A stretch of DNA of 64,000 nt from Flavobacteriia bacterium 40-80 (GTDB lineage: Bacteria; Bacteroidota; Bacteroidia; Flavobacteriales_D; Crocinitomicaceae), in assembly GCA_001899145.1 (NCBI GenBank), contig MKVF01000004.1, positions 1 to 64,000 on the forward strand, written 5' to 3'. The first letter of the stretch is position 1; each line of letters begins with the position of its first letter. A program made the translations under genes and the position numbers. This document shows positions 1 to 64,000 of this stretch, in pieces. Under the pieces are notes generated by a model. The model was not told where the DNA came from. It saw only the letters and a program-made list of their open reading frames with translations, and did no database searches.

Positions 1-133
1 GAACCAACATCACTACCTTTACTATTTCAAACATTCAACCGCCTCGTTTAGCGGGGACAAAATTACACACTTTTTGGTCTTTTACAAACCTTTTCTATTT
101 TATTTTTTTTGAGAAATCACAATCTCATAATTA

Positions 134-1111
134 TCAATAGGATAGCGTAAGTAATTTTTCAAGAATCTCCATGTCTTCCCTGGCTATTTTGTGTTTCCGA
201 CCTACAGCATCCTCCAATTTCACCTTAGATAAGGTGTTATTTGAAAATCCCACCATCAATTTGTTCTCCTTGTTAATAAGGCTTTCTACAGAAGCACTTC
301 CAAGCCGGGTTGCAAGAATTCTGTCAAATGCACTCGGCCTGCCTCCACGCTGAATATGCCCCAATACAGTTGTTCTGACATCAAATGCTTTAAGATAAGG
401 CGCCAGCTTATTGGTCAGCTCCTCAACTCCGCCCAGCTCATCTCCTTCCGCCACAATAAAAATACTACCTCTTTCTCCTTTATTCATCCGGCATAAGCTA
501 TTTGCAAAAGCCTCCAGCTCCACTTCCCTTTCCGGGATCAAAACCATTTCCGCTCCGGAAGCAATAGCTGCATGTAAAGCAATATATCCGGAATGCCTGC
601 CCATTACTTCAACAAAAAACATACGGTGATGGCTGTTCGCCGTATCTCTCAGCTTATCTACATTTTCAACAACAGTGTTTAAAGCAGTGTCAAAACCTAT
701 GGAGTAATCTGTCCCGAAGATATCATTATCAATTGTTCCGGGCACCCCTACAACAGGTATATTAAATTCGTCAGAAAAAACCGAGGCTCCTTTAAAGCTA
801 CCGTCCCCACCAATCACAATCAAGCCTTCAATTCCGATTGCCTTCAGATTATTATATGCTTTTTCACGGCCTTCGAATGTCCGGAAATCATCTGATCTTG
901 ACGAACTGAGAATTGTTCCTCCCTGAAAAATAATATTATTTACATCTTTATAGTTAAATCGCCTGAATTCATTTTCAACCATTCCCTGGAATCCGTTGTA
1001 AAAACCATAAGGTTCACAATTATGAAACAAACATGTCTTTACAATGCTCCTGATCGCGGCATTCATTCCGGGAGCATCACCTCCCGATGTTATAAAAGCT
1101 ATTTTTTTCAT
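134..1111 (-). CDS. pfkA: 6-phosphofructokinase
   Basis: ATP-dependent phosphofructokinase, converting fructose 6-phosphate to fructose 1,6-bisphosphate in cytoplasmic glycolysis. The 325-residue length is normal for a bacterial PfkA. The N-terminal nucleotide loop SGGDAPGMNAAIR (residues 9-21), GGDGS (101-105), the catalytic PGTIDND (124-130), the substrate-binding MGRHSG (170-175) and the C-terminal GHIQRGG are all present. It follows the lipoprotein gene at 1116-1937 by only 4 bases on the same strand, so the two are probably co-transcribed. The ATP-type glycine after GGDG supports ATP rather than pyrophosphate as phosphate donor, by family rule. fbp (52.1-53.2 kb) encodes the opposing reaction elsewhere in the window. 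Confidence 0.97.
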   Translation of the reverse strand: MKKIAFITSGGDAPGMNAAIRSIVKTCLFHNCEPYGFYNGFQGMVENEFRRFNYKDVNNIIFQGGTILSSSRSDDFRTFEGREKAYNNLKAIGIEGLIVIGGDGSFKGASVFSDEFNIPVVGVPGTIDNDIFGTDYSIGFDTALNTVVENVDKLRDTANSHHRMFFVEVMGRHSGYIALHAAIASGAEMVLIPEREVELEAFANSLCRMNKGERGSIFIVAEGDELGGVEELTNKLAPYLKAFDVRTTVLGHIQRGGRPSAFDRILATRLGSASVESLINKENKLMVGFSNNTLSKVKLEDAVGRKHKIAREDMEILEKLLTLSY

Positions 1112-1115
1112 GAAG

Positions 1116-1937
1116 TTAACTCAGGCTGGTTTTTAGTATTACATTGATTTTTATCAGATCGGGAGGATTGGTAGTGTTCTTTCTGGTAATGGAAACAGAT
1201 CCGTCATTTATTATATAATCATTCAGTTCTTCTCCTGAAACCTGGTCAGTCACCTTAATAATATCGCCTTTATTAAACTTTATCCCTGTTTTATAGGTAA
1301 GAAATCCCGAGTTATCAATAAATTCAAACAGCAGCTCTCCTTTTTCAACCTTCTGCCCGCTCCTTACATACATTTTTCTGAGAAGAACGGGTTTTTCATT
1401 AATAAAGAAATAATCTTTCATTCCCTCCTCAGTAGATGAAGCCTGTTCATATAACTTGTAAAAAGACTGGTTTTTGAACCAAACCGTAAATTCTCGTGGA
1501 AATTTCTCCGAATCCACCCGCGGCAGTAAATTATCCAGGCTCAGAGATGATAACAGCATTTTTAATTCACCGGAATATTTTGCTCCTTCCTGGGTTGCAG
1601 CCAAAGATAAAGCATTTGATAAATCTGACTTTAATTTTCTCAGCCTGATAAATTCATTCTGATTGTCAATCGCAAGGATCAAAGTGCTGGTATCTAAAAA
1701 CTGGGGAATAAAACGTTTTAATTCAGAATTAATAACAGTACCGTCTTTTTTGGAAAATACTTTTATCACTTTATCGGACAGTTTCATATCCAGGACAACA
1801 GTATCGTTTACCGCTAATTCTTTCGGACTCTCTTCTTTGGCAGATACCGCATCAGGAGCATGCTTTTTTTTATTCTGCGACTCTGAACAGGAAAAAAATA
1901 ATAGTAAAGAAATTATGAAGAGAATTTTATTTTTCAT
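1116..1937 (-). CDS. lipoprotein with split lipoyl/HlyD-like halves
   Basis: Predicted lipoprotein of 273 residues; the signal ends in the lipobox FFSC with lipidated Cys17. Residues about 60-95 (V-I-K-V-F-S-K-K-D-G-T-V, then T-L-I-L-A-I-D) and about 188-215 (V-R-S-G-Q-K-V-E-K-G-E-L-L-F-E-F) resemble the two halves of the barrel-sandwich/lipoyl hairpin of HlyD/RND periplasmic adaptors, separated by a mostly helical segment. The role is not known: it may be a divergent adaptor or a free-standing envelope lipoprotein. No pump gene is adjacent. It lies directly upstream of pfkA, with a likely -7 box TATTTTTG at 2008-2015 on the minus strand. Confidence 0.75.
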   Translation of the reverse strand: MKNKILFIISLLLFFSCSESQNKKKHAPDAVSAKEESPKELAVNDTVVLDMKLSDKVIKVFSKKDGTVINSELKRFIPQFLDTSTLILAIDNQNEFIRLRKLKSDLSNALSLAATQEGAKYSGELKMLLSSLSLDNLLPRVDSEKFPREFTVWFKNQSFYKLYEQASSTEEGMKDYFFINEKPVLLRKMYVRSGQKVEKGELLFEFIDNSGFLTYKTGIKFNKGDIIKVTDQVSGEELNDYIINDGSVSITRKNTTNPPDLIKINVILKTSLS

Positions 1938-2007
1938 TTTTATTTAATAACAGAAAACTCACGTTGTTAATAACTTCGTTAATAAAGCGGACTTCAAGTA
2001 AAGATAA

Positions 2008-2015
2008 CAAAAATA
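2008..2015 (-). promoter_or_regulatory. -7 promoter box for lipoprotein-pfkA operon
   Basis: Reads TATTTTTG on the minus strand, matching the Bacteroidota -7 consensus TAnnTTTG, 71 bases upstream of the lipoprotein start. No clear -33 TTG is seen. Confidence 0.45.
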
Positions 2016-2024
2016 CACATATTC

Positions 2025-2032
2025 TATATTTG
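2025..2032 (+). promoter_or_regulatory. -7 promoter box for gene 2052-2588
   Basis: TATATTTG is a full match to the TAnnTTTG consensus. The box ends 19 bases before the ATG at 2052. It sits back to back with the minus-strand box at 2008-2015, so the two transcripts diverge from a very compact region. Confidence 0.55.
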
Positions 2033-2051
2033 TAAGAATAAATGGTATTGT

Positions 2052-2588
2052 ATGTTTGGCACTTTACTGAGAAAAAGACTTTCAAGCGATCAGTTTTCCA
2101 ATATATTCATCAACGCTATATTTGAGGCTACTGAAGCTGGCTTTGAAGTAATAGCGGATATGATGAATAGTGATCCTGCGTTTGTTGTCTCTCCTGAAAT
2201 TAAAAAGGAGAGCTTTGATCAATTTCAATTAATCATATTAGCCGCTAATTTCCATTTATTAGATAAATTCTTTGAACCTCAGGAAGTTGAGGAAATAAAA
2301 TCTGACATCATTTCTAAATTAGCTATTATTTACAATGCAGACGCTTTAAAAATAAAAGAGGTTATCAAACATTATTATCAGTTTATTCAGCGTGTCAATC
2401 ATCCGTCAAAGAATGTATTGTACGGAATCTCAAAAGCGATTTTCTTCAAGTATAATTTAAGTGATTTTCAGGACGAATATTTTAAACGAATGCAGACTCC
2501 AAATCCTTTGTTCCTCAAAAGGCTCGATCATCTAATTGAGAACTTTCTTTGGGACTGGGACGTATTCATGAAGAAATATAAGCTATAA
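2052..2588 (+). CDS. hypothetical helical protein
   Basis: Cytoplasmic protein of 178 residues that I do not recognise. It has no signal peptide or membrane segment and looks mostly alpha-helical, with many Phe, Lys, Asp and Ile residues and a Trp-rich end (FLWDWDVFMKKYKL). It is transcribed alone, from a good TAnnTTTG box at 2025-2032 to a terminator at 2609-2632. Composition matches its neighbours. The complete ORF with its own promoter and terminator argues that it is real. Confidence 0.8.
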   Translation: MFGTLLRKRLSSDQFSNIFINAIFEATEAGFEVIADMMNSDPAFVVSPEIKKESFDQFQLIILAANFHLLDKFFEPQEVEEIKSDIISKLAIIYNADALKIKEVIKHYYQFIQRVNHPSKNVLYGISKAIFFKYNLSDFQDEYFKRMQTPNPLFLKRLDHLIENFLWDWDVFMKKYKL

Positions 2589-2608
2589 AGTTCAGATTAA
2601 ACATAAAA

Positions 2609-2632
2609 AAAGCGGACTGTGAAATCCGCTTT
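2609..2632. terminator. bidirectional intrinsic terminator
   Basis: Stem AAAGCGGA / TCCGCTTT (8 bp) with an 8-base loop, flanked by an A run on the left and a T-rich stretch on the right. It lies between two convergent genes and can serve both. Confidence 0.85.
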
Positions 2633-2640
2633 AATTTTAT

Positions 2641-3069
2641 CTATAAATCATCAGGTAACGATGCCTGCTTATATGATTTTGGCTTTGGCTTCAGCTTATC
2701 TATGAAAACGATTTTTAATTTCTCTCCTTTGCTGGTAACGATCATATCTGATATTCCATTTGTAATTATAACAGCCTGCTTTTTTGCATTATAGATATCT
2801 TTATCCATAAACAAGTCGTAAGTATCATCTTTATATTGAATAAAAATCGATTTTATGACGCCATTTTCAACTCTCGCTTTACCGTTATAACAATAAGATT
2901 CATTTCCTTCAAAGAAAGAAACGATTACATTCCGGTACATATCGTCGGGAACTGCGTATGAGCCTCTTTTTGCAAAAGCGTCTTCCAGCTTTTTAAAACA
3001 GTCATCCGCTTGTGCTACAGCGACAACAGCAGAAAAAAGTAAAAAACTAACTAGTAAAATTTTCTTCAT
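2641..3069 (-). CDS. hypothetical secreted protein
   Basis: Protein of 142 residues with a clear signal peptide (MKKILLVSFLLFSAVVAVAQA, cleavage near AVAQA-DD). The mature part, about 120 residues, contains two Cys (CF and CY contexts) and beta-rich segments such as GVIKSIFIQYKDDTYDLF. The C-terminal tail is basic and Pro-rich (KPKPKSYKQ). I do not recognise the family; the size and composition fit small periplasmic proteins. It is a single gene, convergent with 2052-2588. Confidence 0.75.
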   Translation of the reverse strand: MKKILLVSFLLFSAVVAVAQADDCFKKLEDAFAKRGSYAVPDDMYRNVIVSFFEGNESYCYNGKARVENGVIKSIFIQYKDDTYDLFMDKDIYNAKKQAVIITNGISDMIVTSKGEKLKIVFIDKLKPKPKSYKQASLPDDL

Positions 3070-3251
3070 AAATTAAATTAAGTTGTTAAACCCTTCTTTT
3101 CAAATATAGCAAGTTTGTTTTAAACAGCGACTAATCTTTCAACTTTTTGTCATTCTGTTTAAATGCGAAATATTCTAAACAAATAACCTGCCAAATCTTT
3201 ATAATAATTTAAAACTCTTGATACCAATTATTTAATCTCTTAATTAAAAAT

Positions 3252-3728
3252 TTATTTTTTCACTTTAAATGTAAAATGTTTTTGTGTCAGGTAACTGAAT
3301 GTAACAACGATAACAATCGTCAAAAATTTTGAAACAGTCGGAAAAATATGAAATACTTCGACGAAAATTTTCAATAATGCATAATTCAGCAAAAGGTTCA
3401 TGAGCACTAACAGAAAATAACGAAACAACTGTATTCTTCCTCTGATATTAGATTCCGTCCAGACAACGTACTTGGAAAGCAGAAAGCCTGTAGGAAAAGT
3501 AATGATGAATGAAAAAAGAAAAGCTGCAATATATGGTTCAAATGCGATGGAAGGGGTCAGCTGAACAACCTCTTTTTTGAAAATGAAATTAAACGCAACG
3601 AAATACAGCAACAAATCCATAAACATATTTATTCCTCCGCATGCCGCATAATGAAACGTCTGCTTGTTCATGACCGGCCGGAACAAAGGATAAAAAAGAT
3701 CCAGAAACCGAAGGATTAAATTTCTCAT
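3252..3728 (-). CDS. GtrA family membrane protein
   Basis: Small polytopic protein of 158 residues with four hydrophobic helices. It has the GtrA/DPMS pattern: FHYAACGGINMFMDLLLYF near the start, a mid segment FPTGFLLSKYVVWTES, then FRYFLLVLMNLLLNY and the ending TQKHFTFKVKK. GtrA proteins are thought to help flip lipid-linked sugars (undecaprenyl- or polyprenyl-phosphate sugar) in cell-surface glycan synthesis. It is third in a tight minus-strand set after a tyrosine phosphatase and an RsmI-like methyltransferase, only 3 bases from the latter. The substrate cannot be told from sequence. Confidence 0.88.
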   Translation of the reverse strand: MRNLILRFLDLFYPLFRPVMNKQTFHYAACGGINMFMDLLLYFVAFNFIFKKEVVQLTPSIAFEPYIAAFLFSFIITFPTGFLLSKYVVWTESNIRGRIQLFRYFLLVLMNLLLNYALLKIFVEVFHIFPTVSKFLTIVIVVTFSYLTQKHFTFKVKK

Positions 3729-3731
3729 GTC

Positions 3732-4445
3732 TTAATTATACTTTCCAATAGCGAATATTGCAGGGATCTTATTCAGATCATACGCTTTTTCTCTCCATTC
3801 TGCAACGGTCATTGTCTGAATACGCTCATTAGGGTTTGTGAGATCCGAACCAATGCACAGCAGTGTGTCGTCCATCAACTCGTTCAGCAAATCTTCTATC
3901 ATATTATTATTCCGAAACGGAGTTTCCATAAAAAGATTTGTGACTCCCGACTTTCTGGAATTAAACTCCAAATCTTTTATCTTCCTGACACGTTCTTTCC
4001 TGTCTTTCGGCAAATATCCGTGAAAAGCAAACTGCTGTCCGTTAAATCCGCTCGCAATCAGTGTCAGTAAAATCGAAGAAGGGCCAACAAGAGGATGCAC
4101 GTGAATTTCATGCTGATGTGCAACAGCAACTAATTCCGCTCCCGGATCAGCGATTCCCGGACATCCCGCTTCAGAAATCACTCCGACATCTTCACTACTT
4201 AACAGCAAGCGAATAATAGGCATTACATCTTCAGCTGTGCTCCTTTTATTAATAACAAAAAAACGGGATTCATCAATCGGAAATTCCCTGTCCAGCTTAC
4301 GCAGATAACGGCGTGCCGATTTTATATCTTCCACGGCAAAGCTTCTTAGTCTTATTGCCAGCTGAGCTACTTCCGCGGGAATAATATGCTGTGTTGTCTC
4401 ACTTCCCAGAGTTGTTGGTATCAAATATAATTTACCTTTTGCCAT
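3732..4445 (-). CDS. SAM-dependent methyltransferase, RsmI-like
   Basis: Tetrapyrrole-methylase-fold protein of 237 residues related to RsmI, the 16S rRNA 2'-O-ribose methyltransferase (C1402). It begins GKLYLIPTTLGS, has the EAGCPGIADPGAELV motif (about residues 92-106), VGPSSILLTLIASGFNGQQFAFHGYLP, and the family-typical METPFRN. Bacteroidota often carry a shorter RsmI-like paralogue of this kind beside a full RsmI, so I give no gene symbol. Its start overlaps the end of the upstream phosphatase gene by 14 bases, showing translational coupling. Confidence 0.9.
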   Translation of the reverse strand: MAKGKLYLIPTTLGSETTQHIIPAEVAQLAIRLRSFAVEDIKSARRYLRKLDREFPIDESRFFVINKRSTAEDVMPIIRLLLSSEDVGVISEAGCPGIADPGAELVAVAHQHEIHVHPLVGPSSILLTLIASGFNGQQFAFHGYLPKDRKERVRKIKDLEFNSRKSGVTNLFMETPFRNNNMIEDLLNELMDDTLLCIGSDLTNPNERIQTMTVAEWREKAYDLNKIPAIFAIGKYN

Positions 4446-4902
4446 TCATTTTAAAATTTGAAATAATTTTATCCGTTGCTTCGTCCAGCATTTCGTACAC
4501 ATCAATAAATCCCTGGGTTCCTCCGTAATACGGATCCGGAACAATTCTGTTTTCTTCAGGATAAACCAGATCCAGAATAGGAATCACTTTTTCGCGCTGT
4601 TCGTCTGTAGAGCATATTCCAATCACATCCCGGTAATTGTTTCTGTCCATGACATAAATAACGTCAAATTCATCCAGATCGGATTTGGTAATCGGGCGGG
4701 AACGAAGAAAACTCAGATCAGTCCCGAAATTCTTTGCCGTCTCTATCATTCTTGCATCTGCCTTTTCTCCTTCATGAAATCCCGAAGTACCGGCAGAATC
4801 AACAATAAACGGCAGATTTTGTTCTTCTACCTTCCTGCGAAGCAAACCGTCAGCTAAAGGCGAACGGCAAATATTCCCAAGACAAACCATCAATACTTTC
4901 AT
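4432..4902 (-). CDS. low-molecular-weight protein tyrosine phosphatase
   Basis: Cysteine phosphatase of 156 residues with the P-loop CLGNICRSP starting at Cys7 (C-x5-R) and the general-acid motif DPYYGG near residue 125. Such enzymes dephosphorylate tyrosine kinases of polysaccharide export, or act as arsenate reductase-like enzymes; the GtrA gene two positions downstream makes a surface-polysaccharide link plausible but unproven. It is first gene of a three-gene operon and is divergent from lpdA, with 95 bases between the starts. Confidence 0.94.
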   Translation of the reverse strand: MKVLMVCLGNICRSPLADGLLRRKVEEQNLPFIVDSAGTSGFHEGEKADARMIETAKNFGTDLSFLRSRPITKSDLDEFDVIYVMDRNNYRDVIGICSTDEQREKVIPILDLVYPEENRIVPDPYYGGTQGFIDVYEMLDEATDKIISNFKMNGKR

Positions 4903-4958
4903 ATCACAAAGTTAATCGTTCGCAAAAAATAGCAATCTTTCATCTGAGATTTAATTAG

Positions 4959-4966
4959 TATATTCG
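4959..4966 (+). promoter_or_regulatory. -7 promoter box for lpdA
   Basis: TATATTCG, a near match to TAnnTTTG, 31 bases before the ATG. The same octamer is the -7 box of the putative small RNA at 48.5 kb. Confidence 0.45.
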
Positions 4967-4997
4967 CAAAAAATCGAAATTATTATAAAAGTACGAT

Positions 4998-6389
4998 ATG
5001 AATTACGACATCATTGTAATCGGTAGCGGCCCGGGCGGATATGTAACTGCGATCCGTGCCTCTCAATTAGGACTAAAAACGGCTGTTGTCGAAAAAGATT
5101 CTTTAGGAGGAATCTGCCTGAACTGGGGATGTATTCCGACAAAGGCTTTATTAAAAAGTGCAAATGTTTTTGAATATCTGACACATGCTGCTGACTACGG
5201 TATCCAGGTGAAAGAAGCAAAAGCTGATTTCAAAGCAATCATAGAAAGAAGCCGCGGCGTTGCGAATGGTATGAGCGCAGGAATTCAGTTCCTGATGAAA
5301 AAAAATAAAATCGATGTAATTAAAGGTACGGGAAAAATCAAAGCAGGGAAAATCGTTACTGTTACGGGAGAAGACGGAAAAGCAACTGACTACACTGCTG
5401 CTAAAGGAATAATCCTGGCAACGGGTGCACGTTCCAGAAACCTTCCTAATTTACCGCAGGATGGTAAGAAAATCATTGGTTACAGAGAGGCGATGAGCTT
5501 GCCGGAGCAGCCTAAAAAACTGGTTGTTGTAGGTTCAGGTGCTATCGGAGTTGAATTTGCTTATTTCTATAATTCCATCGGTACTGAAGTAACAGTTGTT
5601 GAATTCATGCCGAATATTGTTCCGGTAGAGGACGAGGAAGTTTCAAAACAATTAGAAAAATCCTTCAAAAAAGCAGGAATCAAAATCATGACTTCTTCTG
5701 CTGTGGAAAAAGTAGATACGGCAGGAAAGGGTTGTAAAGTGACTGTGAAAACCGAGAAAGGCGAAGAAGTGATCGAATGTGACGTTGTTCTTTCTGCTGC
5801 GGGAATTGAAACAAATATCGAAGGGATCGGACTGGAAGAAGTTGGTATTGCTACTGACAAAGGAAAAGTACTGGTAAACGAGTATTACCAGACAAATATC
5901 CCTGGTTATTATGCTATCGGAGATATCGTTCCCGGACCGGCATTAGCGCACGTTGCTTCCGCGGAAGGTATCATCTGTGTAGAACAAATTGCAGGACATC
6001 ATCCGGAGCCTTTGGATTATAATAATATCCCGGGCTGTACTTACTGTAATCCGGAAGTGGCTTCTGTCGGATACACTGAGAAAAAAGCAAAAGAAGCAGG
6101 TTACGAAATCAAAGTGGGTAAATTCCCGTTCTCTGCTTCAGGAAAAGCAAGTGCTGCCGGAGCAAAAGATGGTTTTGTGAAATTGATTTTCGATGCAAAA
6201 TACGGTGAATTGTTAGGGGCACACATGATCGGCGCAAATGTAACGGAAATGATCGCTGAGATTGTTGCTGTGCGTAAACTGGAAGTTACAGGAGAAGCAT
6301 TGATCAAAACAGTACATCCGCATCCTACAATGTCAGAAGCAGTAATGGAAGCTGCCGCTGCTGCATACGGAGAAGTGATTCACTTATAA
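4998..6389 (+). CDS. lpdA: dihydrolipoyl dehydrogenase
   Basis: E3 component of the 2-oxo-acid dehydrogenase complexes and the glycine cleavage system; it reoxidises protein-bound dihydrolipoamide using FAD and NAD+. The 463 residues show the FAD dinucleotide fold IGSGPGGYVTAIRA (8-21), the redox disulfide GGICLNWGCIPTK (Cys40 and Cys45), the NAD-binding VVVGSGAIGVEFA, the second FAD motif YAIGDIV, and the C-terminal HPHPTMSEA carrying the catalytic His-Glu pair. It is transcribed alone: TATATTCG box upstream, strong terminator at 6411-6443. No E1 or E2 genes are nearby, so the enzyme is probably shared by several complexes. Confidence 0.96.
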   Translation: MNYDIIVIGSGPGGYVTAIRASQLGLKTAVVEKDSLGGICLNWGCIPTKALLKSANVFEYLTHAADYGIQVKEAKADFKAIIERSRGVANGMSAGIQFLMKKNKIDVIKGTGKIKAGKIVTVTGEDGKATDYTAAKGIILATGARSRNLPNLPQDGKKIIGYREAMSLPEQPKKLVVVGSGAIGVEFAYFYNSIGTEVTVVEFMPNIVPVEDEEVSKQLEKSFKKAGIKIMTSSAVEKVDTAGKGCKVTVKTEKGEEVIECDVVLSAAGIETNIEGIGLEEVGIATDKGKVLVNEYYQTNIPGYYAIGDIVPGPALAHVASAEGIICVEQIAGHHPEPLDYNNIPGCTYCNPEVASVGYTEKKAKEAGYEIKVGKFPFSASGKASAAGAKDGFVKLIFDAKYGELLGAHMIGANVTEMIAEIVAVRKLEVTGEALIKTVHPHPTMSEAVMEAAAAAYGEVIHL

Positions 6390-6410
6390 GATGTGATTTT
6401 AAATATTAGA

Positions 6411-6443
6411 AAAAGGACACAGATGATTCCGTGTCCTTTTTTT
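6411..6443 (+). terminator. intrinsic terminator of lpdA
   Basis: Perfect 10-bp stem AAAAGGACAC / GTGTCCTTTT around a 10-base loop, followed by further T residues. Confidence 0.92.
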
Positions 6444-6509
6444 ATTCCAATATTTTTCAAAAACTATTCTATTACTCTTTAATCAATTATATTTTTATTA
6501 TTTAATAAA

Positions 6510-7052
6510 TTGAATTTTGTGAGAATCTTGTCCTTTTTAACAATGTTATTTTTAGTATGTAGTTGTACTACTAAACATAATAAACCGAGATCATTTGAAA
6601 AGGAAGATAATTACACCACTTTCTTTTCCAACTTAAATTTTTATTCCCTTAATGATACCATTTTTATTTATGCCAGATTTAGTGAATGCAGAGAATGGGG
6701 CGGTCATAAAGAGATTATTAAAGTTTATATCAAAGACACTACATATTGCGCTAATTATATAAAATATGATACTGATTGTGACAAAATGGATCGATTTGGG
6801 ATTTTACCGTTAGAAAAAGTAACAGATACTATCGTAAATATTACAGAGAATGCAGAAAGTGCGATTAATAAATATTGTCATCAATTGATAGATGCAAAAA
6901 TAAGCGAAAATCCTCTTGGAAATGCCGGCAATATTTTTCTGCTTCAAAATTCAAAAGAAACATTGAAAATATCAATATATGACGACAACAAATCTAATGT
7001 GAAAAATTTCCGGGAGTTAGTGAATACTTTATTAAAAAAAGCTGAACTATAA
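6510..7052 (+). CDS. hypothetical lipoprotein
   Basis: Protein of 180 residues with no ATG at a sensible place: the best start is TTG at 6510 (GTG at 6519 is the alternative). Only these give a full signal segment (MNFVRILSFLTMLFLVCSC), ending in a lipobox with Cys19 (or Cys17). An ATG at 6543 would leave the signal too short. The mature part has several Cys and is beta-rich; the family is unknown. It is followed after 1 base by a small membrane protein, so the two form an operon. AT content is higher than in lpdA. Confidence 0.65.
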   Translation: MNFVRILSFLTMLFLVCSCTTKHNKPRSFEKEDNYTTFFSNLNFYSLNDTIFIYARFSECREWGGHKEIIKVYIKDTTYCANYIKYDTDCDKMDRFGILPLEKVTDTIVNITENAESAINKYCHQLIDAKISENPLGNAGNIFLLQNSKETLKISIYDDNKSNVKNFRELVNTLLKKAEL

Positions 7053-7053
7053 A

Positions 7054-7341
7054 ATGAAAACATTTATACAATTATTTACGATAACAGTCCTTATCTTTTT
7101 AGGATATTTTACCTTTTCTTCATTATTTCTATTTAATAAAGATGGCGGAGGAGATATTATGTTTTTATTTTTAACATATACTTCAATTACAATTCACTTT
7201 ATCATTTTGCTCAATAATCTACTTCGGAGAACAAAGCGGGTAAATGCTTTATACAAAATCATCAGTCTTGCGATAATTACTTTTGTTCTTGTTTATTCTC
7301 AAAACAGTTATTTCTCTCTGATAAAAAAAATTATTTTCTAA
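7054..7341 (+). CDS. small membrane protein
   Basis: Hydrophobic protein of 95 residues with three predicted membrane helices (about residues 5-27, 36-56 and 68-84) separated by short charged loops (FNKDGGG, RRTKRVN). I do not recognise it. Its ATG lies 1 base after the stop of the lipoprotein gene at 6510-7052, which supports co-expression and a shared envelope role. No terminator in the + direction is visible. Confidence 0.65.
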   Translation: MKTFIQLFTITVLIFLGYFTFSSLFLFNKDGGGDIMFLFLTYTSITIHFIILLNNLLRRTKRVNALYKIISLAIITFVLVYSQNSYFSLIKKIIF

Positions 7342-7365
7342 CCGTTTTGATAATTGAAAAGATCA

Positions 7366-7396
7366 TAAAAAAAGCAGCTATCCTTAAATAGCTGCT
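7366..7396 (-). terminator. intrinsic terminator of the OmpA-like gene
   Basis: Stem AGCAGCTA / TAGCTGCT (8 bp, 8-base loop). The run of seven A at 7366-7372 becomes the U tract on the minus strand. Confidence 0.85.
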
Positions 7397-7418
7397 CAAT
7401 ATCTGATCTGTAAAAAAT

Positions 7419-8387
7419 TTACTTCGAAATCAGCTCAAACAGGGCTTTCAAATTCGGAGCAACAATAATTTCAATACGGCGGTTTTTAGCTTTGTCATTT
7501 ACATCCACAGGATAATATTCAGAACGTCCCGCAGCAGATAAAATTTTAGGATCCATTTTCGAACTTGCAAGCATTATCTCAACTACAGATGTTGCTCTCA
7601 ATACGGAAAGTTCCCAGTTATTTTTAGGATGGTTCGGAGAAATAAGTTTATCCGTATCCGTATGACCTTCTACAATAATCTCCATATCCTTTTCTGTTTC
7701 CAGAATCTTTGCCAGATCGACCAAAGCTTGTTTCCCTTGTTCTTCTACTTTTGTACTTCCTGTTTTAAACAAAAGCTTCGCTTCCAGGCTAACATATAAT
7801 TTTCCATCTTTCTCAACAACGCTTAAACCTTTATCTTCATACGGTTTCAATGCGCTCAGCACACGGTTTTTGAGATCGTTGATTGCTTTGTCTTTCCGGT
7901 TAATCAGCTCCTCCAGCTCATATACTCGCTTTTCCCGGTCTGCTAACAACTGCTGTTTTTGCTTCAATTCATTCTCCAGCTCCTGTAATAATTCCTGCTT
8001 TCTTCGCAGCTCGTCACTTTTGGAATTCAATTCACCTTGTAAAGAACTACTTTCCTGCTGACCTCTTTTTCTTACTTCATCCAGCTGCTTTTCATACGCC
8101 ACAACCTGATTCACCATTTTATCATATTGGGATTGTACCAAACGTAGCTCTTCTCCTACCTTCGCTGTATCTTTTTTCATTTGCTCTACTTCACCCTGAA
8201 GTAATCCCAAACGTGTGTCACAATCTTTAAATTTCGATTCAAAATCAATTGCTGCTGACTTGTATTTCTCCAGCTCTTCATTACACGCCCGCTCTTTCTC
8301 TAAAAGCTCATTGTATTTTTTAGAAGGTACACAAGCCACTGCCATCACCACAAAAAAAGATAAAACAAAAAGATTCTGCAATTTCAT
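7419..8387 (-). CDS. OmpA-family lipoprotein with coiled coil
   Basis: Envelope protein of 322 residues. The lipoprotein signal ends AVAC (Cys19). Residues about 25-180 form a long Gln/Glu/Lys-rich coiled coil (ELNSKSDELRRKQELLQELENELKQKQQ), and the C-terminal 130 residues are an OmpA/MotB peptidoglycan-binding domain: LLFKTGSTKVEEQGKQAL, then IIVEGHTDTDK, then NWELSVLRATSVVEIM and KAKNRRIEIIVAP. It probably tethers the outer membrane to the cell wall. It is transcribed alone and ends at the terminator at 7366-7396. The coiled coil makes it a spacer type rather than a barrel OmpA. Confidence 0.93.
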   Translation of the reverse strand: MKLQNLFVLSFFVVMAVACVPSKKYNELLEKERACNEELEKYKSAAIDFESKFKDCDTRLGLLQGEVEQMKKDTAKVGEELRLVQSQYDKMVNQVVAYEKQLDEVRKRGQQESSSLQGELNSKSDELRRKQELLQELENELKQKQQLLADREKRVYELEELINRKDKAINDLKNRVLSALKPYEDKGLSVVEKDGKLYVSLEAKLLFKTGSTKVEEQGKQALVDLAKILETEKDMEIIVEGHTDTDKLISPNHPKNNWELSVLRATSVVEIMLASSKMDPKILSAAGRSEYYPVDVNDKAKNRRIEIIVAPNLKALFELISK

Positions 8388-8490
8388 ACCATTTATTTTT
8401 TATCAATTCTTACAAAGTTGAAGAAATATCGACCTGAAAAAACAGAACGGGAGAATAGTTATAAACAGCGTTTTTTTGAATACGGTGGCA

Positions 8491-8566
8491 GGACTTTAGA
8501 GGATTTGCAGGATATTATGACTTTAGGATGTTATAATATCAGGACGTTAAGATATTAAGGCAAAAG
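8491..8566. repeat. degenerate heptad-phased intergenic repeat
   Basis: Degenerate 7-bp-periodic stretch with recurring AGGAT, GTTA and TATTA words (for example GCAGGAT, ATTATGA, CTTTAGG, ATGTTAT). It lies between two minus-strand genes. It is one of six such sites in this window and has the least exact units. Confidence 0.5.
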
Positions 8567-8607
8567 ATGGACGTTTATTTCTTACTTCTAACGCTCTGAC
8601 TTCTCTC

Positions 8608-9531
8608 TTAAAACAGGTCACAACCTGTCTGCGTTTTTTTATAAGCTTTGCAGCCACTCAGTGTCAAACTGATCTCATGTGAGGAATTCGGGAAGCCTCC
8701 TAAAGGGCGGAAAACATAATCAAACGAATAGCCGATAGCGAACATCTCTTTGATCTTTATATTAAAGGCAAACATTACTGCCTCGCTTGTCCGGTAAGAA
8801 ATCGCATAGCTGAACTGGTTATTATGGTCAAACAGCAGGACAATATCCGCGGAAGTTTTTCCTTTTACCGGCATTTTCAAAAGCATGGACGGGAAAAAGC
8901 TGAATCCGTTCTTACCAACAAAACGGTAGCCTCCGTTCAGAAAAGTGTGCATTGTATATCTGGATTCCAATCCGATATTTTTCCATTTGGACCCTAAAAA
9001 CTCTTTGAACACTAATCCGACATAGTAATTTTTTGAATTCCACCAAAAACCAATATTTGCATCAGGCATCCAGTTAGAAACGTACTGATGAACGGTCGGA
9101 TCGAAATTTTCTGTGGTAATGCTGCCGATATCTGCCGCCAATTGTTTTACACCGGCATCAATTCCGACGGAAAGCCGGTTGTCTTGTGAAAAATTAAGAT
9201 GGGCCGCATAGGACAGATTAATGCGGTTCGTCAGAAAAATACCGATTTTTTCCGTTGCCATTTTCAGCCCGATCCCGTGACGCGGCGTTAGAAATTCTTT
9301 CCGGGGACGATTTATAGGAGTCGTCAGTGTAAAGTTACCGTAATGAGGCATTCCTTCTATTCCGGTATATTGAAAACGATATTGTGCTTTCAGCTCAAAG
9401 CAATCCCTGATTCCGGCATGAGCAGGATTCAAAGCAAACTGATTCCAGTACCATTGTGTATATTGCGGCAATTGCTGCCCAAACGCAAAACAACCGGTAA
9501 CTACCAACAAAATAACCAGCAGCTTCCTCAT
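8608..9531 (-). CDS. PorP/SprF family type IX secretion membrane protein
   Basis: Outer-membrane protein of 307 residues with signal peptide (cleavage near CFAFGQ-Q). It has the PorP/SprF N-terminus QLPQYTQWYWNQFALNPAHAG, followed by aromatic-rich beta strands (GIGLKMATEKIGIF, NLSYAAHLNFSQDNRLSVGIDAG). PorP/SprF proteins accompany secreted proteins carrying type B T9SS sorting domains, as SprF does for SprB. Here the gene overlaps the upstream type B cargo gene by 4 bases (ATGA), strong evidence that this is a dedicated pair. A typical SprF is about 300-340 residues, so it is full length. Confidence 0.93.
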   Translation of the reverse strand: MRKLLVILLVVTGCFAFGQQLPQYTQWYWNQFALNPAHAGIRDCFELKAQYRFQYTGIEGMPHYGNFTLTTPINRPRKEFLTPRHGIGLKMATEKIGIFLTNRINLSYAAHLNFSQDNRLSVGIDAGVKQLAADIGSITTENFDPTVHQYVSNWMPDANIGFWWNSKNYYVGLVFKEFLGSKWKNIGLESRYTMHTFLNGGYRFVGKNGFSFFPSMLLKMPVKGKTSADIVLLFDHNNQFSYAISYRTSEAVMFAFNIKIKEMFAIGYSFDYVFRPLGGFPNSSHEISLTLSGCKAYKKTQTGCDLF

Positions 9532-10853
9532 CGAATCAGATTTATTGCTCCCTTAATCAGATCAGGAAATGCGGAATCTTTAAGATCAATAGTATAAAAA
9601 TACGTTCCTGCTTCCAGCTTCTTTCCGTTATGCGTTCCGTTCCAACGGTTCCCCTCAGTGTAACCAATTGAGAAAAATACACGCTGTCCCCATCTGGTGA
9701 AAACTGCTATTTCACAGTCCGGAAACTTCTCTATTCCCGGAATTACCCAGGTATCGTTAATCCCGTCCCCGTTCGGAGAAAAGGTGTTGAAAATTTTCAG
9801 ATCCTCCGATACTTCCACAACTATCGGCTTCGAAATTTTACACCCGGAAATCCAGGCATTCGCATAAAACGTAGTTGTTTCGTTCGGAAAGGCAAAAGTA
9901 TAGACAGAATCCGCATTCTGCACAAAATAACCCGGCTCCCACAAAATCGAATCAACAGCCGTATAACACCGTAAAATGGCATTCTTACCATAATTCACAG
10001 CAGTATCGTTGGATACCTGGATATCAAACGTCTTCACGGTTAAAGCTTGTGTATAGGCCCTGAGCGTATCAATGCAATATTGAAAGCAATTGTTTTCTAC
10101 GGCAAAAATATCTCCATCACTGATCTGGGAAGTAAAAATATAATCATCATCGGAAATAGCGAAAAGCTGTCCGTTGCGATACCACCGGTATTTCCCGGCA
10201 TCGGGACAATCGTTCAGGTAAGCAGACAACGCTATTTCTTCGTGAGCGCATAAAACGGTTTTGGAAGGTAAGACGGAAAGTGTTGGCTGCACGCGATTCA
10301 CGGCTTTCCCGCTGATCGTAATGTCCAGTGTAAACTCAGAAATTGTTCCTGCAACATCTGTCCCCGAAAGGCAGATATAATATGTTGATAAGGGATCCAG
10401 GCTGTCCACCTGTATCAGGTAGCTCGATTGGATATCTGCCACACAAGTATCGTTTGCATACGTTGTCCCGTCACAAGGATAGGCAGGCTTCACCAAAATA
10501 AAGTTCACACCGCTTCCGGCAGAAGTATTAAAATTAAGGCCACTCAAAAGGATATTTGTTGCTCCGCCATTATTATTCGTTTCAAATTTCAGCCAGATTG
10601 TTTTCCTGGGTATAAAGCAGAAATTAAAATCATCTTCCCCAAAATTGTAGCTTGTATGTGTTGCTCCGATGTTATTTACTGAAAAGACTTCATTCGGACA
10701 GAGCATCAACGCATTGGAACAGGCATCATAAGCCGGTTGTGCAAGAACGGAAAAAGAATAAAAAAACAAGTAAAATATCATTAGTAAATTCAGCATTTTT
10801 CTGAATTTCACTATTGAAATCAATTTATTTTTAAAATTCCTGTATTTTTCCAT
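9528..10853 (-). CDS. secreted protein with type B T9SS sorting domain
   Basis: Secreted protein of 441 residues ending in the gliding-motility-associated (CHU_C, type B) domain: NTFSPNGDGINDTWVIPGI, then FTRWGQRVFFS and EAGTYFYTIDL. The N-terminal part after the signal peptide (AQPAYDACSNALMLCPNE) is a Cys-containing beta domain seen in gliding-type proteins; an Ig-like segment (VLPSKTVLCAHEEIALSAYLNDCPDAGKYRWYRNG) and a second beta module follow. It is exported through the type IX system and probably remains on the surface. The ATG at 10853 gives a long N-region (MEKYRNFKNKLISIVKFRK) before the hydrophobic core; Met20 (MLNLLMIFYLFF, near 10796) is a plausible alternative start. Confidence 0.92.
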   Translation of the reverse strand: MEKYRNFKNKLISIVKFRKMLNLLMIFYLFFYSFSVLAQPAYDACSNALMLCPNEVFSVNNIGATHTSYNFGEDDFNFCFIPRKTIWLKFETNNNGGATNILLSGLNFNTSAGSGVNFILVKPAYPCDGTTYANDTCVADIQSSYLIQVDSLDPLSTYYICLSGTDVAGTISEFTLDITISGKAVNRVQPTLSVLPSKTVLCAHEEIALSAYLNDCPDAGKYRWYRNGQLFAISDDDYIFTSQISDGDIFAVENNCFQYCIDTLRAYTQALTVKTFDIQVSNDTAVNYGKNAILRCYTAVDSILWEPGYFVQNADSVYTFAFPNETTTFYANAWISGCKISKPIVVEVSEDLKIFNTFSPNGDGINDTWVIPGIEKFPDCEIAVFTRWGQRVFFSIGYTEGNRWNGTHNGKKLEAGTYFYTIDLKDSAFPDLIKGAINLIR

Positions 10854-11005
10854 TTAATGGTATGCACTTTTTCAACTCTACGAAATAACGAAAAAATAAT
10901 GGGTTTCGTTTAAATTTCAAAGTGAAAATACTCGAAACAACTCTTTCACCCGTAAAACGATCTGTGAGAAAATCCTTGCGGCACTTCCTTTTTATCCAAA
11001 TTCAT

Positions 11006-11013
11006 TACTTTTG
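11006..11013 (+). promoter_or_regulatory. -7 promoter box for the barrel/Ig-repeat gene
   Basis: TACTTTTG, matching TAnnTTTG, 17 bases before the ATG at 11031. This makes for a very short leader. Confidence 0.5.
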
Positions 11014-11030
11014 GAACGACTTTTGATTTT

Positions 11031-14000
11031 ATGCGAAAAAATTCAGTTTTTATGAAATATATCTACGCCCTTATCTTATTGTGTTTTTTATTCTTTTCAG
11101 AAAGTGCCGGTGCACAGTTCTACAAAAGAACACACAGTAATTTCTTCTTAACTCCTGAGATCGGAATGACTTATACCGATGCGGATGTTTCTACCCGGTT
11201 CAATGCAGGAGCAGGTTTGAAGTTCGGTTATACATTTGCTAAATACCGTGCGGTTGAATTTGATCTTAGAATCCGTTATTTCGGCGGAGGCTGGGACGGA
11301 CAGAATAAGCATAATTCCTATCTGACCAATTCTACAGAGGCTATCTACAGCGAGCCGGGAACGGATTACAAACACCAGTTGGGTTATACTGTCCGGAATT
11401 TCAGAACCGTGAATCATCACTTTGCACTGGAAGGGCTTTTACGTTTTAACGTGGATTCAAAACGTATTTTCGCGCCGTACATTTTCGGAGGAATTGCAAG
11501 TTCTAATTATACGGTAAAAAGTAATTTGCTGGACAGCGATGGGTTTATTTATCCATACGATGCCACATACGTTCCGCATTTAAAAAGTGGATACGATGCA
11601 ATGCACGACAAAACCTATGAATCTTATATCTACGGGAATAAAACATTTTCAGCGCTGACAGGAAATGCCGGGATCGGGCTGAGCTTTAATGTGAGCGACG
11701 GGTTCCGTATCGGACTGGAGCACACCATGTCATTTACCAATAAAGACAATTTTGACGGCTATACTGCTGAAAAAGCGTTCACTAAAAATGACGTTTATCA
11801 TTTCACCACTATTTTCTTCCAGTTTTACCTGCGTGGAAGACACCAGAAACAAACGGTAAGAGAAGAGAACACTCCTCCTATTGTAGTGACGCCAACACCG
11901 GGAATTCCTCCGACCATACGTTACACGAATCCGTATGCACAGGGAGAAGTAGTCAATGAGCCTCGTTATACCTTTACGGCAACGATAAAAGAAGTTGATA
12001 ATCAGAACAACCTGACTGTTGAATACAACGGGCGGCAAATTTCCGATTATACATTCAATGCCGGAAACGGTCGGTTTACAACGACACAATCGCTGAATCC
12101 CGGAAATAATGTGATCACAATTACGGCAAGAAATGCTTACGGAACAGCTACTGAATCAACATCCGTGATCTATGAGCGCAAGGCAGAACAACCTCCTCAG
12201 GTATATTTCACAAATCCGGCAACAAGCCCGTACACCAGCTCTTCCAACAGATTTACGCTGAATGCAAAAGCATTGTATGTTAACGGGAAAGAGAATATCA
12301 TTTTCAGACAAAACGGTATTGTCAATAACAACTTCTCATTCAACAGCTCCACAAAAGATTTTTCCTGTTATGTTGTTCTTGAACAGGGAAATAACATTTT
12401 TGAAATAACGGGAACGAACCAGGACGGAACTGCTGTTGCCAGCACAATTATCGTTTATGGAAGAACCGTGAACTGCCAGAATCCGGTAATTTCTGTTAAG
12501 CAACCGTTCAGATCTCCGGAATATACCAGCAATTCTACTTATACGCTCATCGGAAGCGTGTTCAATGTAACGAACAGAAATCAGATCTCGTTTATCTATA
12601 ACAATCAGAATTATACCAATTACACATTCAATCCATCTGACAACACCATTACAGCACAACTTCCATTGCAGAAAGGAAATAATACTGTCACAATAAAAGT
12701 GACCAATGAGTGCGGAACGGCAAACGAATCGGAAACAATTATTTACACACCTGCCCAGGAATTGCAGAAATATCCGCCGACGGTGGCATTTATCACACCT
12801 TATCAGTCCAATACAACTGTAAATACCAACGACTATACGTTTACAGCAACCACAACGAATATTTCCGGGAGCAACCAGATCAGTGTAAATCTGAACGGGA
12901 AAAATATTACGAATTTCACATTCAATCCTGCCAGTCAGCAGATCTCTTTCCGGACAATGCTGATCGAAGGCTATAATACTGCAACTATCAATGTAGCTAA
13001 CAATGACGGAAACGCGACTACGACAACTACGGTAATTTACAGAAAAGCCAATCCGGCTCCGACAGTAGATTTCACGCGTCCGGCAACATCTCCGTTAACA
13101 GTTATACAAAACAGCTATGAGCTTGTTGCAAAAACGACAAACGTTACCCAGCTGAACCAGATCTCTTTCTCTGTCAACGGAAATAAAACTAACCTCATCA
13201 GCTTTGACGCTGCATCAGGGGAAATTCGTTACAATGCAGTTTTAAGAGAAGGAAGCAATGATTTCAGCGTAACTGTTAAAACAGAAGGAGGCAGTGCTTC
13301 TGATCAGACGACTATCATTTACCGCCCGAGAGCAGTTGTTTCTCCTCCAAAAGTAGAATTCACCGTTCCGGACAACAATATCCAGGTGAAAAACAACACT
13401 TACAGCTTAGTTGCCCGAACAGAAAATATTGAAGCCAACAACCAGATCAGCATTTCTCAAAACGGTACGGCAATTACTTCCTTCAGTTTCGATGCAGTAA
13501 GCCAGGAGATCCGTTTTAATTCCTCCTTAAATGAAGGAAGCAACCTGTTTGTTGTAAAAGTGACCAATGTAAGCGGAAGCGCTGAAGACAGAGTAACTAT
13601 CCAATACAATAAAGAAATAGTAATTGCGCGTCCTTCTGTAAAATGGACTTCCCCTGAGGCACCGGGAGCAACTGCCAACGTAAAATTTTATAACTTCACA
13701 GCAAAGACAACAGCTGTCACTTCCAAGAATTACATTTCCGTGACACTCAATAATGCGGAAGTAACAGATTTCGACTTCAATACATCGACCGGAATAATTT
13801 CATTCAAAGGAATACTGAATAAAGGAAGCAACACGGCGGTAGTAAAAGTACGAAATGAAGCGGCCGAGGCAAGTGACATCACCTCTGTTTCTTATACAGC
13901 GTCATCGGTTGTGCTGGAATGTCCGAAACCTGTGCTCTCACTAAATGGAAAAACATTCCGTTCTTCTTCCTCTGATTACACACTTTCCGGAACGGTTCAG

Positions 14001-15473
14001 AACATTTCGGAAGCAAAAGACATTGCAATTATCATCAACGGGAAAGCATCAGGAGAAGCGATTCAGTACAATGCAGCCGGAAAGACATTCGGGGCGAAAT
14101 TATTCCTTGCCTCAGGTTCCAATGTAATTGAGATAAAAGCAACGAATTTCTGCGGAAGCACTTCTGAATTCATCACAGTAGATGTAGCTGTGTGCAATCC
14201 ACCTGAATTGTCAGTTATTTCTCCTGCTCAAAGAATACCTTCCACTCAGGAAAGTGTTATGAAAGTGGAGTTCGGAGCAACAAATATCAGCTCTAAAAAT
14301 GAAATTTCACTGAAAGTAAACGGTGCTGCACAAGCATTTACTTACGATCCTGTCAACAATCGGATCACTGCGAATGTCAATCTGACCGTAGGGAAAAACA
14401 ATGTGGAAGTCATTGCATCCAACAATTGCGGAAGCGTCAAAAGCACGGTTGAAATTACAAGAACAGCTTGTGACAAGCCTACTCTGTCGGTGGTTAAATC
14501 AACAGTTAACAATAATGGAACAACTACTGCCCAATACTTCAATCTGGATGCGAATGTCGGTTATATTTCATCGAACAGCCAGATCAGCATTACCCACAAC
14601 GGAAGAGCTGTCAATTTTGTTTACAATAACGTGACAAATATTCTATCACTGGACAGAAGCACAATGACCGGAACGAACACTATTGTAATTAAGCTTACGA
14701 ACACCTGTGGAACGACCACTTACACACATACGTTCACGCGCCAGGAAGATCCGAATGCGAAACCTCCGGTATTGACATTTGTAAATCCCGCTTCCGAGGC
14801 CACCGTAACCCAAAATTTATACAGCTTCAGGTTATCAACACAATATGTCACAGCTCAAAGCCAGCTGGCGATGAAAGTGAACGGTCAATCGGTTAACTTT
14901 ACATTCAATGCAGGTACTAATACGGTAACATTTACGGCTTCTCTGAAAGAAGGACAGAATACGGTGCAGGCTTATGCTGTAACACCTTACGGAAGTGATG
15001 AAAAAACAGCGGTTGTCCATTACAAAAAACAACAGACCGTAAATCCTCCGTCCATTGTCATTACCTCGCATTCCTGCCCGGTTCAGCTGGTTTTAGGAAA
15101 CAATACCATTTCAGGTTATGTGACTAATATTCAGAATGCCGGTGACCTGGCCTTCTATATAGATGATGCGGTTGTCAATAACGTTTCTGAAACAATAGAA
15201 GACGGAAAAATCACCTTCTCATTCATGCTGACAGCCAGAACCGGAAATGCTCCCAAAACATTAAAAATTGTCGCGAAGAACAGTGCTTCTACAGAAACAA
15301 AAACATGTGTGATCAACTATCCTTCAGCTTCAAATACGCCAATGACGCCGATAGAAATAACCAAACCGATTAAAACAACACCGCCGCCGGTCAAAACCAC
15401 CATTCCGACGAGAACAACAACACCAACCAAAACGGAGGAAACACCGATCCTCATACCAAGAGGAAGGAATTAA
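11031..15473 (+). CDS. outer-membrane barrel-like protein with 12 Ig-like repeats
   Basis: Protein of 1480 residues. After a signal peptide (cleavage near SAGAQ-F; Met8 at 11052 is an equally good start), residues about 30-285 read as an outer-membrane beta-barrel of the porin/OmpW type (FFLTPEIGMTYTDADVS, GAGLKFGYTFAKYRAVEFDLRIRYFGG, IFAPYIFGGIASS, GNAGIGLSFNVSDGFRIGLEH). Then come about 12 Ig-like repeats of 91-98 residues, each with a PP-x-V-x-F-x-x-P opening, an N-Q-I-S-x-x-x-N-G strand, a F-x-F-N/D turn, an L-x-x-G-x-N strand and a closing N-x-x-G-x-A-x-x-x-x-x-I-x-Y. The 44-residue tail is Pro/Thr-rich. No T9SS sorting domain is seen. It is probably a surface or cell-wall-facing structural protein or adhesin (inference). 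Confidence 0.85.
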   Translation: MRKNSVFMKYIYALILLCFLFFSESAGAQFYKRTHSNFFLTPEIGMTYTDADVSTRFNAGAGLKFGYTFAKYRAVEFDLRIRYFGGGWDGQNKHNSYLTNSTEAIYSEPGTDYKHQLGYTVRNFRTVNHHFALEGLLRFNVDSKRIFAPYIFGGIASSNYTVKSNLLDSDGFIYPYDATYVPHLKSGYDAMHDKTYESYIYGNKTFSALTGNAGIGLSFNVSDGFRIGLEHTMSFTNKDNFDGYTAEKAFTKNDVYHFTTIFFQFYLRGRHQKQTVREENTPPIVVTPTPGIPPTIRYTNPYAQGEVVNEPRYTFTATIKEVDNQNNLTVEYNGRQISDYTFNAGNGRFTTTQSLNPGNNVITITARNAYGTATESTSVIYERKAEQPPQVYFTNPATSPYTSSSNRFTLNAKALYVNGKENIIFRQNGIVNNNFSFNSSTKDFSCYVVLEQGNNIFEITGTNQDGTAVASTIIVYGRTVNCQNPVISVKQPFRSPEYTSNSTYTLIGSVFNVTNRNQISFIYNNQNYTNYTFNPSDNTITAQLPLQKGNNTVTIKVTNECGTANESETIIYTPAQELQKYPPTVAFITPYQSNTTVNTNDYTFTATTTNISGSNQISVNLNGKNITNFTFNPASQQISFRTMLIEGYNTATINVANNDGNATTTTTVIYRKANPAPTVDFTRPATSPLTVIQNSYELVAKTTNVTQLNQISFSVNGNKTNLISFDAASGEIRYNAVLREGSNDFSVTVKTEGGSASDQTTIIYRPRAVVSPPKVEFTVPDNNIQVKNNTYSLVARTENIEANNQISISQNGTAITSFSFDAVSQEIRFNSSLNEGSNLFVVKVTNVSGSAEDRVTIQYNKEIVIARPSVKWTSPEAPGATANVKFYNFTAKTTAVTSKNYISVTLNNAEVTDFDFNTSTGIISFKGILNKGSNTAVVKVRNEAAEASDITSVSYTASSVVLECPKPVLSLNGKTFRSSSSDYTLSGTVQNISEAKDIAIIINGKASGEAIQYNAAGKTFGAKLFLASGSNVIEIKATNFCGSTSEFITVDVAVCNPPELSVISPAQRIPSTQESVMKVEFGATNISSKNEISLKVNGAAQAFTYDPVNNRITANVNLTVGKNNVEVIASNNCGSVKSTVEITRTACDKPTLSVVKSTVNNNGTTTAQYFNLDANVGYISSNSQISITHNGRAVNFVYNNVTNILSLDRSTMTGTNTIVIKLTNTCGTTTYTHTFTRQEDPNAKPPVLTFVNPASEATVTQNLYSFRLSTQYVTAQSQLAMKVNGQSVNFTFNAGTNTVTFTASLKEGQNTVQAYAVTPYGSDEKTAVVHYKKQQTVNPPSIVITSHSCPVQLVLGNNTISGYVTNIQNAGDLAFYIDDAVVNNVSETIEDGKITFSFMLTARTGNAPKTLKIVAKNSASTETKTCVINYPSASNTPMTPIEITKPIKTTPPPVKTTIPTRTTTPTKTEETPILIPRGRN

Positions 15474-15492
15474 TTAATACACTCAGAAATTA

Positions 15493-15537
15493 AGAGGAGG
15501 CTGCTTCAAAAAGAAACGGCCTTCTTCTCTGTTTTTT
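15493..15537 (+). terminator. probable terminator of the barrel/Ig-repeat gene
   Basis: Imperfect stem AGAGGAGG-CTG / CGG-C-CTTCTTCT with G-U pairs, followed by six T. It lies 20 bases after the stop codon. Confidence 0.5.
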
Positions 15538-15713
15538 CATTTCAGAGGTTCTAAAAACAAAAATTCGCAACCACGATTAGCAGAGCATAATAATTCGATA
15601 ATTAACACATATAATCCGCAAGAGCAAACTTCAAAAATAACAAGCCGGACAGCCGTAATTATGATCGGGATTTGGATGCCACAAGCCTGTGACCGGGAAG
15701 TTCTGAACAGTAC

Positions 15714-15805
15714 AAAAAACAAGAATGTCCCTTGCGGGACATTCTTGTTAACCTAACCTAACCACTATTCACTGAAAAGACTCTAAGTCGTTCGACTTAT
15801 ATCTC
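15714..15805 (-). ncRNA. putative small RNA A, with terminator
   Basis: Minus-strand transcription unit without an ORF. A -7 box TACTTTCG (15811-15818) is followed by a small hairpin (AAGTCG/CGACTT), then an A/G/T-rich single strand containing GGTTAGGTTAGGTTAA (15748-15763), and directly after it a perfect 11-bp terminator stem AAGAATGTCCC / GGGACATTCTT with a 4-base loop and six U. Expected length is about 90 nt. The identical 13-nt TAGGTTAGGTTAA precedes the terminator of the unit at 48491-48549. It could instead be a leftover leader or terminator of the M20 gene, but it lies beyond that gene's stop with its own promoter. Confidence 0.5.
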
Positions 15806-15810
15806 GATAA

Positions 15811-15818
15811 CGAAAGTA
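15811..15818 (-). promoter_or_regulatory. -7 box of putative small RNA A
   Basis: TACTTTCG on the minus strand, a near match to TAnnTTTG. No -33 TTG is found at the usual 17-23 base spacing. Confidence 0.4.
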
Positions 15819-15876
15819 GTAATTTTATTTAATATATAATATAACTTCTTTAAATATTTTCTAAGTTAATATTTAG

Positions 15877-17055
15877 TTATATATTTAACATATTGAAACA
15901 AAAAGCCTTAATCCCTGAAAAAATTGCACGTTCATCGATGCAAAACTGCGGATGATGCACACTAAAATGGGTGTTTTCATTATTATTTGATGTTCCTAAG
16001 CGAAAAAAACAAGCCGGTATTTCCTGCGAATAATAAGAAAAATCTTCTGATGTCATGCGAATATCCAGCTCTACCATTCTGACCTGATCAGTTATTGCAG
16101 TCATATTCTCTAAAAAAGAATCAACCGCATCGGGATCATTTTTCAAAAAAGGATATCCTTTCTCGATCTTCAGATCAACAGTTCCGCCTGCCGACTCAAC
16201 ATGCGAATAAACATACTTCCGGATCCATTCATGCGCTTGCAAACGCCAGCCTTCATCGAATGTCCTGAACGTTCCTTTGATCTTTACCTCAGAAGGAATA
16301 ACATTTGTCGCACCTATGCCCTCAAAATGGCCAAAAGACAACACATTCGGTACTCTCGGATCTGCTTTTCGGGAGATCACCTGCTGCAAATTTAAGATCA
16401 GGGAAGCCCCTATGACGATCGGATCAACACAATTCTGCGGTAAAGCACCGTGTCCGCCCTTTCCGTGAATATCAATATACACCTCATCGCATGAAGCCAT
16501 ATAAATACCTTTTCGCCAACCCAGCTCACCAACTTTCAGCTCAGGTGCCACATGAAGCCCAAATATCTTATTGACTTTCGGATTTTCCAGAATTCCTTCT
16601 TTTATTAACAAAGAAGCTCCGCCCGGCAATTTTTCTTCTCCCGGCTGAAAAACTAATTTCACAGGAGATTCCAGGTGCTCTTTAAACTGATACAACACTT
16701 TTGCTGTCCCCAGTAAAACGGAAGCATGTACATCATGGCCACAGGCATGCATTACTCCTTCATTTTGCGAAGCGAACGAAAGCTCTGTCTTTTCCAGGAT
16801 CGGAAGCGCGTCAATATCCGCCCGCAATGCAACGCAGCCTTTCGAAAGATCATGCCGCTCATTTTTTATAACAGCAACCACTCCCGTTTTTCCAATGATT
16901 TGAGGCTCCAGCCCAAAGCTTTGCAGCTTTTCGAAAATAAAACGGCTCGTATTGACTTCTTCGAAAGAAAGCTCCGGATGCTGATGAAGGTGTCTTCTTA
17001 TAGCAACAATTTCCTCTTCTATTCTTTCAATGTATTTTAGTATTGTTTCCTTCAT
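15877..17055 (-). CDS. M20 family amidohydrolase (N-acyl amino acid amidohydrolase type)
   Basis: Cytoplasmic metallopeptidase-family enzyme of 392 residues that removes N-acyl groups from amino acids or related amides. It has RRHLHQHPELSFEE (21-33), RADIDALP (78-85), the metal-binding HACGHDVH (103-110, Cys105 and His107), QPGEE (137-141), a central GKGGHGALP dimerisation-domain motif and the C-terminal TSEDFSYY. This matches the hippurate hydrolase/amidohydrolase subgroup; the true substrate is unknown. Its ATG shares a base with the stop codon of the upstream phosphatase gene, so the two are translated together. Confidence 0.93.
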   Translation of the reverse strand: MKETILKYIERIEEEIVAIRRHLHQHPELSFEEVNTSRFIFEKLQSFGLEPQIIGKTGVVAVIKNERHDLSKGCVALRADIDALPILEKTELSFASQNEGVMHACGHDVHASVLLGTAKVLYQFKEHLESPVKLVFQPGEEKLPGGASLLIKEGILENPKVNKIFGLHVAPELKVGELGWRKGIYMASCDEVYIDIHGKGGHGALPQNCVDPIVIGASLILNLQQVISRKADPRVPNVLSFGHFEGIGATNVIPSEVKIKGTFRTFDEGWRLQAHEWIRKYVYSHVESAGGTVDLKIEKGYPFLKNDPDAVDSFLENMTAITDQVRMVELDIRMTSEDFSYYSQEIPACFFRLGTSNNNENTHFSVHHPQFCIDERAIFSGIKAFCFNMLNI

Positions 17056-17975
17056 TATTTAAACATTTCAGTCAGTACTCTGCCCTTGCTTGTCGGCATC
17101 TGAAATTCCAGTAAATGAGCGATTGTGGCTGAAATATCAATCAGCCCGGCTTCTTTTTCGACTATTTCACCCGATTTAAAATCAGGCCCTAATCCCATTA
17201 AAAAAATATGCTTACATCCGCTGCAGTGATCTCCGTGTTCTTTAAATCCCGACCTTCTTCCGTCATTGTGACGGCCATGGTCGTTCGTGATGATCACAGT
17301 CGTTTTATCTTTCATAACCGGATCGTTCTGAACATAATTCCACAATTCATTGATCAGAAAGTCAATATTTTTAATCCCTCCGACATATCCTTCCCAGTTC
17401 CCGTTATGTCCTCTGGCATCGGCCTCCAGGAAATTTACCAGCATTAAACGGGGATGAAAAGCGGAAATTACTTCCTTTACCTTCTCGTAGTTTTGATTGT
17501 CTCCTTCATACACCACGGACTGGCCTTTTACTCCACAATATGTCATCGGCATATAGCGGTTCCACCATTTCCGATCCTTCGCATTGGCCAGCATTTCCAG
17601 CTTTCCTTTGCTTGACACGATCCATGTTTTCGTTTTATCGATCCCTTTTTCCCGCTGATAATATTGAAAAAGGTTGGGTTTTTTGGGCAGCTGCGAACCA
17701 TTATTTTTAATACACTGGTAATTACCCGTCAAAATGGACGCATGTCCCGCATTTGTAAATGTCGGGCCGTTATTCTGAAAATTTGTATATAAAACTCCCT
17801 GGTGCTTTAGGCGGTTCAGATAAGGAATATAGCGGCGAAGAGAATCGCCGAATGTTTCCTGGTAACGCGCTCCGTCCATCACGACAATAATCACATGTTC
17901 CGTTTTAAAGCTGGTCTGACCCGACAACTGAACAAAGGAGCAAAGAATTAGTATCAGGTAAATAAATTTTTTCAT
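17055..17975 (-). CDS. secreted alkaline phosphatase superfamily protein
   Basis: Exported enzyme of 306 residues with signal peptide (cleavage near VQLSGQ-T). The alkaline phosphatase/phosphodiesterase/sulfatase fold is recognised from VIIVVMDGARYQETFG (first metal Asp), the probable nucleophile Thr in GPTFTNAGHASILTGNY, DARGHNG, IITNDHGRHNDGRR and the histidine-containing EHGDHCSGCKH near the end. It probably hydrolyses phosphate or phosphodiester substrates in the periplasm; the substrate is unknown. It overlaps tsaD upstream by 4 bases and the M20 gene downstream by 1 base, giving a three-gene operon. Confidence 0.88.
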   Translation of the reverse strand: MKKFIYLILILCSFVQLSGQTSFKTEHVIIVVMDGARYQETFGDSLRRYIPYLNRLKHQGVLYTNFQNNGPTFTNAGHASILTGNYQCIKNNGSQLPKKPNLFQYYQREKGIDKTKTWIVSSKGKLEMLANAKDRKWWNRYMPMTYCGVKGQSVVYEGDNQNYEKVKEVISAFHPRLMLVNFLEADARGHNGNWEGYVGGIKNIDFLINELWNYVQNDPVMKDKTTVIITNDHGRHNDGRRSGFKEHGDHCSGCKHIFLMGLGPDFKSGEIVEKEAGLIDISATIAHLLEFQMPTSKGRVLTEMFK

Positions 17976-19000
17976 AATCCTATTTTTAATCGTGGGTCCA
18001 CCGTTACGGACTGATCAGTAAAGTCCCCGTTAAGATAGCTATAATAAGCTGTAATTGCAATCATTGCCGCATTATCCGTACAATATTCAAATTTAGGAAT
18101 AAAAACATCCCATTTTCGGTTCTTTCCTTCTTTCTGCAGGCGTTTTCTCAATCCGCTGTTCGCAGAAACACCACCGGCAATAGCCACCTGGGTAATTCCG
18201 TACTCTTTTGTTGCCTTGATCAGCTTATCAAAGAGAATATCAATAATCGTTTTTTGAACAGAAGCGCATAAATTGGATAATTCTTCTTTAATAAAATCCG
18301 AATTTCCCTTTTCCTGCTGCTGAATAAAATATAAAATTGAAGTTTTTAATCCGCTGAAGCTGTAATTAAAATCAGCAATTTGCGGCTTGTTGAACTTAAA
18401 TTTATTTTCATCACCTTCCTGAGCGTATTTATCTATCAGGGGACCACCCGGATAAGGTAAGCCGAACAGCTTTGCCGTTTTATCAAACGCTTCACCCGCA
18501 GCATCATCTATGGTAGAACCGATCACTTCCATATCCAGATAATTTTTCACCAGCACCAACTGTGTATGTCCGCCGGAAACCGTCAGGCAAATAAATGGAA
18601 ATTTGGGTTTTTCTTCATACTGCCCGTCAATAAAATGAGCCAGGACATGCCCGCGCATGTGATTAACACAAATTAACGGGAGTTTATTCGCCAATGCAAG
18701 GCCTTTCGCGAATGAAGTTCCTACCAGCAGAGACCCCATCAAGCCTGGCCCTTTGGTGAAAGCAACCGCATCCAAATCAGACAAACACACATTAGACTGA
18801 TTTAAAGCCTGTTGAACTACGGGAACAATATTTTTCTGGTGCGCACGGGAAGCTAATTCCGGTACAACTCCCCCATAAATCTCATGTACTTTTTGGCTGG
18901 CAATTACGTTAGACAAAATGGTACTATTTTGGATAACAGCAACAGATGTATCGTCACAAGATGATTCAATTGCCAGAATAGTAATTTTTTTATCGGTCAA
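17972..19000 (-). CDS. tsaD: tRNA N6-adenosine threonylcarbamoyltransferase
   Basis: TsaD (formerly Gcp/YgjD) transfers the threonylcarbamoyl group to A37 of ANN-decoding tRNAs, an essential modification, with TsaB and TsaE. Visible motifs are TILAIESSCDDTSVAV, the metal-binding HMRGHVLAH, VSGGHTQLVLV, DDAAGEAFDKTAK and the late AIAGGVSANSGLR. The reading frame stays open up to an ATG at 19111, but that start would overlap tamB by about 90 bases and add a 37-residue basic extension not seen in the family. A TTG at 18998-19000 gives the usual N-terminus (T-D-K-K-I-T-I-L) and 342 residues, so I chose it. Confidence 0.93.
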   Translation of the reverse strand: MTDKKITILAIESSCDDTSVAVIQNSTILSNVIASQKVHEIYGGVVPELASRAHQKNIVPVVQQALNQSNVCLSDLDAVAFTKGPGLMGSLLVGTSFAKGLALANKLPLICVNHMRGHVLAHFIDGQYEEKPKFPFICLTVSGGHTQLVLVKNYLDMEVIGSTIDDAAGEAFDKTAKLFGLPYPGGPLIDKYAQEGDENKFKFNKPQIADFNYSFSGLKTSILYFIQQQEKGNSDFIKEELSNLCASVQKTIIDILFDKLIKATKEYGITQVAIAGGVSANSGLRKRLQKEGKNRKWDVFIPKFEYCTDNAAMIAITAYYSYLNGDFTDQSVTVDPRLKIGL

Positions 19001-19006
19001 TTTCTT

Positions 19007-19014
19007 TAACTTTG
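19007..19014 (+). promoter_or_regulatory. -7 promoter box for tamB
   Basis: TAACTTTG matches TAnnTTTG exactly. It ends 8 bases before the chosen tamB ATG at 19023, so transcription would begin almost at the start codon. Confidence 0.5.
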
Positions 19015-19022
19015 TTTTCTCT

Positions 19023-22000
19023 ATGACAAAAGTACTGATATTTATAGGAAAAACAGTTCTTCGAATGTTAGAATGGATCGTGATATTCCTGATCCTTTTC
19101 GCTTTTGCCATCAGAGCGTCTAAAGTTCAGACATTCATAGCACAACAAGCCACTAAAATCCTGTCGGAAAAACTGGAACACCGGATTTCAATCGGGCGGG
19201 TTGATTTTATGTTTTTTAACCGCCTGATCCTGGATGACGTGTATATTGACGATGTCAACAGAGATACCCTTGCCGATATCAAAAAAATAGAAGTTTCCCT
19301 CAATTATCTTTTTCTAAAAGGTAAAAAAATGGGAATCGGAAACGTAAGGCTGGAAGACGGATTTGTACATCTGAAACAGGATAGTGTAACAAAAACATTT
19401 AATTTCCAGTACCTGATTGATTTCTTTGCTTCGAATAAAGAGAAGGAAGATACCCGGCCTTTCCGGATAAACATCAGTAAAGTCGACCTGAAGAACGTTC
19501 ACTTTAAGCTCGACAATGAATCCTACTTACCTATTCCTTTCGGAGTAGATTATAATCATCTTGATGTTTCTAAAATTTATCTTTCCGCACAGAAGATCTC
19601 TATCAAAGGATCAGATATAAAAGCGGATATCCGGCATATTTCCTTTGAAGAGCAATCCGGCTTTAAGCTCGCGAAGCTGGCTGCCTCGGTTCAATTATCA
19701 CAGAAAGGATTATTTCTTGATAAAGTCAGCCTGATTACTGAAAATACAAGTGCAAAAGTTCCGAAGCTGCATTTCAACATGGACAGTCTCAGCAAATTTT
19801 CAAAATTCGTTGATGAAGTCAGCTTTGATGCCGTAATGGATTACAGCCAGGTCAGCCTGAAAGACGTTTCCTATTTCGCAACTGCGCTTCAGGGAATGGA
19901 TGAAGTCATAAAGCTGGAAGCTGTTGTTACGGATAGAGTAAAGGATCTTAAAATCAGTAATCTTAAAGTAGATATCCGGGAAAAAACAACATTACAGGGA
20001 AATTTTGTGCTGCCGGATTTCAGAAACCTGAAAGAAGAAGAAATTTCAGAAGAAATTACGTATGCCTATATCGATTTAAATGAAATAAACAATATAAAGC
20101 TTCCTTCTAAAGATGAAGAAAAATTCCTGAACCTGAACGAATTGGTCAGCCGTTTTGAATATGCGCAGATCGATCGTGTAACAGCTTCCGGAACCACAGA
20201 TAATCTTTTCATTAATCTGCGACAGCTGAAAACAGGTATCGGGGATATTCAAATTGACCACAAGATCAATCTGTTCAGGAAAAATGAACATACAATGGCT
20301 TTTAGGGAAATTCACAAGGATGAGCTCCCTATCAGCATAGATAAATTTGATTTAGGTAAGCTCCTTGATCAAAAGCAATTGGGGATAATTGATGGAAACA
20401 TTCATCTGGACGGAGAGTTTTCCACCAAAACAGGTATTGCCCTTGAAAATATCCAGGGACACTTTAATCGTTTTGATTATAACAACTACAGCTATTCAAA
20501 TATTTCTTTAAAAGATGTTTCTTACAAGCAGAAGACGATCAATGGAAATATAGATATAAACGATCCGAATATTGATCTGGAGCTGGATGGCAAGATCGAT
20601 TTAAACCAGGAACAATCCTACCTGGCGACACTGCGCATCAATAAAGCATTTTTAAACCGGATTAACCTTATACAGAGCGATTCCGTCTTCTTTGTAAAAG
20701 GAATTGTAAAAGCGGATATTAACGGAAAAGATCTTTTTTCCTATACAGGAAATATCAACCTGGATTCTGTTCAGCTGATCAACGGGAACCGGTCTTTTTA
20801 TATGCAAGATGCGGATATTGATATGGTCAATTCGGATGGAAGCAATTCCATCTACGTGCGGAGCGAGATACTGGACGCGGACATTGAAGGCAGCATTAAC
20901 TATACGACGATCGCAACAGATCTGAAAAATACGCTGGCAATCGCATTTCCTGCTGTAATTGAGCCCGTAACTGTAAAACAAAGGAACAGGAAGCAAAATG
21001 ACATCAGCTACACTTTTAATTTAAAAAACATCAACCCTGTCCTGAACGTCTTTATCCCGGATCTGTACATAGAAAAAGGAACTAAAATTTTCGGAAAATA
21101 CCTGGGTGAAACAAATGACCTAGATTTAACCGTTCAGTCTCCTCAGATAAAATTCAAGAAATTCAAAGCAGATACTATAAATCTCAGCAATAACTTCTCT
21201 TCTGCAGGAGTGGACGCTGTTTACTCCGTTAAACGATTTTATCTGAATGATTCCATCTCGTTCGATTCATTAAATTTTGTAACCCAAGGAACAACAGAAC
21301 AGCTCAATTCCGTTTTAAACTGGGACTTAAATACACCTGATGCATCGGAATTCACCTGGAATACACAGCTGAAAAGTATGGATGATATTCTACTGAATAT
21401 TGAAAAATCCTATTTTACAATCAACGCCCACCGGTGGAATATTGAGAAAACAACATCCATTGCTTACAGCCCGAAAAGCATAACTATCAGCGATTTCGAA
21501 CTGACCAACAATGATCAGTTTTTAAAAGTCAGCGGAAAGCTGACAGAGGATCCGGAGGATAAGCTGAATGTGAGTGTCAATAACCTGGACCTGGAAGATT
21601 TCGCCAATCTGCTTTCTACGGATATGAATATCAAAGGAAAGGCAAATGGTGATTTTCATATCGCGGATGTGTTCAACTCCGTCCGTTTTTTCGGAAACAC
21701 CAACATTAAAAATCTAATTCTCAATAACTCTGAAGTAGGTGACATCAACGTAAAAGGAAAATGGGATAACGAAAAGAAAGCCATCAGTGTCAACGGAGAT
21801 CTGATCTATAGAAATAATAAAACATTTAACATCTACGGAAACTACTATATTGACAGGAAGCAGGATAATCTGGATTTCAAATTACAGTTCGACCAGACCA
21901 ACATCGCTTTTCTGAATGCATTCATGGATCCGAAAGTTATTTCAAATATAAAAGGATTGCTGGACGGAGAGCTTGACGTGAAAGGAGAATTGTCACGGCC

Positions 22001-23624
22001 GCTTATCTCCGGAATGATCGATCTGAAAAAAGGAAATGTGAAAGTTGCCATGTTTGGTGTCAACTATGGTTTCAACGGAAAGGTCAAAGTTTCCGAAGGA
22101 TTGATTCAGATTGACTATATGCCGCTGATCGACGAAGAAGGAAATAAAGGATTCCTCAACGGTGGTATCGTTCACGAGAACTTTAAAAACTTTAACTTCG
22201 ATGTATTTGTCGGCCTGGACGATATAAAAACTCCGGACGGAACTCATGGAAGCTTCCTGGCGATGAATACCCAGTATGAAGAAGGACAGATCTATTACGG
22301 AAAAGCGTACGTCACCGGTTGGGTCAGTGTCGGCGGGCATATGGATAATATGAATATTGAAGTCAATCTGAAAACAAATAAAAACACAACTGTCGTTATT
22401 CCGTTATATGGTGCTGAAGAAATTGATGATGAATTAAGCTATACCATTGTAAAGAAAGACACGATCAACGCAGACTCCGTTAAGGGACTGGATTTTACTG
22501 GTATTAACCTCAATCTGAATTTTGATGTCACGCCGGATGCAACTATAAAGCTGGTTTTTGATGACCAGACAGGAGACGAAATCACGGCGAACGGACAAGG
22601 GCAGATATCCATTAAGCTGGATGCGAACAAAGATCTGTCAATGGATGGAACTTACACTATTACCAAAGGTGCTTACAACTTCGTTTTTAATCCTATCAAA
22701 AAAGAGTTTAAAGTCGAAAGAGGAAGCCAGATTTCATGGAAAGGAGGTTCACCTACGGATGCAGATCTGGATATTACTGCCATCTACAGTGTCACAACAG
22801 ATGTGTCTGTTATTGCTCCGGAGCTGGAATCAAAACGCTCAACGACCTCTACTCAGAATGTGGACGCAAGAATTTATATGAACGGAAGCTTAAACGCTCC
22901 GCGCCTGAGATTTGAGCTGAAAGCACCGAAAGCATCCGAAAGCGCCAAAGCGGCTATTGAACGCATCAACAGTGACAATGACGAATTAAATAAACAGTTC
23001 TTCATGATCTTGTTAACAGGGCGTTTTCAGGGAACAGGCAGCGCATCCGGATACGGAGGAAATGCGGCTTTGGAAGCGCTGTCAGGGCAGATCAACAACT
23101 TACTGGATGCAGTTTCAAAAGACGTACGGTTAAATGTCGATCTGAAAAATAATGAGGTGACCGGGCAAAACTCTCAGGCTATCGGATTTGAAACGAATGT
23201 TCTGAACGATAAGCTGGTTATCAAAGGAAACTTCGGTGTTCAGAACAACACTACAGGAACAAAAACTTCTACCATTATAGGTGACCTGAACCTGGAATAT
23301 ATTATTGATGAAGCCGGGAACCTGCGTGTCAGTATCTTTAATGAATCAAACAGCTATTCTGTCATTCAGGATAAGAACCTGGGACTGTTTACGCAAGGGA
23401 TCGGGCTGATCTATTCGGAATCTTTCAACAAAATCAAGGAAATGAATATTATCAATTTTGTTGCCGACTGGTTCAGAAAAGATAAGCACTTTAAATTCAC
23501 CAAGCACCGCCGTCAGAAAACATTACCGGAATATAGAAAAGGAAATACCATACAAGAGGAAAACCGCAAAAGTGAAGAGGAAGTTCCCGAAAAACCAATC
23601 GCTACGCCAAACGAAGAAGAATAA
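19023..23624 (+). CDS. tamB: translocation/assembly module TamB
   Basis: Very large AsmA/TamB-family protein (1533 residues), anchored in the inner membrane by one N-terminal helix (EWIVIFLILFAFAIRAS), with a long repetitive beta-helical periplasmic body and the conserved C-terminal DUF490 domain (MILLTGRFQGTGSASGYGG, GNAALEALSGQINNLLDAVS, DKLVIKGNFGVQN, NLEYIIDEAGNLRVSIFNESN). TamB-like proteins bridge the periplasm for lipid transport and outer-membrane protein assembly. The frame opens earlier (18918), but that part lies inside tsaD; ATG 19023 gives a proper anchor. The C-terminal 40 residues are Glu/Lys-rich. It is divergent from tsaD, with only 22 bases between the starts. Confidence 0.92.
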   Translation: MTKVLIFIGKTVLRMLEWIVIFLILFAFAIRASKVQTFIAQQATKILSEKLEHRISIGRVDFMFFNRLILDDVYIDDVNRDTLADIKKIEVSLNYLFLKGKKMGIGNVRLEDGFVHLKQDSVTKTFNFQYLIDFFASNKEKEDTRPFRINISKVDLKNVHFKLDNESYLPIPFGVDYNHLDVSKIYLSAQKISIKGSDIKADIRHISFEEQSGFKLAKLAASVQLSQKGLFLDKVSLITENTSAKVPKLHFNMDSLSKFSKFVDEVSFDAVMDYSQVSLKDVSYFATALQGMDEVIKLEAVVTDRVKDLKISNLKVDIREKTTLQGNFVLPDFRNLKEEEISEEITYAYIDLNEINNIKLPSKDEEKFLNLNELVSRFEYAQIDRVTASGTTDNLFINLRQLKTGIGDIQIDHKINLFRKNEHTMAFREIHKDELPISIDKFDLGKLLDQKQLGIIDGNIHLDGEFSTKTGIALENIQGHFNRFDYNNYSYSNISLKDVSYKQKTINGNIDINDPNIDLELDGKIDLNQEQSYLATLRINKAFLNRINLIQSDSVFFVKGIVKADINGKDLFSYTGNINLDSVQLINGNRSFYMQDADIDMVNSDGSNSIYVRSEILDADIEGSINYTTIATDLKNTLAIAFPAVIEPVTVKQRNRKQNDISYTFNLKNINPVLNVFIPDLYIEKGTKIFGKYLGETNDLDLTVQSPQIKFKKFKADTINLSNNFSSAGVDAVYSVKRFYLNDSISFDSLNFVTQGTTEQLNSVLNWDLNTPDASEFTWNTQLKSMDDILLNIEKSYFTINAHRWNIEKTTSIAYSPKSITISDFELTNNDQFLKVSGKLTEDPEDKLNVSVNNLDLEDFANLLSTDMNIKGKANGDFHIADVFNSVRFFGNTNIKNLILNNSEVGDINVKGKWDNEKKAISVNGDLIYRNNKTFNIYGNYYIDRKQDNLDFKLQFDQTNIAFLNAFMDPKVISNIKGLLDGELDVKGELSRPLISGMIDLKKGNVKVAMFGVNYGFNGKVKVSEGLIQIDYMPLIDEEGNKGFLNGGIVHENFKNFNFDVFVGLDDIKTPDGTHGSFLAMNTQYEEGQIYYGKAYVTGWVSVGGHMDNMNIEVNLKTNKNTTVVIPLYGAEEIDDELSYTIVKKDTINADSVKGLDFTGINLNLNFDVTPDATIKLVFDDQTGDEITANGQGQISIKLDANKDLSMDGTYTITKGAYNFVFNPIKKEFKVERGSQISWKGGSPTDADLDITAIYSVTTDVSVIAPELESKRSTTSTQNVDARIYMNGSLNAPRLRFELKAPKASESAKAAIERINSDNDELNKQFFMILLTGRFQGTGSASGYGGNAALEALSGQINNLLDAVSKDVRLNVDLKNNEVTGQNSQAIGFETNVLNDKLVIKGNFGVQNNTTGTKTSTIIGDLNLEYIIDEAGNLRVSIFNESNSYSVIQDKNLGLFTQGIGLIYSESFNKIKEMNIINFVADWFRKDKHFKFTKHRRQKTLPEYRKGNTIQEENRKSEEEVPEKPIATPNEEE

Positions 23625-23698
23625 AGAAGGGTAACATTTTATTAATATTGGAATCTTTTAGATAATGTAAAGTTAAATTTCACACTATTTATTTCACA

Positions 23699-23706
23699 TA
23701 GATTTG
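23699..23706 (+). promoter_or_regulatory. -7 promoter box for the porin gene
   Basis: TAGATTTG matches TAnnTTTG; it ends 18 bases before the ATG at 23725. Confidence 0.5.
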
Positions 23707-23724
23707 TTCCCAAATTAATATTGG

Positions 23725-24957
23725 ATGAAAGTATTTGCATTTACTTTATTACTGTTATTGATAACAGTTAATTCATTTTCTCAGGACAAAAAGGTAAGTG
23801 ATACCATTCCGGCCAGACCTTCCTACATTAAAACGCCGGTATTGCCTTATTACAGCTTTAAAAAGGGTATCGGGATCACTTCACCGGACAGCATTTACCA
23901 GCTCAACATCCGTTTCCGAATGCAGAACCGGGCGACTTATAACCTGAATGACAACGACGTCAGCAGCATAGATTTTCAGATCCGGCGGCTGAGATTACGT
24001 TTTGACGGTTATGTCGGAAGCCCAAAATTTCAGTACACCATTCAATTGGGATTTGCCCCGGGAGATCTCGGAGGTACCGTTACTGCAAACGAGAACCTGA
24101 AAATAATCCGTGATGCTGTTATCTGGTATCAGCCGAATGCAAGATGGAATTTTGGATTCGGACAAACCAAGCTTCCCGGAAACAGGCAGCGTTTCAATTC
24201 ATCAGGAGCGCTCCAGCTGACAGATCGTTCTATCAATAATGCAGAATTCACCCTCGACCGGGATTTCGGAGTTCAGATCCATCAGCTGAACATGCATAAA
24301 GATCATTTTTCCTACAATTTTAAAGCCTCCCTGACACAAGGCGAAGGAAGAATGTTTGCAAAAAATGATGATCTGGGATTATGCTACACGGGGAAAGTCG
24401 AATTGTATCCTCTGGGAGCTTTTACATCCGGCGGCGAATATTTCGAAGGTGACCTCAAGCGGGAAAACAGCCCGAAGCTGATGATCTCCGGGGCGTACTC
24501 CTTCAATAACAAGGCAAAGTTATCCAACGGACAGCTCGGGAGCCAATTATACGAAAAAAAAGACTTTCATGGGATTTTCGGCGATCTTATCTTCAAATAC
24601 AGGGGCTTCGCGTTCATGACCGCCTATATGGCAAGAAATACAGCTAACCCGATCACAACGGATACAGCATCAAATAATATCCGTTATGTTTACGCGGGGC
24701 AGGGACTGGATTTTCAGACAAGCTATATTACTAAAAATTTCTTCGAATTCATTTTGCGATATTCTTACCAGAAAGTAAGCAGTAAAATTCACAATTATGC
24801 CCCGAATATCTCACAATACTCCGTTGGTGTGACAAAATACTTCTGGGAACACCAGTTCAAGGTACAGTTAGAGCTCACTTATGAAAACAAATATTATGTC
24901 AATAATCTGGTAAGAGATAATTTTTATGCGCGTTTCCAGGTTGAAATAGGAATATAG
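23725..24957 (+). CDS. OprO/OprP-like porin
   Basis: Outer-membrane protein of 410 residues with signal peptide (cleavage near SFSQ-D). It resembles the phosphate-selective porin O/P family of Bacteroidota: GIGITSPDSIYQLNIRFRMQNR, then FQIRRLRLRFDGYVGSPKFQYTIQLGF, WNFGFGQTKLPGNRQRFNSSG and the repeated aromatic strand ends up to the terminal YARFQVEIGI. It probably forms a 16-strand trimeric channel; that it is phosphate-specific is not shown by sequence. It has its own TAnnTTTG box and is 100 bases after tamB, so it may be expressed independently. Confidence 0.88.
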   Translation: MKVFAFTLLLLLITVNSFSQDKKVSDTIPARPSYIKTPVLPYYSFKKGIGITSPDSIYQLNIRFRMQNRATYNLNDNDVSSIDFQIRRLRLRFDGYVGSPKFQYTIQLGFAPGDLGGTVTANENLKIIRDAVIWYQPNARWNFGFGQTKLPGNRQRFNSSGALQLTDRSINNAEFTLDRDFGVQIHQLNMHKDHFSYNFKASLTQGEGRMFAKNDDLGLCYTGKVELYPLGAFTSGGEYFEGDLKRENSPKLMISGAYSFNNKAKLSNGQLGSQLYEKKDFHGIFGDLIFKYRGFAFMTAYMARNTANPITTDTASNNIRYVYAGQGLDFQTSYITKNFFEFILRYSYQKVSSKIHNYAPNISQYSVGVTKYFWEHQFKVQLELTYENKYYVNNLVRDNFYARFQVEIGI

Positions 24958-24960
24958 AAA

Positions 24961-25027
24961 AATCAGATACCAGACTTTCAGAGATCAGACAGCAAGACAT
25001 CAGATACCAGAGAACAATAAATTAGAA
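24961..25027. repeat. heptad repeat with CAGATAC/CAGACTT units
   Basis: Units of 7 bases such as CAGATAC, CAGACTT, TCAGAGA, TCAGACA follow the porin stop codon. The words closely resemble those flanking the four-helix-bundle gene at 30.4-30.8 kb, but no gene is enclosed here. Confidence 0.6.
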
Positions 25028-25126
25028 AATCAGATCCTATTAAGGGTCAGAAGACCTGCGTTAACGGAAGTTTTCTGCAAGACAAATTTTCAAAGGCTAA
25101 AACAACCGTCTTTCGATTGCTTTCGC

Positions 25127-25134
25127 TATTTTTG
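25127..25134 (+). promoter_or_regulatory. -7 promoter box for the biotin carboxylase gene
   Basis: TATTTTTG matches TAnnTTTG, 14 bases before the ATG at 25149. Confidence 0.5.
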
Positions 25135-25148
25135 AAACCTGTTATCCA

Positions 25149-26645
25149 ATGAAACGCATGATGAAAAAGATACTAATAGCCAATCGTGGCGAAATTGCAA
25201 GACGTGTAATCAGAACTGCAAAAAAAATGGGAATTAAGACCGTAGCTGTTTATTCAGATGCGGATGCTAACGCACCACACGTCTTAGAAGCAGATGAAGC
25301 TGTTTATTTAGGTAAATCACCTTCTTCTGAAAGTTATTTAAAACAGGATCTGATCATCGAAAACTGCTTAAAATTAGGAGTGGACGGAATCCATCCGGGA
25401 TACGGTTTCCTTTCTGAAAATGCAGGATTTGCCAGAAAAGTAAAAGCAGCAGGAATTACTTTCATAGGGCCTTCTCCGGAAGCGATGGAAGTAATGGGAG
25501 ACAAGCTTTCTGCCAAACAGGCAGTTGCCAAATACAATGTCCCGCTGGTTCCGGGCGTTGACAGAGCTATCTCTGATCCTAAAGAAGCGATTGAAATCGC
25601 TAAGAACGTAGGAATTCCTGTATTGATCAAAGCTTCTGCCGGAGGCGGAGGAAAAGGAATGCGCCTGGTAGAGCGCCTTGAAGACCTTGAAGAACAGATG
25701 AAGCTGGCACAAAGTGAAGCACGTTCTTCTTTTGGTGATGACAGCGTATTCATTGAAAAATTCGTTACAAAGCCAAGGCATATTGAAATCCAGGTATTTT
25801 CCGATACACATGGAAACCATGTTTATTTATTCGAGCGCGAATGTTCCATCCAGAGAAGACATCAGAAAGTGGTGGAAGAGGCACCAAGTGCTGTTTTAAC
25901 TCCTGAACTACGGAAACAAATGGGCGAAGCAGCAATTGCCGTGTGTAAAACCTGTAATTATGTCGGTGCAGGAACCGTTGAATTCCTACTGGACGCAGAT
26001 CATAACTTCTACTTCCTGGAAATGAACACACGTTTACAGGTAGAGCACCCCGTAACAGAAGAAATTACCAATCTGGACCTGGTAGAATGGCAAATCCGCG
26101 TGGCAGAAGGAGAGCGCCTGCCAAAGCTGCAGGACGAATTATCCATTGACGGACACGCTATCGAAATCCGTGTTTATGCGGAAGATACTTTGAACGGATT
26201 TACTCCTGATATCGGAAACCTGAAACGCTACCGCCGCCCGGAAGGAAAATACATACGTGTGGACGATGCGTTTGAAGAAGGAATGGACATTCCGATTTTC
26301 TACGACCCGATGATCGCCAAGCTGGTAGTTAAAGGCGCTACCCGTGAGGAAGCAATGGATCGGGCAATTGAAGCCATTGACAATTATCAGATCTCCGGTT
26401 TGAAAACAACACTGGACTTTGGAAAATTTGTCTTGAAGCACGAAGCATTCCGTTCCGGTGACTTTGATACCAATTTTGTAAAGCAGTATTTTTCTTCTCC
26501 CGAATTGCTCTATGCAGCATTTCCGGAAGAAGGTGAAGCAATGAAAGCTGCTGTTGAAAAGATCTGGGATCACCTTGAAAAAGAAAAACGAAAGGAATTC
26601 ACTTCTCGCCCGATCCACGGGGCATGGAAGCTGATGACGAAATAA
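25149..26645 (+). CDS. accC: biotin carboxylase subunit of acyl-CoA carboxylase
   Basis: ATP-dependent carboxylation of the biotin carrier, the first half-reaction of acetyl- or propionyl-CoA carboxylase. The 498 residues carry KKILIANRGEIARRVIR at the start, the ATP-grasp glycine loop ASAGGGGKGMRLV, FIEKFVTKPRHIEIQV, ERECSIQRRHQKVVEEAP, and EMNTRLQVEHPVTE with the catalytic Arg. The C-terminal 40 residues exceed the roughly 450-residue E. coli AccC, a length seen in the acyl-CoA carboxylase type. No biotin carrier or carboxyltransferase gene adjoins it, so substrate choice (acetyl versus propionyl) is open. Alternative starts are Met4 and Met5. Confidence 0.92.
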   Translation: MKRMMKKILIANRGEIARRVIRTAKKMGIKTVAVYSDADANAPHVLEADEAVYLGKSPSSESYLKQDLIIENCLKLGVDGIHPGYGFLSENAGFARKVKAAGITFIGPSPEAMEVMGDKLSAKQAVAKYNVPLVPGVDRAISDPKEAIEIAKNVGIPVLIKASAGGGGKGMRLVERLEDLEEQMKLAQSEARSSFGDDSVFIEKFVTKPRHIEIQVFSDTHGNHVYLFERECSIQRRHQKVVEEAPSAVLTPELRKQMGEAAIAVCKTCNYVGAGTVEFLLDADHNFYFLEMNTRLQVEHPVTEEITNLDLVEWQIRVAEGERLPKLQDELSIDGHAIEIRVYAEDTLNGFTPDIGNLKRYRRPEGKYIRVDDAFEEGMDIPIFYDPMIAKLVVKGATREEAMDRAIEAIDNYQISGLKTTLDFGKFVLKHEAFRSGDFDTNFVKQYFSSPELLYAAFPEEGEAMKAAVEKIWDHLEKEKRKEFTSRPIHGAWKLMTK

Positions 26646-26652
26646 TTACTTT

Positions 26653-26681
26653 ATCCCTGACAGAAGTCGGGGATTTTTTTT
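26653..26681 (+). terminator. intrinsic terminator after the biotin carboxylase gene
   Basis: Stem ATCCCTGAC / GTCGGGGAT (9 bp with one G-U), 4-base loop, then eight T. Confidence 0.9.
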
Positions 26682-26705
26682 ACCTTACCGCAAAAAACAA
26701 TTTTA

Positions 26706-27182
26706 ATGAAAAATATCAGCATCAAAAGTATCGAGCAGGCAATAAATAAGGTAGATAACCTGGATGATGACGGATTGGAAAAAATCGCGGAATATTACTC
26801 CACAGCTCAGCCGACTTTATTAGGTTATGCTATGCAGGCAGCAATTGAATATGATAATCCGCAGCTGGAAGGCTTATTAATTTATTACTTCTGTTTAATA
26901 GCAGAATCTTTTCAGCAGGAAGGAACCAATCCGAAAACCGTTACAGAAGAAATGATCGACGAATTCGAAGAACCGTTCTTTCAGATGCTGGACGAATATT
27001 TCAATTCCGATAACGAAGAAATTATTGAAGAGTTTTCCGATCAGCCGGAGCTGATTCGCTTCATGTTCATGGAGATCAGTGAGCCGGATGAAGACGGTAC
27101 AGAACTGGATGATGAAACTGCCACTCAGCTGTTCATCGTTTCTACTGCCATGATCACTCTGCTTTCAAGAGCAGCAGCATAA
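26706..27182 (+). CDS. hypothetical acidic protein
   Basis: Strongly acidic soluble protein of 158 residues with no signal peptide. Predicted helices contain KSIEQAINKVDNLDDDGLEKIAEYYS and long Glu/Asp runs (EEMIDEFEEPFFQMLDEYF, DNEEIIEEF). I do not recognise the family. It begins 60 bases after the biotin carboxylase stop, beyond a strong terminator, so it should have its own promoter, although no clear TAnnTTTG box is visible in the short gap. Confidence 0.7.
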   Translation: MKNISIKSIEQAINKVDNLDDDGLEKIAEYYSTAQPTLLGYAMQAAIEYDNPQLEGLLIYYFCLIAESFQQEGTNPKTVTEEMIDEFEEPFFQMLDEYFNSDNEEIIEEFSDQPELIRFMFMEISEPDEDGTELDDETATQLFIVSTAMITLLSRAAA

Positions 27183-27484
27183 AACAGATCCCCCTTCAAA
27201 CGGCTCAGAATATTCGTGCCTCTTTTTCAAAGTACCTTTCACTTCTGAGAAAGTAATCTGTTTTTTTAAAGCGATTTAAAAGACCATTCAACTATACACC
27301 AATATCAATGAAATATAATTAGAGCAATATTGATTTTATCTTATTGCTCTAATTAATATTCGTTTTCGGCATAAAATGATCGCCGGTGATAAAATTTTCC
27401 CAAAAGCATAAAAAATATATGTACGCATAATATTATTTCAAATCATTTTACTATTTTTATTGGATAAAAAATATTTATCATTAA
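27183..27484. other. 302-base intergenic region upstream of the MarR gene
   Basis: AT-rich. The main structure is the perfect 13-bp inverted repeat at 27317-27354. Several TATTCG- and TTTG-like words follow, but none forms a convincing spaced promoter. No ORF or RNA gene was recognised. Confidence 0.5.
27317..27354. repeat. perfect 13-bp inverted repeat
   Basis: Arms AATTAGAGCAATA (27317-27329) and TATTGCTCTAATT (27342-27354) are exact reverse complements separated by 12 bases. No T tract of terminator length follows. It lies 131 bases upstream of the MarR-family start, so a regulatory site or mRNA-leader hairpin is possible; a terminator for the upstream gene is the alternative. Confidence 0.7.
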
Positions 27485-27946
27485 ATGAGCGACGAAAACA
27501 TTCAACTGGTAGATTATTACATCCGAATGAACTGGCATAAATTGTCCCGCATGTACAATAACAAGGCGATGGAATACGGATTGACGATCTCTACAGGCTA
27601 CATATTACTTATTATTGACAAAGAAGGAACTCCCAGCACACAGCTGGGCCCTAAAATGGGAATGGAGCCGACCAGCTTATCCAGAACTTTAAAATCAATG
27701 GAAGATGCCGGTTTGATTTACAGAAAACAGGCAGACGGGGACTACCGTAAGGTGCTGGTATTTCTGACAGAAAAAGGTGTGGAACTACGTAAGCTGACAA
27801 AAAGCACCATATTGGAATTCAATGAAAAGCTGAAAATCAGGGTCAGCCCGGCAAAGCTGAAAAGCTTTTACGAAGTTATGAAGACGATTGACACCATGGT
27901 TGAAAAGGAACTTAATGCACACAAAAACAAGAAACAATTTTATTAA
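27485..27946 (+). CDS. MarR family transcriptional regulator
   Basis: Winged-helix regulator of 153 residues. The DNA-binding part (about residues 45-105) reads PSTQLGPKMGMEPTSLSRTLKSMEDAGLIYRKQADGDYRKVLVFLTEKG, with recognition helix and basic wing; helices at both ends form the dimer interface. It lies 24 bases before a FadN-type gene on the same strand, so it is the first gene of the beta-oxidation unit and probably an acyl-CoA-responsive repressor of it (inference from position). Confidence 0.92.
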   Translation: MSDENIQLVDYYIRMNWHKLSRMYNNKAMEYGLTISTGYILLIIDKEGTPSTQLGPKMGMEPTSLSRTLKSMEDAGLIYRKQADGDYRKVLVFLTEKGVELRKLTKSTILEFNEKLKIRVSPAKLKSFYEVMKTIDTMVEKELNAHKNKKQFY

Positions 27947-27970
27947 TCCATTAAAATTAACAGTAGTAAA

Positions 27971-30376
27971 ATGAATCGAATAATTAAAAAAGTAGCCGTT
28001 CTTGGTTCCGGTGTAATGGGATCCAGAATTGCCTGTCATTTTGCGAATGTTGGATGCGAAGTAGTCTTATTAGACATCGTACCAAGAGAGCCTAATGATG
28101 CAGAAAAAGGAAAAGGTCTTACCTTGGAGAGCAAACAGGTAAGAAACAGAATTGTCAATGATTCCTTACAATTTGCCCTGGCCTCTAACCCGTCACCTAT
28201 TTACAGGAAGTCTTTTGCAAAAAGAATTACCACAGGAAATTTCGATGACGACATGAAGCTGATAGCTGATTGTGACTGGGTGATCGAAGTGGTGATCGAA
28301 CGGTTGGATATCAAGCAACAGGTTTTTGAACACGTTGAAAAATTCCGTAAACCGGGAACAATCATTTCTTCTAACACTTCCGGAATTCCAATCCACCTGA
28401 TGTTAGAAGGCAGAAGCGATGATTTTAAAGCGCATTTCCTGGGGACACACTTCTTTAATCCTCCGCGTTATTTACAATTACTGGAGCTCATCCCTACTCC
28501 GTCCACACAACAAGAAGTTATTGATTTCCTGATGGATTACGGAACAAAAATCTTAGGCAAGAAAACTGTTCTTTGTAAAGATACACCGGGATTCATCGGA
28601 AACCGTATCGGAGTTTACTCCATGGCAAAAGTAATGGAGCTGGCACAGGACTTAGGGTTAACAATCGAAGAAGCGGATTCACTTACAGGAGCAATCCTTG
28701 AGCGCCCTAAAACAGGAACCTTTAAATTAGGTGACTTAGTTGGTCTGGATACGGCTTACAATGTTACAAAAGGCCTTCAGGCAAACCTGAAAGATGATGA
28801 GATGGTGAAAGAGCTGAAAGATTCTAAAGTTCTGAACTTCCTGATCGAAAATAAATTTTTAGGTGACAAAACGAAAAAAGGTTTCTACTATAAAGAAAAA
28901 GATGCGGAAGGAAATACCAATCGTTTTGCGCTGAACCTGAAGACGCTGGAATACCGCCCGATGGAAAAAGCAAAGCTTCCGGTTCTCGAAATGGCGAAAC
29001 AAGCTCCGGATCTTAAAACAAGATTAGGGATCCTGTTAAGCGACAAAACCAAAGCCGGTGATCTTTTAAGAAAGCATTTCGCTTCACTTTTCGCTTATAT
29101 TTCTCAACGTCTTCCGGAAATATCAGATGTTCTTTACAGCATTGATGACGCCATCAGAACCGGATATGCATGGACTTTCGGCCCATTCGAAAACTGGGAT
29201 TTAATTGGTATCAAAAAAGGCATCGAGCTGGTTGAAAGCGAAGGTTATAAAGTAGCGGAATGGGTAAAAGAACTCGTTGCTGCCGGACATGAGTCTTTCT
29301 ACAAAGTGGAAGGCGGAAAAAAATATTTCTATGATATTGCCAGCAAATCCTATAAAGTAATTCCGGGGACAGAAGACATGGTTATTTTAGATGCTTTAAG
29401 AGCGGAAAATACCATCTTCAAAAATGCGGAAGTGACCTTAGTGGATCTGGGTGACGGCATCTTAAATCTTGAATTCCATACCAAAATGAATACCATCGGC
29501 GGTGGTGTTCTTGAAGGAATTAATAAAGCGATTGATATCGCTGAAAAAGACTATAAAGGACTAGTAATCTACAATACAGGCGCTCACTTCTCTGCCGGCG
29601 CAAATGTGGGTATGATCTTCATGATGGCCGCAGAGCAGGATATGGACGAGCTGGATTTCGCGGTAAAAATGTTCCAGAACACCATGATGCGTGTTCGTTA
29701 TTCTAACATTCCTGTTATTGTTGCTCCTCATAACATGGCTTTGGGCGGCGGCTGTGAAATGTCCATGCACGCAGACAAAGTTGTTGCCCATGCCGAATTG
29801 TACATGGGATTAGTAGAATTCGGAGTCGGATTAATTCCGGGCGGTGGCGGTTCTAAAGAATTCGCAAAACGCCTCTCTGATGAACTAAAAGAGGGCGACA
29901 TTAAAATCAACAGATTGAGAGACCGTTTCCTTACAATCGGACAGGCAAAAGTTTCCACTTCAGCCTATGAAGCGTTTGATCTAGGTTATTTACGCGAAGG
30001 CACTGACGAAATTGTCGTTTCAAGAGATTATCATTTGACAAGAGCCAAACGTGCTGCCCTTGAATTAGCTGACAAAGGTTATGTCGCTCCGAAACGTGAG
30101 AAGAATGTAACAGTAGTAGGACAGGAAGGTTTAGGAATTGTGTATGTCGGAGCGAACTCCATGTTATCCGGAAATTATATCTCGGAGCACGACAAAGTCA
30201 TTTCTGAAAAACTGGGCTTTGTACTTTGTGGCGGAGACCTTTCAGAAAATACAGTAGTTTCCGAACAATACTTACTGGATCTTGAACGAAAAGCATTCCT
30301 TGAATTGTGCATGCAGCGTAAAACACTGGAAAGACTGGAAAGCTTAGTAAAAAGTGGGAAAATATTGAGAAATTAG
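27971..30376 (+). CDS. 3-hydroxyacyl-CoA dehydrogenase / enoyl-CoA hydratase
   Basis: Bifunctional beta-oxidation enzyme of 801 residues with the FadN-like domain order: the N-terminal NAD-binding dehydrogenase (KVAVLGSGVMGSRIACHFANVGCEVVLLD, residues about 7-35; HFFNPPRYLQLLELIP with the catalytic His; KDTPGFIGNRIG) precedes a C-terminal crotonase domain (GLVIYNTGAHFSAGANVGMIF, then MALGGGCEMSMHADKVVAHAELYMGLVEFGVGLIPGGGG with oxyanion-hole and catalytic Glu positions). It oxidises and hydrates acyl-CoA intermediates. A thiolase gene follows after an inserted cassette. Between the domains lies a second dehydrogenase-like segment (DAIRTGYAWTFGPFENWDLIG). Confidence 0.93.
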   Translation: MNRIIKKVAVLGSGVMGSRIACHFANVGCEVVLLDIVPREPNDAEKGKGLTLESKQVRNRIVNDSLQFALASNPSPIYRKSFAKRITTGNFDDDMKLIADCDWVIEVVIERLDIKQQVFEHVEKFRKPGTIISSNTSGIPIHLMLEGRSDDFKAHFLGTHFFNPPRYLQLLELIPTPSTQQEVIDFLMDYGTKILGKKTVLCKDTPGFIGNRIGVYSMAKVMELAQDLGLTIEEADSLTGAILERPKTGTFKLGDLVGLDTAYNVTKGLQANLKDDEMVKELKDSKVLNFLIENKFLGDKTKKGFYYKEKDAEGNTNRFALNLKTLEYRPMEKAKLPVLEMAKQAPDLKTRLGILLSDKTKAGDLLRKHFASLFAYISQRLPEISDVLYSIDDAIRTGYAWTFGPFENWDLIGIKKGIELVESEGYKVAEWVKELVAAGHESFYKVEGGKKYFYDIASKSYKVIPGTEDMVILDALRAENTIFKNAEVTLVDLGDGILNLEFHTKMNTIGGGVLEGINKAIDIAEKDYKGLVIYNTGAHFSAGANVGMIFMMAAEQDMDELDFAVKMFQNTMMRVRYSNIPVIVAPHNMALGGGCEMSMHADKVVAHAELYMGLVEFGVGLIPGGGGSKEFAKRLSDELKEGDIKINRLRDRFLTIGQAKVSTSAYEAFDLGYLREGTDEIVVSRDYHLTRAKRAALELADKGYVAPKREKNVTVVGQEGLGIVYVGANSMLSGNYISEHDKVISEKLGFVLCGGDLSENTVVSEQYLLDLERKAFLELCMQRKTLERLESLVKSGKILRN

Positions 30377-30386
30377 AAAGAGATTT

Positions 30387-30414
30387 CAGATAAAAGACAT
30401 CAGACAAAAGACTT
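30387..30414 (+). repeat. left heptad array flanking the four-helix-bundle gene
   Basis: Four consecutive 7-base units CAGATAA, AAGACAT, CAGACAA, AAGACTT lie between the stop of the dehydrogenase gene and the cassette ORF. AGACAAAAGAC at 30402-30412 is the exact reverse complement of GTCTTTTGTCT at 30791-30801 on the other side. Confidence 0.8.
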
Positions 30415-30418
30415 GATT

Positions 30419-30775
30419 ATGGCTCATAATTTTAGAGAATTGAAGATTTGGAAAGATTCCATGAAAGTGGTAAAGTCAGTTTATTTGCTTACCAGTCAGC
30501 TTCCAAATGATGAAAAATTCGGATTGGTGAGTCAGATGAATCGATGTTCTGTTTCAATTCCTTCAAATATCGCAGAAGGTTCAGGAAGAACAAGCAGTAA
30601 GGAGTTCCTTTATTTTCTGAATGTAGGCTTATCGTCAACGTTTGAACTTGAAACACAGTTAATTTTATCAAATGAACTTTTTGATCTGCCAATTTCCGGC
30701 ATTGTCGAGCAGATTCATGAATTACAAAGAATGATAATCGGATTCAAAAAGACATTGGAAGTTCAGGCAGTCTAA
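30419..30775 (+). CDS. four helix bundle protein (23S rRNA intervening-sequence family)
   Basis: Helical protein of 118 residues of the S23/IVP family. The signature is FRELKIWKDSMKVVKSVYLLT near the start and FGLVSQMNRCSVSIPSNIAEGSGR in the middle. Such genes occur inside 23S rRNA intervening sequences of spirochaetes and as free-standing copies in Bacteroidota; their function is unknown. ATG 30419 was chosen over an upstream in-frame TTG (30413). The stop codon lies within the right heptad array. The gene separates two beta-oxidation genes that would normally be adjacent, so it appears to be an insertion. Confidence 0.9.
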   Translation: MAHNFRELKIWKDSMKVVKSVYLLTSQLPNDEKFGLVSQMNRCSVSIPSNIAEGSGRTSSKEFLYFLNVGLSSTFELETQLILSNELFDLPISGIVEQIHELQRMIIGFKKTLEVQAV

Positions 30776-30803
30776 TGTCTAAAATCTAATGTCTTTTGTC
30801 TCT
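30769..30803 (+). repeat. right heptad array flanking the four-helix-bundle gene
   Basis: Five 7-base units AGTCTAA, TGTCTAA, AATCTAA, TGTCTTT, TGTCTCT. Read on the other strand they match the style of the left array, so the pair brackets the gene as inverted repeats. The ATG of the thiolase gene follows 17 bases later. Confidence 0.8.
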
Positions 30804-30819
30804 AAAAAAAGAATTAAAA

Positions 30820-31998
30820 ATGGCACAAAACGCATATATCGTAGCTGGTTTCAGATCAGCAGTTGGAAAAGCAGGAAGAGGAGGTTTCCGCTTTTACCGT
30901 CCGGATGACTTAGCAGCGGATGTTATCGCTCATCTGGTAAAAAGTGTTCCGCAACTGGAAACTAACCGTATTGATGACGTCATCGTAGGAAATGCAACTC
31001 CGGAAGCAGAACAAGGCTTAAACGTAGGTCGTCTGATCTCTTTAATGGGATTAAAATCGGATAAAATTCCGGGAATGACGGTAAACCGCTATTGTTCTTC
31101 CGGTTTGGAAACAATGGCGATCGCTAAAGCGAAAATCGAAACGGGAATGGCTGACTGCATCATCGCAGGTGGTGTTGAATCTATGTCCGTAATGCCAATG
31201 GGAGGATGGAGAATCGTTCCGAATGCAAAAGTCAGCAAAGAGAACCCAACCTGGTACTGGGGAATGGGGCTTACTGCAGAAGCGGTGGCGAACGATTTCA
31301 AGGTTTCCCGTGAAGATCAGGATGCTTTTGCTTTGCATTCACATGAAAAAGCGATCGCAGCAATTAAAGCCGGCAGATTCAAGGATGACATCGTACCGGT
31401 TGAAGTAGAGCGTATTTTCTTAGATGCAAATGAAAAACGCCAGGTAGAAAAATACATCGTAGATACAGATGAAGGCCCGAGAGCATCCACTTTGGAAGCT
31501 TTAGGGAAGCTGAAGCCTGTTTTTGCGAACGGTGGATCCGTAACAGCAGGGAACTCTTCTCAAACATCGGATGGAGCAGCATTTGTATTGATGATGTCCG
31601 AAAAAATGGTGAAAGAATTAGGGCTGGAGCCGATTGCGCGCTTAGTATCGTATTCCGTTGTAGGCGTTGAACCGAGAATTATGGGAATCGGACCGGTTGA
31701 AGCAATTCCTGCCGCTATCAAAAAAGCAGGATTGACATTAAACGATATTAGTTTATTCGAGCTGAACGAAGCGTTTGCTTCTCAATCATTAGCTGTGATC
31801 CGTGAAGTAGGATTAAACCCGGACATCGTAAACGTAAATGGCGGAGCTATCGCTTTAGGCCATCCACTCGGATGTACAGGTGCAAAACTGTCTGTTCAGC
31901 TTATTAATGAGCTGAAACGCCGGAATCAGAAATACGGTGTGGTAACGATGTGTGTTGGTACCGGACAAGGCGCAGCCGGTGTGATTGAGCTGTTATAA
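30820..31998 (+). CDS. acetyl-CoA acyltransferase (3-ketoacyl-CoA thiolase)
   Basis: Thiolase of 392 residues that cleaves 3-ketoacyl-CoA in the last step of beta-oxidation. The active-site Cys lies in [42 protein letters not shown] (His) and the second Cys in [10 protein letters not shown] are all present. ATG 30820 ([17 protein letters not shown]) was chosen because an upstream in-frame TTG (30796) lies inside the heptad array. Together with the dehydrogenase/hydratase at 27971-30376 it makes a complete FadAB-like pair. The transcript ends at a strong terminator. Confidence 0.94.
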
Positions 31999-32026
31999 GA
32001 GAAATAACTATCAACAATTCAAAATA

Positions 32027-32065
32027 AAAACAAGAAGCTGTCCTTTTGGACAGCTTCTTGTTTTT
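32027..32065. terminator. strong bidirectional terminator
   Basis: Perfect 17-bp stem (32027-32043 pairing with 32048-32064) with a TTTT loop, A run before and T run after. It lies between the convergent thiolase and sixA genes. Confidence 0.97.
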
Positions 32066-32074
32066 CAACATAAC

Positions 32075-32566
32075 TCAAACTTCCGGACGGAAACGATAGG
32101 CTATAACAGCAGTTCCCCGGCTTATCTCTTCCCATTCGTTACATTCAAAAACCAGCTGGATAAATTCTCCTGTCCGTAATTCAACAACCTGTTCCGTAAG
32201 ATAACCTGCCAGGTCTGATATTCCGGAATTATGCCCGATGATCAGCAAATCATTAGCTGAAGAATGATTCACTATTTTTTCAAAGAATTGTTCCCGTTCG
32301 GCTAAATACAGCTCATCCGGGAAGCTGGTTGAAACTACCTTTCCGGAAGATTCCAGCGACTTTTTTATCCCGTTAAAAGTCTGCTGGGTGCGCTTCGCCG
32401 GAGAAATCCATATTTCAAATGGCTTTTCAAATACATAATTTGCAAAAAAACGGTTCAGCTCTTTCATCTGCCGTTTTCCTTTGGGCAACAGCTCACGATC
32501 AAAATCTTTTCCTGTTTTTGAAAACTGATCCGTTTTTGCATGACGAATGATATAAAGTCTTTTCAT
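32075..32566 (-). CDS. SixA-type histidine phosphatase
   Basis: Histidine phosphatase of 163 residues with the RHG-type motif LYIIRHAKTD near the N-terminus and the second catalytic His in LLIIGHNSGISDLAGYL. SixA enzymes dephosphorylate histidine-phosphotransfer proteins; other members act on small molecules, so the substrate is open. ATG 32566 was chosen; an upstream start at 32596 would add MPMNCCNSIN and overlap phoH. The gene begins 10 bases after the phoH stop on the same strand, so the two form an operon. Confidence 0.88.
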   Translation of the reverse strand: MKRLYIIRHAKTDQFSKTGKDFDRELLPKGKRQMKELNRFFANYVFEKPFEIWISPAKRTQQTFNGIKKSLESSGKVVSTSFPDELYLAEREQFFEKIVNHSSANDLLIIGHNSGISDLAGYLTEQVVELRTGEFIQLVFECNEWEEISRGTAVIAYRFRPEV

Positions 32567-32576
32567 ATTTATTGAA

Positions 32577-33899
32577 TTACAGCAATTCATTGGCAAGGTT
32601 TGCCAGTTCCGAACGCTCTCCTTTCTCTAATTTAATATGCGCAAACAGCTTCTGCCCTTTCAAACGATCAATCAGGTAAGCTAATCCATTACTGTTTTCA
32701 TCCAGGTACGGAGTATCTATCTGATGAACATCTCCGGTAAAAACAATTTTAGTATTTTCTCCTGCACGTGTAATAATCGTCTTCACCTCATGAGGAGTTA
32801 AGTTCTGGGCTTCATCAACAATAAAAATAATATTGGACAAGCTTCTTCCCCGAATAAATGCTAAAGGTGTGATGACAATCTTCCCCTGCTCTTCCATTTC
32901 TAAAATGGCCTTGTATTTCTTCTCATTCTCTCCGAACTGCGATTTGATAAATTTTAAATTATCCCATAAAGGCTCCATATAAGGCCCGACCTTGTCTTCT
33001 GCGCCTCCGGGCAAAAATCCGATTTCTTTGTTGGAGAGCGGAACGATCGGACGGGCAAGTATGATCTGGTGATAATGCTTGTGCTGTTCCAGAGCAGATG
33101 CAAGCGCCAGCAATGTTTTCCCTGTTCCTGCGACTCCCTGCAATGCTACGAGTTTGATCTTATCATTCATCAACGCGTTAAGCGCAAATGCCTGTTCTGC
33201 ATTTTTAGGTTTTACACCATAAATAAACTCTTTCTCGATCCGTTCGATCTGATCCGTCCATTGGTTATAAACAGCCAGCGAAGAAGATTTTCCGTTCTTC
33301 AGAATATAATAACCGTTATTGACTTTTTTATCTCCCAGGATACCTTCTTCATCAATCATGCCCTTCGTGAAGATCTGGCGTATGACTTCAGAATCCACAT
33401 GCTCTATCGTATTGGAGCTGGGTTCATTTGTATCAGCGGCTACTTTCCCTGTTTCATAATCCTCCGATTGTATTCCCAGCGCTTTCGCTTTAATTCTCAG
33501 ATTAATGTCCTTCGTCACCAGAACTACTTCCGTCTTCGGCTCATTTTCTTTTACACAAAGTACAGCGTTCAGTATCTTATGATCGTTCTTGGCAGAAGAA
33601 TACACCGTTTCCGCATCCAGATGATGCGGGTGATTTTCCAACACAACTTTAAAATTACCCAGCTTAGGCCCTAATGAAATCCAGTCTTGTAAGCTATTGC
33701 TTCCCGACAGCTTATCAATAAACCGGATCACTTCACGAGCGCAGAAGTTTTTGGTGTCATTTCCTATTTTAAATTTATCGAGCTCTTCTAAAACAGTAAT
33801 GGGAATTGCTACGTTGTTCGAGCCAAAATTGGTGATGGACTGGTGGTCATGTAAAAGTACAGACGTGTCCAATACGAAGATCTTTTTCTTTTTAGCCAT
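32577..33899 (-). CDS. PhoH family protein with PIN domain
   Basis: PIN-PhoH (PhoH2, YlaK-like) protein of 440 residues. The N-terminal PIN nuclease domain has KIFVLDTSVLLHD, EELDKFK and later Asp residues (VLVTKDINLRIKAKALG). The C-terminal P-loop NTPase shows GVAGTGKTLLALASA (Walker A, about residue 255), FIVDEAQNLTPHEVKTIITR (Walker B) and FTGDVHQID. PhoH2 proteins are reported RNA helicase-nucleases; the cellular role here is unknown. It is the first gene of a two-gene unit with the SixA-like phosphatase. Confidence 0.93.
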   Translation of the reverse strand: MAKKKKIFVLDTSVLLHDHQSITNFGSNNVAIPITVLEELDKFKIGNDTKNFCAREVIRFIDKLSGSNSLQDWISLGPKLGNFKVVLENHPHHLDAETVYSSAKNDHKILNAVLCVKENEPKTEVVLVTKDINLRIKAKALGIQSEDYETGKVAADTNEPSSNTIEHVDSEVIRQIFTKGMIDEEGILGDKKVNNGYYILKNGKSSSLAVYNQWTDQIERIEKEFIYGVKPKNAEQAFALNALMNDKIKLVALQGVAGTGKTLLALASALEQHKHYHQIILARPIVPLSNKEIGFLPGGAEDKVGPYMEPLWDNLKFIKSQFGENEKKYKAILEMEEQGKIVITPLAFIRGRSLSNIIFIVDEAQNLTPHEVKTIITRAGENTKIVFTGDVHQIDTPYLDENSNGLAYLIDRLKGQKLFAHIKLEKGERSELANLANELL

Positions 33900-34119
33900 A
33901 TTACAAGGTGAGTTATATCTCTAAAAATAACGGAAATGTGAGGTGATATGACTGCAGCTGCTTCAATAGTTATTTACAACGGTTTGTTAGTAGTGTTATT
34001 TGTTGCTAATTTAAATCAACCGCAGCAATCAACCGGATTTTTCAGAAAAGACAATATGGCTTGATTTTTTATTAGGAGCGGCTTGTGTGTAAAGGATACT
34101 GAGAAAAGGAGAAAGTAAA

Positions 34120-34284
34120 TTACTTTAAAAGGAAGAAGTAAATAATCACCCAGACAGCAATAAAGAAAAGCCCTAAAGAAAAAACGGATCGGAACAGCTT
34201 TCTGTCCTTTTTGATAAGTAAAAGGTACAGTGTATAAACAATAAATACAGCAATTAATCCTATAGGAACGAACGGATATGTCAT
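34120..34284 (-). CDS. small two-helix membrane protein
   Basis: ORF of 54 residues on the minus strand: MTYPFVPIGLIAVFIVYTLY, a basic KKDRKLFR loop, then SVFSLGLFFIAVWVIIYFFLL and a final Lys. Two membrane helices with a positively charged cytoplasmic loop are predicted. A full-consensus -7 box TATCTTTG lies 17 bases upstream, and the stop is TAA. I do not know the family. It fills an otherwise empty 565-base gap between phoH and catalase. Ordinary base composition and the alternating hydrophobic/basic pattern argue that it is real. Confidence 0.6.
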   Translation of the reverse strand: MTYPFVPIGLIAVFIVYTLYLLLIKKDRKLFRSVFSLGLFFIAVWVIIYFFLLK

Positions 34285-34301
34285 GACATGATGATTTCTA
34301 A

Positions 34302-34309
34302 CAAAGATA
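34302..34309 (-). promoter_or_regulatory. -7 promoter box for the 54-residue membrane protein
   Basis: TATCTTTG on the minus strand, an exact TAnnTTTG match. Confidence 0.45.
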
Positions 34310-34417
34310 AGAATATTACTGAAATCAGCTGTAGATAATACGGGTACGTAAAACGGAAAATCGCTAAGCTGAATATTTTAACTTAATGAAACCGGAAAGG
34401 GTCTCACTAATACAACA

Positions 34418-34439
34418 AACCCCGCAAGAATGCAGGGTT
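34418..34439 (-). terminator. probable catalase terminator
   Basis: Hairpin AACCC-C-GCA / TGC-A-GGGTT with one mismatch and a 4-base loop, 26 bases past the catalase stop. The U tract on the minus strand is weak. Confidence 0.5.
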
Positions 34440-34464
34440 CATTATTATCCGGACTATTGCTGTT

Positions 34465-35925
34465 TTAAAGCTCTAAAGTTGTTATATCAATACCCAAAGC
34501 TCTTGCCACACCTGCGCCGTAAGCCGGGTCCGCCCTGTAACAGTTTTTGATATGACGTTCCTGAATAAATTTCTCTGCACCACCCACTTCTGCTGCTGTA
34601 TTACTAAATAAAACTTCCTGCTGCGCGGGAGTCATCAACCGGAACAAGTTACCCGGCTGTGTATAATAATCCTCATCTTCACGATGGTCATAATGAAAAG
34701 CGGCACCTTCCAAAGCCATTGGCGGCTCCGTATATTCCTTACTTTCCGCCCACTGCCCGTAGCTGTTAGGCTCATAATGCAGTGTTGCGCCTTCATTGCC
34801 GTCCACACGCATGGCACCATCGCGGTGGAAATTATGGAACGGACATTTAGGCTTGTTTACGGGGATCTGGTAATGATTTACACCCAACCGGTAACGCTGT
34901 GCATCACCATAAGAGAATAATCTTCCCTGCAGCATTCTGTCAGGTGAGAAACCGATACCGGGCACTACATTCGCAGGATTAAAAGCCGCTTGTTCCACTT
35001 CCGCAAAATAATTTTCCGGGTTACGGTTCAGCTCCATCACTCCCACATCAATCAACGGATAATCACCGTGTGGCCATACTTTCGTTAAATCAAACGGATC
35101 AAAGCGGTACGTTTTCGCATCCGCTTCCGGCATGATCTGTACCTTTAATTGCCATTTAGGGAAATTGCCTTCGTTGATCGCATCAAACAAATCCCTCTGA
35201 TGGCTTTCTCGATCCCGGCCGATAATTTCCCTCGCTTCCTCATTCGTCAGATTCTCAATACCTTGTTCCGATCTGAAGTGGAACTTTACCCAAAACCGTT
35301 CGTTTTGAGCATTTAAAAAACTGAACGTATGACTTCCAAATCCATGCATCGTACGGTACGATTTCGGAATTCCCCGGTCGCTCATTACGATCGTTACCTG
35401 GTGTAACGCTTCCGGCAAAAGTGTCCAGAAATCCCAGTTGTTATTCGCGCTGCGCAGATTGGTATGCGGATCTCTTTTCACCGCTTTGTTAAGATCAGGG
35501 AACTTATAAGGGTCTTTCAGGAAAAATACAGGCGTGTTATTACCTGCTAAATCCCAGTTTCCTTCTTCTGTATAGAACTTTATTGCAAAACCACGAATAT
35601 CTCTTTCTGCATCAGCAGCGCCCCGTTCACCTGCAACAGTTGAAAAACGTACGAATACATCCGTCTTTTTGCCTATCTCCGAAAAAATTTTTGCTTTGGT
35701 GTATTGCGAAATATCATTTGTTACGGTAAATGTACCATAGGCTCCGGAGCCTTTAGCGTGCATCCTTCTTTCGGGAATCACTTCACGGTCAAAATGTGCC
35801 AGCTTTTCCAGGAACCAGAAATCTTCCAGCATCATTCCGCCGTGTCTCCCTGCTGTTTTTACGTTTTGGTTTTCGGCAATGGGACGGCCCGATACCGAGG
35901 TAAGCTTTTTCTTTTCTTCTGACAT
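34465..35925 (-). CDS. katA: catalase, haem type
   Basis: Monofunctional haem catalase of 486 residues (small-subunit clade) that breaks down hydrogen peroxide. The catalytic His56 lies in [13 protein letters not shown], the catalytic Asn in [12 protein letters not shown], and the haem-ligand Tyr in [14 protein letters not shown]. The NADPH-binding region (HRDGAMR) and the typical [11 protein letters not shown] start are present. It is cytoplasmic, with no signal peptide. It is a single gene with a 470-base upstream gap shared with a divergent histidine kinase gene; no peroxide-response operator could be recognised there. Confidence 0.97.
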
Positions 35926-36395
35926 AATCGTTAAAATTTAACTGTTAAAATTATTTACGTTTAACTCCAAATCAGCATTCATCACCATCCCAACCAACAA
36001 ACTGTTAACCAACACATTAATCACAACTAAAAAGTCTTCATTTTCTCTATCCGCAATTTATTTCCTATTGATCAACTATACTGAATACAATGATTTTTCT
36101 TTATTAAATACTTTAGTTTTTTATGAAAGTTATGTTCTTTAAGTATGTATGCTTATAAATCCTGTAATAACATCAATTTTCAGATACTTATTTCAGTTTT
36201 TTCTTCAAAAAAGCATGTACTTAAAGATAATCATTCTCTTTTAAAAACCGGCATTTCTGACAGGAAATATTGTTGGTTCAACAGTGTACGGTTTCTTAAT
36301 CAGATAAAGTAAGGCATTTGCCGTATTTTGTCAAATAAAAATTTACATCAATTTTGCTCCGTAATTGCACATCACCCTTATTATAAGAACCAGCT
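35926..36395. other. 470-base divergent intergenic region
   Basis: AT-rich region between catalase and the histidine kinase. It must contain both promoters, but no full TAnnTTTG box with -33 TTG at proper spacing stood out; the nearest for the kinase is a CAATTTTG word about 40 bases before its start. No ORF, RNA gene or long repeat was seen. Confidence 0.5.
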
Positions 36396-38324
36396 ATGAA
36401 CAGGCACATTATGAGAATTCTGTTTTCAAAATTATTTTTTTACATCCTCTTGCTTTCTTATTCCATTTCCGGATTCGGACAGGATAAAGAATATGAGAAA
36501 TACCTGGATTCCTTAGAATCTTACCTGACAAAAAAAGACGACAGTCTGAAGCTGCTTGCTATCAGCGATCTGGCATGGGAATATAATTCCATTGATGTAA
36601 ACAGAGCTATCCGGTTATCGCTGAAAGGAGCTGCGATCGCTGAAAAGCTGAAACGGAAATATGCAATAGGACAGGCGTATGCGGATTTAGGAACTTCTTA
36701 TTACTTCAAACGTGACTTTGACTCATCCGCCTATTATTATCTGAAGGCCTTAAACATCACAAAAAATACAGGTGATTCCTTAGAACTGGCTTCTTTATAT
36801 AATAAGCTGGGAGCACTTTACAAGGAACGGGCAGAGTATCAGACTTCCCTGTCCTACAGCTTCAAATCACTGGCGATTTATCAAAAGCTGAAAAACCAGC
36901 GCAAAGCTGCTTTGCTTTACAATAATATCGGTGTTTCTTATGAAGAACTGAAAAACTTTAAATTGGCAGCATCTTATTATAAAAAAGCCCTGAACATTAA
37001 TATTCAGGAGAACAACAAGGAAGGAATTGCACGGAATTACGTCGGTATGGGAAATGTTTCCATAACGCTTAACAAAATGGATGAAGCATTCGTTTATTAC
37101 CAAAAGGCAGCAGCTATTTTCCGTGAGCTTGGCTGGGGGATTGAATTATCGGTTGCGTTAAACAATATGGGAGATGTGCTGGATCATCAGAAAAAGTATG
37201 CTGCCTCTCTTGAAAAACGATTAGAAGCGCTGCAGATTGCCGAAGAAATAGAGGACATTCAGTCACAGGCAAAATATCATCTTTATGTGGCAGATGTTCT
37301 TATGAAAATGAAGCGTTTTGAAGAGGCGTTACCTCATATCCATACTTCGGAAAAATTGTTTACCGATATAAGATCACACGAAATTCAAATGGATTTATTC
37401 GAAATGTATTCCAAATATTATTTCGGAAGTGATGATTTCGAAAAAGGAAGTGATTTCCTTAACAAATTCCACGCATTAAAAGACAGTGTTTACAGCGCAG
37501 AGCTTTCCGAAAATATCGCTTCTATGGAAGTAAAGCACAATACACAGCAGCTGCGCCTGGAAAAAGCAGAGGCAGAAGCTAAAAAGCTGCGTGCCACGCA
37601 ACAACGGAACTATATCGCTTTGGGGACACTTTTTCTGTTAATTACCGGAAGCGTCATTTTTTACAATTCGCGCCAGAAGATCAAACGAACGGAAGAACGA
37701 AAAAGGATCAGCGCCATGCTGCAATCTGAAGAAGAGGAACGGGCACGAATCGCGCGGGATCTGCATGACGGGCTGGGACAGATTCTGTCCACTGCACGGA
37801 TCAATGCAGCGGCCCTGGAAGGTGTTATTGCGCAGGAAGACGAGCCAATTTTACGGACAACATTAAATCTCATCGATCAGTCCGTTACAGATCTGCGAAG
37901 CATTTCACACAACCTGATGCCGCAGGTACTTTCCGAAAAGGGATTAATTGAAGCTGTAAGGGAATTGACAGATAAAATTAATTCTGCCAGAGAGCTGCAG
38001 GTTCAGTTTTTCTATCCACAAGGATTTCCCCCGCTGGAGAAACCCGTACAAGTCGTACTTTACCGCGTCATTCAGGAAATTGTCAACAATATGCTGAAAC
38101 ATGCGTCAGCAACGGCAATTACGATCACTTTATTGGTGAGGAACCGGACTTTTATCGTTCAGATCGAGGATAACGGAAAGGGATTCGACACAGAACTGAT
38201 CGAAAAAAGCAGCGGAATAGGCTGGAAAAACATCAAAACCCGCTTATCACTGATAAGCGCACAATTACGCCTTACCAGCGAAGCAGGAAAGGGGACAAAA
38301 GTACTAATTGAAGGAACAATATGA
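36396..38324 (+). CDS. TPR-containing sensor histidine kinase (HisKA_3 type)
   Basis: Sensor kinase of 642 residues. A signal peptide (Met6 at 36411 is an alternative start; cleavage near GFGQ-D) is followed by about six tetratricopeptide repeats (for example ALLYNNIGVSYEELKNFKLAASYYKKALNI), a short coiled coil (LEKAEAEAKKLRATQQ), a membrane helix (ALGTLFLLITGSVIFY), and the kinase: His457 in ARIARDLHDGLGQIL and the ATPase motifs VIQEIVNNMLKHA and DNGKGFD. It is of the NarX/DegS class. It overlaps its response regulator by 4 bases. The signal is unknown; Bacteroidota TPR kinases are common orphan sensors. Confidence 0.94.
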   Translation: MNRHIMRILFSKLFFYILLLSYSISGFGQDKEYEKYLDSLESYLTKKDDSLKLLAISDLAWEYNSIDVNRAIRLSLKGAAIAEKLKRKYAIGQAYADLGTSYYFKRDFDSSAYYYLKALNITKNTGDSLELASLYNKLGALYKERAEYQTSLSYSFKSLAIYQKLKNQRKAALLYNNIGVSYEELKNFKLAASYYKKALNINIQENNKEGIARNYVGMGNVSITLNKMDEAFVYYQKAAAIFRELGWGIELSVALNNMGDVLDHQKKYAASLEKRLEALQIAEEIEDIQSQAKYHLYVADVLMKMKRFEEALPHIHTSEKLFTDIRSHEIQMDLFEMYSKYYFGSDDFEKGSDFLNKFHALKDSVYSAELSENIASMEVKHNTQQLRLEKAEAEAKKLRATQQRNYIALGTLFLLITGSVIFYNSRQKIKRTEERKRISAMLQSEEEERARIARDLHDGLGQILSTARINAAALEGVIAQEDEPILRTTLNLIDQSVTDLRSISHNLMPQVLSEKGLIEAVRELTDKINSARELQVQFFYPQGFPPLEKPVQVVLYRVIQEIVNNMLKHASATAITITLLVRNRTFIVQIEDNGKGFDTELIEKSSGIGWKNIKTRLSLISAQLRLTSEAGKGTKVLIEGTI

Positions 38325-38974
38325 ATGCAGAGGAAAAAATAAAGCTCATGATCGTGGACGACCATCAGATGATCATCGATGGAATAAAATCATTGCTTAG
38401 AAAAGAAAAGCAGTTTGAATTTATCGCGGAAGCAACAAGTGGAGAACAAGGCGTAGAAATGCTGAAAGTTACTGTTCCTGATATTGTGATCGCAGATATC
38501 AGCATGCCGGGAATGGACGGAAAAGAGCTTATAAAATACATCAAGGAGCAGTTCCCGGAAATCCGGATTCTTGTACTGTCCATGCACAATGATGCGGAGA
38601 TCATCGGAGATGTGATGCTGCTGGAAGCAGAAGGTTACATCCTGAAAAATACAGGCAGGGAAGAACTTGTAAAAGCATTGCAAAAAATTGCTGACGGCGG
38701 AACTTTTTACAGTGAAGAGGTCTTTCAGACGCTCATTAAAAAGCAAAAGGAATTTATACGGGAAAACAGAGCCCAGCTGGTATTAAGTGACCGGGAAATC
38801 GAAATTATCCGGCTGATCACGCTCGAATACTCCAATGAGGAAATCGCGGAACAATTATTTATCAGTAAACGCACGGTAGAAACGCACCGGAAGAATATCA
38901 ATTTCAAAACCAACGTAAAAACGGTAATAGGGCTGGTTAAATATGCCATCCGGAATGAGCTGGTTACGGTTTGA
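38321..38974 (+). CDS. NarL/FixJ family response regulator
   Basis: Response regulator of 217 residues: receiver domain with acidic pair Asp13-Asp14 and phospho-acceptor Asp59 (DIVIADISMPGMDG), then a LuxR-type helix-turn-helix (LSDREIEIIRLITLEYSNEEIAEQLFISKRTVETHRKNI). Overlap with the kinase start-stop (ATGA) shows that they are partners. Its targets are unknown; the nearest divergent candidate is catalase, but no shared site was found. Confidence 0.95.
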   Translation: MNAEEKIKLMIVDDHQMIIDGIKSLLRKEKQFEFIAEATSGEQGVEMLKVTVPDIVIADISMPGMDGKELIKYIKEQFPEIRILVLSMHNDAEIIGDVMLLEAEGYILKNTGREELVKALQKIADGGTFYSEEVFQTLIKKQKEFIRENRAQLVLSDREIEIIRLITLEYSNEEIAEQLFISKRTVETHRKNINFKTNVKTVIGLVKYAIRNELVTV

Positions 38975-38978
38975 GGGG

Positions 38979-39041
38979 TTGCAAATTACAGATTACAGAT
39001 TGCAAATTGCAGATTGCAGATTGCAGATTTTAGGATTACGG
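38979..39041 (+). repeat. exact heptad tandem array (TTGCAGA type)
   Basis: Seven uninterrupted 7-base units TTGCAAA, TTACAGA, TTACAGA, TTGCAAA, TTGCAGA, TTGCAGA, TTGCAGA (38979-39027), followed by two degenerate units TTTTAGG and ATTACGG. It lies 4 bases after the response-regulator stop codon. Confidence 0.9.
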
Positions 39042-39167
39042 AAAATAAGCTATCTCTTTTTTTGGCAATAATAGTAGCGAATATCATTGTTATCAGCAGC
39101 AGATGAAACTGTCCGGGCATGGTTTCAAGGTGTTAGCATTGTGCTATAACAGTAATCAGTGATCATC

Positions 39168-39386
39168 TTATCTGATCAGTGTCATCAGCGTTCTTTTACA
39201 GTCTGTCACCTCTTGCTCTGAACAAGATATTTTCCTGATATTAGGTATTTCCGGTATTTCTTGCTCACCACAGGCGACAAAGCTGATTTCAACATTTTTA
39301 CTGTCATAAAAATACTCTGCCAGTAATCCTCCGAAGTAGCCTCCTACTCCACCGATTCCCGCTATAATTATTTTTATTTTCTTCAT
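39168..39386 (-). pseudogene. truncated ketopantoate reductase (panE/apbA) fragment
   Basis: ORF of 72 residues whose first 40 residues are the NAD(P)-binding start of a 2-dehydropantoate 2-reductase: MKKIKIIIAGIGGVGGYFGG, then LLAEYF...ISFVACGE. The full enzyme is about 300 residues; after residue 40 the sequence (EIPEIPNIRKISCSEQEVTDCKRTL) no longer resembles the family. It is therefore a decayed remnant or a frame-shifted 5' piece. It lies next to the heptad array at 38.98-39.04 kb and 30 bases from the amidohydrolase gene. Function as an intact protein is unlikely. Confidence 0.7.
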
Positions 39387-39416
39387 TGCTGCGTCCTGTC
39401 GTTTTGAAACGATGTC

Positions 39417-40784
39417 TTATATAATTCTCTTTCCGTCTTTGATAATTATTTTTTTACCGATAAAGTTTTGTGCATTTTCAAAAGGACTTTTCTCCCAAAT
39501 CAACAGATTTGCCTTTTTTCCTTTTTCTATACTGCCCACTTCATTTTCTATCCCGATGGCTCTCGCACCATTATAGCTTGCGATTTTAAAAATAGCTTCT
39601 GTTTTAAAACCGTATTTAGCCAGGATGATCAACTCGGAAAGATTAACTTTTCCACCATTCGGCATATCAGATCCTAAGCGGATTTCAATTCCTGCTTCGT
39701 GCATTTGCCGTACATAATTCATCATTATTGTGAAGTTTTCCCTGCATCTCTCCAATTGTTTTTCACTTAAGGTCAGATCTTTCTTTTGTGTAAAAAATGT
39801 AGGCTCGATCTGTTCATAAAGACGGTGCAAAGTAGTAGAAAATGTTGCATTATTTTCTTTCAGCTTTTTAATGAAAAGGTGCATTTCTGCCTCTCTGTTC
39901 TCTTTTATAAAACGAAATTGTTCCAGGAAAAATTCAATCACTTTACTTTCTGAGGTCAGCTCCCCGAAATTGGTTTGAAATTGCTGATCGAGCTTTGCCC
40001 AATCTTCATCGCTCATGATCACACTATTCGGAATCAAAGCTATATGTTCATAATTTTTCAATCCTTTTTCTAAGGTTTGCGGAATGGTCAGGTATTCGGG
40101 ATTGAAATCACCAATATGACCATAAGTTCTTATTTTAAGGCTGTCGGCAACTTTTAAAACGGTGGAAAATTCCGGTTCCTTCAAACGGTGATAAAGCTTA
40201 ACCTGCCGGATACCCAAATGATAGTATTCCAGCAGTTTTTGCCTTGCGACCTGAGATGAAATAACTTCTGTATGGGCAATATAAGGTATTCTGTTGTCTT
40301 TTGAGATCAAAGCACCGCCACAGACAATAAGATCAACACTTTTATATACGGAATGACGCTGCCAGAACAGCAGCTCTTTCAGCCAGCTTTCGGGTTGCCC
40401 CATCGTCATTACAGTAGTAGTTCCGTAAGGCAGGTATTCATCTGAAAGCCTTTTCCGGAGCAGATCCAGGCTGTCTTTTGGTAATGTTACAGGCGCTTTC
40501 TCGTAGTCACCGAACACATCTGTAGGATGAATATGCGGATCAATAAAAGAAGGTGTTACCAGTTTTCCTTTAGCATCAATAATTTCTTTTGCAGCGTAGT
40601 TTCTGCTATTGGAGATCTTCTCTATTTTTCCGTTTGTAATCAGGATATTTTTGTTGTATAAAATCTTTCCTGATTTAACATCCAGCACGTTTGCGTTTTG
40701 AATAATCAGGTCGTATTTTTTTGCAGGCTGACAGCTTAGGAACAATAAGGTCAGCAACAATAATGCAGAGAATGTCAGCTTCAT
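39417..40784 (-). CDS. amidohydrolase family lipoprotein
   Basis: Lipoprotein of 455 residues (lipobox LFLSC, Cys18) with the metal-dependent amidohydrolase barrel. Metal ligands are visible as PSFIDPHIHPTDV (HxH), RQVKLYHRL (bridging Lys), RTYGHIGDF (His) and LGSDMPNGG (catalytic Asp). The flanking beta sandwich begins YDLIIQNANVLDVKSGKILYNKNILITNGKIEKI and ends EVGSIEKGKKANLLIWE. The nearest known types are imidazolonepropionase- and prolidase-like enzymes; the substrate is unknown. The protein is membrane anchored and faces the periplasm. Confidence 0.92.
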   Translation of the reverse strand: MKLTFSALLLLTLLFLSCQPAKKYDLIIQNANVLDVKSGKILYNKNILITNGKIEKISNSRNYAAKEIIDAKGKLVTPSFIDPHIHPTDVFGDYEKAPVTLPKDSLDLLRKRLSDEYLPYGTTTVMTMGQPESWLKELLFWQRHSVYKSVDLIVCGGALISKDNRIPYIAHTEVISSQVARQKLLEYYHLGIRQVKLYHRLKEPEFSTVLKVADSLKIRTYGHIGDFNPEYLTIPQTLEKGLKNYEHIALIPNSVIMSDEDWAKLDQQFQTNFGELTSESKVIEFFLEQFRFIKENREAEMHLFIKKLKENNATFSTTLHRLYEQIEPTFFTQKKDLTLSEKQLERCRENFTIMMNYVRQMHEAGIEIRLGSDMPNGGKVNLSELIILAKYGFKTEAIFKIASYNGARAIGIENEVGSIEKGKKANLLIWEKSPFENAQNFIGKKIIIKDGKRII

Positions 40785-40832
40785 TAAATTTATTTCGTGT
40801 TACTTTTACACTTTTTGACCTTTAACATTTAC

Positions 40833-41114
40833 CTAGCTCAACACATCCTGAATACCGGTATCTTTCTTAAATGCAGCGGCTGCAAACGGACAAAGCGGAA
40901 TAACTTTCAGATCGTTTTCCCGGGCAAATTTTACGGCCGCTAAAACCAGTTCTTTTCCGACACCTTTTCCACCGAAGGCAGGATCCACTTCAGTATGATC
41001 GATGATGAATTTGTCATTCCCTGCCCAGGAATAAGTCATTAATCCGGCTTGTTTTCCATCGGAAAAAGCGCTGAACTCACCGCGTGTTTCGTTATTGTTT
41101 TGCTGTATTTCCAT
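40833..41114 (-). CDS. GNAT family N-acetyltransferase, short YjdJ type
   Basis: Acetyltransferase of 93 residues of the short Gcn5-related clade (Acetyltransf_CG). Motifs are GLMTYSWAGNDKFIIDHTEVDPAFGGKGVGKELV (acetyl-CoA pyrophosphate loop around GGKGVG) and VIPLCPFAAAAFKKD, typical of this clade. The substrate is unknown. It lies 11 bases after the TMEM175-like gene and probably shares its mRNA. Confidence 0.92.
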   Translation of the reverse strand: MEIQQNNNETRGEFSAFSDGKQAGLMTYSWAGNDKFIIDHTEVDPAFGGKGVGKELVLAAVKFARENDLKVIPLCPFAAAAFKKDTGIQDVLS

Positions 41115-41125
41115 CTTTAAATTTT

Positions 41126-41698
41126 TTAATCCATATTTTTTTCAATTCTCCGGTCAGGAATCAGCCAGATTGCCGCAACGATGGCGTAGCAAAGTGTACT
41201 GATACCGGGAAAATAAAAAGACAATGCGATTCCGACAATATATAAAAACATGGATAAATATTCCTTTTGATTGTTTTTAACTGCTTTTGCCAGTACAGAA
41301 TCCCGGCCTTCGAGCCCGATAATTGATTTTTCTAAAATAGTAAAAGCTATTGCACATAAAATCAATACGACTCCGTATGCAGCAACAGTATTTTCAGCAA
41401 AATGATTTTCGCCCATCCAGCCGGTCGCAACCGGAATTAAGGAAAGGCAAAAAAGCTGAAACAAATTCGCCCACAACACTTTTCCATTAACTTTTTTCGC
41501 CGCCTGAAACATGTGATGATGGTTGTTCCAGTAAATTCCGACGTAAATAAAGCTCAGAATATAGGAAACGAATTTCGGGATCAAGGCTTTAAGGTCAGAA
41601 AAAGCAGAACCTTCCGGAACTTTGAGCTCCAGCACCATAATGGTAATGATAATAGCGATAACTCCGTCGCTGAATGCTTCTAATCTTCCTTTAGTCAT
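41126..41698 (-). CDS. TMEM175 family (DUF1211) potassium channel
   Basis: Integral membrane protein of 190 residues with about six helices. The defining motif RLEAFSDGVIAIIITIMVLEL begins the first helix (R-x3-FSDGVxAI), followed by WNNHHHMFQAAKKVNG, also typical. Bacterial TMEM175 members are reported as K+ channels acting as tetramers. It overlaps neither neighbour; the gap to the upstream FMN reductase gene is 3 bases, so a three-gene operon with it and the acetyltransferase is likely. Confidence 0.92.
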   Translation of the reverse strand: MTKGRLEAFSDGVIAIIITIMVLELKVPEGSAFSDLKALIPKFVSYILSFIYVGIYWNNHHHMFQAAKKVNGKVLWANLFQLFCLSLIPVATGWMGENHFAENTVAAYGVVLILCAIAFTILEKSIIGLEGRDSVLAKAVKNNQKEYLSMFLYIVGIALSFYFPGISTLCYAIVAAIWLIPDRRIEKNMD

Positions 41699-41701
41699 TG
41701 T

Positions 41702-42229
41702 TTACAGTTGTTTTTTGAAATTTTCAATTTTGGCTTTTAAACCGGAAAGAAGCTCCGGATCAATTACACCGTTTTCTGCATCAAAATTCTCATAAAACTT
41801 CGGCAGAGAAAAGGCTTCCTTAATATCAGCTCCGAATTGCGGGAAAAATTTCTGTGCTTCTGCCATAACATTTCCTCCTCCAAAACCTCCCGGAGAAGCG
41901 GTCATTAAAAACATCGGTTTGTCCTGGAAAACTTTCACATTGATTCGTGAGCACCAATCGAAAATATTTTTAAACGCAGCGGAATAAGAGCGATTATGTT
42001 CTGCTAAGGAACAGATTATAACATCACATTCCTCAATATTTTTTAAAAAATGATACGCCGGTTCCGGAAAGCCGTTTTTTTCCAGATCAACAGAAAAAAC
42101 GGGCATCAGATAGTCGTTGAGATCAATTAAATTAACTTCTGTGCCGGGAAAGCTCCTGAGTACAAATTTTACCAGCTGCCTGTTAATCGAAGTGGAAGAA
42201 TTGCTTCCTGCAAATGCGAATATTTTCAT
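41702..42229 (-). CDS. NADPH-dependent FMN reductase
   Basis: Flavodoxin-fold oxidoreductase of 175 residues. The FMN phosphate loop is FAGSNSSTSINRQLV (6-20), the ring-binding segment VIICSLAEHNRSYSAAFKNIFDW replaces the family's usual P-E-Y/H-N motif with A-E-H-N-R-S, and TASPGGFGGGN follows. It reduces FMN or quinone/azo-type substrates with NAD(P)H. It is the first gene of the operon that includes the TMEM175-like and acetyltransferase genes. Confidence 0.92.
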   Translation of the reverse strand: MKIFAFAGSNSSTSINRQLVKFVLRSFPGTEVNLIDLNDYLMPVFSVDLEKNGFPEPAYHFLKNIEECDVIICSLAEHNRSYSAAFKNIFDWCSRINVKVFQDKPMFLMTASPGGFGGGNVMAEAQKFFPQFGADIKEAFSLPKFYENFDAENGVIDPELLSGLKAKIENFKKQL

Positions 42230-42627
42230 CGTTATTGTATTTAATCGTTTGTTTAATTTTTCAGCTAATCCCGGTTCCCTTTTAAAATCCGTTTACCAAA
42301 GCAACCAGGTTCCTTTTACCGAAGATAATTAAAAACTCTGTAAATAGTTTTTATCCTGTTCGTTTACTAAATAATAAAAAGGATAAATTATGAATTTTAA
42401 ATATTTAATTATGAATTAAATTCCGGAGCAGCTGAATTTACAATCTTTCAATCTTCAATTTTTACATCACCAAAATACCGGATAATACGTAGTGCAAATA
42501 CCAACCGGACGGTATAGACGGAGCATTCCGCGTGCTTACATTTGTTTTTGAAAGATGGAGCAGAATCCACTCTGAAAAATAACCTGCTCCATTACGGAAT
42601 AAAAATTAAAATAAAACTAATATTACG
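42230..42627. other. 398-base divergent intergenic region
   Basis: AT-rich. It contains the heptad-phased stretch at 42386-42460 and the promoters of the FMN reductase operon and the T9SS gene, which I cannot place. Nothing else was recognised. Confidence 0.5.
42386..42460 (+). repeat. heptad-phased intergenic repeat (AATTATG type)
   Basis: Units AATTATG, AATTTTA, AATATTT, AATTATG, AATTAAA (42386-42420) are followed, after a GC-richer break, by ACAATCT, TTCAATC, TTCAATT-like words. It is less exact than the array at 38.98 kb. Confidence 0.6.
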
Positions 42628-43893
42628 ATGAAACAAAAATTCTTCAAGGTTCTGGCAGTTGCAAGTGCAATTGCTTTAACAACAGGTGCAACAGCACAAA
42701 ACTGGTTCAAAACCTCAGCTCCGGACACTATCAATTATCAGGGTATTCGTACATTCGGGAACGATACCATTTATGCATGGGGTATTACCGGAACTAATTA
42801 TAAACCGAATAAACTCATCAGCTCTTTTGACGGCGGCCAGACATGGAGTGTTCATAACATGAGTACCAACTATAGTGGCTTTGTAGCATCTCCGGCAGGA
42901 TTACATGTTAATTGGCAATACTCCGTAAATATGAAAGTAGAATACACAACAGACGGCGGCGCAACATGGCAGCTGATGCAGGGCAGCGAGGGTTACAAAC
43001 TCCAGGGACAGACGTTATTACCTAACGGGAAGCTGCTGTTGGGAGAAAACGCAGGCGGATATCTGAACGTATCACCCGATTATATTTCGATGGGAACAAA
43101 TTATGGTTCAATATATCAGTATAAAACCGACTACTGGACATCTGACATTAATCCTTCTTCAGGACGTATTATTCTCGGACGCAGTAACGGAGAAACTCAT
43201 TTGGGAATTTCAGACGATAACTGTCAAACAATCACAGACGTTTCGTTAGCAGGTCTGATAGGAAATATACACAGTCCGCTTGTCAGCTATTCCAAAAACA
43301 ATACCTGGTTTAATGCAAGGTTATACGGAATGTTGGTCAGCACCGACGACGGAAATACCTGGGTGAGCTGTAATACAAGCGCTTTCACTGGCGGGCTGAA
43401 AGATATGACGGCTACTCCAAATAGGGTCGTGGCAGGTTTAAACGACGGACATGTTTTCTCTTCTACTGACAACGGGCAATCGTGGTCGCTCTTCATGAAC
43501 GGGCTTCCGGACACGCTGGGAATAAACGGTCTCGGAAAAAGCAATAACGGAAGAATATGGCTGACCGAAGGAACATCAACATGGACGGAATCCACGAATG
43601 TTTGGAATCATAATGGCGGAATCTGGTACACCGATGATGCAGGTGCAACAACAGGTGTCACAGAGGCGGAACAACAAACCATTTTGAATATCTACCCGAA
43701 TCCTGCCAAAACGGTTTTGAACATTGAAACAAGAGAACCCGCAACTGTCAAAATACACAATGTATTAGGTGTTATGGTTGCTACACATAAGCTGAATGCA
43801 GGCAATAACAGCATTGATGTGAGTGGGCTTACGAATGGTGTTTACTTGATTAGCAATGAAAAAGGCAATATCGTAAAATTTATTCGTGAATAA
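42628..43893 (+). CDS. T9SS type A secreted protein with Asp-box repeats
   Basis: Secreted protein of 421 residues with signal peptide (cleavage near GATAQ-N). Four Asp-box (BNR) repeats mark a sialidase-like beta-propeller: SSFDGGQTWS, TTDGGATWQ, STDDGNTWV and STDNGQSWS. The last 75 residues are a type A T9SS sorting domain (ILNIYPNPAKTVLNIETRE, VKIHNVLGVMVATHKLNAGNNSIDVSGLTNGVYLIS). It is exported through the type IX system and attached to or released from the surface. Catalytic sialidase residues are not evident, so it is probably a binding or structural protein. Confidence 0.93.
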   Translation: MKQKFFKVLAVASAIALTTGATAQNWFKTSAPDTINYQGIRTFGNDTIYAWGITGTNYKPNKLISSFDGGQTWSVHNMSTNYSGFVASPAGLHVNWQYSVNMKVEYTTDGGATWQLMQGSEGYKLQGQTLLPNGKLLLGENAGGYLNVSPDYISMGTNYGSIYQYKTDYWTSDINPSSGRIILGRSNGETHLGISDDNCQTITDVSLAGLIGNIHSPLVSYSKNNTWFNARLYGMLVSTDDGNTWVSCNTSAFTGGLKDMTATPNRVVAGLNDGHVFSSTDNGQSWSLFMNGLPDTLGINGLGKSNNGRIWLTEGTSTWTESTNVWNHNGGIWYTDDAGATTGVTEAEQQTILNIYPNPAKTVLNIETREPATVKIHNVLGVMVATHKLNAGNNSIDVSGLTNGVYLISNEKGNIVKFIRE

Positions 43894-43935
43894 TTCACGA
43901 CAGGAAATTTTTAATCGCAAACAATAAAAGCACTA

Positions 43936-45021
43936 ATGAAAAAAATAATCTTACTGTTAACACTCATGAGCATCGGAGCCGGAATGGTTTCCTGCGAGAA
44001 AATTTTTAAGAAGAAAAACAAAGGCGAAGAATTACCAGATGGCTGGAAACGCTATCAATACACACTTCCTGCAGGGCCTCTTGAAGTTGTCAGCCTGGCT
44101 GTTGATAATGCCGGTGTTCCTTATATCGTGACTTCTCACACGCTTTACCGCTTAGATGGCGAAACATTTACATCTGTTCCGGCTGACCATGTAGATGCTT
44201 CTGTTTCCGGAGTAACATTTGACAAGAATAATAACTTATTTATTTCTTATTTTGCTCCTTTCAGCACAAGTGGCGGTATTTCCAAATTAAACGGAGCGAG
44301 CTGGACGCGGTTAAATACGGACAAAAATTTTAATACCGTCTTTGCAGATAAATCAGGTAACGTTTTCGCAGGAAGTAATGACGGGCTATATGAATACAAC
44401 GGAACTGAATTTGTGAAAATTGACGGATTTGATGATCCGGTCTCAGCTATAGTACAAGATGCTTCAGGCGCATTGTGGTTTGGAGCGAATGTACCCGATC
44501 CAAACCAGGGAAATGCGGATATCACAGTCAGATATGACGGCACATCATTTACACAATATCACCCGGGTGCTGTTGATTATGACAGAGGTACTAATGCAGT
44601 AACAGCTGATTCCTACGGCAATGTATATTTTTCCGGTTGGAATAAAGCGGGAAGCGGACAGATATGGCAACTTATCAAAGTGTTGAAATACGATGGCTCC
44701 TTATTTTCACTGTTAACGCTTCCCAAAAACAACGAGGGTGATTTTCTATACAGCTATAATGGTGCTTTAGTATGTGCTGCAGGCTCAACCTTATGGGGAA
44801 TTCTTGACGGTGATCTCGTTACTTTATCAAACGGGGAAAAACCTTTGAGTGATTACCTGGGAGGTGAAAAATGTGAATGTAAAGGCAACTCATCCGATTT
44901 CGTTGATATGAAATCGTACGGGAGCAAATTATGGGTGCTGTCCGGTCACGAAGATGAAAATGTAGTAAGTACATATAATTTCGGAAAACCTGAAACCGGC
45001 TACTTATATTTATATGAATAA
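43936..45021 (+). CDS. propeller-like lipoprotein
   Basis: Lipoprotein of 361 residues (lipobox MVSC, Cys20) with repeated blade-like segments of about 40 residues: VVSLAVDNAGVPYIVTSHTLYRLDG, VSGVTFDKNNNLFISYFAP, NTVFADKSGNVFAGSNDGLYEYNG, VSAIVQDASGALWFGAN, and NAVTADSYGNVYFSGWN. This resembles the reg_prop/two-component-regulator propeller type. A short C-x-C motif (KCECKGN) occurs near residue 315. It follows the T9SS propeller gene by 42 bases and ends at a terminator, suggesting a two-gene unit of surface propellers. Function unknown. Confidence 0.8.
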   Translation: MKKIILLLTLMSIGAGMVSCEKIFKKKNKGEELPDGWKRYQYTLPAGPLEVVSLAVDNAGVPYIVTSHTLYRLDGETFTSVPADHVDASVSGVTFDKNNNLFISYFAPFSTSGGISKLNGASWTRLNTDKNFNTVFADKSGNVFAGSNDGLYEYNGTEFVKIDGFDDPVSAIVQDASGALWFGANVPDPNQGNADITVRYDGTSFTQYHPGAVDYDRGTNAVTADSYGNVYFSGWNKAGSGQIWQLIKVLKYDGSLFSLLTLPKNNEGDFLYSYNGALVCAAGSTLWGILDGDLVTLSNGEKPLSDYLGGEKCECKGNSSDFVDMKSYGSKLWVLSGHEDENVVSTYNFGKPETGYLYLYE

Positions 45022-45077
45022 TCAAGGTCGTAAAAAAACAGACAATTAAACCCGTTCAGATTTATTAAGAACAAACC

Positions 45078-45106
45078 AAAAGCAGAGCCGGAACAACTCT
45101 GCTTTT
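45078..45106. terminator. bidirectional intrinsic terminator
   Basis: Perfect 10-bp stem AAAAGCAGAG / CTCTGCTTTT with a 9-base loop, between convergent genes. Confidence 0.93.
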
Positions 45107-45118
45107 GACTTTTTAGCA

Positions 45119-46006
45119 TTATTTTCCTTTTATTACACTGCCTGCAATGCTCCACTGACGGTCTTTATCAGTAAAACGTACCCAGAACGCTTCCATATCT
45201 TTCAACGTTGTTTTCTCAAACGGAATCTGCACCGTTATTTTTAAATCCATTGCATCAGCATTGTCCGTTTCTTCTGTCAGCAGCTGATAATCTGAAACTG
45301 CCCGGATCTTTCCATTTTTATCCAATACCTGTAATTCCATATCAGAATTTCTCAGCTCTTTTACAGAGAGTCCTTTGGCATTTAAGCTAAGGGTAGCAAT
45401 TGAAGTACTTCCTGAAGTTTCTTTAATGTCCCAATCCATCCCGTACAGATGTATCCCTGTCGATTCTCCTTCCAGGCCTTTATCCGAGAAGTAGCGATAG
45501 GTCCTGCTACTCTGATCTAAATGTCCGCCGGAAGTAATGATGTAATTGCCTTCAAGGCTCACAAACTTGTCTGAATTTCTGTCGTAGAATACAACTTTCC
45601 CAAATATGGTATCTCCTTCTTCAACATCTTCCTTAAACGCCAGCTTCACATTCAGTGAGGAGAAAAACTCTTCGTGAATACCTGAAAAATCGTCTCCAAG
45701 CATATTACCGGCATATCCTAAAGTATCTGAATTTGTTTTAGTGAACAAAACAGAAACACCCGGGAGCACTTTTCCTTTCTTCACAGCAAAGCCTTTGGGC
45801 TCTTCAATTAAAATCTTAAAGGTTTTCCCTGCAGGTAATTTATTGGATGTCCATTTGAGTTCGTCTAATGTTATCGCAACTGATTTGTAACTCACTCTTC
45901 TGGTTGTCAGCTTAAATCCCTGAAAGGGTATAAATTTTGAAATTTCCTGTGAAACTGCCACCGGAACAATCAGCATTACGATGAAAAATAATATTACTTT
46001 TTTCAT
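45119..46006 (-). CDS. hypothetical secreted protein
   Basis: Exported protein of 295 residues; the start at ATG 46006 gives a clean signal peptide (MKKVILFFIVMLIVPVAVSQ). The frame is open to 46078, but the extra 24 residues contain Cys and Arg and would spoil the signal. The mature part has no membrane helix, is beta-rich, and has Ig-like features (TLDELKWTSNKLPAGKTFKILIEEPKGF; MDLKITVQIPFEKTTLKDMEAFWVRFTDKD). I do not recognise the family. It is separated from the foldase gene upstream by a terminator, so it is transcribed on its own. Confidence 0.75.
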   Translation of the reverse strand: MKKVILFFIVMLIVPVAVSQEISKFIPFQGFKLTTRRVSYKSVAITLDELKWTSNKLPAGKTFKILIEEPKGFAVKKGKVLPGVSVLFTKTNSDTLGYAGNMLGDDFSGIHEEFFSSLNVKLAFKEDVEEGDTIFGKVVFYDRNSDKFVSLEGNYIITSGGHLDQSSRTYRYFSDKGLEGESTGIHLYGMDWDIKETSGSTSIATLSLNAKGLSVKELRNSDMELQVLDKNGKIRAVSDYQLLTEETDNADAMDLKITVQIPFEKTTLKDMEAFWVRFTDKDRQWSIAGSVIKGK

Positions 46007-46063
46007 ACAGCAAAAATAAAACCGCCGGCAAGCCGGGAAAATAAGGCATCTGCCGTAAAATAA

Positions 46064-46094
46064 AAAATCCCGGATCATCTGAATCCGGGATTTT
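46064..46094 (-). terminator. intrinsic terminator of the PpiD/SurA-like gene
   Basis: Perfect 12-bp stem AAAATCCCGGAT / ATCCGGGATTTT with a 7-base loop; the A run on the left is the minus-strand U tract. Confidence 0.95.
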
Positions 46095-46116
46095 CCAATG
46101 TATCACGTAAAATATA

Positions 46117-48309
46117 TTAGTCTCTGATAATTCCCAATTGATTGAATTTTCTCAAATCAACCGGATCTGCTTCTTTATATAAAGCCTGACGGATCCCATT
46201 GTAAACACCGTTTTTAGCAGTATTCAACAGCTGGTCTCTCTGAATTTCATAGTTCTCCGTTTTCAATGCTTTTGTCGTCTTGTTAACAACAACTACATAT
46301 ACACCGTTCTCACCTTTAATCGGAGCTGTAATTTTTCCGTCTTTCAGGTTATTGTATAATGCTCCCACTACTTGTGGTTCGTAACCTGCGCTTCCCAACT
46401 GCGGGTTAGCAAATGTAACACTCGCAGACTGAACAGTTGTACCGATTTTTGAGGCCGCCGCTTCCAGGTTATTCGTCCCCTGAAGCTGGGAAGCGATACG
46501 TTTCGCTTTCAGCTCCTTGATCACCTCGCGTTTCATTCTTTCTTTCACATCTTCAAACTGAGGAACTCCTTTTTCTCTGACAGCAGAAACTATTGCAACA
46601 ATGTACTTGTCCGTATCTTTAAAAGGAACTGAGCTCAATGTACCTGTTTCGGATTTTTTATCGTAAGCCAGTTTAATCACATTGTCTTTTGCCAGCGGGC
46701 TTGTAAAGTTGTAAACTTTCGGGCTGTTATCATAAATTGTAATCGGGCTGGAAACAAAGAAATTGTTTTGCTTCGCTACCGTATCAAACAAGTTTACTTT
46801 TTCAGACGCATCTTTCACTTTGCTGATCTTAGCGTCGATCTTCTCGATCATCTCATAAGCAACGTTCAATGTGCTGCTCTCTGTCGCCTCGCTCGGAGCT
46901 AATGTTTTCTGGATCACCGCAAGCACCGGGTAATTTACTTCTTCTTTTTTCAGCACTTCAATAATGTGAATTCCAAACTGAGTTTTAACATACCCAATTT
47001 TTCCTACCGGGTTGTCAACGATGAATTTAGAGAACTCAGGAACCATTGCGTAATCAAAGAACTCTTCATATTTACCTCCGGTACTAATAGATGGTCGATC
47101 CTGTGAATATTTCGTAACGTACTCTTCGAAGTTATTGCTGTTAATCTGCTTCACTAAAGAGTCCGCCTGTTTCTCCGCTTTAGCTACCGATGCGCTGTCC
47201 TGAGCACTTAACAGGATATGTCTCGCTGACAACAGGTATTTGTTTTTATCAATGACCTTAGCGATCTTAGTTTGTGTTCCTTGTGTATAAGGTCCTACAA
47301 TCTCACCAACCTGCGCATTTTTAAATACGCTGTCCATATAAGAAGGATAAGTTAATCCCTGCTGTGCATTTTTATGACCTTCCGGAAGATAAGTGAACCG
47401 GTGGTCTTTCGAGTACAATTTGAATTCACTGTTCGCAATTACAAACAAACTGTCATTTTTAGATTTCGCTAACTTATCTTTTAATGATTCCAGCTCTTTG
47501 TTAAACTCCTCAACATCTTCATTAGAAGGTCTCAAAGGAACTTCAAAATATTTTACATCTCTGCTTGCTGCAAAAACTTCCCATTTTTTCTCGTTTTTGT
47601 GCTCGTCATAATATTTTTTGATGTCCTCATCTTTTACTTTAATTTCCTCATCCGGAATTTCAGAGTAACGTTTACCAATAAAGGAAACATCTTTCAGCTC
47701 ATTCTGAGCAAGGTATTCGTTCTCCGCCTCCAAAGTCGTAACATAAGAAGTTAAAGTCATCAGCTGCACATATTTTTCATATTCTCTTGATTTCTTAACA
47801 CCTTCAACCGTATTTTTCCAGTTTTGCGCTTCCTGCGGGTCTTTTGATGTTTTCATCTGGTCAATACGCTGTTCTAACATTCGTCTGTTGAACTTTCCTG
47901 TCGAATCCGTAAACTGCTGCTCGATTGTCGGGTTCAAAGCAAATCCGTCAACACCCAGCAGGTAAGATTCTACCTCTTTATCAGATACACTCAGCTGTAA
48001 TGCTTCGAACTCTCTTTTGAAAATTTTCTCCTCCACGATCGCATTCCATGCTTTTTCTGTGGAATTAGCTTCATCATCAGCTGTGTATGGTTTTTGTTGT
48101 TGCTGGAACTCCTGCTGGTCCATCGCGATCATTTCCCGGAGTTTTGCTTCATACTCCGCATTGTCGATTTCTTCACCAAAAACTTCTCCCGGATAAAATT
48201 TAACCTGTTGATTTTTATTAAATTCCGGTAAAATAAATGCAATTAGGGCAACCCCGATGAATACTAGCAGTATCCAAGATTTTTCTCTAATTTTTCCAAT
48301 AAACGCCAT
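46117..48309 (-). CDS. PpiD/SurA-like peptidylprolyl isomerase
   Basis: Membrane-anchored periplasmic foldase of 730 residues. It has one N-terminal membrane helix (SWILLVFIGVALIAFILPEF, about residues 11-30), a SurA_N_3 chaperone region (EVFGEEIDNAEYEAKLREM, IVEEKIFKREFEAL), and one parvulin-type rotamase domain about residues 365-460 (SARHILLSAQDSASVAKAEKQAD, YSQDRPSISTGGKYEEFF, FGIHIIEVLKK), then a helical C-terminal tail. It assists folding of exported proteins at the inner membrane. No second rotamase domain is clear. It ends at a strong terminator. Confidence 0.93.
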   Translation of the reverse strand: MAFIGKIREKSWILLVFIGVALIAFILPEFNKNQQVKFYPGEVFGEEIDNAEYEAKLREMIAMDQQEFQQQQKPYTADDEANSTEKAWNAIVEEKIFKREFEALQLSVSDKEVESYLLGVDGFALNPTIEQQFTDSTGKFNRRMLEQRIDQMKTSKDPQEAQNWKNTVEGVKKSREYEKYVQLMTLTSYVTTLEAENEYLAQNELKDVSFIGKRYSEIPDEEIKVKDEDIKKYYDEHKNEKKWEVFAASRDVKYFEVPLRPSNEDVEEFNKELESLKDKLAKSKNDSLFVIANSEFKLYSKDHRFTYLPEGHKNAQQGLTYPSYMDSVFKNAQVGEIVGPYTQGTQTKIAKVIDKNKYLLSARHILLSAQDSASVAKAEKQADSLVKQINSNNFEEYVTKYSQDRPSISTGGKYEEFFDYAMVPEFSKFIVDNPVGKIGYVKTQFGIHIIEVLKKEEVNYPVLAVIQKTLAPSEATESSTLNVAYEMIEKIDAKISKVKDASEKVNLFDTVAKQNNFFVSSPITIYDNSPKVYNFTSPLAKDNVIKLAYDKKSETGTLSSVPFKDTDKYIVAIVSAVREKGVPQFEDVKERMKREVIKELKAKRIASQLQGTNNLEAAASKIGTTVQSASVTFANPQLGSAGYEPQVVGALYNNLKDGKITAPIKGENGVYVVVVNKTTKALKTENYEIQRDQLLNTAKNGVYNGIRQALYKEADPVDLRKFNQLGIIRD

Positions 48310-48454
48310 TGTTCGTATTATAAATTGAAGTGCGAATATAATTAACTCCCTTGAATTAATGAAAATTTATTTCAAACATTTTCTGTTTTACCTGTTTCCA
48401 CTATTTAAACGAATTTTTCACAAAAAATAAAAAATAAGATTTTTTGTGAAAAAT

Positions 48455-48484
48455 TTGGAAATAGAATTTTTAGTTGTATATTCG
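48455..48484 (+). promoter_or_regulatory. Bacteroidota-type promoter of putative small RNA B
   Basis: -33 TTG at 48455-48457 and -7 TATATTCG at 48477-48484 with a 19-base spacer, the best-spaced promoter in the window. No ORF follows before the terminator. Confidence 0.65.
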
Positions 48485-48490
48485 CAGAGG

Positions 48491-48549
48491 TTTAGTTGTA
48501 AAGGTAGGTTAGGTTAATGGGGGCAGAGCTTTATGTTCTGCCCCTTTTT
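48491..48549 (+). ncRNA. putative small RNA B, with terminator
   Basis: Short unit of about 59 nt starting 7 bases after a well-spaced promoter. It carries TAGGTTAGGTTAA (48505-48517), identical over 13 nt to putative RNA A at 15.7 kb. Directly after this comes a perfect 8-bp terminator stem GGGGCAGA / TCTGCCCC (48520-48544) and five T. The unit encodes no peptide of useful length and lies alone in a 476-base gap. I could not match it to a known RNA family from memory. Confidence 0.6.
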
Positions 48550-48730
48550 ATTTTAATTAATATACTACAATCCAGCAGAATATACATTGCTTCAATTAAC
48601 TTATCCCAATTGAAATTCTACTGATTGTCTTCTTGTAAAGCAGCGCTGTTTACAGCATTTTTTATTAAAATTTACTATTCAGGCATATAGTTAACCTGGT
48701 AAATATCTGTAATAAACCTGAGGCATATTA

Positions 48731-48786
48731 CTGAATATTGAAGAGAGAATATTGAGTATGAATAGGGAATGTTGAATGGAGAATTT
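48731..48786. repeat. heptad-phased repeat (GAATATTGA type)
   Basis: Eight consecutive 7-base windows CTGAATA, TTGAAGA, GAGAATA, TTGAGTA, TGAATAG, GGAATGT, TGAATGG, AGAATTT reach the stop codon of mfd on the minus strand. A recurring TTGAnnn / GAATA pattern supports the 7-bp phase. Confidence 0.6.
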
Positions 48787-51700
48787 TAGTTGCCAATCTT
48801 CATTGCACTCAGCTGTCCGAACGCATTTTTAATGCTGGAAATCTGCGAAAAGGTGATTTTCAGCTTCCCTTCTTTATCGCTGATCTTGCTGTTGTCCGCA
48901 TGGGACATAACATATTGCAGAATATGCTGAAACTGTTGTGTATCGTAAAACTTAGATTGTGGATTATTAATGAACGTACAGATCATCTTGTTCATTTTGA
49001 TAATAATCTTCTCAATTCCAAGCGATTCTGCCAGCCAACGCAATTCAAACGATTTAAACAGCTCGGAAACTGCTCTTGGGATTGGTCCGAAACGATCTTC
49101 CAGCTCTGCCCGGAACCGGGCCAGCTCTTCCGTTGATTTCAGATTATCCAGGTGCTGGTACAGGCTCAGACGTTCATTTACATTATTGACATAAGTTTCC
49201 GGGATCCGTATCTCCAGATCTGTTTCAATAACACAATCTTTTACAAAACTCTGGAAAGAATCCGTGTTCCGTTCATCAAACAGATCTTTAAACTCGTTTT
49301 CTCTCAATTCATCAATGGCTTCATTCAGGATCTTCTGGTACATCTCAAATCCTATATCCGTGATAAAGCCGCTTTGTTCTCCGCCCAGCAGATTTCCCGC
49401 TCCACGAATGTCAAGGTCTTTCATCGCTATATTGAATCCTGCTCCCAGGTCAGAGAACTGAACCAGCGCTTCGAGACGCTTCCGTGCCTCGGTTGTCATT
49501 TCATGTGTTTTCGGAGCGATCAGATAACAGAATGCTTTTTTATTGGAGCGCCCTACTCTTCCTCTCAGCTGATGCAGATCGCTCAATCCGAAATTGTTCG
49601 CATTGTTGATGATAATCGTATTGGCATTCGGGATATCAATGCCCGATTCGATAATGGTGGTTGCCAGCAATACATCGTACTCACCCTCAATAAAATCCAT
49701 CATGACCTTTTCCAGGTCTTTTCCATCCATCTGTCCGTGACCGACAGCTACACGAACACCGGGACAAAGACGCTGGATCATTCCGGAAATTTCCTTAATA
49801 TTCTGCAGGCGGTTGTGTACAAAATAAACCTGTCCTCCGCGGGAAACCTCATACGAAACGGCATCTCTTATTGCCTCTTCGTTAAATGAAATAATTTCTG
49901 TCGATACCGGCTGACGATTTGGTGGCGGTGTGCTGATAATGCTCAGGTCACGCGCTCCCATTAATGAGAATTGAAGCGTTCTCGGAATAGGTGTGGCAGT
50001 AAGGGTAAGCGTATCCACCGTTTCACGGAGTGTTTTCAGCTTGTCTTTTACAGCAACACCGAACTTCTGCTCTTCATCAATGATCAAAAGACCGAGGTCT
50101 TTGAACTTCAGCTTATCGCTGACGATCTTATGTGTCCCAATCAAAATGTCAACCTTGCCTTCATTGACCTTTTTCAGGGTTTCATTATTTTGTTTTGTCG
50201 ATTTGAACCGGTTCATATAATCCACCGTTACCGGAAATTCTTTCAGCCGGTAACGAAAGCTTCTGTAATGCTGCAAAGAAAGAATAGTCGTAGGGACCAG
50301 GACTGCTACCTGCTTCCCATCGCATGCCGCTTTAAAAGCAGCACGCATAGCCACTTCCGTTTTTCCGAAACCAACATCACCACATATCAGGCGGTCCATC
50401 GGTGCAGCCGATTCCATATCTTCCTTGACAGCCTGTGTGGCTTTCAGCTGATCGGGAGTATCTTCGTACATAAATGAAGCTTCCAGCTCATTTTGCAGGT
50501 AGCTGTCCGGGGAAAATGCAAAGCCCGGCTGCGTTTTTCGTTTGGCATATAACTGGATAAGGTCAAAAGCGATCTCCTTGATCTTAACCTTTGTTTTGTT
50601 CTTTAAGTTCGTCCAGGCTTGTGTTCCTATCTTATTCAGTTTCGGAACAACTCCTTCTTTTCCTGAATATTTTGAAATACGGTGCAGTGAGTGAATGCTC
50701 ACGTAAATTACGTCGCCGTCTTTATAAATCAAGCGGATAGCCTCCTGTTGCTTCCCGTTGACATCTATGGTTTCCAATCCACTGAACTGCCCTACTCCAT
50801 GGTCGATATGAACGACATAATCGCCTTTCTGCAGATTGTAAATCTCTTTCAGCGTCAGGGCCTGCTTATTCTGCGCAAAACCTTCCTTCAGACGGAAACG
50901 GTGGTAACGTTCAAATAATTCATGGTCGGTATAGCATGCCAGCTTCAGCTCAGGAAATTCGAATCCTTCATGAATGGAAAACTGCATCGGTGTGAATTTC
51001 ACTTCTCCTTCCAGATCCTCAAAAATCGCATAAATCCGTTCGATCTGTTTCGGCTGATTGGAGAAGATCAGATTGGTATATCCTTTCTTTGTATTTTCAT
51101 TCAGATGGTCCCTGATCAGCTCAAAATTCTTGTGAAAAGCCGGCTGCTGGTTAATTTTAAATTCCTGCTGTAAATCAGGCTTAAAAAACGGGGCAATTCC
51201 CGTTTCAATCACACGCAGTTTTTCTATTTCCCTTCCAAATTCTATTGGATTCAGATAACGTTCCTGCGGAAGTGATTTCCGGACGGTCTTATCCAGCTTT
51301 TCATAAATATCCTGCGCTTTTTCGAATTCTTTTTCGACGACTTTTGCGGTCTTTTCATAATCATCCAACCAGACAATGCTGTTTTTTCCAAGAAACTCAA
51401 AGATAGTCGCGTGTCCCATATTCAGAAGTGTTCCCTGAACATTCGGAACAACATTAAAAAACTGGTGTTTAGATATTGACAGCTGATCCACGGGATTGAA
51501 CGTACGGATGGAATCCACCTCATCTCCGAAAAACTCGATTCGGAAAGGTTCCTCGTTTGCGTACGAAAACACGTCAACAATTCCGCCGCGAATGGCAAAC
51601 TGTCCCGGTTCATAAACAAAGTCCACATAATCAAAATGGTATTCCATCAGCACTTCCTGAATGAATTCGATGGAATAATTCTTCCCTGCCTCAATACGCA

Positions 51701-52127
51701 GGGTATTTTCAACCAGCTTCTGCTGGGTAGGCACTTTCTCAAATAATGCTTTCGGATAAGTCACAATCCAGGCATTTTTCCCCGAGCTTATTTTTTCCAG
51801 AACTTCTGCTCGTAAAACCACGTTTGCATTATCTGTCTCTTCTGTCTGATAAGGAGTCCTGTAAGAATCCGGGAAAAACAGAATCCGTGAATCATTCGGA
51901 TAGAACGATTCCAGGTCGTTATAAAAATAAGCGGCAGCCTCTTTGTCTTCCAGAATGAACAAGTGATTTCCGGGAACCTGCTCTGCGAGCTGTCCGGCCA
52001 CAATCGGTTTTGCGGACTGGCTGATCCCTTTCCAGAAAATCTTCGCTTTTTCATTTCTCAGCTGTTCTGCTGACTTCTGAACCTGATCTAAAGATGAAAA
52101 TAGTTTGCGAAATGCCTGAACATCCAT
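48786..52127 (-). CDS. mfd: transcription-repair coupling factor
   Basis: DNA translocase of 1113 residues that removes stalled RNA polymerase and recruits UvrA for transcription-coupled repair. It has UvrB-like N-terminal modules (FFPDSYRTPYQTEETDNANVV; IRGGIVDVFSYANEEPFRIEFFGDEVDSIRTF), the RNA-polymerase interaction domain (GDYVVHIDHGVGQFSGLETI), and the RecG-like helicase with RLICGDVGFGKTEVAMRAAF (Walker A), IIDEEQKFGV (DEEQ box), TLTATPIPRTLQFSL, IIESGIDIPNANTIII and QLRGRVGRS. The C-terminal TRCF domain is present. Length is normal for the family (about 1100-1150). fbp lies just upstream on the same strand, 18 bases away. Confidence 0.97.
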   Translation of the reverse strand: MDVQAFRKLFSSLDQVQKSAEQLRNEKAKIFWKGISQSAKPIVAGQLAEQVPGNHLFILEDKEAAAYFYNDLESFYPNDSRILFFPDSYRTPYQTEETDNANVVLRAEVLEKISSGKNAWIVTYPKALFEKVPTQQKLVENTLRIEAGKNYSIEFIQEVLMEYHFDYVDFVYEPGQFAIRGGIVDVFSYANEEPFRIEFFGDEVDSIRTFNPVDQLSISKHQFFNVVPNVQGTLLNMGHATIFEFLGKNSIVWLDDYEKTAKVVEKEFEKAQDIYEKLDKTVRKSLPQERYLNPIEFGREIEKLRVIETGIAPFFKPDLQQEFKINQQPAFHKNFELIRDHLNENTKKGYTNLIFSNQPKQIERIYAIFEDLEGEVKFTPMQFSIHEGFEFPELKLACYTDHELFERYHRFRLKEGFAQNKQALTLKEIYNLQKGDYVVHIDHGVGQFSGLETIDVNGKQQEAIRLIYKDGDVIYVSIHSLHRISKYSGKEGVVPKLNKIGTQAWTNLKNKTKVKIKEIAFDLIQLYAKRKTQPGFAFSPDSYLQNELEASFMYEDTPDQLKATQAVKEDMESAAPMDRLICGDVGFGKTEVAMRAAFKAACDGKQVAVLVPTTILSLQHYRSFRYRLKEFPVTVDYMNRFKSTKQNNETLKKVNEGKVDILIGTHKIVSDKLKFKDLGLLIIDEEQKFGVAVKDKLKTLRETVDTLTLTATPIPRTLQFSLMGARDLSIISTPPPNRQPVSTEIISFNEEAIRDAVSYEVSRGGQVYFVHNRLQNIKEISGMIQRLCPGVRVAVGHGQMDGKDLEKVMMDFIEGEYDVLLATTIIESGIDIPNANTIIINNANNFGLSDLHQLRGRVGRSNKKAFCYLIAPKTHEMTTEARKRLEALVQFSDLGAGFNIAMKDLDIRGAGNLLGGEQSGFITDIGFEMYQKILNEAIDELRENEFKDLFDERNTDSFQSFVKDCVIETDLEIRIPETYVNNVNERLSLYQHLDNLKSTEELARFRAELEDRFGPIPRAVSELFKSFELRWLAESLGIEKIIIKMNKMICTFINNPQSKFYDTQQFQHILQYVMSHADNSKISDKEGKLKITFSQISSIKNAFGQLSAMKIGN

Positions 52128-52145
52128 TCTTATTCTCCCTGAATT

Positions 52146-53168
52146 TTACACCGTTTTAATTTCGGCTTCCCGGATCAATTCCATTACTTTTTCCACCTGG
52201 TTTTTAGACCCTGTGAAATAACCAACACGCTGATGCAATTCTGTCGGCTGGATATCCAGAATACGGTTTTTCCCATCTGTTGCCAGACCTCCCGCCTGTT
52301 CCGCAATAAGTGCCAGCGGATTACATTCGTATAATAAACGTAGTTTCCCTTTAGGCGAAGTTGTTGTCACAGGATAAATATAGATTCCTCCTTTTATAAG
52401 GTTTCTGTGAAAATCAGCAACTAATGAACCGATATATCTTCCTGAATAAGGTGTTCCGTAATCGTTTTCAAACGACTGGCAGTACTCAGCATATGCTTTG
52501 ATTCCCGGATGACAGACAGCTATATTTCCTTCGTTCATCGCATACAGACGGCTTTTTTCCGGCATTTTCATATCCGGATGTGATAAGCAGAATTCTCCGA
52601 TAGAAGGATCCAGTGTAAAACCGTTCACTCCGTTTCCGGTAGTATATACCAGCATTGTAGAAGATCCGTACAATACATATCCTGCGACTACCTGCTCTGT
52701 TCCCTTTTGCAGCATATCTTCAATTGTCACCAGAGATCCTACAGGAGATTTTCTTCTGAAAATGGAAAAAATAGTTCCGATGGAAACATTTACGTCAATA
52801 TTCGAAGATCCGTCTAACGGATCAAACAACACCACATATTTACCATTTCTGGAAACTTCATCTTCAAAGGCAACGAAATCGTCATTTTCCTCTGAGGCGA
52901 TACCACATACTTCTCCACCGTTCCGAAGCATTTTAATGAACTGCTCATCGGCAATCACATCTAATTTTTGCTGTTCTTCTCCCTGAACATTGGTGCTTCC
53001 CTGTGCCCCGAGAATATTGTCAATCAAACCGGCTCTGCGTACATCCCGCGAAATAACTTTTGCTGCTACAGCAATATCGTTTAAAAGGCGTGACAGCTCA
53101 CCTGTCGCATTCGCAAATTCCGACTGGCGTTTGATGATGAACTCGCTTAGTGTGATCGTTTTTCCCAT
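52146..53168 (-). CDS. fbp: fructose-1,6-bisphosphatase class 1
   Basis: Gluconeogenic enzyme of 340 residues that hydrolyses fructose 1,6-bisphosphate to fructose 6-phosphate. The metal and substrate site is [24 protein letters not shown]; upstream are EENDDFV and CGIASEE, and the C-terminal [17 protein letters not shown] is typical. It is the reverse partner of pfkA at 0.1-1.1 kb, though the two are unlinked. Its 3' end lies 18 bases before mfd, so the genes may share a transcript. Confidence 0.97.
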
Positions 53169-53551
53169 GGTAAAAAGTTTTGCGTTGCAAAAATACGATT
53201 GTTGATCGATATTTCAAATGGAAAAATTGCAGAAGCAACGGAGAAAACATTAGGGAAGGTATTGACTTAAAAAATGAAAACAGTAACGGAATCTGGCAAT
53301 ATTCATCTCTGAACGAGTAACCTTTATTACTTTTCGAAGAAGGAATTTATTGAAATGCTTTTAGCCTGCATATGTATTTCAGGTAAACCATCACGCAATG
53401 ACTGTTTAACTATAACTAATAAAAATACGCAACTTATTAAAAAGACAAATTACTGAATGTATGATTATTATATGTTATTTTTGAGAAATAATAAAAAGTA
53501 ATTAAATTCGTCAATTAATGAGTTGGTGGCAATTATAACAGACACTCTACA
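53169..53551. other. 383-base intergenic region
   Basis: AT-rich, no ORF or RNA gene recognised. Towards its right end a TATTTTTG box (53476-53483) precedes the DKNYY-like gene. It marks the change from housekeeping to accessory gene content. Confidence 0.5.
53476..53483 (+). promoter_or_regulatory. -7 promoter box for the DKNYY-like gene
   Basis: TATTTTTG matches TAnnTTTG, 68 bases before the ATG; no -33 TTG at the expected spacing. Confidence 0.4.
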
Positions 53552-54088
53552 ATGACAATAAAATATCTGACATTTATCCTTTTGACACTTTTAGTTTTGA
53601 CAAGTTGTAGACGTGGTTACAAAGTTGAAGACGGCAAAGTTTACTATGAATATTGGAATGAAGGAAGTGGACAAAACAAACGACTAATTGAACAGGCAGA
53701 CGCAAATACTTTTCAAAAGTTAACCTTTGACTGTGATTGCGACTTTGTGTTTGGTAAAGACAAAAATCACCTGTTTATTGACGGAGAACTAATAAATAAT
53801 ATTGACCCAAACACTTTCAAATTTATAAGAAATTATATTTTTCGTGATAAAGACTCTGCGTACTTTTTTGGCTTTTACAATAAAAAAAATGACTGTGTTA
53901 TTAAAGGAGTAAATCCAGACAAAATAAAATTGATTAAATATCCGTGGGCAAAAGCAGACAATATGCTAATTCACGGAAGTGCTACTGTTGAACTTGATGA
54001 TATAAATGACTTCAAACCGATAGATGATTATTGGGGAAAGACAAAAAAGTATATCGTAAACAACAACCAGATATTGATTAGTGCCTGA
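53552..54088 (+). CDS. DKNYY-like lipoprotein, possibly truncated
   Basis: Lipoprotein of 178 residues (lipobox VLTSC, Cys19) with repeats resembling the DKNYY family: FVFGKDKNHLFIDGELINNIDPNTFKFIRNYIFRDKDSAYFFG and KVYYEYWNEGSGQ. The C-terminal part (YWGKTKKYIVNNNQILISA) starts like another repeat but stops after a few residues, and its last 61 bases overlap a convergent truncated ORF. It may therefore be cut at the edge of the foreign segment to the right. Frequent GAC for Asp differs from the housekeeping genes. Function unknown. Confidence 0.65.
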   Translation: MTIKYLTFILLTLLVLTSCRRGYKVEDGKVYYEYWNEGSGQNKRLIEQADANTFQKLTFDCDCDFVFGKDKNHLFIDGELINNIDPNTFKFIRNYIFRDKDSAYFFGFYNKKNDCVIKGVNPDKIKLIKYPWAKADNMLIHGSATVELDDINDFKPIDDYWGKTKKYIVNNNQILISA

Positions 54089-54216
54089 CAGTAAGCGGTA
54101 TTGTCTGCAACTTCTTCTTGTAAAATATCAAACAAAGCATTTTCCGATTGTTCTTTTGGAATAGTCGTTTGTTCTGTAAACTGTACTGTTTGCTTTATTT
54201 TAAATTTTATTGGCAT
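54028..54216 (-). pseudogene. truncated ORF at the left edge of the efflux island
   Basis: ORF of 62 residues starting 15 bases after the tolC-like stop on the same strand (MPIKFKIKQTVQFTEQTTIP, then KEQSENALFDILQEEVADNTAYCQ). Its operon-like spacing suggests the former last gene of the efflux operon. From about residue 42 onward its reading frame runs through the antisense of the DKNYY-like gene, so the end is probably not original. The family is not recognised. Confidence 0.45.
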
Positions 54217-54231
54217 TAGTTGCTTTTTATA

Positions 54232-55593
54232 TTACCCCTTTTGTTTCTGTCCTGTTACCTGCAAATAAGTAGTAACCGCTAACTTATATTGCGTTTGTGC
54301 TTCTGTCAGTTTATCGGCTGTTTCAGTAACTAATGCCTGTGCTTCCAATAAATCAGATAAAGTAACTACACCACTATTGTAACCTGTTTGACTTACTTTC
54401 AGGTTTTCTTCGGCTTGTATTGCTGTTTCTTTCATAATGGCGATTTGCTTCCACGCTTCGTTTACATCTGTCCACGACTTTTCTATTTGCAGGTTCAATA
54501 AACCTTTGGTGTCCTCAAAGGTGTTTTCCGCAATGCGTTGTTTTATTTTATGTTCTTTGATGCTGTGAGAACCGCCCCACCAATCGGATATTGGAATAGA
54601 AAGGGAAACATAAGCCAATCCATTGGTAAAATTGTTCGCTCCTTTTTCCAACATATTGATATGATAACCTGCCAATCCAACTGCAACGGTGGGCATATAG
54701 TCGCCTGTTTTCATTTTAGTTTGTAATTGTGTGGCTTCTACCGATTTTTCCAACAACTGATATTCCGTTCTACCGCTTAATGCAATTTGGTTATCGGTGT
54801 AATATTGATTGGGGCTTTGGCTTACATCAATTACTTCCTGCAATATCAATGTGCTGTCATACGGTATTCCTATGGTTTGGCAGAATTGCATTGTTGCTAA
54901 TTTCTTTCCATTCAGCAATTTATTTTTATTGGCTTCTAATTCGCTTTGTTTGATTTGTACTTTCAGCACATCGTTTTTAATAATCAAACCCGATTTAAAA
55001 GCATCGTCCACTTGTTTGCGAATGTCTTTTAACAACAGTTCATATTTTTCAAGCGTTTTTTGTTTTTCCTGTAAGGAAATCAACAACCAATATTGTTGCT
55101 CGGTTTTAAGCAATATTTCGTTTTCGGTTAGTTGTTGCTGCTTTTCTTTCACATCTACATTCAGGGCTGCCAATTTGTTGCCTGTGCTTATTTTCCCGCC
55201 TGCGTAAATGGGTTGTGCGATATTCAGCACGCCTATTGCCGAACGTTGAAACATACTTAATTCCATTCCGGGAAAATAAGCAAACTGCGTAGCTGTGGGC
55301 AGGTTGGCAGGGTTACCGTCATATACAGGCAGGTTGCCGCCTTCCATATTGAACTCAATGATTGGATTGATTGCCTGCATACCAAAGACATTGGCACTTA
55401 CTTTCGGGAAATAGTTGGTGTAAGCATTTTTCTTTACCTGCTGTGCTGCTTCTGTTTCCAAAGCACTGTTTTGTAATGCTTTGTTATTCTTCAAAGCAAG
55501 AGCTTTGCTTTCTTCCAACGTGAGTGTTGTTTGGCTGTATGCGGTTGCTGATGTAACTACCGCAACTGCGATTATCATTATTATTTTTTTCAT
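54232..55593 (-). CDS. TolC family outer membrane efflux protein
   Basis: Outer-membrane channel of 453 residues with signal peptide (AVVTSATAYSQ-T). It has two TolC repeats rich in long helices: LTLEESKALALKNNKALQNSALETEAAQQVKK, LLKTEQQYWLLISLQEKQKTLEKYELLLKDIRKQVDDAFKSGLIIKNDVLKVQIKQSELE and, in the second, KGLLNLQIEKSWTDVNEAWKQI and VSQTGYNSGVVTLSDLLEAQ. It completes the tripartite pump with the adaptor and RND permease upstream. Its ATG overlaps the patatin-like gene's stop by 4 bases. Confidence 0.94.
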   Translation of the reverse strand: MKKIIMIIAVAVVTSATAYSQTTLTLEESKALALKNNKALQNSALETEAAQQVKKNAYTNYFPKVSANVFGMQAINPIIEFNMEGGNLPVYDGNPANLPTATQFAYFPGMELSMFQRSAIGVLNIAQPIYAGGKISTGNKLAALNVDVKEKQQQLTENEILLKTEQQYWLLISLQEKQKTLEKYELLLKDIRKQVDDAFKSGLIIKNDVLKVQIKQSELEANKNKLLNGKKLATMQFCQTIGIPYDSTLILQEVIDVSQSPNQYYTDNQIALSGRTEYQLLEKSVEATQLQTKMKTGDYMPTVAVGLAGYHINMLEKGANNFTNGLAYVSLSIPISDWWGGSHSIKEHKIKQRIAENTFEDTKGLLNLQIEKSWTDVNEAWKQIAIMKETAIQAEENLKVSQTGYNSGVVTLSDLLEAQALVTETADKLTEAQTQYKLAVTTYLQVTGQKQKG

Positions 55594-56375
55594 CCTTGTA
55601 TATTTTTTTTAATTGTCAATAATTCTTTTTCAAATGTTTGGGCATATTCATAACCGAACTGATAGATTTCGTCTGCTTTATTGATGTCAAATGTGCCGAA
55701 GCGATTGATTTCATCGGGTTGCATATACACATCACAGTTACTGCTGGCATCTGCTTTTATACTTGACGTAGTAATACGGATAATTCTGCCTACTATTTCC
55801 TTATAGCCCAATTTGCCTTCTGCCCTGTTAATGGGATTGATATTTACTCCTATGCTGTTATTACAGGTTGCTTTTATCTGTTCTACAGGGAAATTATTGA
55901 GCAAGCCTCCATCACACAGATAGGTGTCTTCCCCGTACAGTACAGGCTGAAAGACCAACGGAAAGCAGCAGGAGGCTTTTACCGCAAAGGATAGTGACCC
56001 TTGATTGAATATTAAGGGCTTAGAATTTGTCAAATCAGTAACAGAAACATACAAAGGAATTTTCAATGCTTCAAAACTGTCGTGAGGGATGTACTTTTTT
56101 ATGATTTTTTCAAATATAGCCGTGCTGAATATCCCACCATTCCTTGCTGATATATCAGAATAACTGAAAAATTTTTCTTTTTTGGCGAAGCTGAAAATTT
56201 CAAGTGGTGCATATCCCGCAGCGATAAACGAACCTACCAATGCACCTGCACTTGCTCCTGAAACGGCATCCAATTCAATTTGTAATTCTTTCAAATACTG
56301 CAAGACCCCCAAATGTGCAATACCCCTAAATCCTCCTCCGGAGAGTGTAATGCCTGTTTTGTTATTCACTATCAT
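55590..56375 (-). CDS. patatin-like phospholipase
   Basis: Patatin-family acyl hydrolase of 261 residues with the oxyanion loop GITLSGGGFRGIAHLGVL (GGGxRG), the nucleophile Ser42 in GASAG, and the catalytic Asp155 in LCDGGLLNNFP: the Ser-Asp dyad is intact. No signal peptide, so it is probably cytoplasmic or membrane-associated. It sits between the RND permease and TolC genes, 10 bases after the first and overlapping the second. Its role may be membrane-lipid remodelling linked to efflux (inference). Confidence 0.93.
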   Translation of the reverse strand: MIVNNKTGITLSGGGFRGIAHLGVLQYLKELQIELDAVSGASAGALVGSFIAAGYAPLEIFSFAKKEKFFSYSDISARNGGIFSTAIFEKIIKKYIPHDSFEALKIPLYVSVTDLTNSKPLIFNQGSLSFAVKASCCFPLVFQPVLYGEDTYLCDGGLLNNFPVEQIKATCNNSIGVNINPINRAEGKLGYKEIVGRIIRITTSSIKADASSNCDVYMQPDEINRFGTFDINKADEIYQFGYEYAQTFEKELLTIKKNIQG

Positions 56376-56385
56376 CTCTTAATTT

Positions 56386-59300
56386 TTAAGCGTAATTCTT
56401 TTTTAATAATTGATTGTACATTACAGGTATCATATACAGCGTGAGTATCATTGATACCAATAATCCGAAACACACCACCGCCCCAAGCGGTCCCCAAAGG
56501 GTAGAGCCGCTTACAATCATCGGCACAACACCAACGGCTGCCGCAAATGATGTCAGGAAAATGGGTCGCATTCTGCGTTTTCCTGCTGCTATGGCGGCTT
56601 CGGAAAGCGACATTCCGCTTTTGCTTCTCAATTCTTCGGCATAATCAATCAGGATGATACCGTTGCGGACTACAATACCCATAAGGCTCATGATGCCTAA
56701 GAAGGAAGTTAAACCAAACGGATAACCTGTAATAATCAGTCCTAATGCTGCACCCAAGAAACTCAACGGCATGGTCATCATTACCAGGAAAACCAGTTTT
56801 GGTTTTTTGAATTGAAACAACAGGATAAAGAAGATAAGCATTACACCTGCAAACAATGCTTTCGCAAGTGGTATGTAATTTTCAACTTCGTTTTCCTGTT
56901 CCCCGCCATAGCTTAGCATAATTTGTTCGCCCTTGCCTATTTTGTTGATTTCAGGTTTTAACTCCGACAATACTTTGTAAGGCAGTACGCCACGCTTTAC
57001 ATCAGCACGAACCGTAATTGTTCTTGTGCCGTTTCTGCGGATAATTTGCCCCTCGCTCCAATCATTGGTAATACTTGTTGCAATTTGTCTTACGGGAACG
57101 GTTGCACCTGTTAATGGCGATGTTACGTTTTGATTGGCAATATCATCAAAGCCGTTTTTTTGCTCGGTTTCATTTACCAATTTTACGCTTATAGGATAAT
57201 CGTTTTCCCATATTGTACCAACAGGCATACCCGAAAAACCTGCCGCTAACGAAGTGGCAACAATACCTTTGGTTAATCCCAATCGGTTAGCGGTTTCATT
57301 GTTTATCTGAACGCTTATGCCTTGTCGTGGATTTAGGTAATCGGTTCTTGCCCAAATAACATTTTCGTTCTTTTCCATTACGGTTTTTACCTGCTGTGCT
57401 AATGTTTTGATAGTGTCTATATTGTCCCCACTAATATGCACTTCAATAGGTGCTGTGGTACTCAACAGGTCTAATTGTTTCATTCGCACATACGCATTCG
57501 GAAACAAGTTTCTGTACTTTGTTTCGTATTCGTTCAATAGAGCAAAGGCATCATCTGCCGTTTGTGTATTAACGACTAATTGAGCATAATTTTTTGACGG
57601 AAAATTGGGTGCATAAGTGGTATGAAAGCGGGGCGAGCTTGTGCCTACAAATGCTGCAACATTTACCACTCGTTTGTCTTTCATCAGCATTTGTTCCAAG
57701 CTGTCGGAAACAAAAGCGGTTTGTTCTAATGTGCTGCCTTCGGGCAAATAAATTTCTACCGCAAATTGATTGCGTTCCACTTTTGGGAACAACTGACGTG
57801 GTACTAATGCAAGTATAACACCGCCTAACACTATTGAAACAACACCTATCAGGATAGTTGTTTTAGGAATACGAAAAGCCCATTCTAATGTACGGTCATA
57901 AACTGCCTGTACACTATCCAACAATGATTTTTTCTTCTTTTTGCCTTCATCTTTTTTAATTCCTTTTTTGATAAACACATAGCTCATATAAGGCACAAGC
58001 AAACAGGCTATCAGCAATGATGTAATTAATGCTACACCAATGGTTATAGGCAATGAACCTACAAAGTCGCCCACCATTCCGTCAAGAAAAAACACCATAG
58101 GGATATAGGTAGCGATGATTGCCATTGTTGCCGAGAAAACAGGAACAAAAAGTTCTTTGGTACTTTTCCAAGCTGCGTCCCAGGGATTTTCTTTGTGGTC
58201 TAATTTTTCAATGTGTCCGTCCAATACTACAATGGCATTGTCCACTACCATACCCAAAACCACAATCAAACCTGCCAATGAAACCGTGTGCAGTTCTACA
58301 CCTAAAGCATACAAAATACCAATGGTTATGAAAATTGAAATCGGAATGGTTGCCCCTGCAATGGCTGCCACACGGAAAGGAAGCAATAACATTGTTACAA
58401 TAATTACGGCAATAATGGCTATACAAAACTCACTTAAAAAATGCGTAATGGAATGTTCTACCGCTTGCGGCATATCGGCAATTTTAGCCACCTGCACATC
58501 AGGTGAAATTTTGCCTTTCAAAGTGTGTAAAGTTTCATCTACCGTTTTGCCAAACTCAACAATGTTGTTGCCGGGTTGCATTTCCAACGAAATCAACAGG
58601 CTGTTTGCACCGTTGTTTTTAATGTAAGCATCGGGCTTTGGATATTCACGAACTACACGGGCTATATCTTTTACACGGATAACATTTCCTGTCGGGTCAG
58701 TATAAACGATTTGGTTTTTTATGTCTTCTTCCGAATGGTAAGTAGCGGGAATGTGTATCGGTGTAATCAACGCCCCATTGTCCAACTCCCCACCATAATA
58801 CACCGAGCCTTCCAACTGTGCTGCCGCCAACACACTCATTGGTTTTACGCCATAGTAAGCTAATTTATCATTGTCGGGGTAAATAGTAATCTGTTCCTGC
58901 GTTAAGCCAAAGTGTTTTACTTTTGAAACTGCTTTTATTTTTCGCAATTCGGTTTCAATAATTTTTAATTCACGGTCAAGTTCCTTATAGGTTTTACTAT
59001 CAGATTGTACCGTAAGCAAAATAGCTGATGTGTTACCAAAATCATTGTTGGCTATCAGTGCTAAAACCTGTGGTGGCAGTTCCATTTTCAGGTTGTTTAA
59101 GCCGAATTTTATTTTATCCCAAAAAGCATCAGGGTCTTTTACATTGTTGTTTACTTCCACAAACACAATCAACATTCCCTCTTTGGAAATGGAATAGGTT
59201 TTTTCCCTGTTTACTTCTTCAAAGCCATACAAGAAACTTTCTACTTTGGTGGCTAATTGTTCTTCTACCTGTTCGGAATTAGCACCGGGATAAACACCTA

Positions 59301-59457
59301 CAATCAGTCCCTGACGAATAGTAAATTCGGGAAACTCATTTCTCGGCATTACTATCAGTGAAAACACGCCAAACAGTACGAAAACAGATGTAATGATTAT
59401 GGCTATCTGCTTATGCTTCATAGCCAATTCTATGATATTGAAATTCTTCTTTGTCAT
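56386..59457 (-). CDS. RND family efflux permease
   Basis: Inner-membrane proton-driven exporter of 1023 residues (HAE/AcrB-like size). Twelve membrane helices are expected, with two large periplasmic loops; visible landmarks are IAIIITSVFVLFGVFSLIV (helix 1), GLIVVLGMVVDNAIVVLDGHIE in helix 4 (the first Asp conserved, the second replaced by Asn, common in this phylum), and SFLGIMSLMGIVVRNGIILIDYAEELR and AAGKRRMRPIFLTSFAAAVGVVP in the second half. It works with the adaptor and TolC proteins of the same operon. Substrates are unknown; drug or bile/fatty-acid export is plausible given the TetR control and patatin. Confidence 0.95.
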   Translation of the reverse strand: MTKKNFNIIELAMKHKQIAIIITSVFVLFGVFSLIVMPRNEFPEFTIRQGLIVGVYPGANSEQVEEQLATKVESFLYGFEEVNREKTYSISKEGMLIVFVEVNNNVKDPDAFWDKIKFGLNNLKMELPPQVLALIANNDFGNTSAILLTVQSDSKTYKELDRELKIIETELRKIKAVSKVKHFGLTQEQITIYPDNDKLAYYGVKPMSVLAAAQLEGSVYYGGELDNGALITPIHIPATYHSEEDIKNQIVYTDPTGNVIRVKDIARVVREYPKPDAYIKNNGANSLLISLEMQPGNNIVEFGKTVDETLHTLKGKISPDVQVAKIADMPQAVEHSITHFLSEFCIAIIAVIIVTMLLLPFRVAAIAGATIPISIFITIGILYALGVELHTVSLAGLIVVLGMVVDNAIVVLDGHIEKLDHKENPWDAAWKSTKELFVPVFSATMAIIATYIPMVFFLDGMVGDFVGSLPITIGVALITSLLIACLLVPYMSYVFIKKGIKKDEGKKKKKSLLDSVQAVYDRTLEWAFRIPKTTILIGVVSIVLGGVILALVPRQLFPKVERNQFAVEIYLPEGSTLEQTAFVSDSLEQMLMKDKRVVNVAAFVGTSSPRFHTTYAPNFPSKNYAQLVVNTQTADDAFALLNEYETKYRNLFPNAYVRMKQLDLLSTTAPIEVHISGDNIDTIKTLAQQVKTVMEKNENVIWARTDYLNPRQGISVQINNETANRLGLTKGIVATSLAAGFSGMPVGTIWENDYPISVKLVNETEQKNGFDDIANQNVTSPLTGATVPVRQIATSITNDWSEGQIIRRNGTRTITVRADVKRGVLPYKVLSELKPEINKIGKGEQIMLSYGGEQENEVENYIPLAKALFAGVMLIFFILLFQFKKPKLVFLVMMTMPLSFLGAALGLIITGYPFGLTSFLGIMSLMGIVVRNGIILIDYAEELRSKSGMSLSEAAIAAGKRRMRPIFLTSFAAAVGVVPMIVSGSTLWGPLGAVVCFGLLVSMILTLYMIPVMYNQLLKKNYA

Positions 59458-59459
59458 AA

Positions 59460-60488
59460 TTACTGAATGATTTTAACAGGTGTACCGTTGTTTAATTTTT
59501 GCTGTCCTGAAATGATGATGTTTGCGTTTTGTGGCACTTCGCCCTGTATCAAAACTTTGTTGTCAATCAAGGCAATGGTTTGTACAGGTATTTTTTCGGC
59601 TTGTCCGTTTTTTTCAACGTACATAAATTGATTGCCTTTTACATCTTTTTGCAGTGCCTTACTGGAAACCAATAATCCTGAACGGTTGTCTTTTGCCGTA
59701 GTCTGAACGGAACAAATCATTCCGGGCTTTATATCGCCTGTGCTGTTTTGCACTTCTATTTTTACAGGATAAGTATGTGATAGCACATCAGCCAAAACGC
59801 CGATTTCCTTTACCGTTCCTGTAACAGTTTTATTTATGGCATTGATAGTTATTTGAGCGGTTTCACCCTTTTTGAACAGGCTTATTTCGTTTTCGGAAAC
59901 AGGAATTTTAATGTAAACCGATTGGATATTCAGCAATTCCAAAACGGTTGTTGCGGGTATTACATTCATGCCTGCCTGCACATATTTTTTGCCTAATACC
60001 CCGCTTGCAGGTGCATATAAGCTGCAATCACTAATGCCTTTTTGTGCTATGGCTACGGCTGCTTTTGCCTGTGCCAGGCCTGTTTCCACCTCCACCCATT
60101 TTATTTCGGGAAGTGTGCCGTTGTCTTTCATCGGTTTCATTCTCCGGTAAGCATCCTCTGCCTGTTGTCGGCTTGCTAATGCTGCCTGATAAGCATTTTG
60201 AGCATTGGAAGCATTGACCTTTGCCAATAACTGCCCTTTGCGTACTGCCTGTCCTTCATCTGCAAAAATTTCCGTTATTGTTCCCATTGTGGCAAAGCTC
60301 AAAGCCGTTGTTTGTTGCGCTTCTACCGTACCCGAATAGCCCGATTGGATAAGGCCGGTGTAGCTTGCGGGCTGTTCCGTTTGAACATTGATTACATGGT
60401 TGTTTTCTGCGGTTTGCTCATTCTCTTTGTGAGAGCAGCTTGCCAGTACAAGTATTCCCGCTACCGCTAAATGATTTACTTTACTCAT
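59460..60488 (-). CDS. RND efflux periplasmic adaptor (lipoprotein)
   Basis: Membrane fusion protein of 342 residues. ATG 60488 was chosen (MSKVNHLAVAGILVLASC, lipobox with Cys18); the frame is open to 60572, but those 28 extra residues cross the operator at 60518-60538 and lack signal features. The lipoyl halves (TALSFATMGTITEIFADEGQAVRKGQLLAKVN and CSLYAPASGVLGKKYVQAGMNVIPATTVLELLN), helical hairpin (QNAYQAALASRQQAEDAYRRM) and beta-barrel (YIKIPVSENEISLFKKGETAQITINA) are all present. It links pump to TolC. Confidence 0.95.
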   Translation of the reverse strand: MSKVNHLAVAGILVLASCSHKENEQTAENNHVINVQTEQPASYTGLIQSGYSGTVEAQQTTALSFATMGTITEIFADEGQAVRKGQLLAKVNASNAQNAYQAALASRQQAEDAYRRMKPMKDNGTLPEIKWVEVETGLAQAKAAVAIAQKGISDCSLYAPASGVLGKKYVQAGMNVIPATTVLELLNIQSVYIKIPVSENEISLFKKGETAQITINAINKTVTGTVKEIGVLADVLSHTYPVKIEVQNSTGDIKPGMICSVQTTAKDNRSGLLVSSKALQKDVKGNQFMYVEKNGQAEKIPVQTIALIDNKVLIQGEVPQNANIIISGQQKLNNGTPVKIIQ

Positions 60489-60517
60489 TGTCTTGTTTTT
60501 TTTAAAATATACTATTC

Positions 60518-60538
60518 GACTAAATACGTTTTTTGGTC
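60518..60538. promoter_or_regulatory. TetR operator, copy 2 (adaptor promoter)
   Basis: Imperfect palindrome GACTAAA-N7-TTTGGTC with ACGT in the spacer centre, 29 bases before the adaptor ATG. It agrees with the copy at 61193-61213 at 19 of 21 positions. It lies just downstream of the tetR gene, in the gap before the efflux genes. Confidence 0.85.
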
Positions 60539-60584
60539 TATTTTTGTTTAAAAAAAATGCTTTGGGAAGCATCGTTGTTGTAGG

Positions 60585-61178
60585 TTATCTGCCGATACCT
60601 TTGATAAGGATTTCAACCAGCATCCCTGCTTTATCTGCCAAAGCCTTATTTTTGTTATGGGCGATGATGTCCATTTCCACACCTCTGATGCAGCTTACTA
60701 AAAGTTCGCTTAATGTATTTATTTCGGGTGTGATATCGTTTGTGAATAGCTTACTTTCAACGCCTTTTGTCAAAATAAAACCGATCAGCTTCCTTTCTCC
60801 ATTGTCGTACCTGTTTCGCAGGTTAGTAAACTCTTTATTAAGCCTACCCTGTAAATCATTTTCAATCGCAAAGCTGTACAGGTTGGCTTTATCCCTTAAT
60901 GTTTTGACTTTCGTTACAATGTATGCTTTCAGCATACTGATTGCATCTGCCTGTTTATTAACGGCAGTTTTTACGGTTTGGAAAAACTCGTCTATTTCAA
61001 GGTTAATAACCCTGTCAAATATTTCTTCCTTGTCTTTGAAATAATAATACAAGGTGCTTTTGCTTTTACCCGCAGCTTTGGCAATATCTTCCATTGTGGT
61101 TTTTTTCAAACCATACTGTTGCATTAGTTTTTTAGCACCATTTATGATGTCTTGCTCAATAATTTCTTCTTTCCTCAT
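60585..61178 (-). CDS. TetR family transcriptional regulator
   Basis: Repressor of 197 residues. The N-terminal helix-turn-helix reads DIINGAKKLMQQYGLKKTTMEDIAKAAGKSKSTLYYYFKDKEEIFDRVI (residues 8-57), the classic TetR core. The remaining helical part is the ligand-binding and dimer domain. It is first in the efflux operon, 96 bases before the adaptor start. Two near-identical palindromes, at its own promoter and before the adaptor gene, are its likely operators, giving autoregulation and control of the pump. Confidence 0.96.
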   Translation of the reverse strand: MRKEEIIEQDIINGAKKLMQQYGLKKTTMEDIAKAAGKSKSTLYYYFKDKEEIFDRVINLEIDEFFQTVKTAVNKQADAISMLKAYIVTKVKTLRDKANLYSFAIENDLQGRLNKEFTNLRNRYDNGERKLIGFILTKGVESKLFTNDITPEINTLSELLVSCIRGVEMDIIAHNKNKALADKAGMLVEILIKGIGR

Positions 61179-61192
61179 CTATCACACCTTTT

Positions 61193-61213
61193 GACTAAAA
61201 ACGTATTTTGGTC
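61193..61213. promoter_or_regulatory. TetR operator, copy 1 (tetR promoter)
   Basis: GACTAAA-N7-TTTGGTC palindrome with central ACGT, 14 bases upstream of the tetR start codon. It has the size and symmetry of a TetR dimer site. Confidence 0.85.
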
Positions 61214-61376
61214 AGCAAATATAGAAACAGTTTTTTAATTGTGCAAATTTTTTTTCTTGGTTGTGAAAAATTGATTGATTTAATTGATGTATTTATCTAC
61301 TGCATTGTAATACCGAAGTTGGTTTTATTCTTCTGTACTGCTGTTTTCAAAACAATCAATTATCACACATTAGTAA

Positions 61377-62378
61377 TCAACTCAACCGTTTGAAACCAAT
61401 AAAAAGGGCTTCGCCTTTTGCCGTAAATTTCAGGCGTTTGTTGAGAAAATTGTAATCGGGGTGGGTTATCATATAATCTGCAAGGGGAATAGCGGTGCTG
61501 AATTTCTTTACTTCGCTCTTGGCTTTCAGGATAAGGGCAGACAAGTAAGCGGCTTTTGCTGCGGACACCTGTGCTTCCAAAAATTCAAACTCCCCTACAA
61601 AATACAAAGTGCCTGAACTGATTAACGCCTGTATGAATTTCGGCAAACTTTGCTTTTTCATCATCGGTTTTCAAAATGTCTTTTTTGGCTATGAGCAAAG
61701 CGGTTTCAATAGTGTCGTGTAGCACCTGTTCAACGGTTTGAATGTTACGTTCGGGACGATAAGCAATTTCTTCATCGGCAGTTTTCAGGTACGATTTTTT
61801 TTACGGTGGCAATATCATTCAGCAAATCAAACAGGTTTCCAATATCAAAAAGTTGCTTCAAAATTTCCTTTTCCTTTTTAAGTTTGCAACAGCCATTCCG
61901 TTTGTAAAGGAAGTTCTACTAATTGCGGATAGTGATTTTCGGCAAAAAGAATGTCTAATAAAATTTCTCTTTCGGGATTAGATATTATATGCCCCTCTTT
62001 GTTTTTGTTGGCAAAATTGGAAGTGTAAATAAACTTATAATGTGCTTTGGGAATACCGTTTTGATAGCTTCGCTTTTCGTCTAATTCCATTCTCACAAAC
62101 GCACTTGTTTCAGCGATTTTTGAAAGGTGTTTTTCCAATGCTTCCCTTGTAATGTCGGGACTGATGATAATGTCAATATCCACCGAAAAACGTTTGGGCT
62201 CGTTCATCAGTAAAATTAAACTCATTCCTCCTTTGAAGATAAAGGGTAGGTCAGTCAGCTTTAATTGTTCCAACAGATACAAAGCATAAATCATACTTTC
62301 CATTAAAGCAGGGTCGTTGGTGTATTTCTTACATTTTTCAGCAATCCAATCGGCTGAAAGTGTTTTTACGTCAATCAT
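61377..62378 (-). pseudogene. AbiEii/AbiGii-type nucleotidyltransferase toxin, frameshifted
   Basis: Toxin component of an AbiE abortive-infection (type IV toxin-antitoxin-like) pair. The intact N-terminal 166 residues hold the nucleotidyltransferase motif: FIFKGGMSLILLM (Gly50-Gly51-x-Ser53) and RFSVDIDIII (Asp67 and Asp69). After WLLQ the frame breaks. The rest of the protein is readable in other frames (LKKEKEILKQLFDIGNLFDLL; SYLKTADEEIAYRPERNIQT; EFEFLEAQVSAAKAAYLSALI) to 61377, about 333 residues in all. Three single-base gains in homopolymers (61883-61885, 61795-61802, 61599-61602) would restore it if corrected. They may be decay or sequencing error. Confidence 0.75.
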
Positions 62379-63125
62379 TCAATATATTTTTTGGAATATC
62401 GGTGTTGTCATTAAAAAACTGTTTTAATTCAAGGTCTTTTCTTCTTCGCTTTGCGTAATGAAACAGTTTGGTAAAATCAATAGCATAACGATTGTAAGAA
62501 TTGTTTACGATGTGAACCAACTCGCTGCCCTGAAAAGTGGTAAACAATTTTTTGTCGGAATACAAATCCACAATCAGTTTTTCAAGTGTAGTGGTCGTAA
62601 CCTTGTTTACTTTCTGTACAGGCGATTTGGAAACCAACGGCAGCAAAACAATCGGATTTTTGCTTTCGTAGATGTATCGTTCTATTTCCTTTTCTTCGGG
62701 CTGAATAAAAATGTCGCCCGATTTTTGTTCTTTCAAAAAATCGTAAACAGGCTCTAACGCTTCTTTTTCCATTTGCATAATGGTAACAGCTTTGGCAGGA
62801 ATATGAAGCATAAATTCGCTGACGATTTGGGTTGTCCAAATACAAAATTTGAGCGTAGGAAACTGCTTTTCAATTTTGGTGTAAATTTTCTGTTCTGACT
62901 TATCTATGCCGGGTTGAAAAACAGGTTTGAACGCCAACGTAAACAACCCACGAGAAACGGAAGTGATAATTTGCTGCTCTTTGAGATTGAAGATAACCCA
63001 CCTGAATGTTGTTTCTTTCAAATCGGGCTTCAACTGCTTGTAAAAGGCATACGGTTCCGCTCTTGAAAAAGATTGCCTTTTTCAAAATGCTTTTTAAGTT
63101 GTTGATGTATCTTGTCTTTTACCAC
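62371..63125 (-). pseudogene. AbiEi-like antitoxin (DUF6577 type), frameshifted near its start
   Basis: Partner of the toxin gene, overlapping it by 8 bases. The open part (from 63033) has 220 residues: LKETTFRWVIFNLKEQQIITSVSRGLFTL (winged-helix-like), LEKLIVDLYSDKKLFTTFQGSELVHIV and a basic C-terminus. It resembles the AbiEi/DUF6577 antitoxins common in Bacteroidota. The N-terminus continues upstream in another frame (DKIHQQLKKHFEKGNLF, then SRAEPYAFYKQLKPD) from a GTG at 63125, needing one T more in a five-T run (63066-63070). I take this as one gene with a single-base deletion. Confidence 0.7.
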
Positions 63126-63137
63126 AATTTTACCTGA

Positions 63138-63356
63138 TTTCGGGACAAGATTACTGTTAAACCTGAGAAAATTTCTTTTAAAGAGGAAATTTCTTTTCCT
63201 GTTGACAAGTTATCGTCAGACGAAATTCAGACTTGGTTTCCTAAACCATATTATGAAATTAGTAATGGCAAGGCAATAGCAATTTATGGCAATTATGTGG
63301 AAGACTTATTTAAACTTAAACAACAAACAATATTAAAAGCAAGAGGAATATATTAA
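63138..63356 (+). pseudogene. C-terminal fragment of an unknown gene
   Basis: Frame without a start codon: after an in-frame TGA at 63135 it reads FRDKITVKPEKISFKEEISF, then PVDKLSSDEIQTWFPKPYYE, then ISNGKAIAIYGNYVEDLFKL to a TAA at 63356. The sequence looks like genuine protein (about 72 residues, no low complexity) but has no beginning, so it is probably the tail of a gene broken by the adjacent AbiE/efflux segment or by deletion. The family is not recognised. Confidence 0.5.
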
Positions 63357-63501
63357 AAACCACAGCATTGACTTTTTTTCTGTAATTTAGCCAACGGCTC
63401 ATAACATTGGCTACGTTTCTGCTAAATTGAACTTTCCGCCCAATTTATCCGCCACTGCGCAAAGCCCCGAACCGTTATAAGTAAACCACTGAACAACGAA
63501 T
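63357..63501. repeat. attC-like imperfect palindrome
   Basis: Between the fragment and the hydrolase gene. Outer core-like ends CTCATAAC (63399-63406) and GTTATAAG (63474-63481) are complementary at 7 of 8 positions, followed inward by a partly matching second block (TTGGCTACGTTTCTGC against GCGCAAAGCCCCGAA). The left side also contains TAGCCAA / TTGGCTA. The layout, imperfect arms with short conserved ends and a gene starting soon after, resembles integron-type attC sites, but the 7-base ends do not match the classical GTTRRRY exactly. Confidence 0.4.
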
Positions 63502-64000
63502 ATGAAAAATAAATCTCAATCAATAATATTTCTAAGACTACTTTCTCTGGCTTTAGTCTTGACGTCAAATGCAATTCACTCTGACGCATGCACAATTTTT
63601 TGTGCTAAAGACAAAACCGGACAAGTTTGGGCAGGAAATAACGAAGACCTGCTTTTTAACTTTAGAACATACCTAAATATTGTGGAACGCACCGACTCAA
63701 CGTTAGGTTGCATTTACTTTACTAATTCAAATAAACAGAGTGAATTTATACAAGGCGGAATGAATGAGGCAGGACTTTTTTACGACGGCAACGCTGTTCC
63801 GTACACGACATATAAAGACTTCGACAAAAAGAAAGCGTTCCCCGGTAGCGAAAGAAATATGATGGAATACATTTTAAAAAAATGTAAAACAGTTCCCGAA
63901 GTATTGGCACTTTTTAAAATCTATAGACTTCCGGGCACTGAAACAAGCCAAATGCATTTTGCTGACAAATATGGCAATTTTGGTATTGTTGTGGCTGACA
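63502..64000 (+). CDS. linear amide C-N hydrolase (Ntn/choloylglycine hydrolase family), partial
   Basis: Open to the window edge; 166 residues are visible. A signal peptide (MKNKSQSIIFLRLLSLALVL, then TSNAIHSDA) is followed directly by CTIFCAKDKTGQVWAGNNEDL, where Cys becomes the N-terminal nucleophile after cleavage, and the N-N-E-D motif is typical of the choloylglycine hydrolase/penicillin V acylase fold. QGGMNEAGLFYDGNAVP and a DKYGNFGIVVAD segment also fit. It probably acts on amide bonds of an exported substrate; the substrate is unknown. The start was chosen by the signal peptide. Asp is often GAC, as in the DKNYY-like gene. Confidence 0.8.
   Translation, partial: MKNKSQSIIFLRLLSLALVLTSNAIHSDACTIFCAKDKTGQVWAGNNEDLLFNFRTYLNIVERTDSTLGCIYFTNSNKQSEFIQGGMNEAGLFYDGNAVPYTTYKDFDKKKAFPGSERNMMEYILKKCKTVPEVLALFKIYRLPGTETSQMHFADKYGNFGIVVAD

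Follow-up and report, generated by a model that had tools for sequence, protein, structure and literature searches.

The window analysed here is a stretch of 64,000 nucleotides from Flavobacteriia bacterium 40-80 (contig MKVF01000004.1). It contains an intact ORF of 1480 aa on the plus strand at 11031–15473, the product of which is referred to as the array protein. As its relatives start at the position aligned with M8 (11052), this residue may be the true start. The domain layout, the eight predicted strands, the fold, the conservation and the gene neighbourhood were computed, and the features are as follows.

11031..15473, plus strand: barrel plus Ig-array gene, 1480 aa (ORF and relatives)
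11031..11114, plus strand: putative signal peptide, aa 1–28 (sequence; cleavage before Q29 judged by eye)
11133..11834, plus strand: predicted 8-stranded outer-membrane barrel, aa 35–268 (AlphaFold2, OmpA/NspA/OprF-type fold, residue alternation, PorG profile similarity)
11835..11906, plus strand: flexible linker, aa 269–292 (pLDDT below 50 in part)
11907..15320, plus strand: 12 Ig-like repeats, aa 293–1430 (repeat HMM; two repeats modelled)
15321..15470, plus strand: basic Pro/Thr-rich tail, aa 1431–1480, ending in PRGRN (sequence and tails of relatives)
10854..11030, no strand: region of 177 bp separating the array gene from the divergent cargo operon (same arrangement in relatives)
9528..10853, minus strand: type B T9SS cargo protein, 441 aa, with CHU_C / TIGR04131 sorting domain (family search; orthologues)
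8608..9531, minus strand: PorP/SprF carrier, 307 aa, with two Cys in the last 14 residues (family search; sequence)
7419..8387, minus strand: OmpA-domain coiled-coil protein, 322 aa (family search; lipobox-like start judged by eye)

The ORF, the repeat HMM and the structural models agree with the original prediction, made from the letters of the window, of a barrel, 12 Ig-like repeats and a Pro/Thr-rich tail in one polypeptide. Searched as a whole, the array protein matched no family above that family's own cut-off, and the placement in a known periplasmic family that had been envisaged as counter-evidence was not seen. The absence of a T9SS sorting domain was likewise borne out, with no such family (type A or B) matched at E up to 1. 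In the search for solved relatives by sequence, the best E was 1 for the whole protein, and none was found at E 1 for the barrel profile or for the repeat stretch. A search of its own genome returned a single match, the array protein itself.

In both AlphaFold2 predictions, the N-terminal domain formed a closed barrel of eight long strands, the outcome of a check that had been proposed with the original prediction. The longest loops followed strands 3, 5 and 7, and both termini lay on the short-turn side. The structure matches listed included the 8-stranded barrels OmpA, NspA, OprF, PagL and OmpW, with Z scores, among the matches listed, of 13.6–18.2 for crystal structures and one OmpA model (14.5–18.2 for the OmpA crystal structures and model; 14.0 and 16.1 for OprF); NMR models of OmpA gave values down to 8.4. 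The top match listed was Legionella porin III (9nh2, Z 18.6), which is taken to share the same general fold with the modelled barrel. One face of the strands was 21% charged with a mean conservation of 0.79, and the other 5% charged with a mean of 0.64; the lumen face was set for each strand as the less hydrophobic side, so that the difference in hydropathy, unlike those in charge and conservation, arises by construction. The opposite trend was detected in single strands, for charge in strand 2 and, slightly, for conservation in strand 4.

By its predicted fold, the array protein is an OmpA-type modular outer-membrane protein. As in OmpA and OprF, a barrel of this fold stands at the N-terminus and is followed by a C-terminal part, which in OmpA is periplasmic. 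In contrast to these proteins, the C-terminal part of the array protein consists of the Ig array and the basic tail. No match to the OmpA peptidoglycan-binding domain (PF00691) was detected in it at E up to 1, and PF00691 was not among the 16 families that a set of 25 array proteins matched at E 0.001.

By sequence profile, the nearest named relative of the barrel is the T9SS barrel PorG, which is a remote one. At E up to 0.1, 37 of the 41 barrels matched the PorG profile; other weak matches of these barrels were to OMP_b-brl (13), DUF6089 (7), OMP_myx_plus (7), OMP_b-brl_2 (4), OMP_TP0733 (4) and the gliding barrel CglE (4). The hhalign comparison of the barrel with PorG gave a probability of 93% (E 3.5e-7). 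As controls, the barrel against PorP gave 1%, indicating no profile similarity, and PorG against PorP gave 23%, over the signal peptide only. PorG is reported (PMC12635249) to be a predicted 8-stranded barrel with a periplasmic C-terminal tail, the Cys of which bonds to GldK. PorG and the array protein have in common an 8-stranded barrel with recognizable profile similarity, and the C-terminal end of PorG is periplasmic; however, PorG ends after the barrel with this Cys tail, while the array protein lacks a Cys there (none at aa 268–292) and continues into a 1200-aa Ig array and tail. The tail Cys was invariant in 28 of 28 aligned PorG sequences, an alignment that covers 28 of 30 PorG loci (one ORF was not extracted and one was a near-duplicate) and does not include the array protein. 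Membership of true PorG was rejected on the missing Cys, on the score against the NCBIfam family NF052316 (25.6 bits, compared with a cut-off of 130 bits) and on the presence of a separate true PorG in the same genome (G000:C17, 167 bits).

The repeat HMM, which was built from the same 12 repeats and controlled by shuffling (20 shuffled sets), gave 12 domains starting at aa 293, 388, 484, 582, 676, 772, 867, 966, 1057, 1149, 1245 and 1339. The pairwise identity of the repeats was 26% on average (range 15–47%), whereas the shuffled sets averaged 15% and did not exceed 18%. The repeat length of 91–98 residues originally given was about right, but the HMM cuts extend it to 91–99. Two repeats modelled with AlphaFold2 formed confident Ig-type sandwiches, with pLDDT above 90 in most blocks, and titin Ig tandems were their best structural matches among the matches listed. 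No Ig family exceeded its cut-off in the array protein by sequence, although the model is Ig-like; at E 0.001, Big_7 was matched by 16 and Glucodextran_B by 14 of 25 array proteins. As judged from the models, the repeats are Ig-fold repeats of the kind found in bacterial Ig-like repeat proteins (Big_7 / Glucodextran_B).

The array is rich in Asn, Thr and Ser, and the number of repeats ranged from 4 to 24 in 76 complete proteins. The last 40 residues carried a net positive charge in 73 of these 76, and a GG was present within the last 8 residues in 48 of 81 proteins, compared with 7–18 of 81 further in. These counts refer to 81 and 76 distinct complete proteins, including a few frameshifted members; six cut-off loci were omitted and a length filter was applied. 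The C-terminal residue was Lys in 14 and Arg in 25 of the 76, and is Asn in the array protein; a Braun-lipoprotein-like linkage via a terminal Lys was put aside on these grounds. The 16 families matched by the 25 array proteins at E 0.001 included no peptidoglycan-binding family, and their matches included no TonB or TolA family. The tails are Pro/Lys-rich or Ala/Glu/Lys-rich, presumably as in the linkers of TonB and TolA; those linkers, however, are attached to the inner membrane, while the tail of the array protein hangs on an outer-membrane barrel.

The protein family was detected in 101 of 120 genomes of a family of environmental bacteria taken to be Crocinitomicaceae, and searches of an open-licence library returned no paper describing such a protein. 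With the array most likely inside the envelope, it would be a kind of envelope tether that is common in these bacteria yet apparently undescribed. The set of relatives comprised the best 80 of 183, and the alignments covered 66 of the 80 named loci plus the array protein, 24 of 40 array loci plus the array protein, and, for the PorP neighbours, 17 of 23 plus the protein from the 11031–15473 locus. Across the 120 genomes, array and cargo were both present in 88, the array only in 13, the cargo only in 15 and neither in 4. This is no correlation (Fisher p 0.47), and co-occurrence thus failed as support. GldJ also failed as a discriminator, being matched in 119 of the 120 genomes (90 over the cut-off).

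At the level of gene order, 24 of the 40 array loci had a divergent cargo gene, and in 23 of these PorP lay no further than 3.5 kb away; a cargo gene faced the array gene in 33 of 53 compared genomes. The cargo was not adjacent in 16 of the 40 loci and in 20 of the 53 genomes (12 elsewhere, 8 not found). These 53 genomes, to which the own genome does not belong, had a barrel match and were searched with the cargo protein stripped of its sorting domain, which means that diverged cargo is counted as not found. The divergent linkage to type B cargo and PorP recurred in four families (f1, f3, f10 and f11), and an SprB-repeat gene lay beside PorP in two loci. Of the 23 neighbouring PorP proteins, 19 had two Cys among their 16 C-terminal residues, a count that omits the PorP of the present locus; this SprF-like tail resembles the track-bonding twin-Cys tail of SprF. 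The SprF/PorP carriers with type B CTD cargo are frequent divergent neighbours of the array gene and not homologues: they show no profile similarity to its barrel, and PorP-like proteins are reported to be 14-stranded FadL-type barrels (PMC9143113).

Since the barrel is predicted to be a closed 8-stranded one of the OmpA type, a fold in which both ends are periplasmic, the most likely place of the Ig array is the periplasm and not the cell surface. The original prediction did not settle the orientation; the evidence favours the periplasmic side, short of proof. We infer this side, a tether role, a partner of the tail and a link to gliding or T9SS, and give a nearly even chance to an Ig rod or tether that is anchored in the outer membrane, extends through the periplasm and may serve a T9SS/gliding cargo module. 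The N-terminus would fold into the closed 8-stranded OmpA-type barrel and fix the rod in the outer membrane, from which a flexible linker would lead to 12 Ig domains (4–24 in complete relatives) reaching into the periplasm as a spacer or spring. The basic low-complexity tail at the end of the chain might bind something distant, either peptidoglycan or a periplasmic machine. The type B cargo gene so often found in divergent position, together with the PorP/SprF carrier with its SprF-like tail, suggests that the rod may help to place or restrain this surface cargo. We consider it doubtful that the protein is a titin-like elastic periplasmic rod of tens of nanometres, with an OmpA-type barrel at one end and a basic, often Gly-Gly-basic tail at the other, that exerts a mechanical restraint on T9SS cargo carriers, or guides them, as they are pulled along the gliding track.

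Each Ig domain measures about 4 nm, and a rod of 12–24 domains is longer than the periplasm is deep, so that it would have to bend or run parallel to the membrane. This length counts against a periplasmic rod, as do the variable repeat number (also typical of surface stalks), the lack of array–cargo correlation, the non-adjacent cargo, the presence of the OmpA-domain coiled-coil gene next to the module in just 4 of 40 array loci, and the lack of a peptidoglycan-binding family. If the array is periplasmic, these 101 of 120 genomes would encode an outer-membrane-bound Ig chain exceeding the depth of the periplasm, an extra mechanical element of the cell envelope and a candidate, open to experiment, for a component by which Bacteroidota organise the internal track behind gliding and type 9 secretion.

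A surface adhesin, in which the Ig array would leave the cell through the lumen of the barrel itself or with the help of BAM and attach to surfaces along its length or at its tip, would fit the order of barrel and Ig stalk, the varying repeat number, the Asn-, Thr- and Ser-rich composition, and the neighbouring T9SS cargo and carrier with the occasional SprB-repeat gene. The inverse autotransporters (intimin/invasin, type Ve), which had served as the original guide to the layout, likewise carry Ig-like repeats behind a barrel on the same polypeptide. However, intimin-type translocator barrels have 12 strands, compared with 8 in the two predictions for the array protein, the conservation and charge of one strand face are what a filled lumen would lead one to expect, and we are aware of no 8-stranded barrel through which a polypeptide is exported. 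The IAT_beta family of Pfam was matched neither in the 41 barrels at E up to 0.1, where the HMMER filters drop many weak matches, nor in the array protein at E up to 1. The matches listed in the structure comparisons included neither intimin nor invasin chains, an absence that excludes nothing. On strand number and family search, membership of the inverse autotransporters was rejected, and the surface adhesin is unlikely. The profile search of the barrel, as had been proposed, thus yielded remote PorG similarity and no intimin-type match; the early remark that the barrel differs from that of intimin stands, while the inverse-autotransporter layout gives way to a predicted OmpA-type barrel, the ends of which are most likely periplasmic.

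The OmpA-type barrel, the widespread basic tail and the independent occurrence of array and cargo would suit a general tether between outer membrane and peptidoglycan with no T9SS link, an analogue of OmpA whose C-terminal domain is replaced by Ig domains and the basic tail. The recurrence, in four families, of the divergent linkage to type B cargo and PorP, and the lack of a peptidoglycan-binding family in the 25 members, make us think this improbable, to much the same degree as the adhesin. Still less probable is a divergent PorG paralogue that works as part of the T9SS/gliding energy chain, is driven by the GldK track and gains reach from the array: it would explain the PorG profile matches, but not the score far below the cut-off, the true PorG elsewhere in the genome or the absence of the invariant Cys after the barrel.

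Downstream of the array gene, the genes were mixed. At loci of genus g2 without the array, a 959-aa gene faced the cargo operon in three of four loci fetched; the one scanned was an M16 peptidase, and this gene was taken as a mere neighbour.

ORF analysis of the window identified an intact reading frame (the array gene) at 11031–15473 (+), encoding 1480 aa. By eye, the product carries an N-terminal signal peptide; in the alignment, its relatives start at the position of M8. The encoded protein has the following parts:

aa 35–268, (+), barrel
between the barrel and the first repeat, (+), linker
aa 293–1430, (+), 12 Ig-like repeats
after the last repeat, (+), basic Pro/Thr-rich tail

The mean identity between repeats was 26 %, compared with 15 % in 20 shuffled sets (shuffled maximum 18 %), and two repeats modelled with AlphaFold2 formed confident Ig-type sandwiches. 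The original prediction of a barrel and 12 Ig-like repeats in one chain was confirmed. The repeats matched Big_7 in 16 and Glucodextran_B in 14 of 25 array proteins, the window protein included (E 0.001). The family search of the window protein detected no family scoring over its own cut-off and no T9SS sorting domain, the absence of which had been proposed from the sequence.

AlphaFold2 predicted eight long barrel strands with two short strand segments (81 sequences; mean pLDDT 87, pTM 0.54), and the barrel predicted alone had the same eight strands (67 sequences; pLDDT 77, pTM 0.74). Structure prediction, suggested earlier as a check, gave a closed eight-stranded barrel alongside the Ig-type sandwiches. 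Among solved structures, the modelled barrel matched the eight-stranded OmpA, NspA, OprF, PagL and OmpW with Z of 13.6–18.2 (crystal structures and one OmpA model); NMR models scored lower than crystal structures, Legionella porin III matched equally high, and this common fold with OmpA-type barrels shows no function. Long loops follow strands 3, 5 and 7 of the predicted barrel, on the side opposite both termini. With strand faces assigned by hydropathy, charged residues made up 21 % of one face and 5 % of the other, and conservation was 0.79 versus 0.64, the same face being higher in both. Because the loops lie opposite the termini and one face is charged and conserved, the model agrees with a closed barrel of the OmpA type whose two ends are periplasmic. 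The Ig array is most likely periplasmic in this model, and the window protein is a variant of the OmpA-type modular outer-membrane protein.

We think that the barrel anchors the window protein in the outer membrane, that the Ig array forms a rod within the periplasm, and that the basic tail grips peptidoglycan or a periplasmic machine. An Ig domain is about 4 nm long, and such a rod would exceed the depth of the periplasm, so it would run along the membrane, as would suit a tether or guide acting laterally. The chief alternative reading is a surface adhesin with its array exported through or beside its own barrel. Variation in repeat number (4–24, median 13, in 76 complete proteins of 926–2981 aa) would favour such an adhesin, but the strand number and the barrel lumen argue against it. 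The comparison with inverse autotransporters made in the original prediction was not supported, given the predicted eight-stranded OmpA-type barrel and the lack of any IAT_beta match in 41 barrels (E up to 0.1). A 12-stranded intimin-type conduit is disfavoured by the eight predicted strands, the loop placement and the charged, conserved strand face.

The tail past the last repeat had a median length of 134.5 aa across relatives (76 complete proteins) and was 46 aa in the window protein. Net charge over the last 40 tail residues was positive in 73/76 (mean +4.1, versus −0.4 per 40 residues in the array). GG occurred within the last 8 residues of 48/81 proteins, compared with 7–18/81 for windows further in. 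C-terminal ends were GG(K/R) in 27, exactly (K/R)GGG(K/R) in 15 and (K/R)P in 11 of the 76; the window protein ends in PRGRN. A simple composition rule classed 60/76 tails as Pro/Thr/Ser/Gly-rich and 7/76 as Ala/Glu-rich with Lys. TonB and TolA linkers span the periplasm; the tails resemble these linkers in composition only. The C-terminal 160 aa of the array proteins at four loci (L070, L128, L082 and L144) contain long Ala/Glu/Lys-rich stretches, presumably resembling the TolA helix.

NCBIfam T9SS_PorG was matched weakly by 37/41 barrels, the window protein scoring 25.6 bits (E 8.7e-6) against a cut-off of 130. In profile comparison, the barrel matched 28 true PorG sequences with a probability of 93 % (E 3.5e-7), and the control with 18 PorP sequences gave 1 %. 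A true PorG (167 bits) is encoded elsewhere in the same genome. A Cys directly follows the last strand in 28/28 aligned PorG, and the periplasmic tail of F. johnsoniae PorG is described by Liu et al. 2025 (PMC12635249) as bonded to GldK via such a Cys. The window protein has no Cys just past the last strand and carries the Ig array where PorG has its Cys tail. Given the weak profile score, the separate true PorG, the absent Cys and the array in its place, the window protein is, judging by sequence, a remote PorG relative and not a PorG. The same genome has a second PorG-like gene (G000:C6:81647-82198; 73.6 bits, under the family cut-off). Further weak PorG-like barrels, below this cut-off and apart from array genes, were found in open frames of ~714–755 aa (genomes G004, G011, G024, G038 and others).

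Opposite the array gene lies a divergent operon-like row:

9528–10853, (−), type B T9SS cargo protein
8608–9531, (−), PorP/SprF carrier
7419–8387, (−), OmpA-domain protein

A cargo gene faced the array gene in 24/40 loci, from families f1 (taken as Crocinitomicaceae), f3, f10 and f11, and 23 of those also had PorP no more than 3.5 kb away. Among 53 f1 genomes, the cargo gene was divergently adjacent (within 3 kb) in 33, elsewhere in 12 and without a match in 8. Genes 3′ of the array gene were of mixed kinds among relatives. Of 120 f1 genomes, 88 had both the array and the cargo gene, 13 had the array gene alone, 15 the cargo gene alone and 4 had neither, so the two showed no correlation (p 0.47). 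GldJ, nearly universal there, was useless as a discriminator; a link between the array protein and the cargo/PorP module is therefore suggestive at most. Type B cargo is described as binding PorP-like proteins (Gorasia et al. 2022, PMC9143113), and carriers as specific (PMC12618676). Two Cys occurred in the last 16 residues of 19/23 neighbouring PorP proteins, and likewise in the window's own. The Cys-X-Cys tail of SprF is required for normal track attachment, according to Liu et al. (PMC12635249); Cys spacing is wider in window-type PorP tails, which by analogy may serve SprF-like attachment. Among 10 PorP matches in the same genome, twin Cys in the last 16 residues occurred only at window 8608–9531 and G000:C10:67074-67922, the latter just upstream of gldJ.

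An SprB-repeat gene follows PorP in two loci (L085 and L092). At L067, L071, L074 and L099, the array gene precedes a ~120-aa gene and then a ~910-aa protein with cargo-like sorting-domain similarity. At four f13 loci (L083, L084, L086 and L093), a ~348-aa gene just upstream on the same strand replaces the cargo operon. A SurA-like PPIase lies at window 46117–48309 (−), and in L069, L070, L072 and L100 the gene immediately 3′ of the array gene encodes a homologue (28–44 % identity).

The array gene was the sole match in its own genome (3.5 Mb). With the whole protein as query, 101/120 f1 genomes matched (E 1e-10). With the first 300 aa, 86/199 genomes of the order and 37/295 of the class matched (E 1e-5), and the weakest class-level matches may be other barrels. 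Named relatives among the best 80 of 183 included Crocinitomicaceae, Fluviicola, Brumimicrobium and other Flavobacteriales. The gene also occurred on contigs labelled, for example, Glaciecola amylolytica, Chryseobacterium gleum and Actinomyces viscosus (L104, L108, L124 and others), labels that look wrong. The array gene of L092 is in three pieces (1459, 259 and 466 aa), reflecting a frameshift or an assembly fault.
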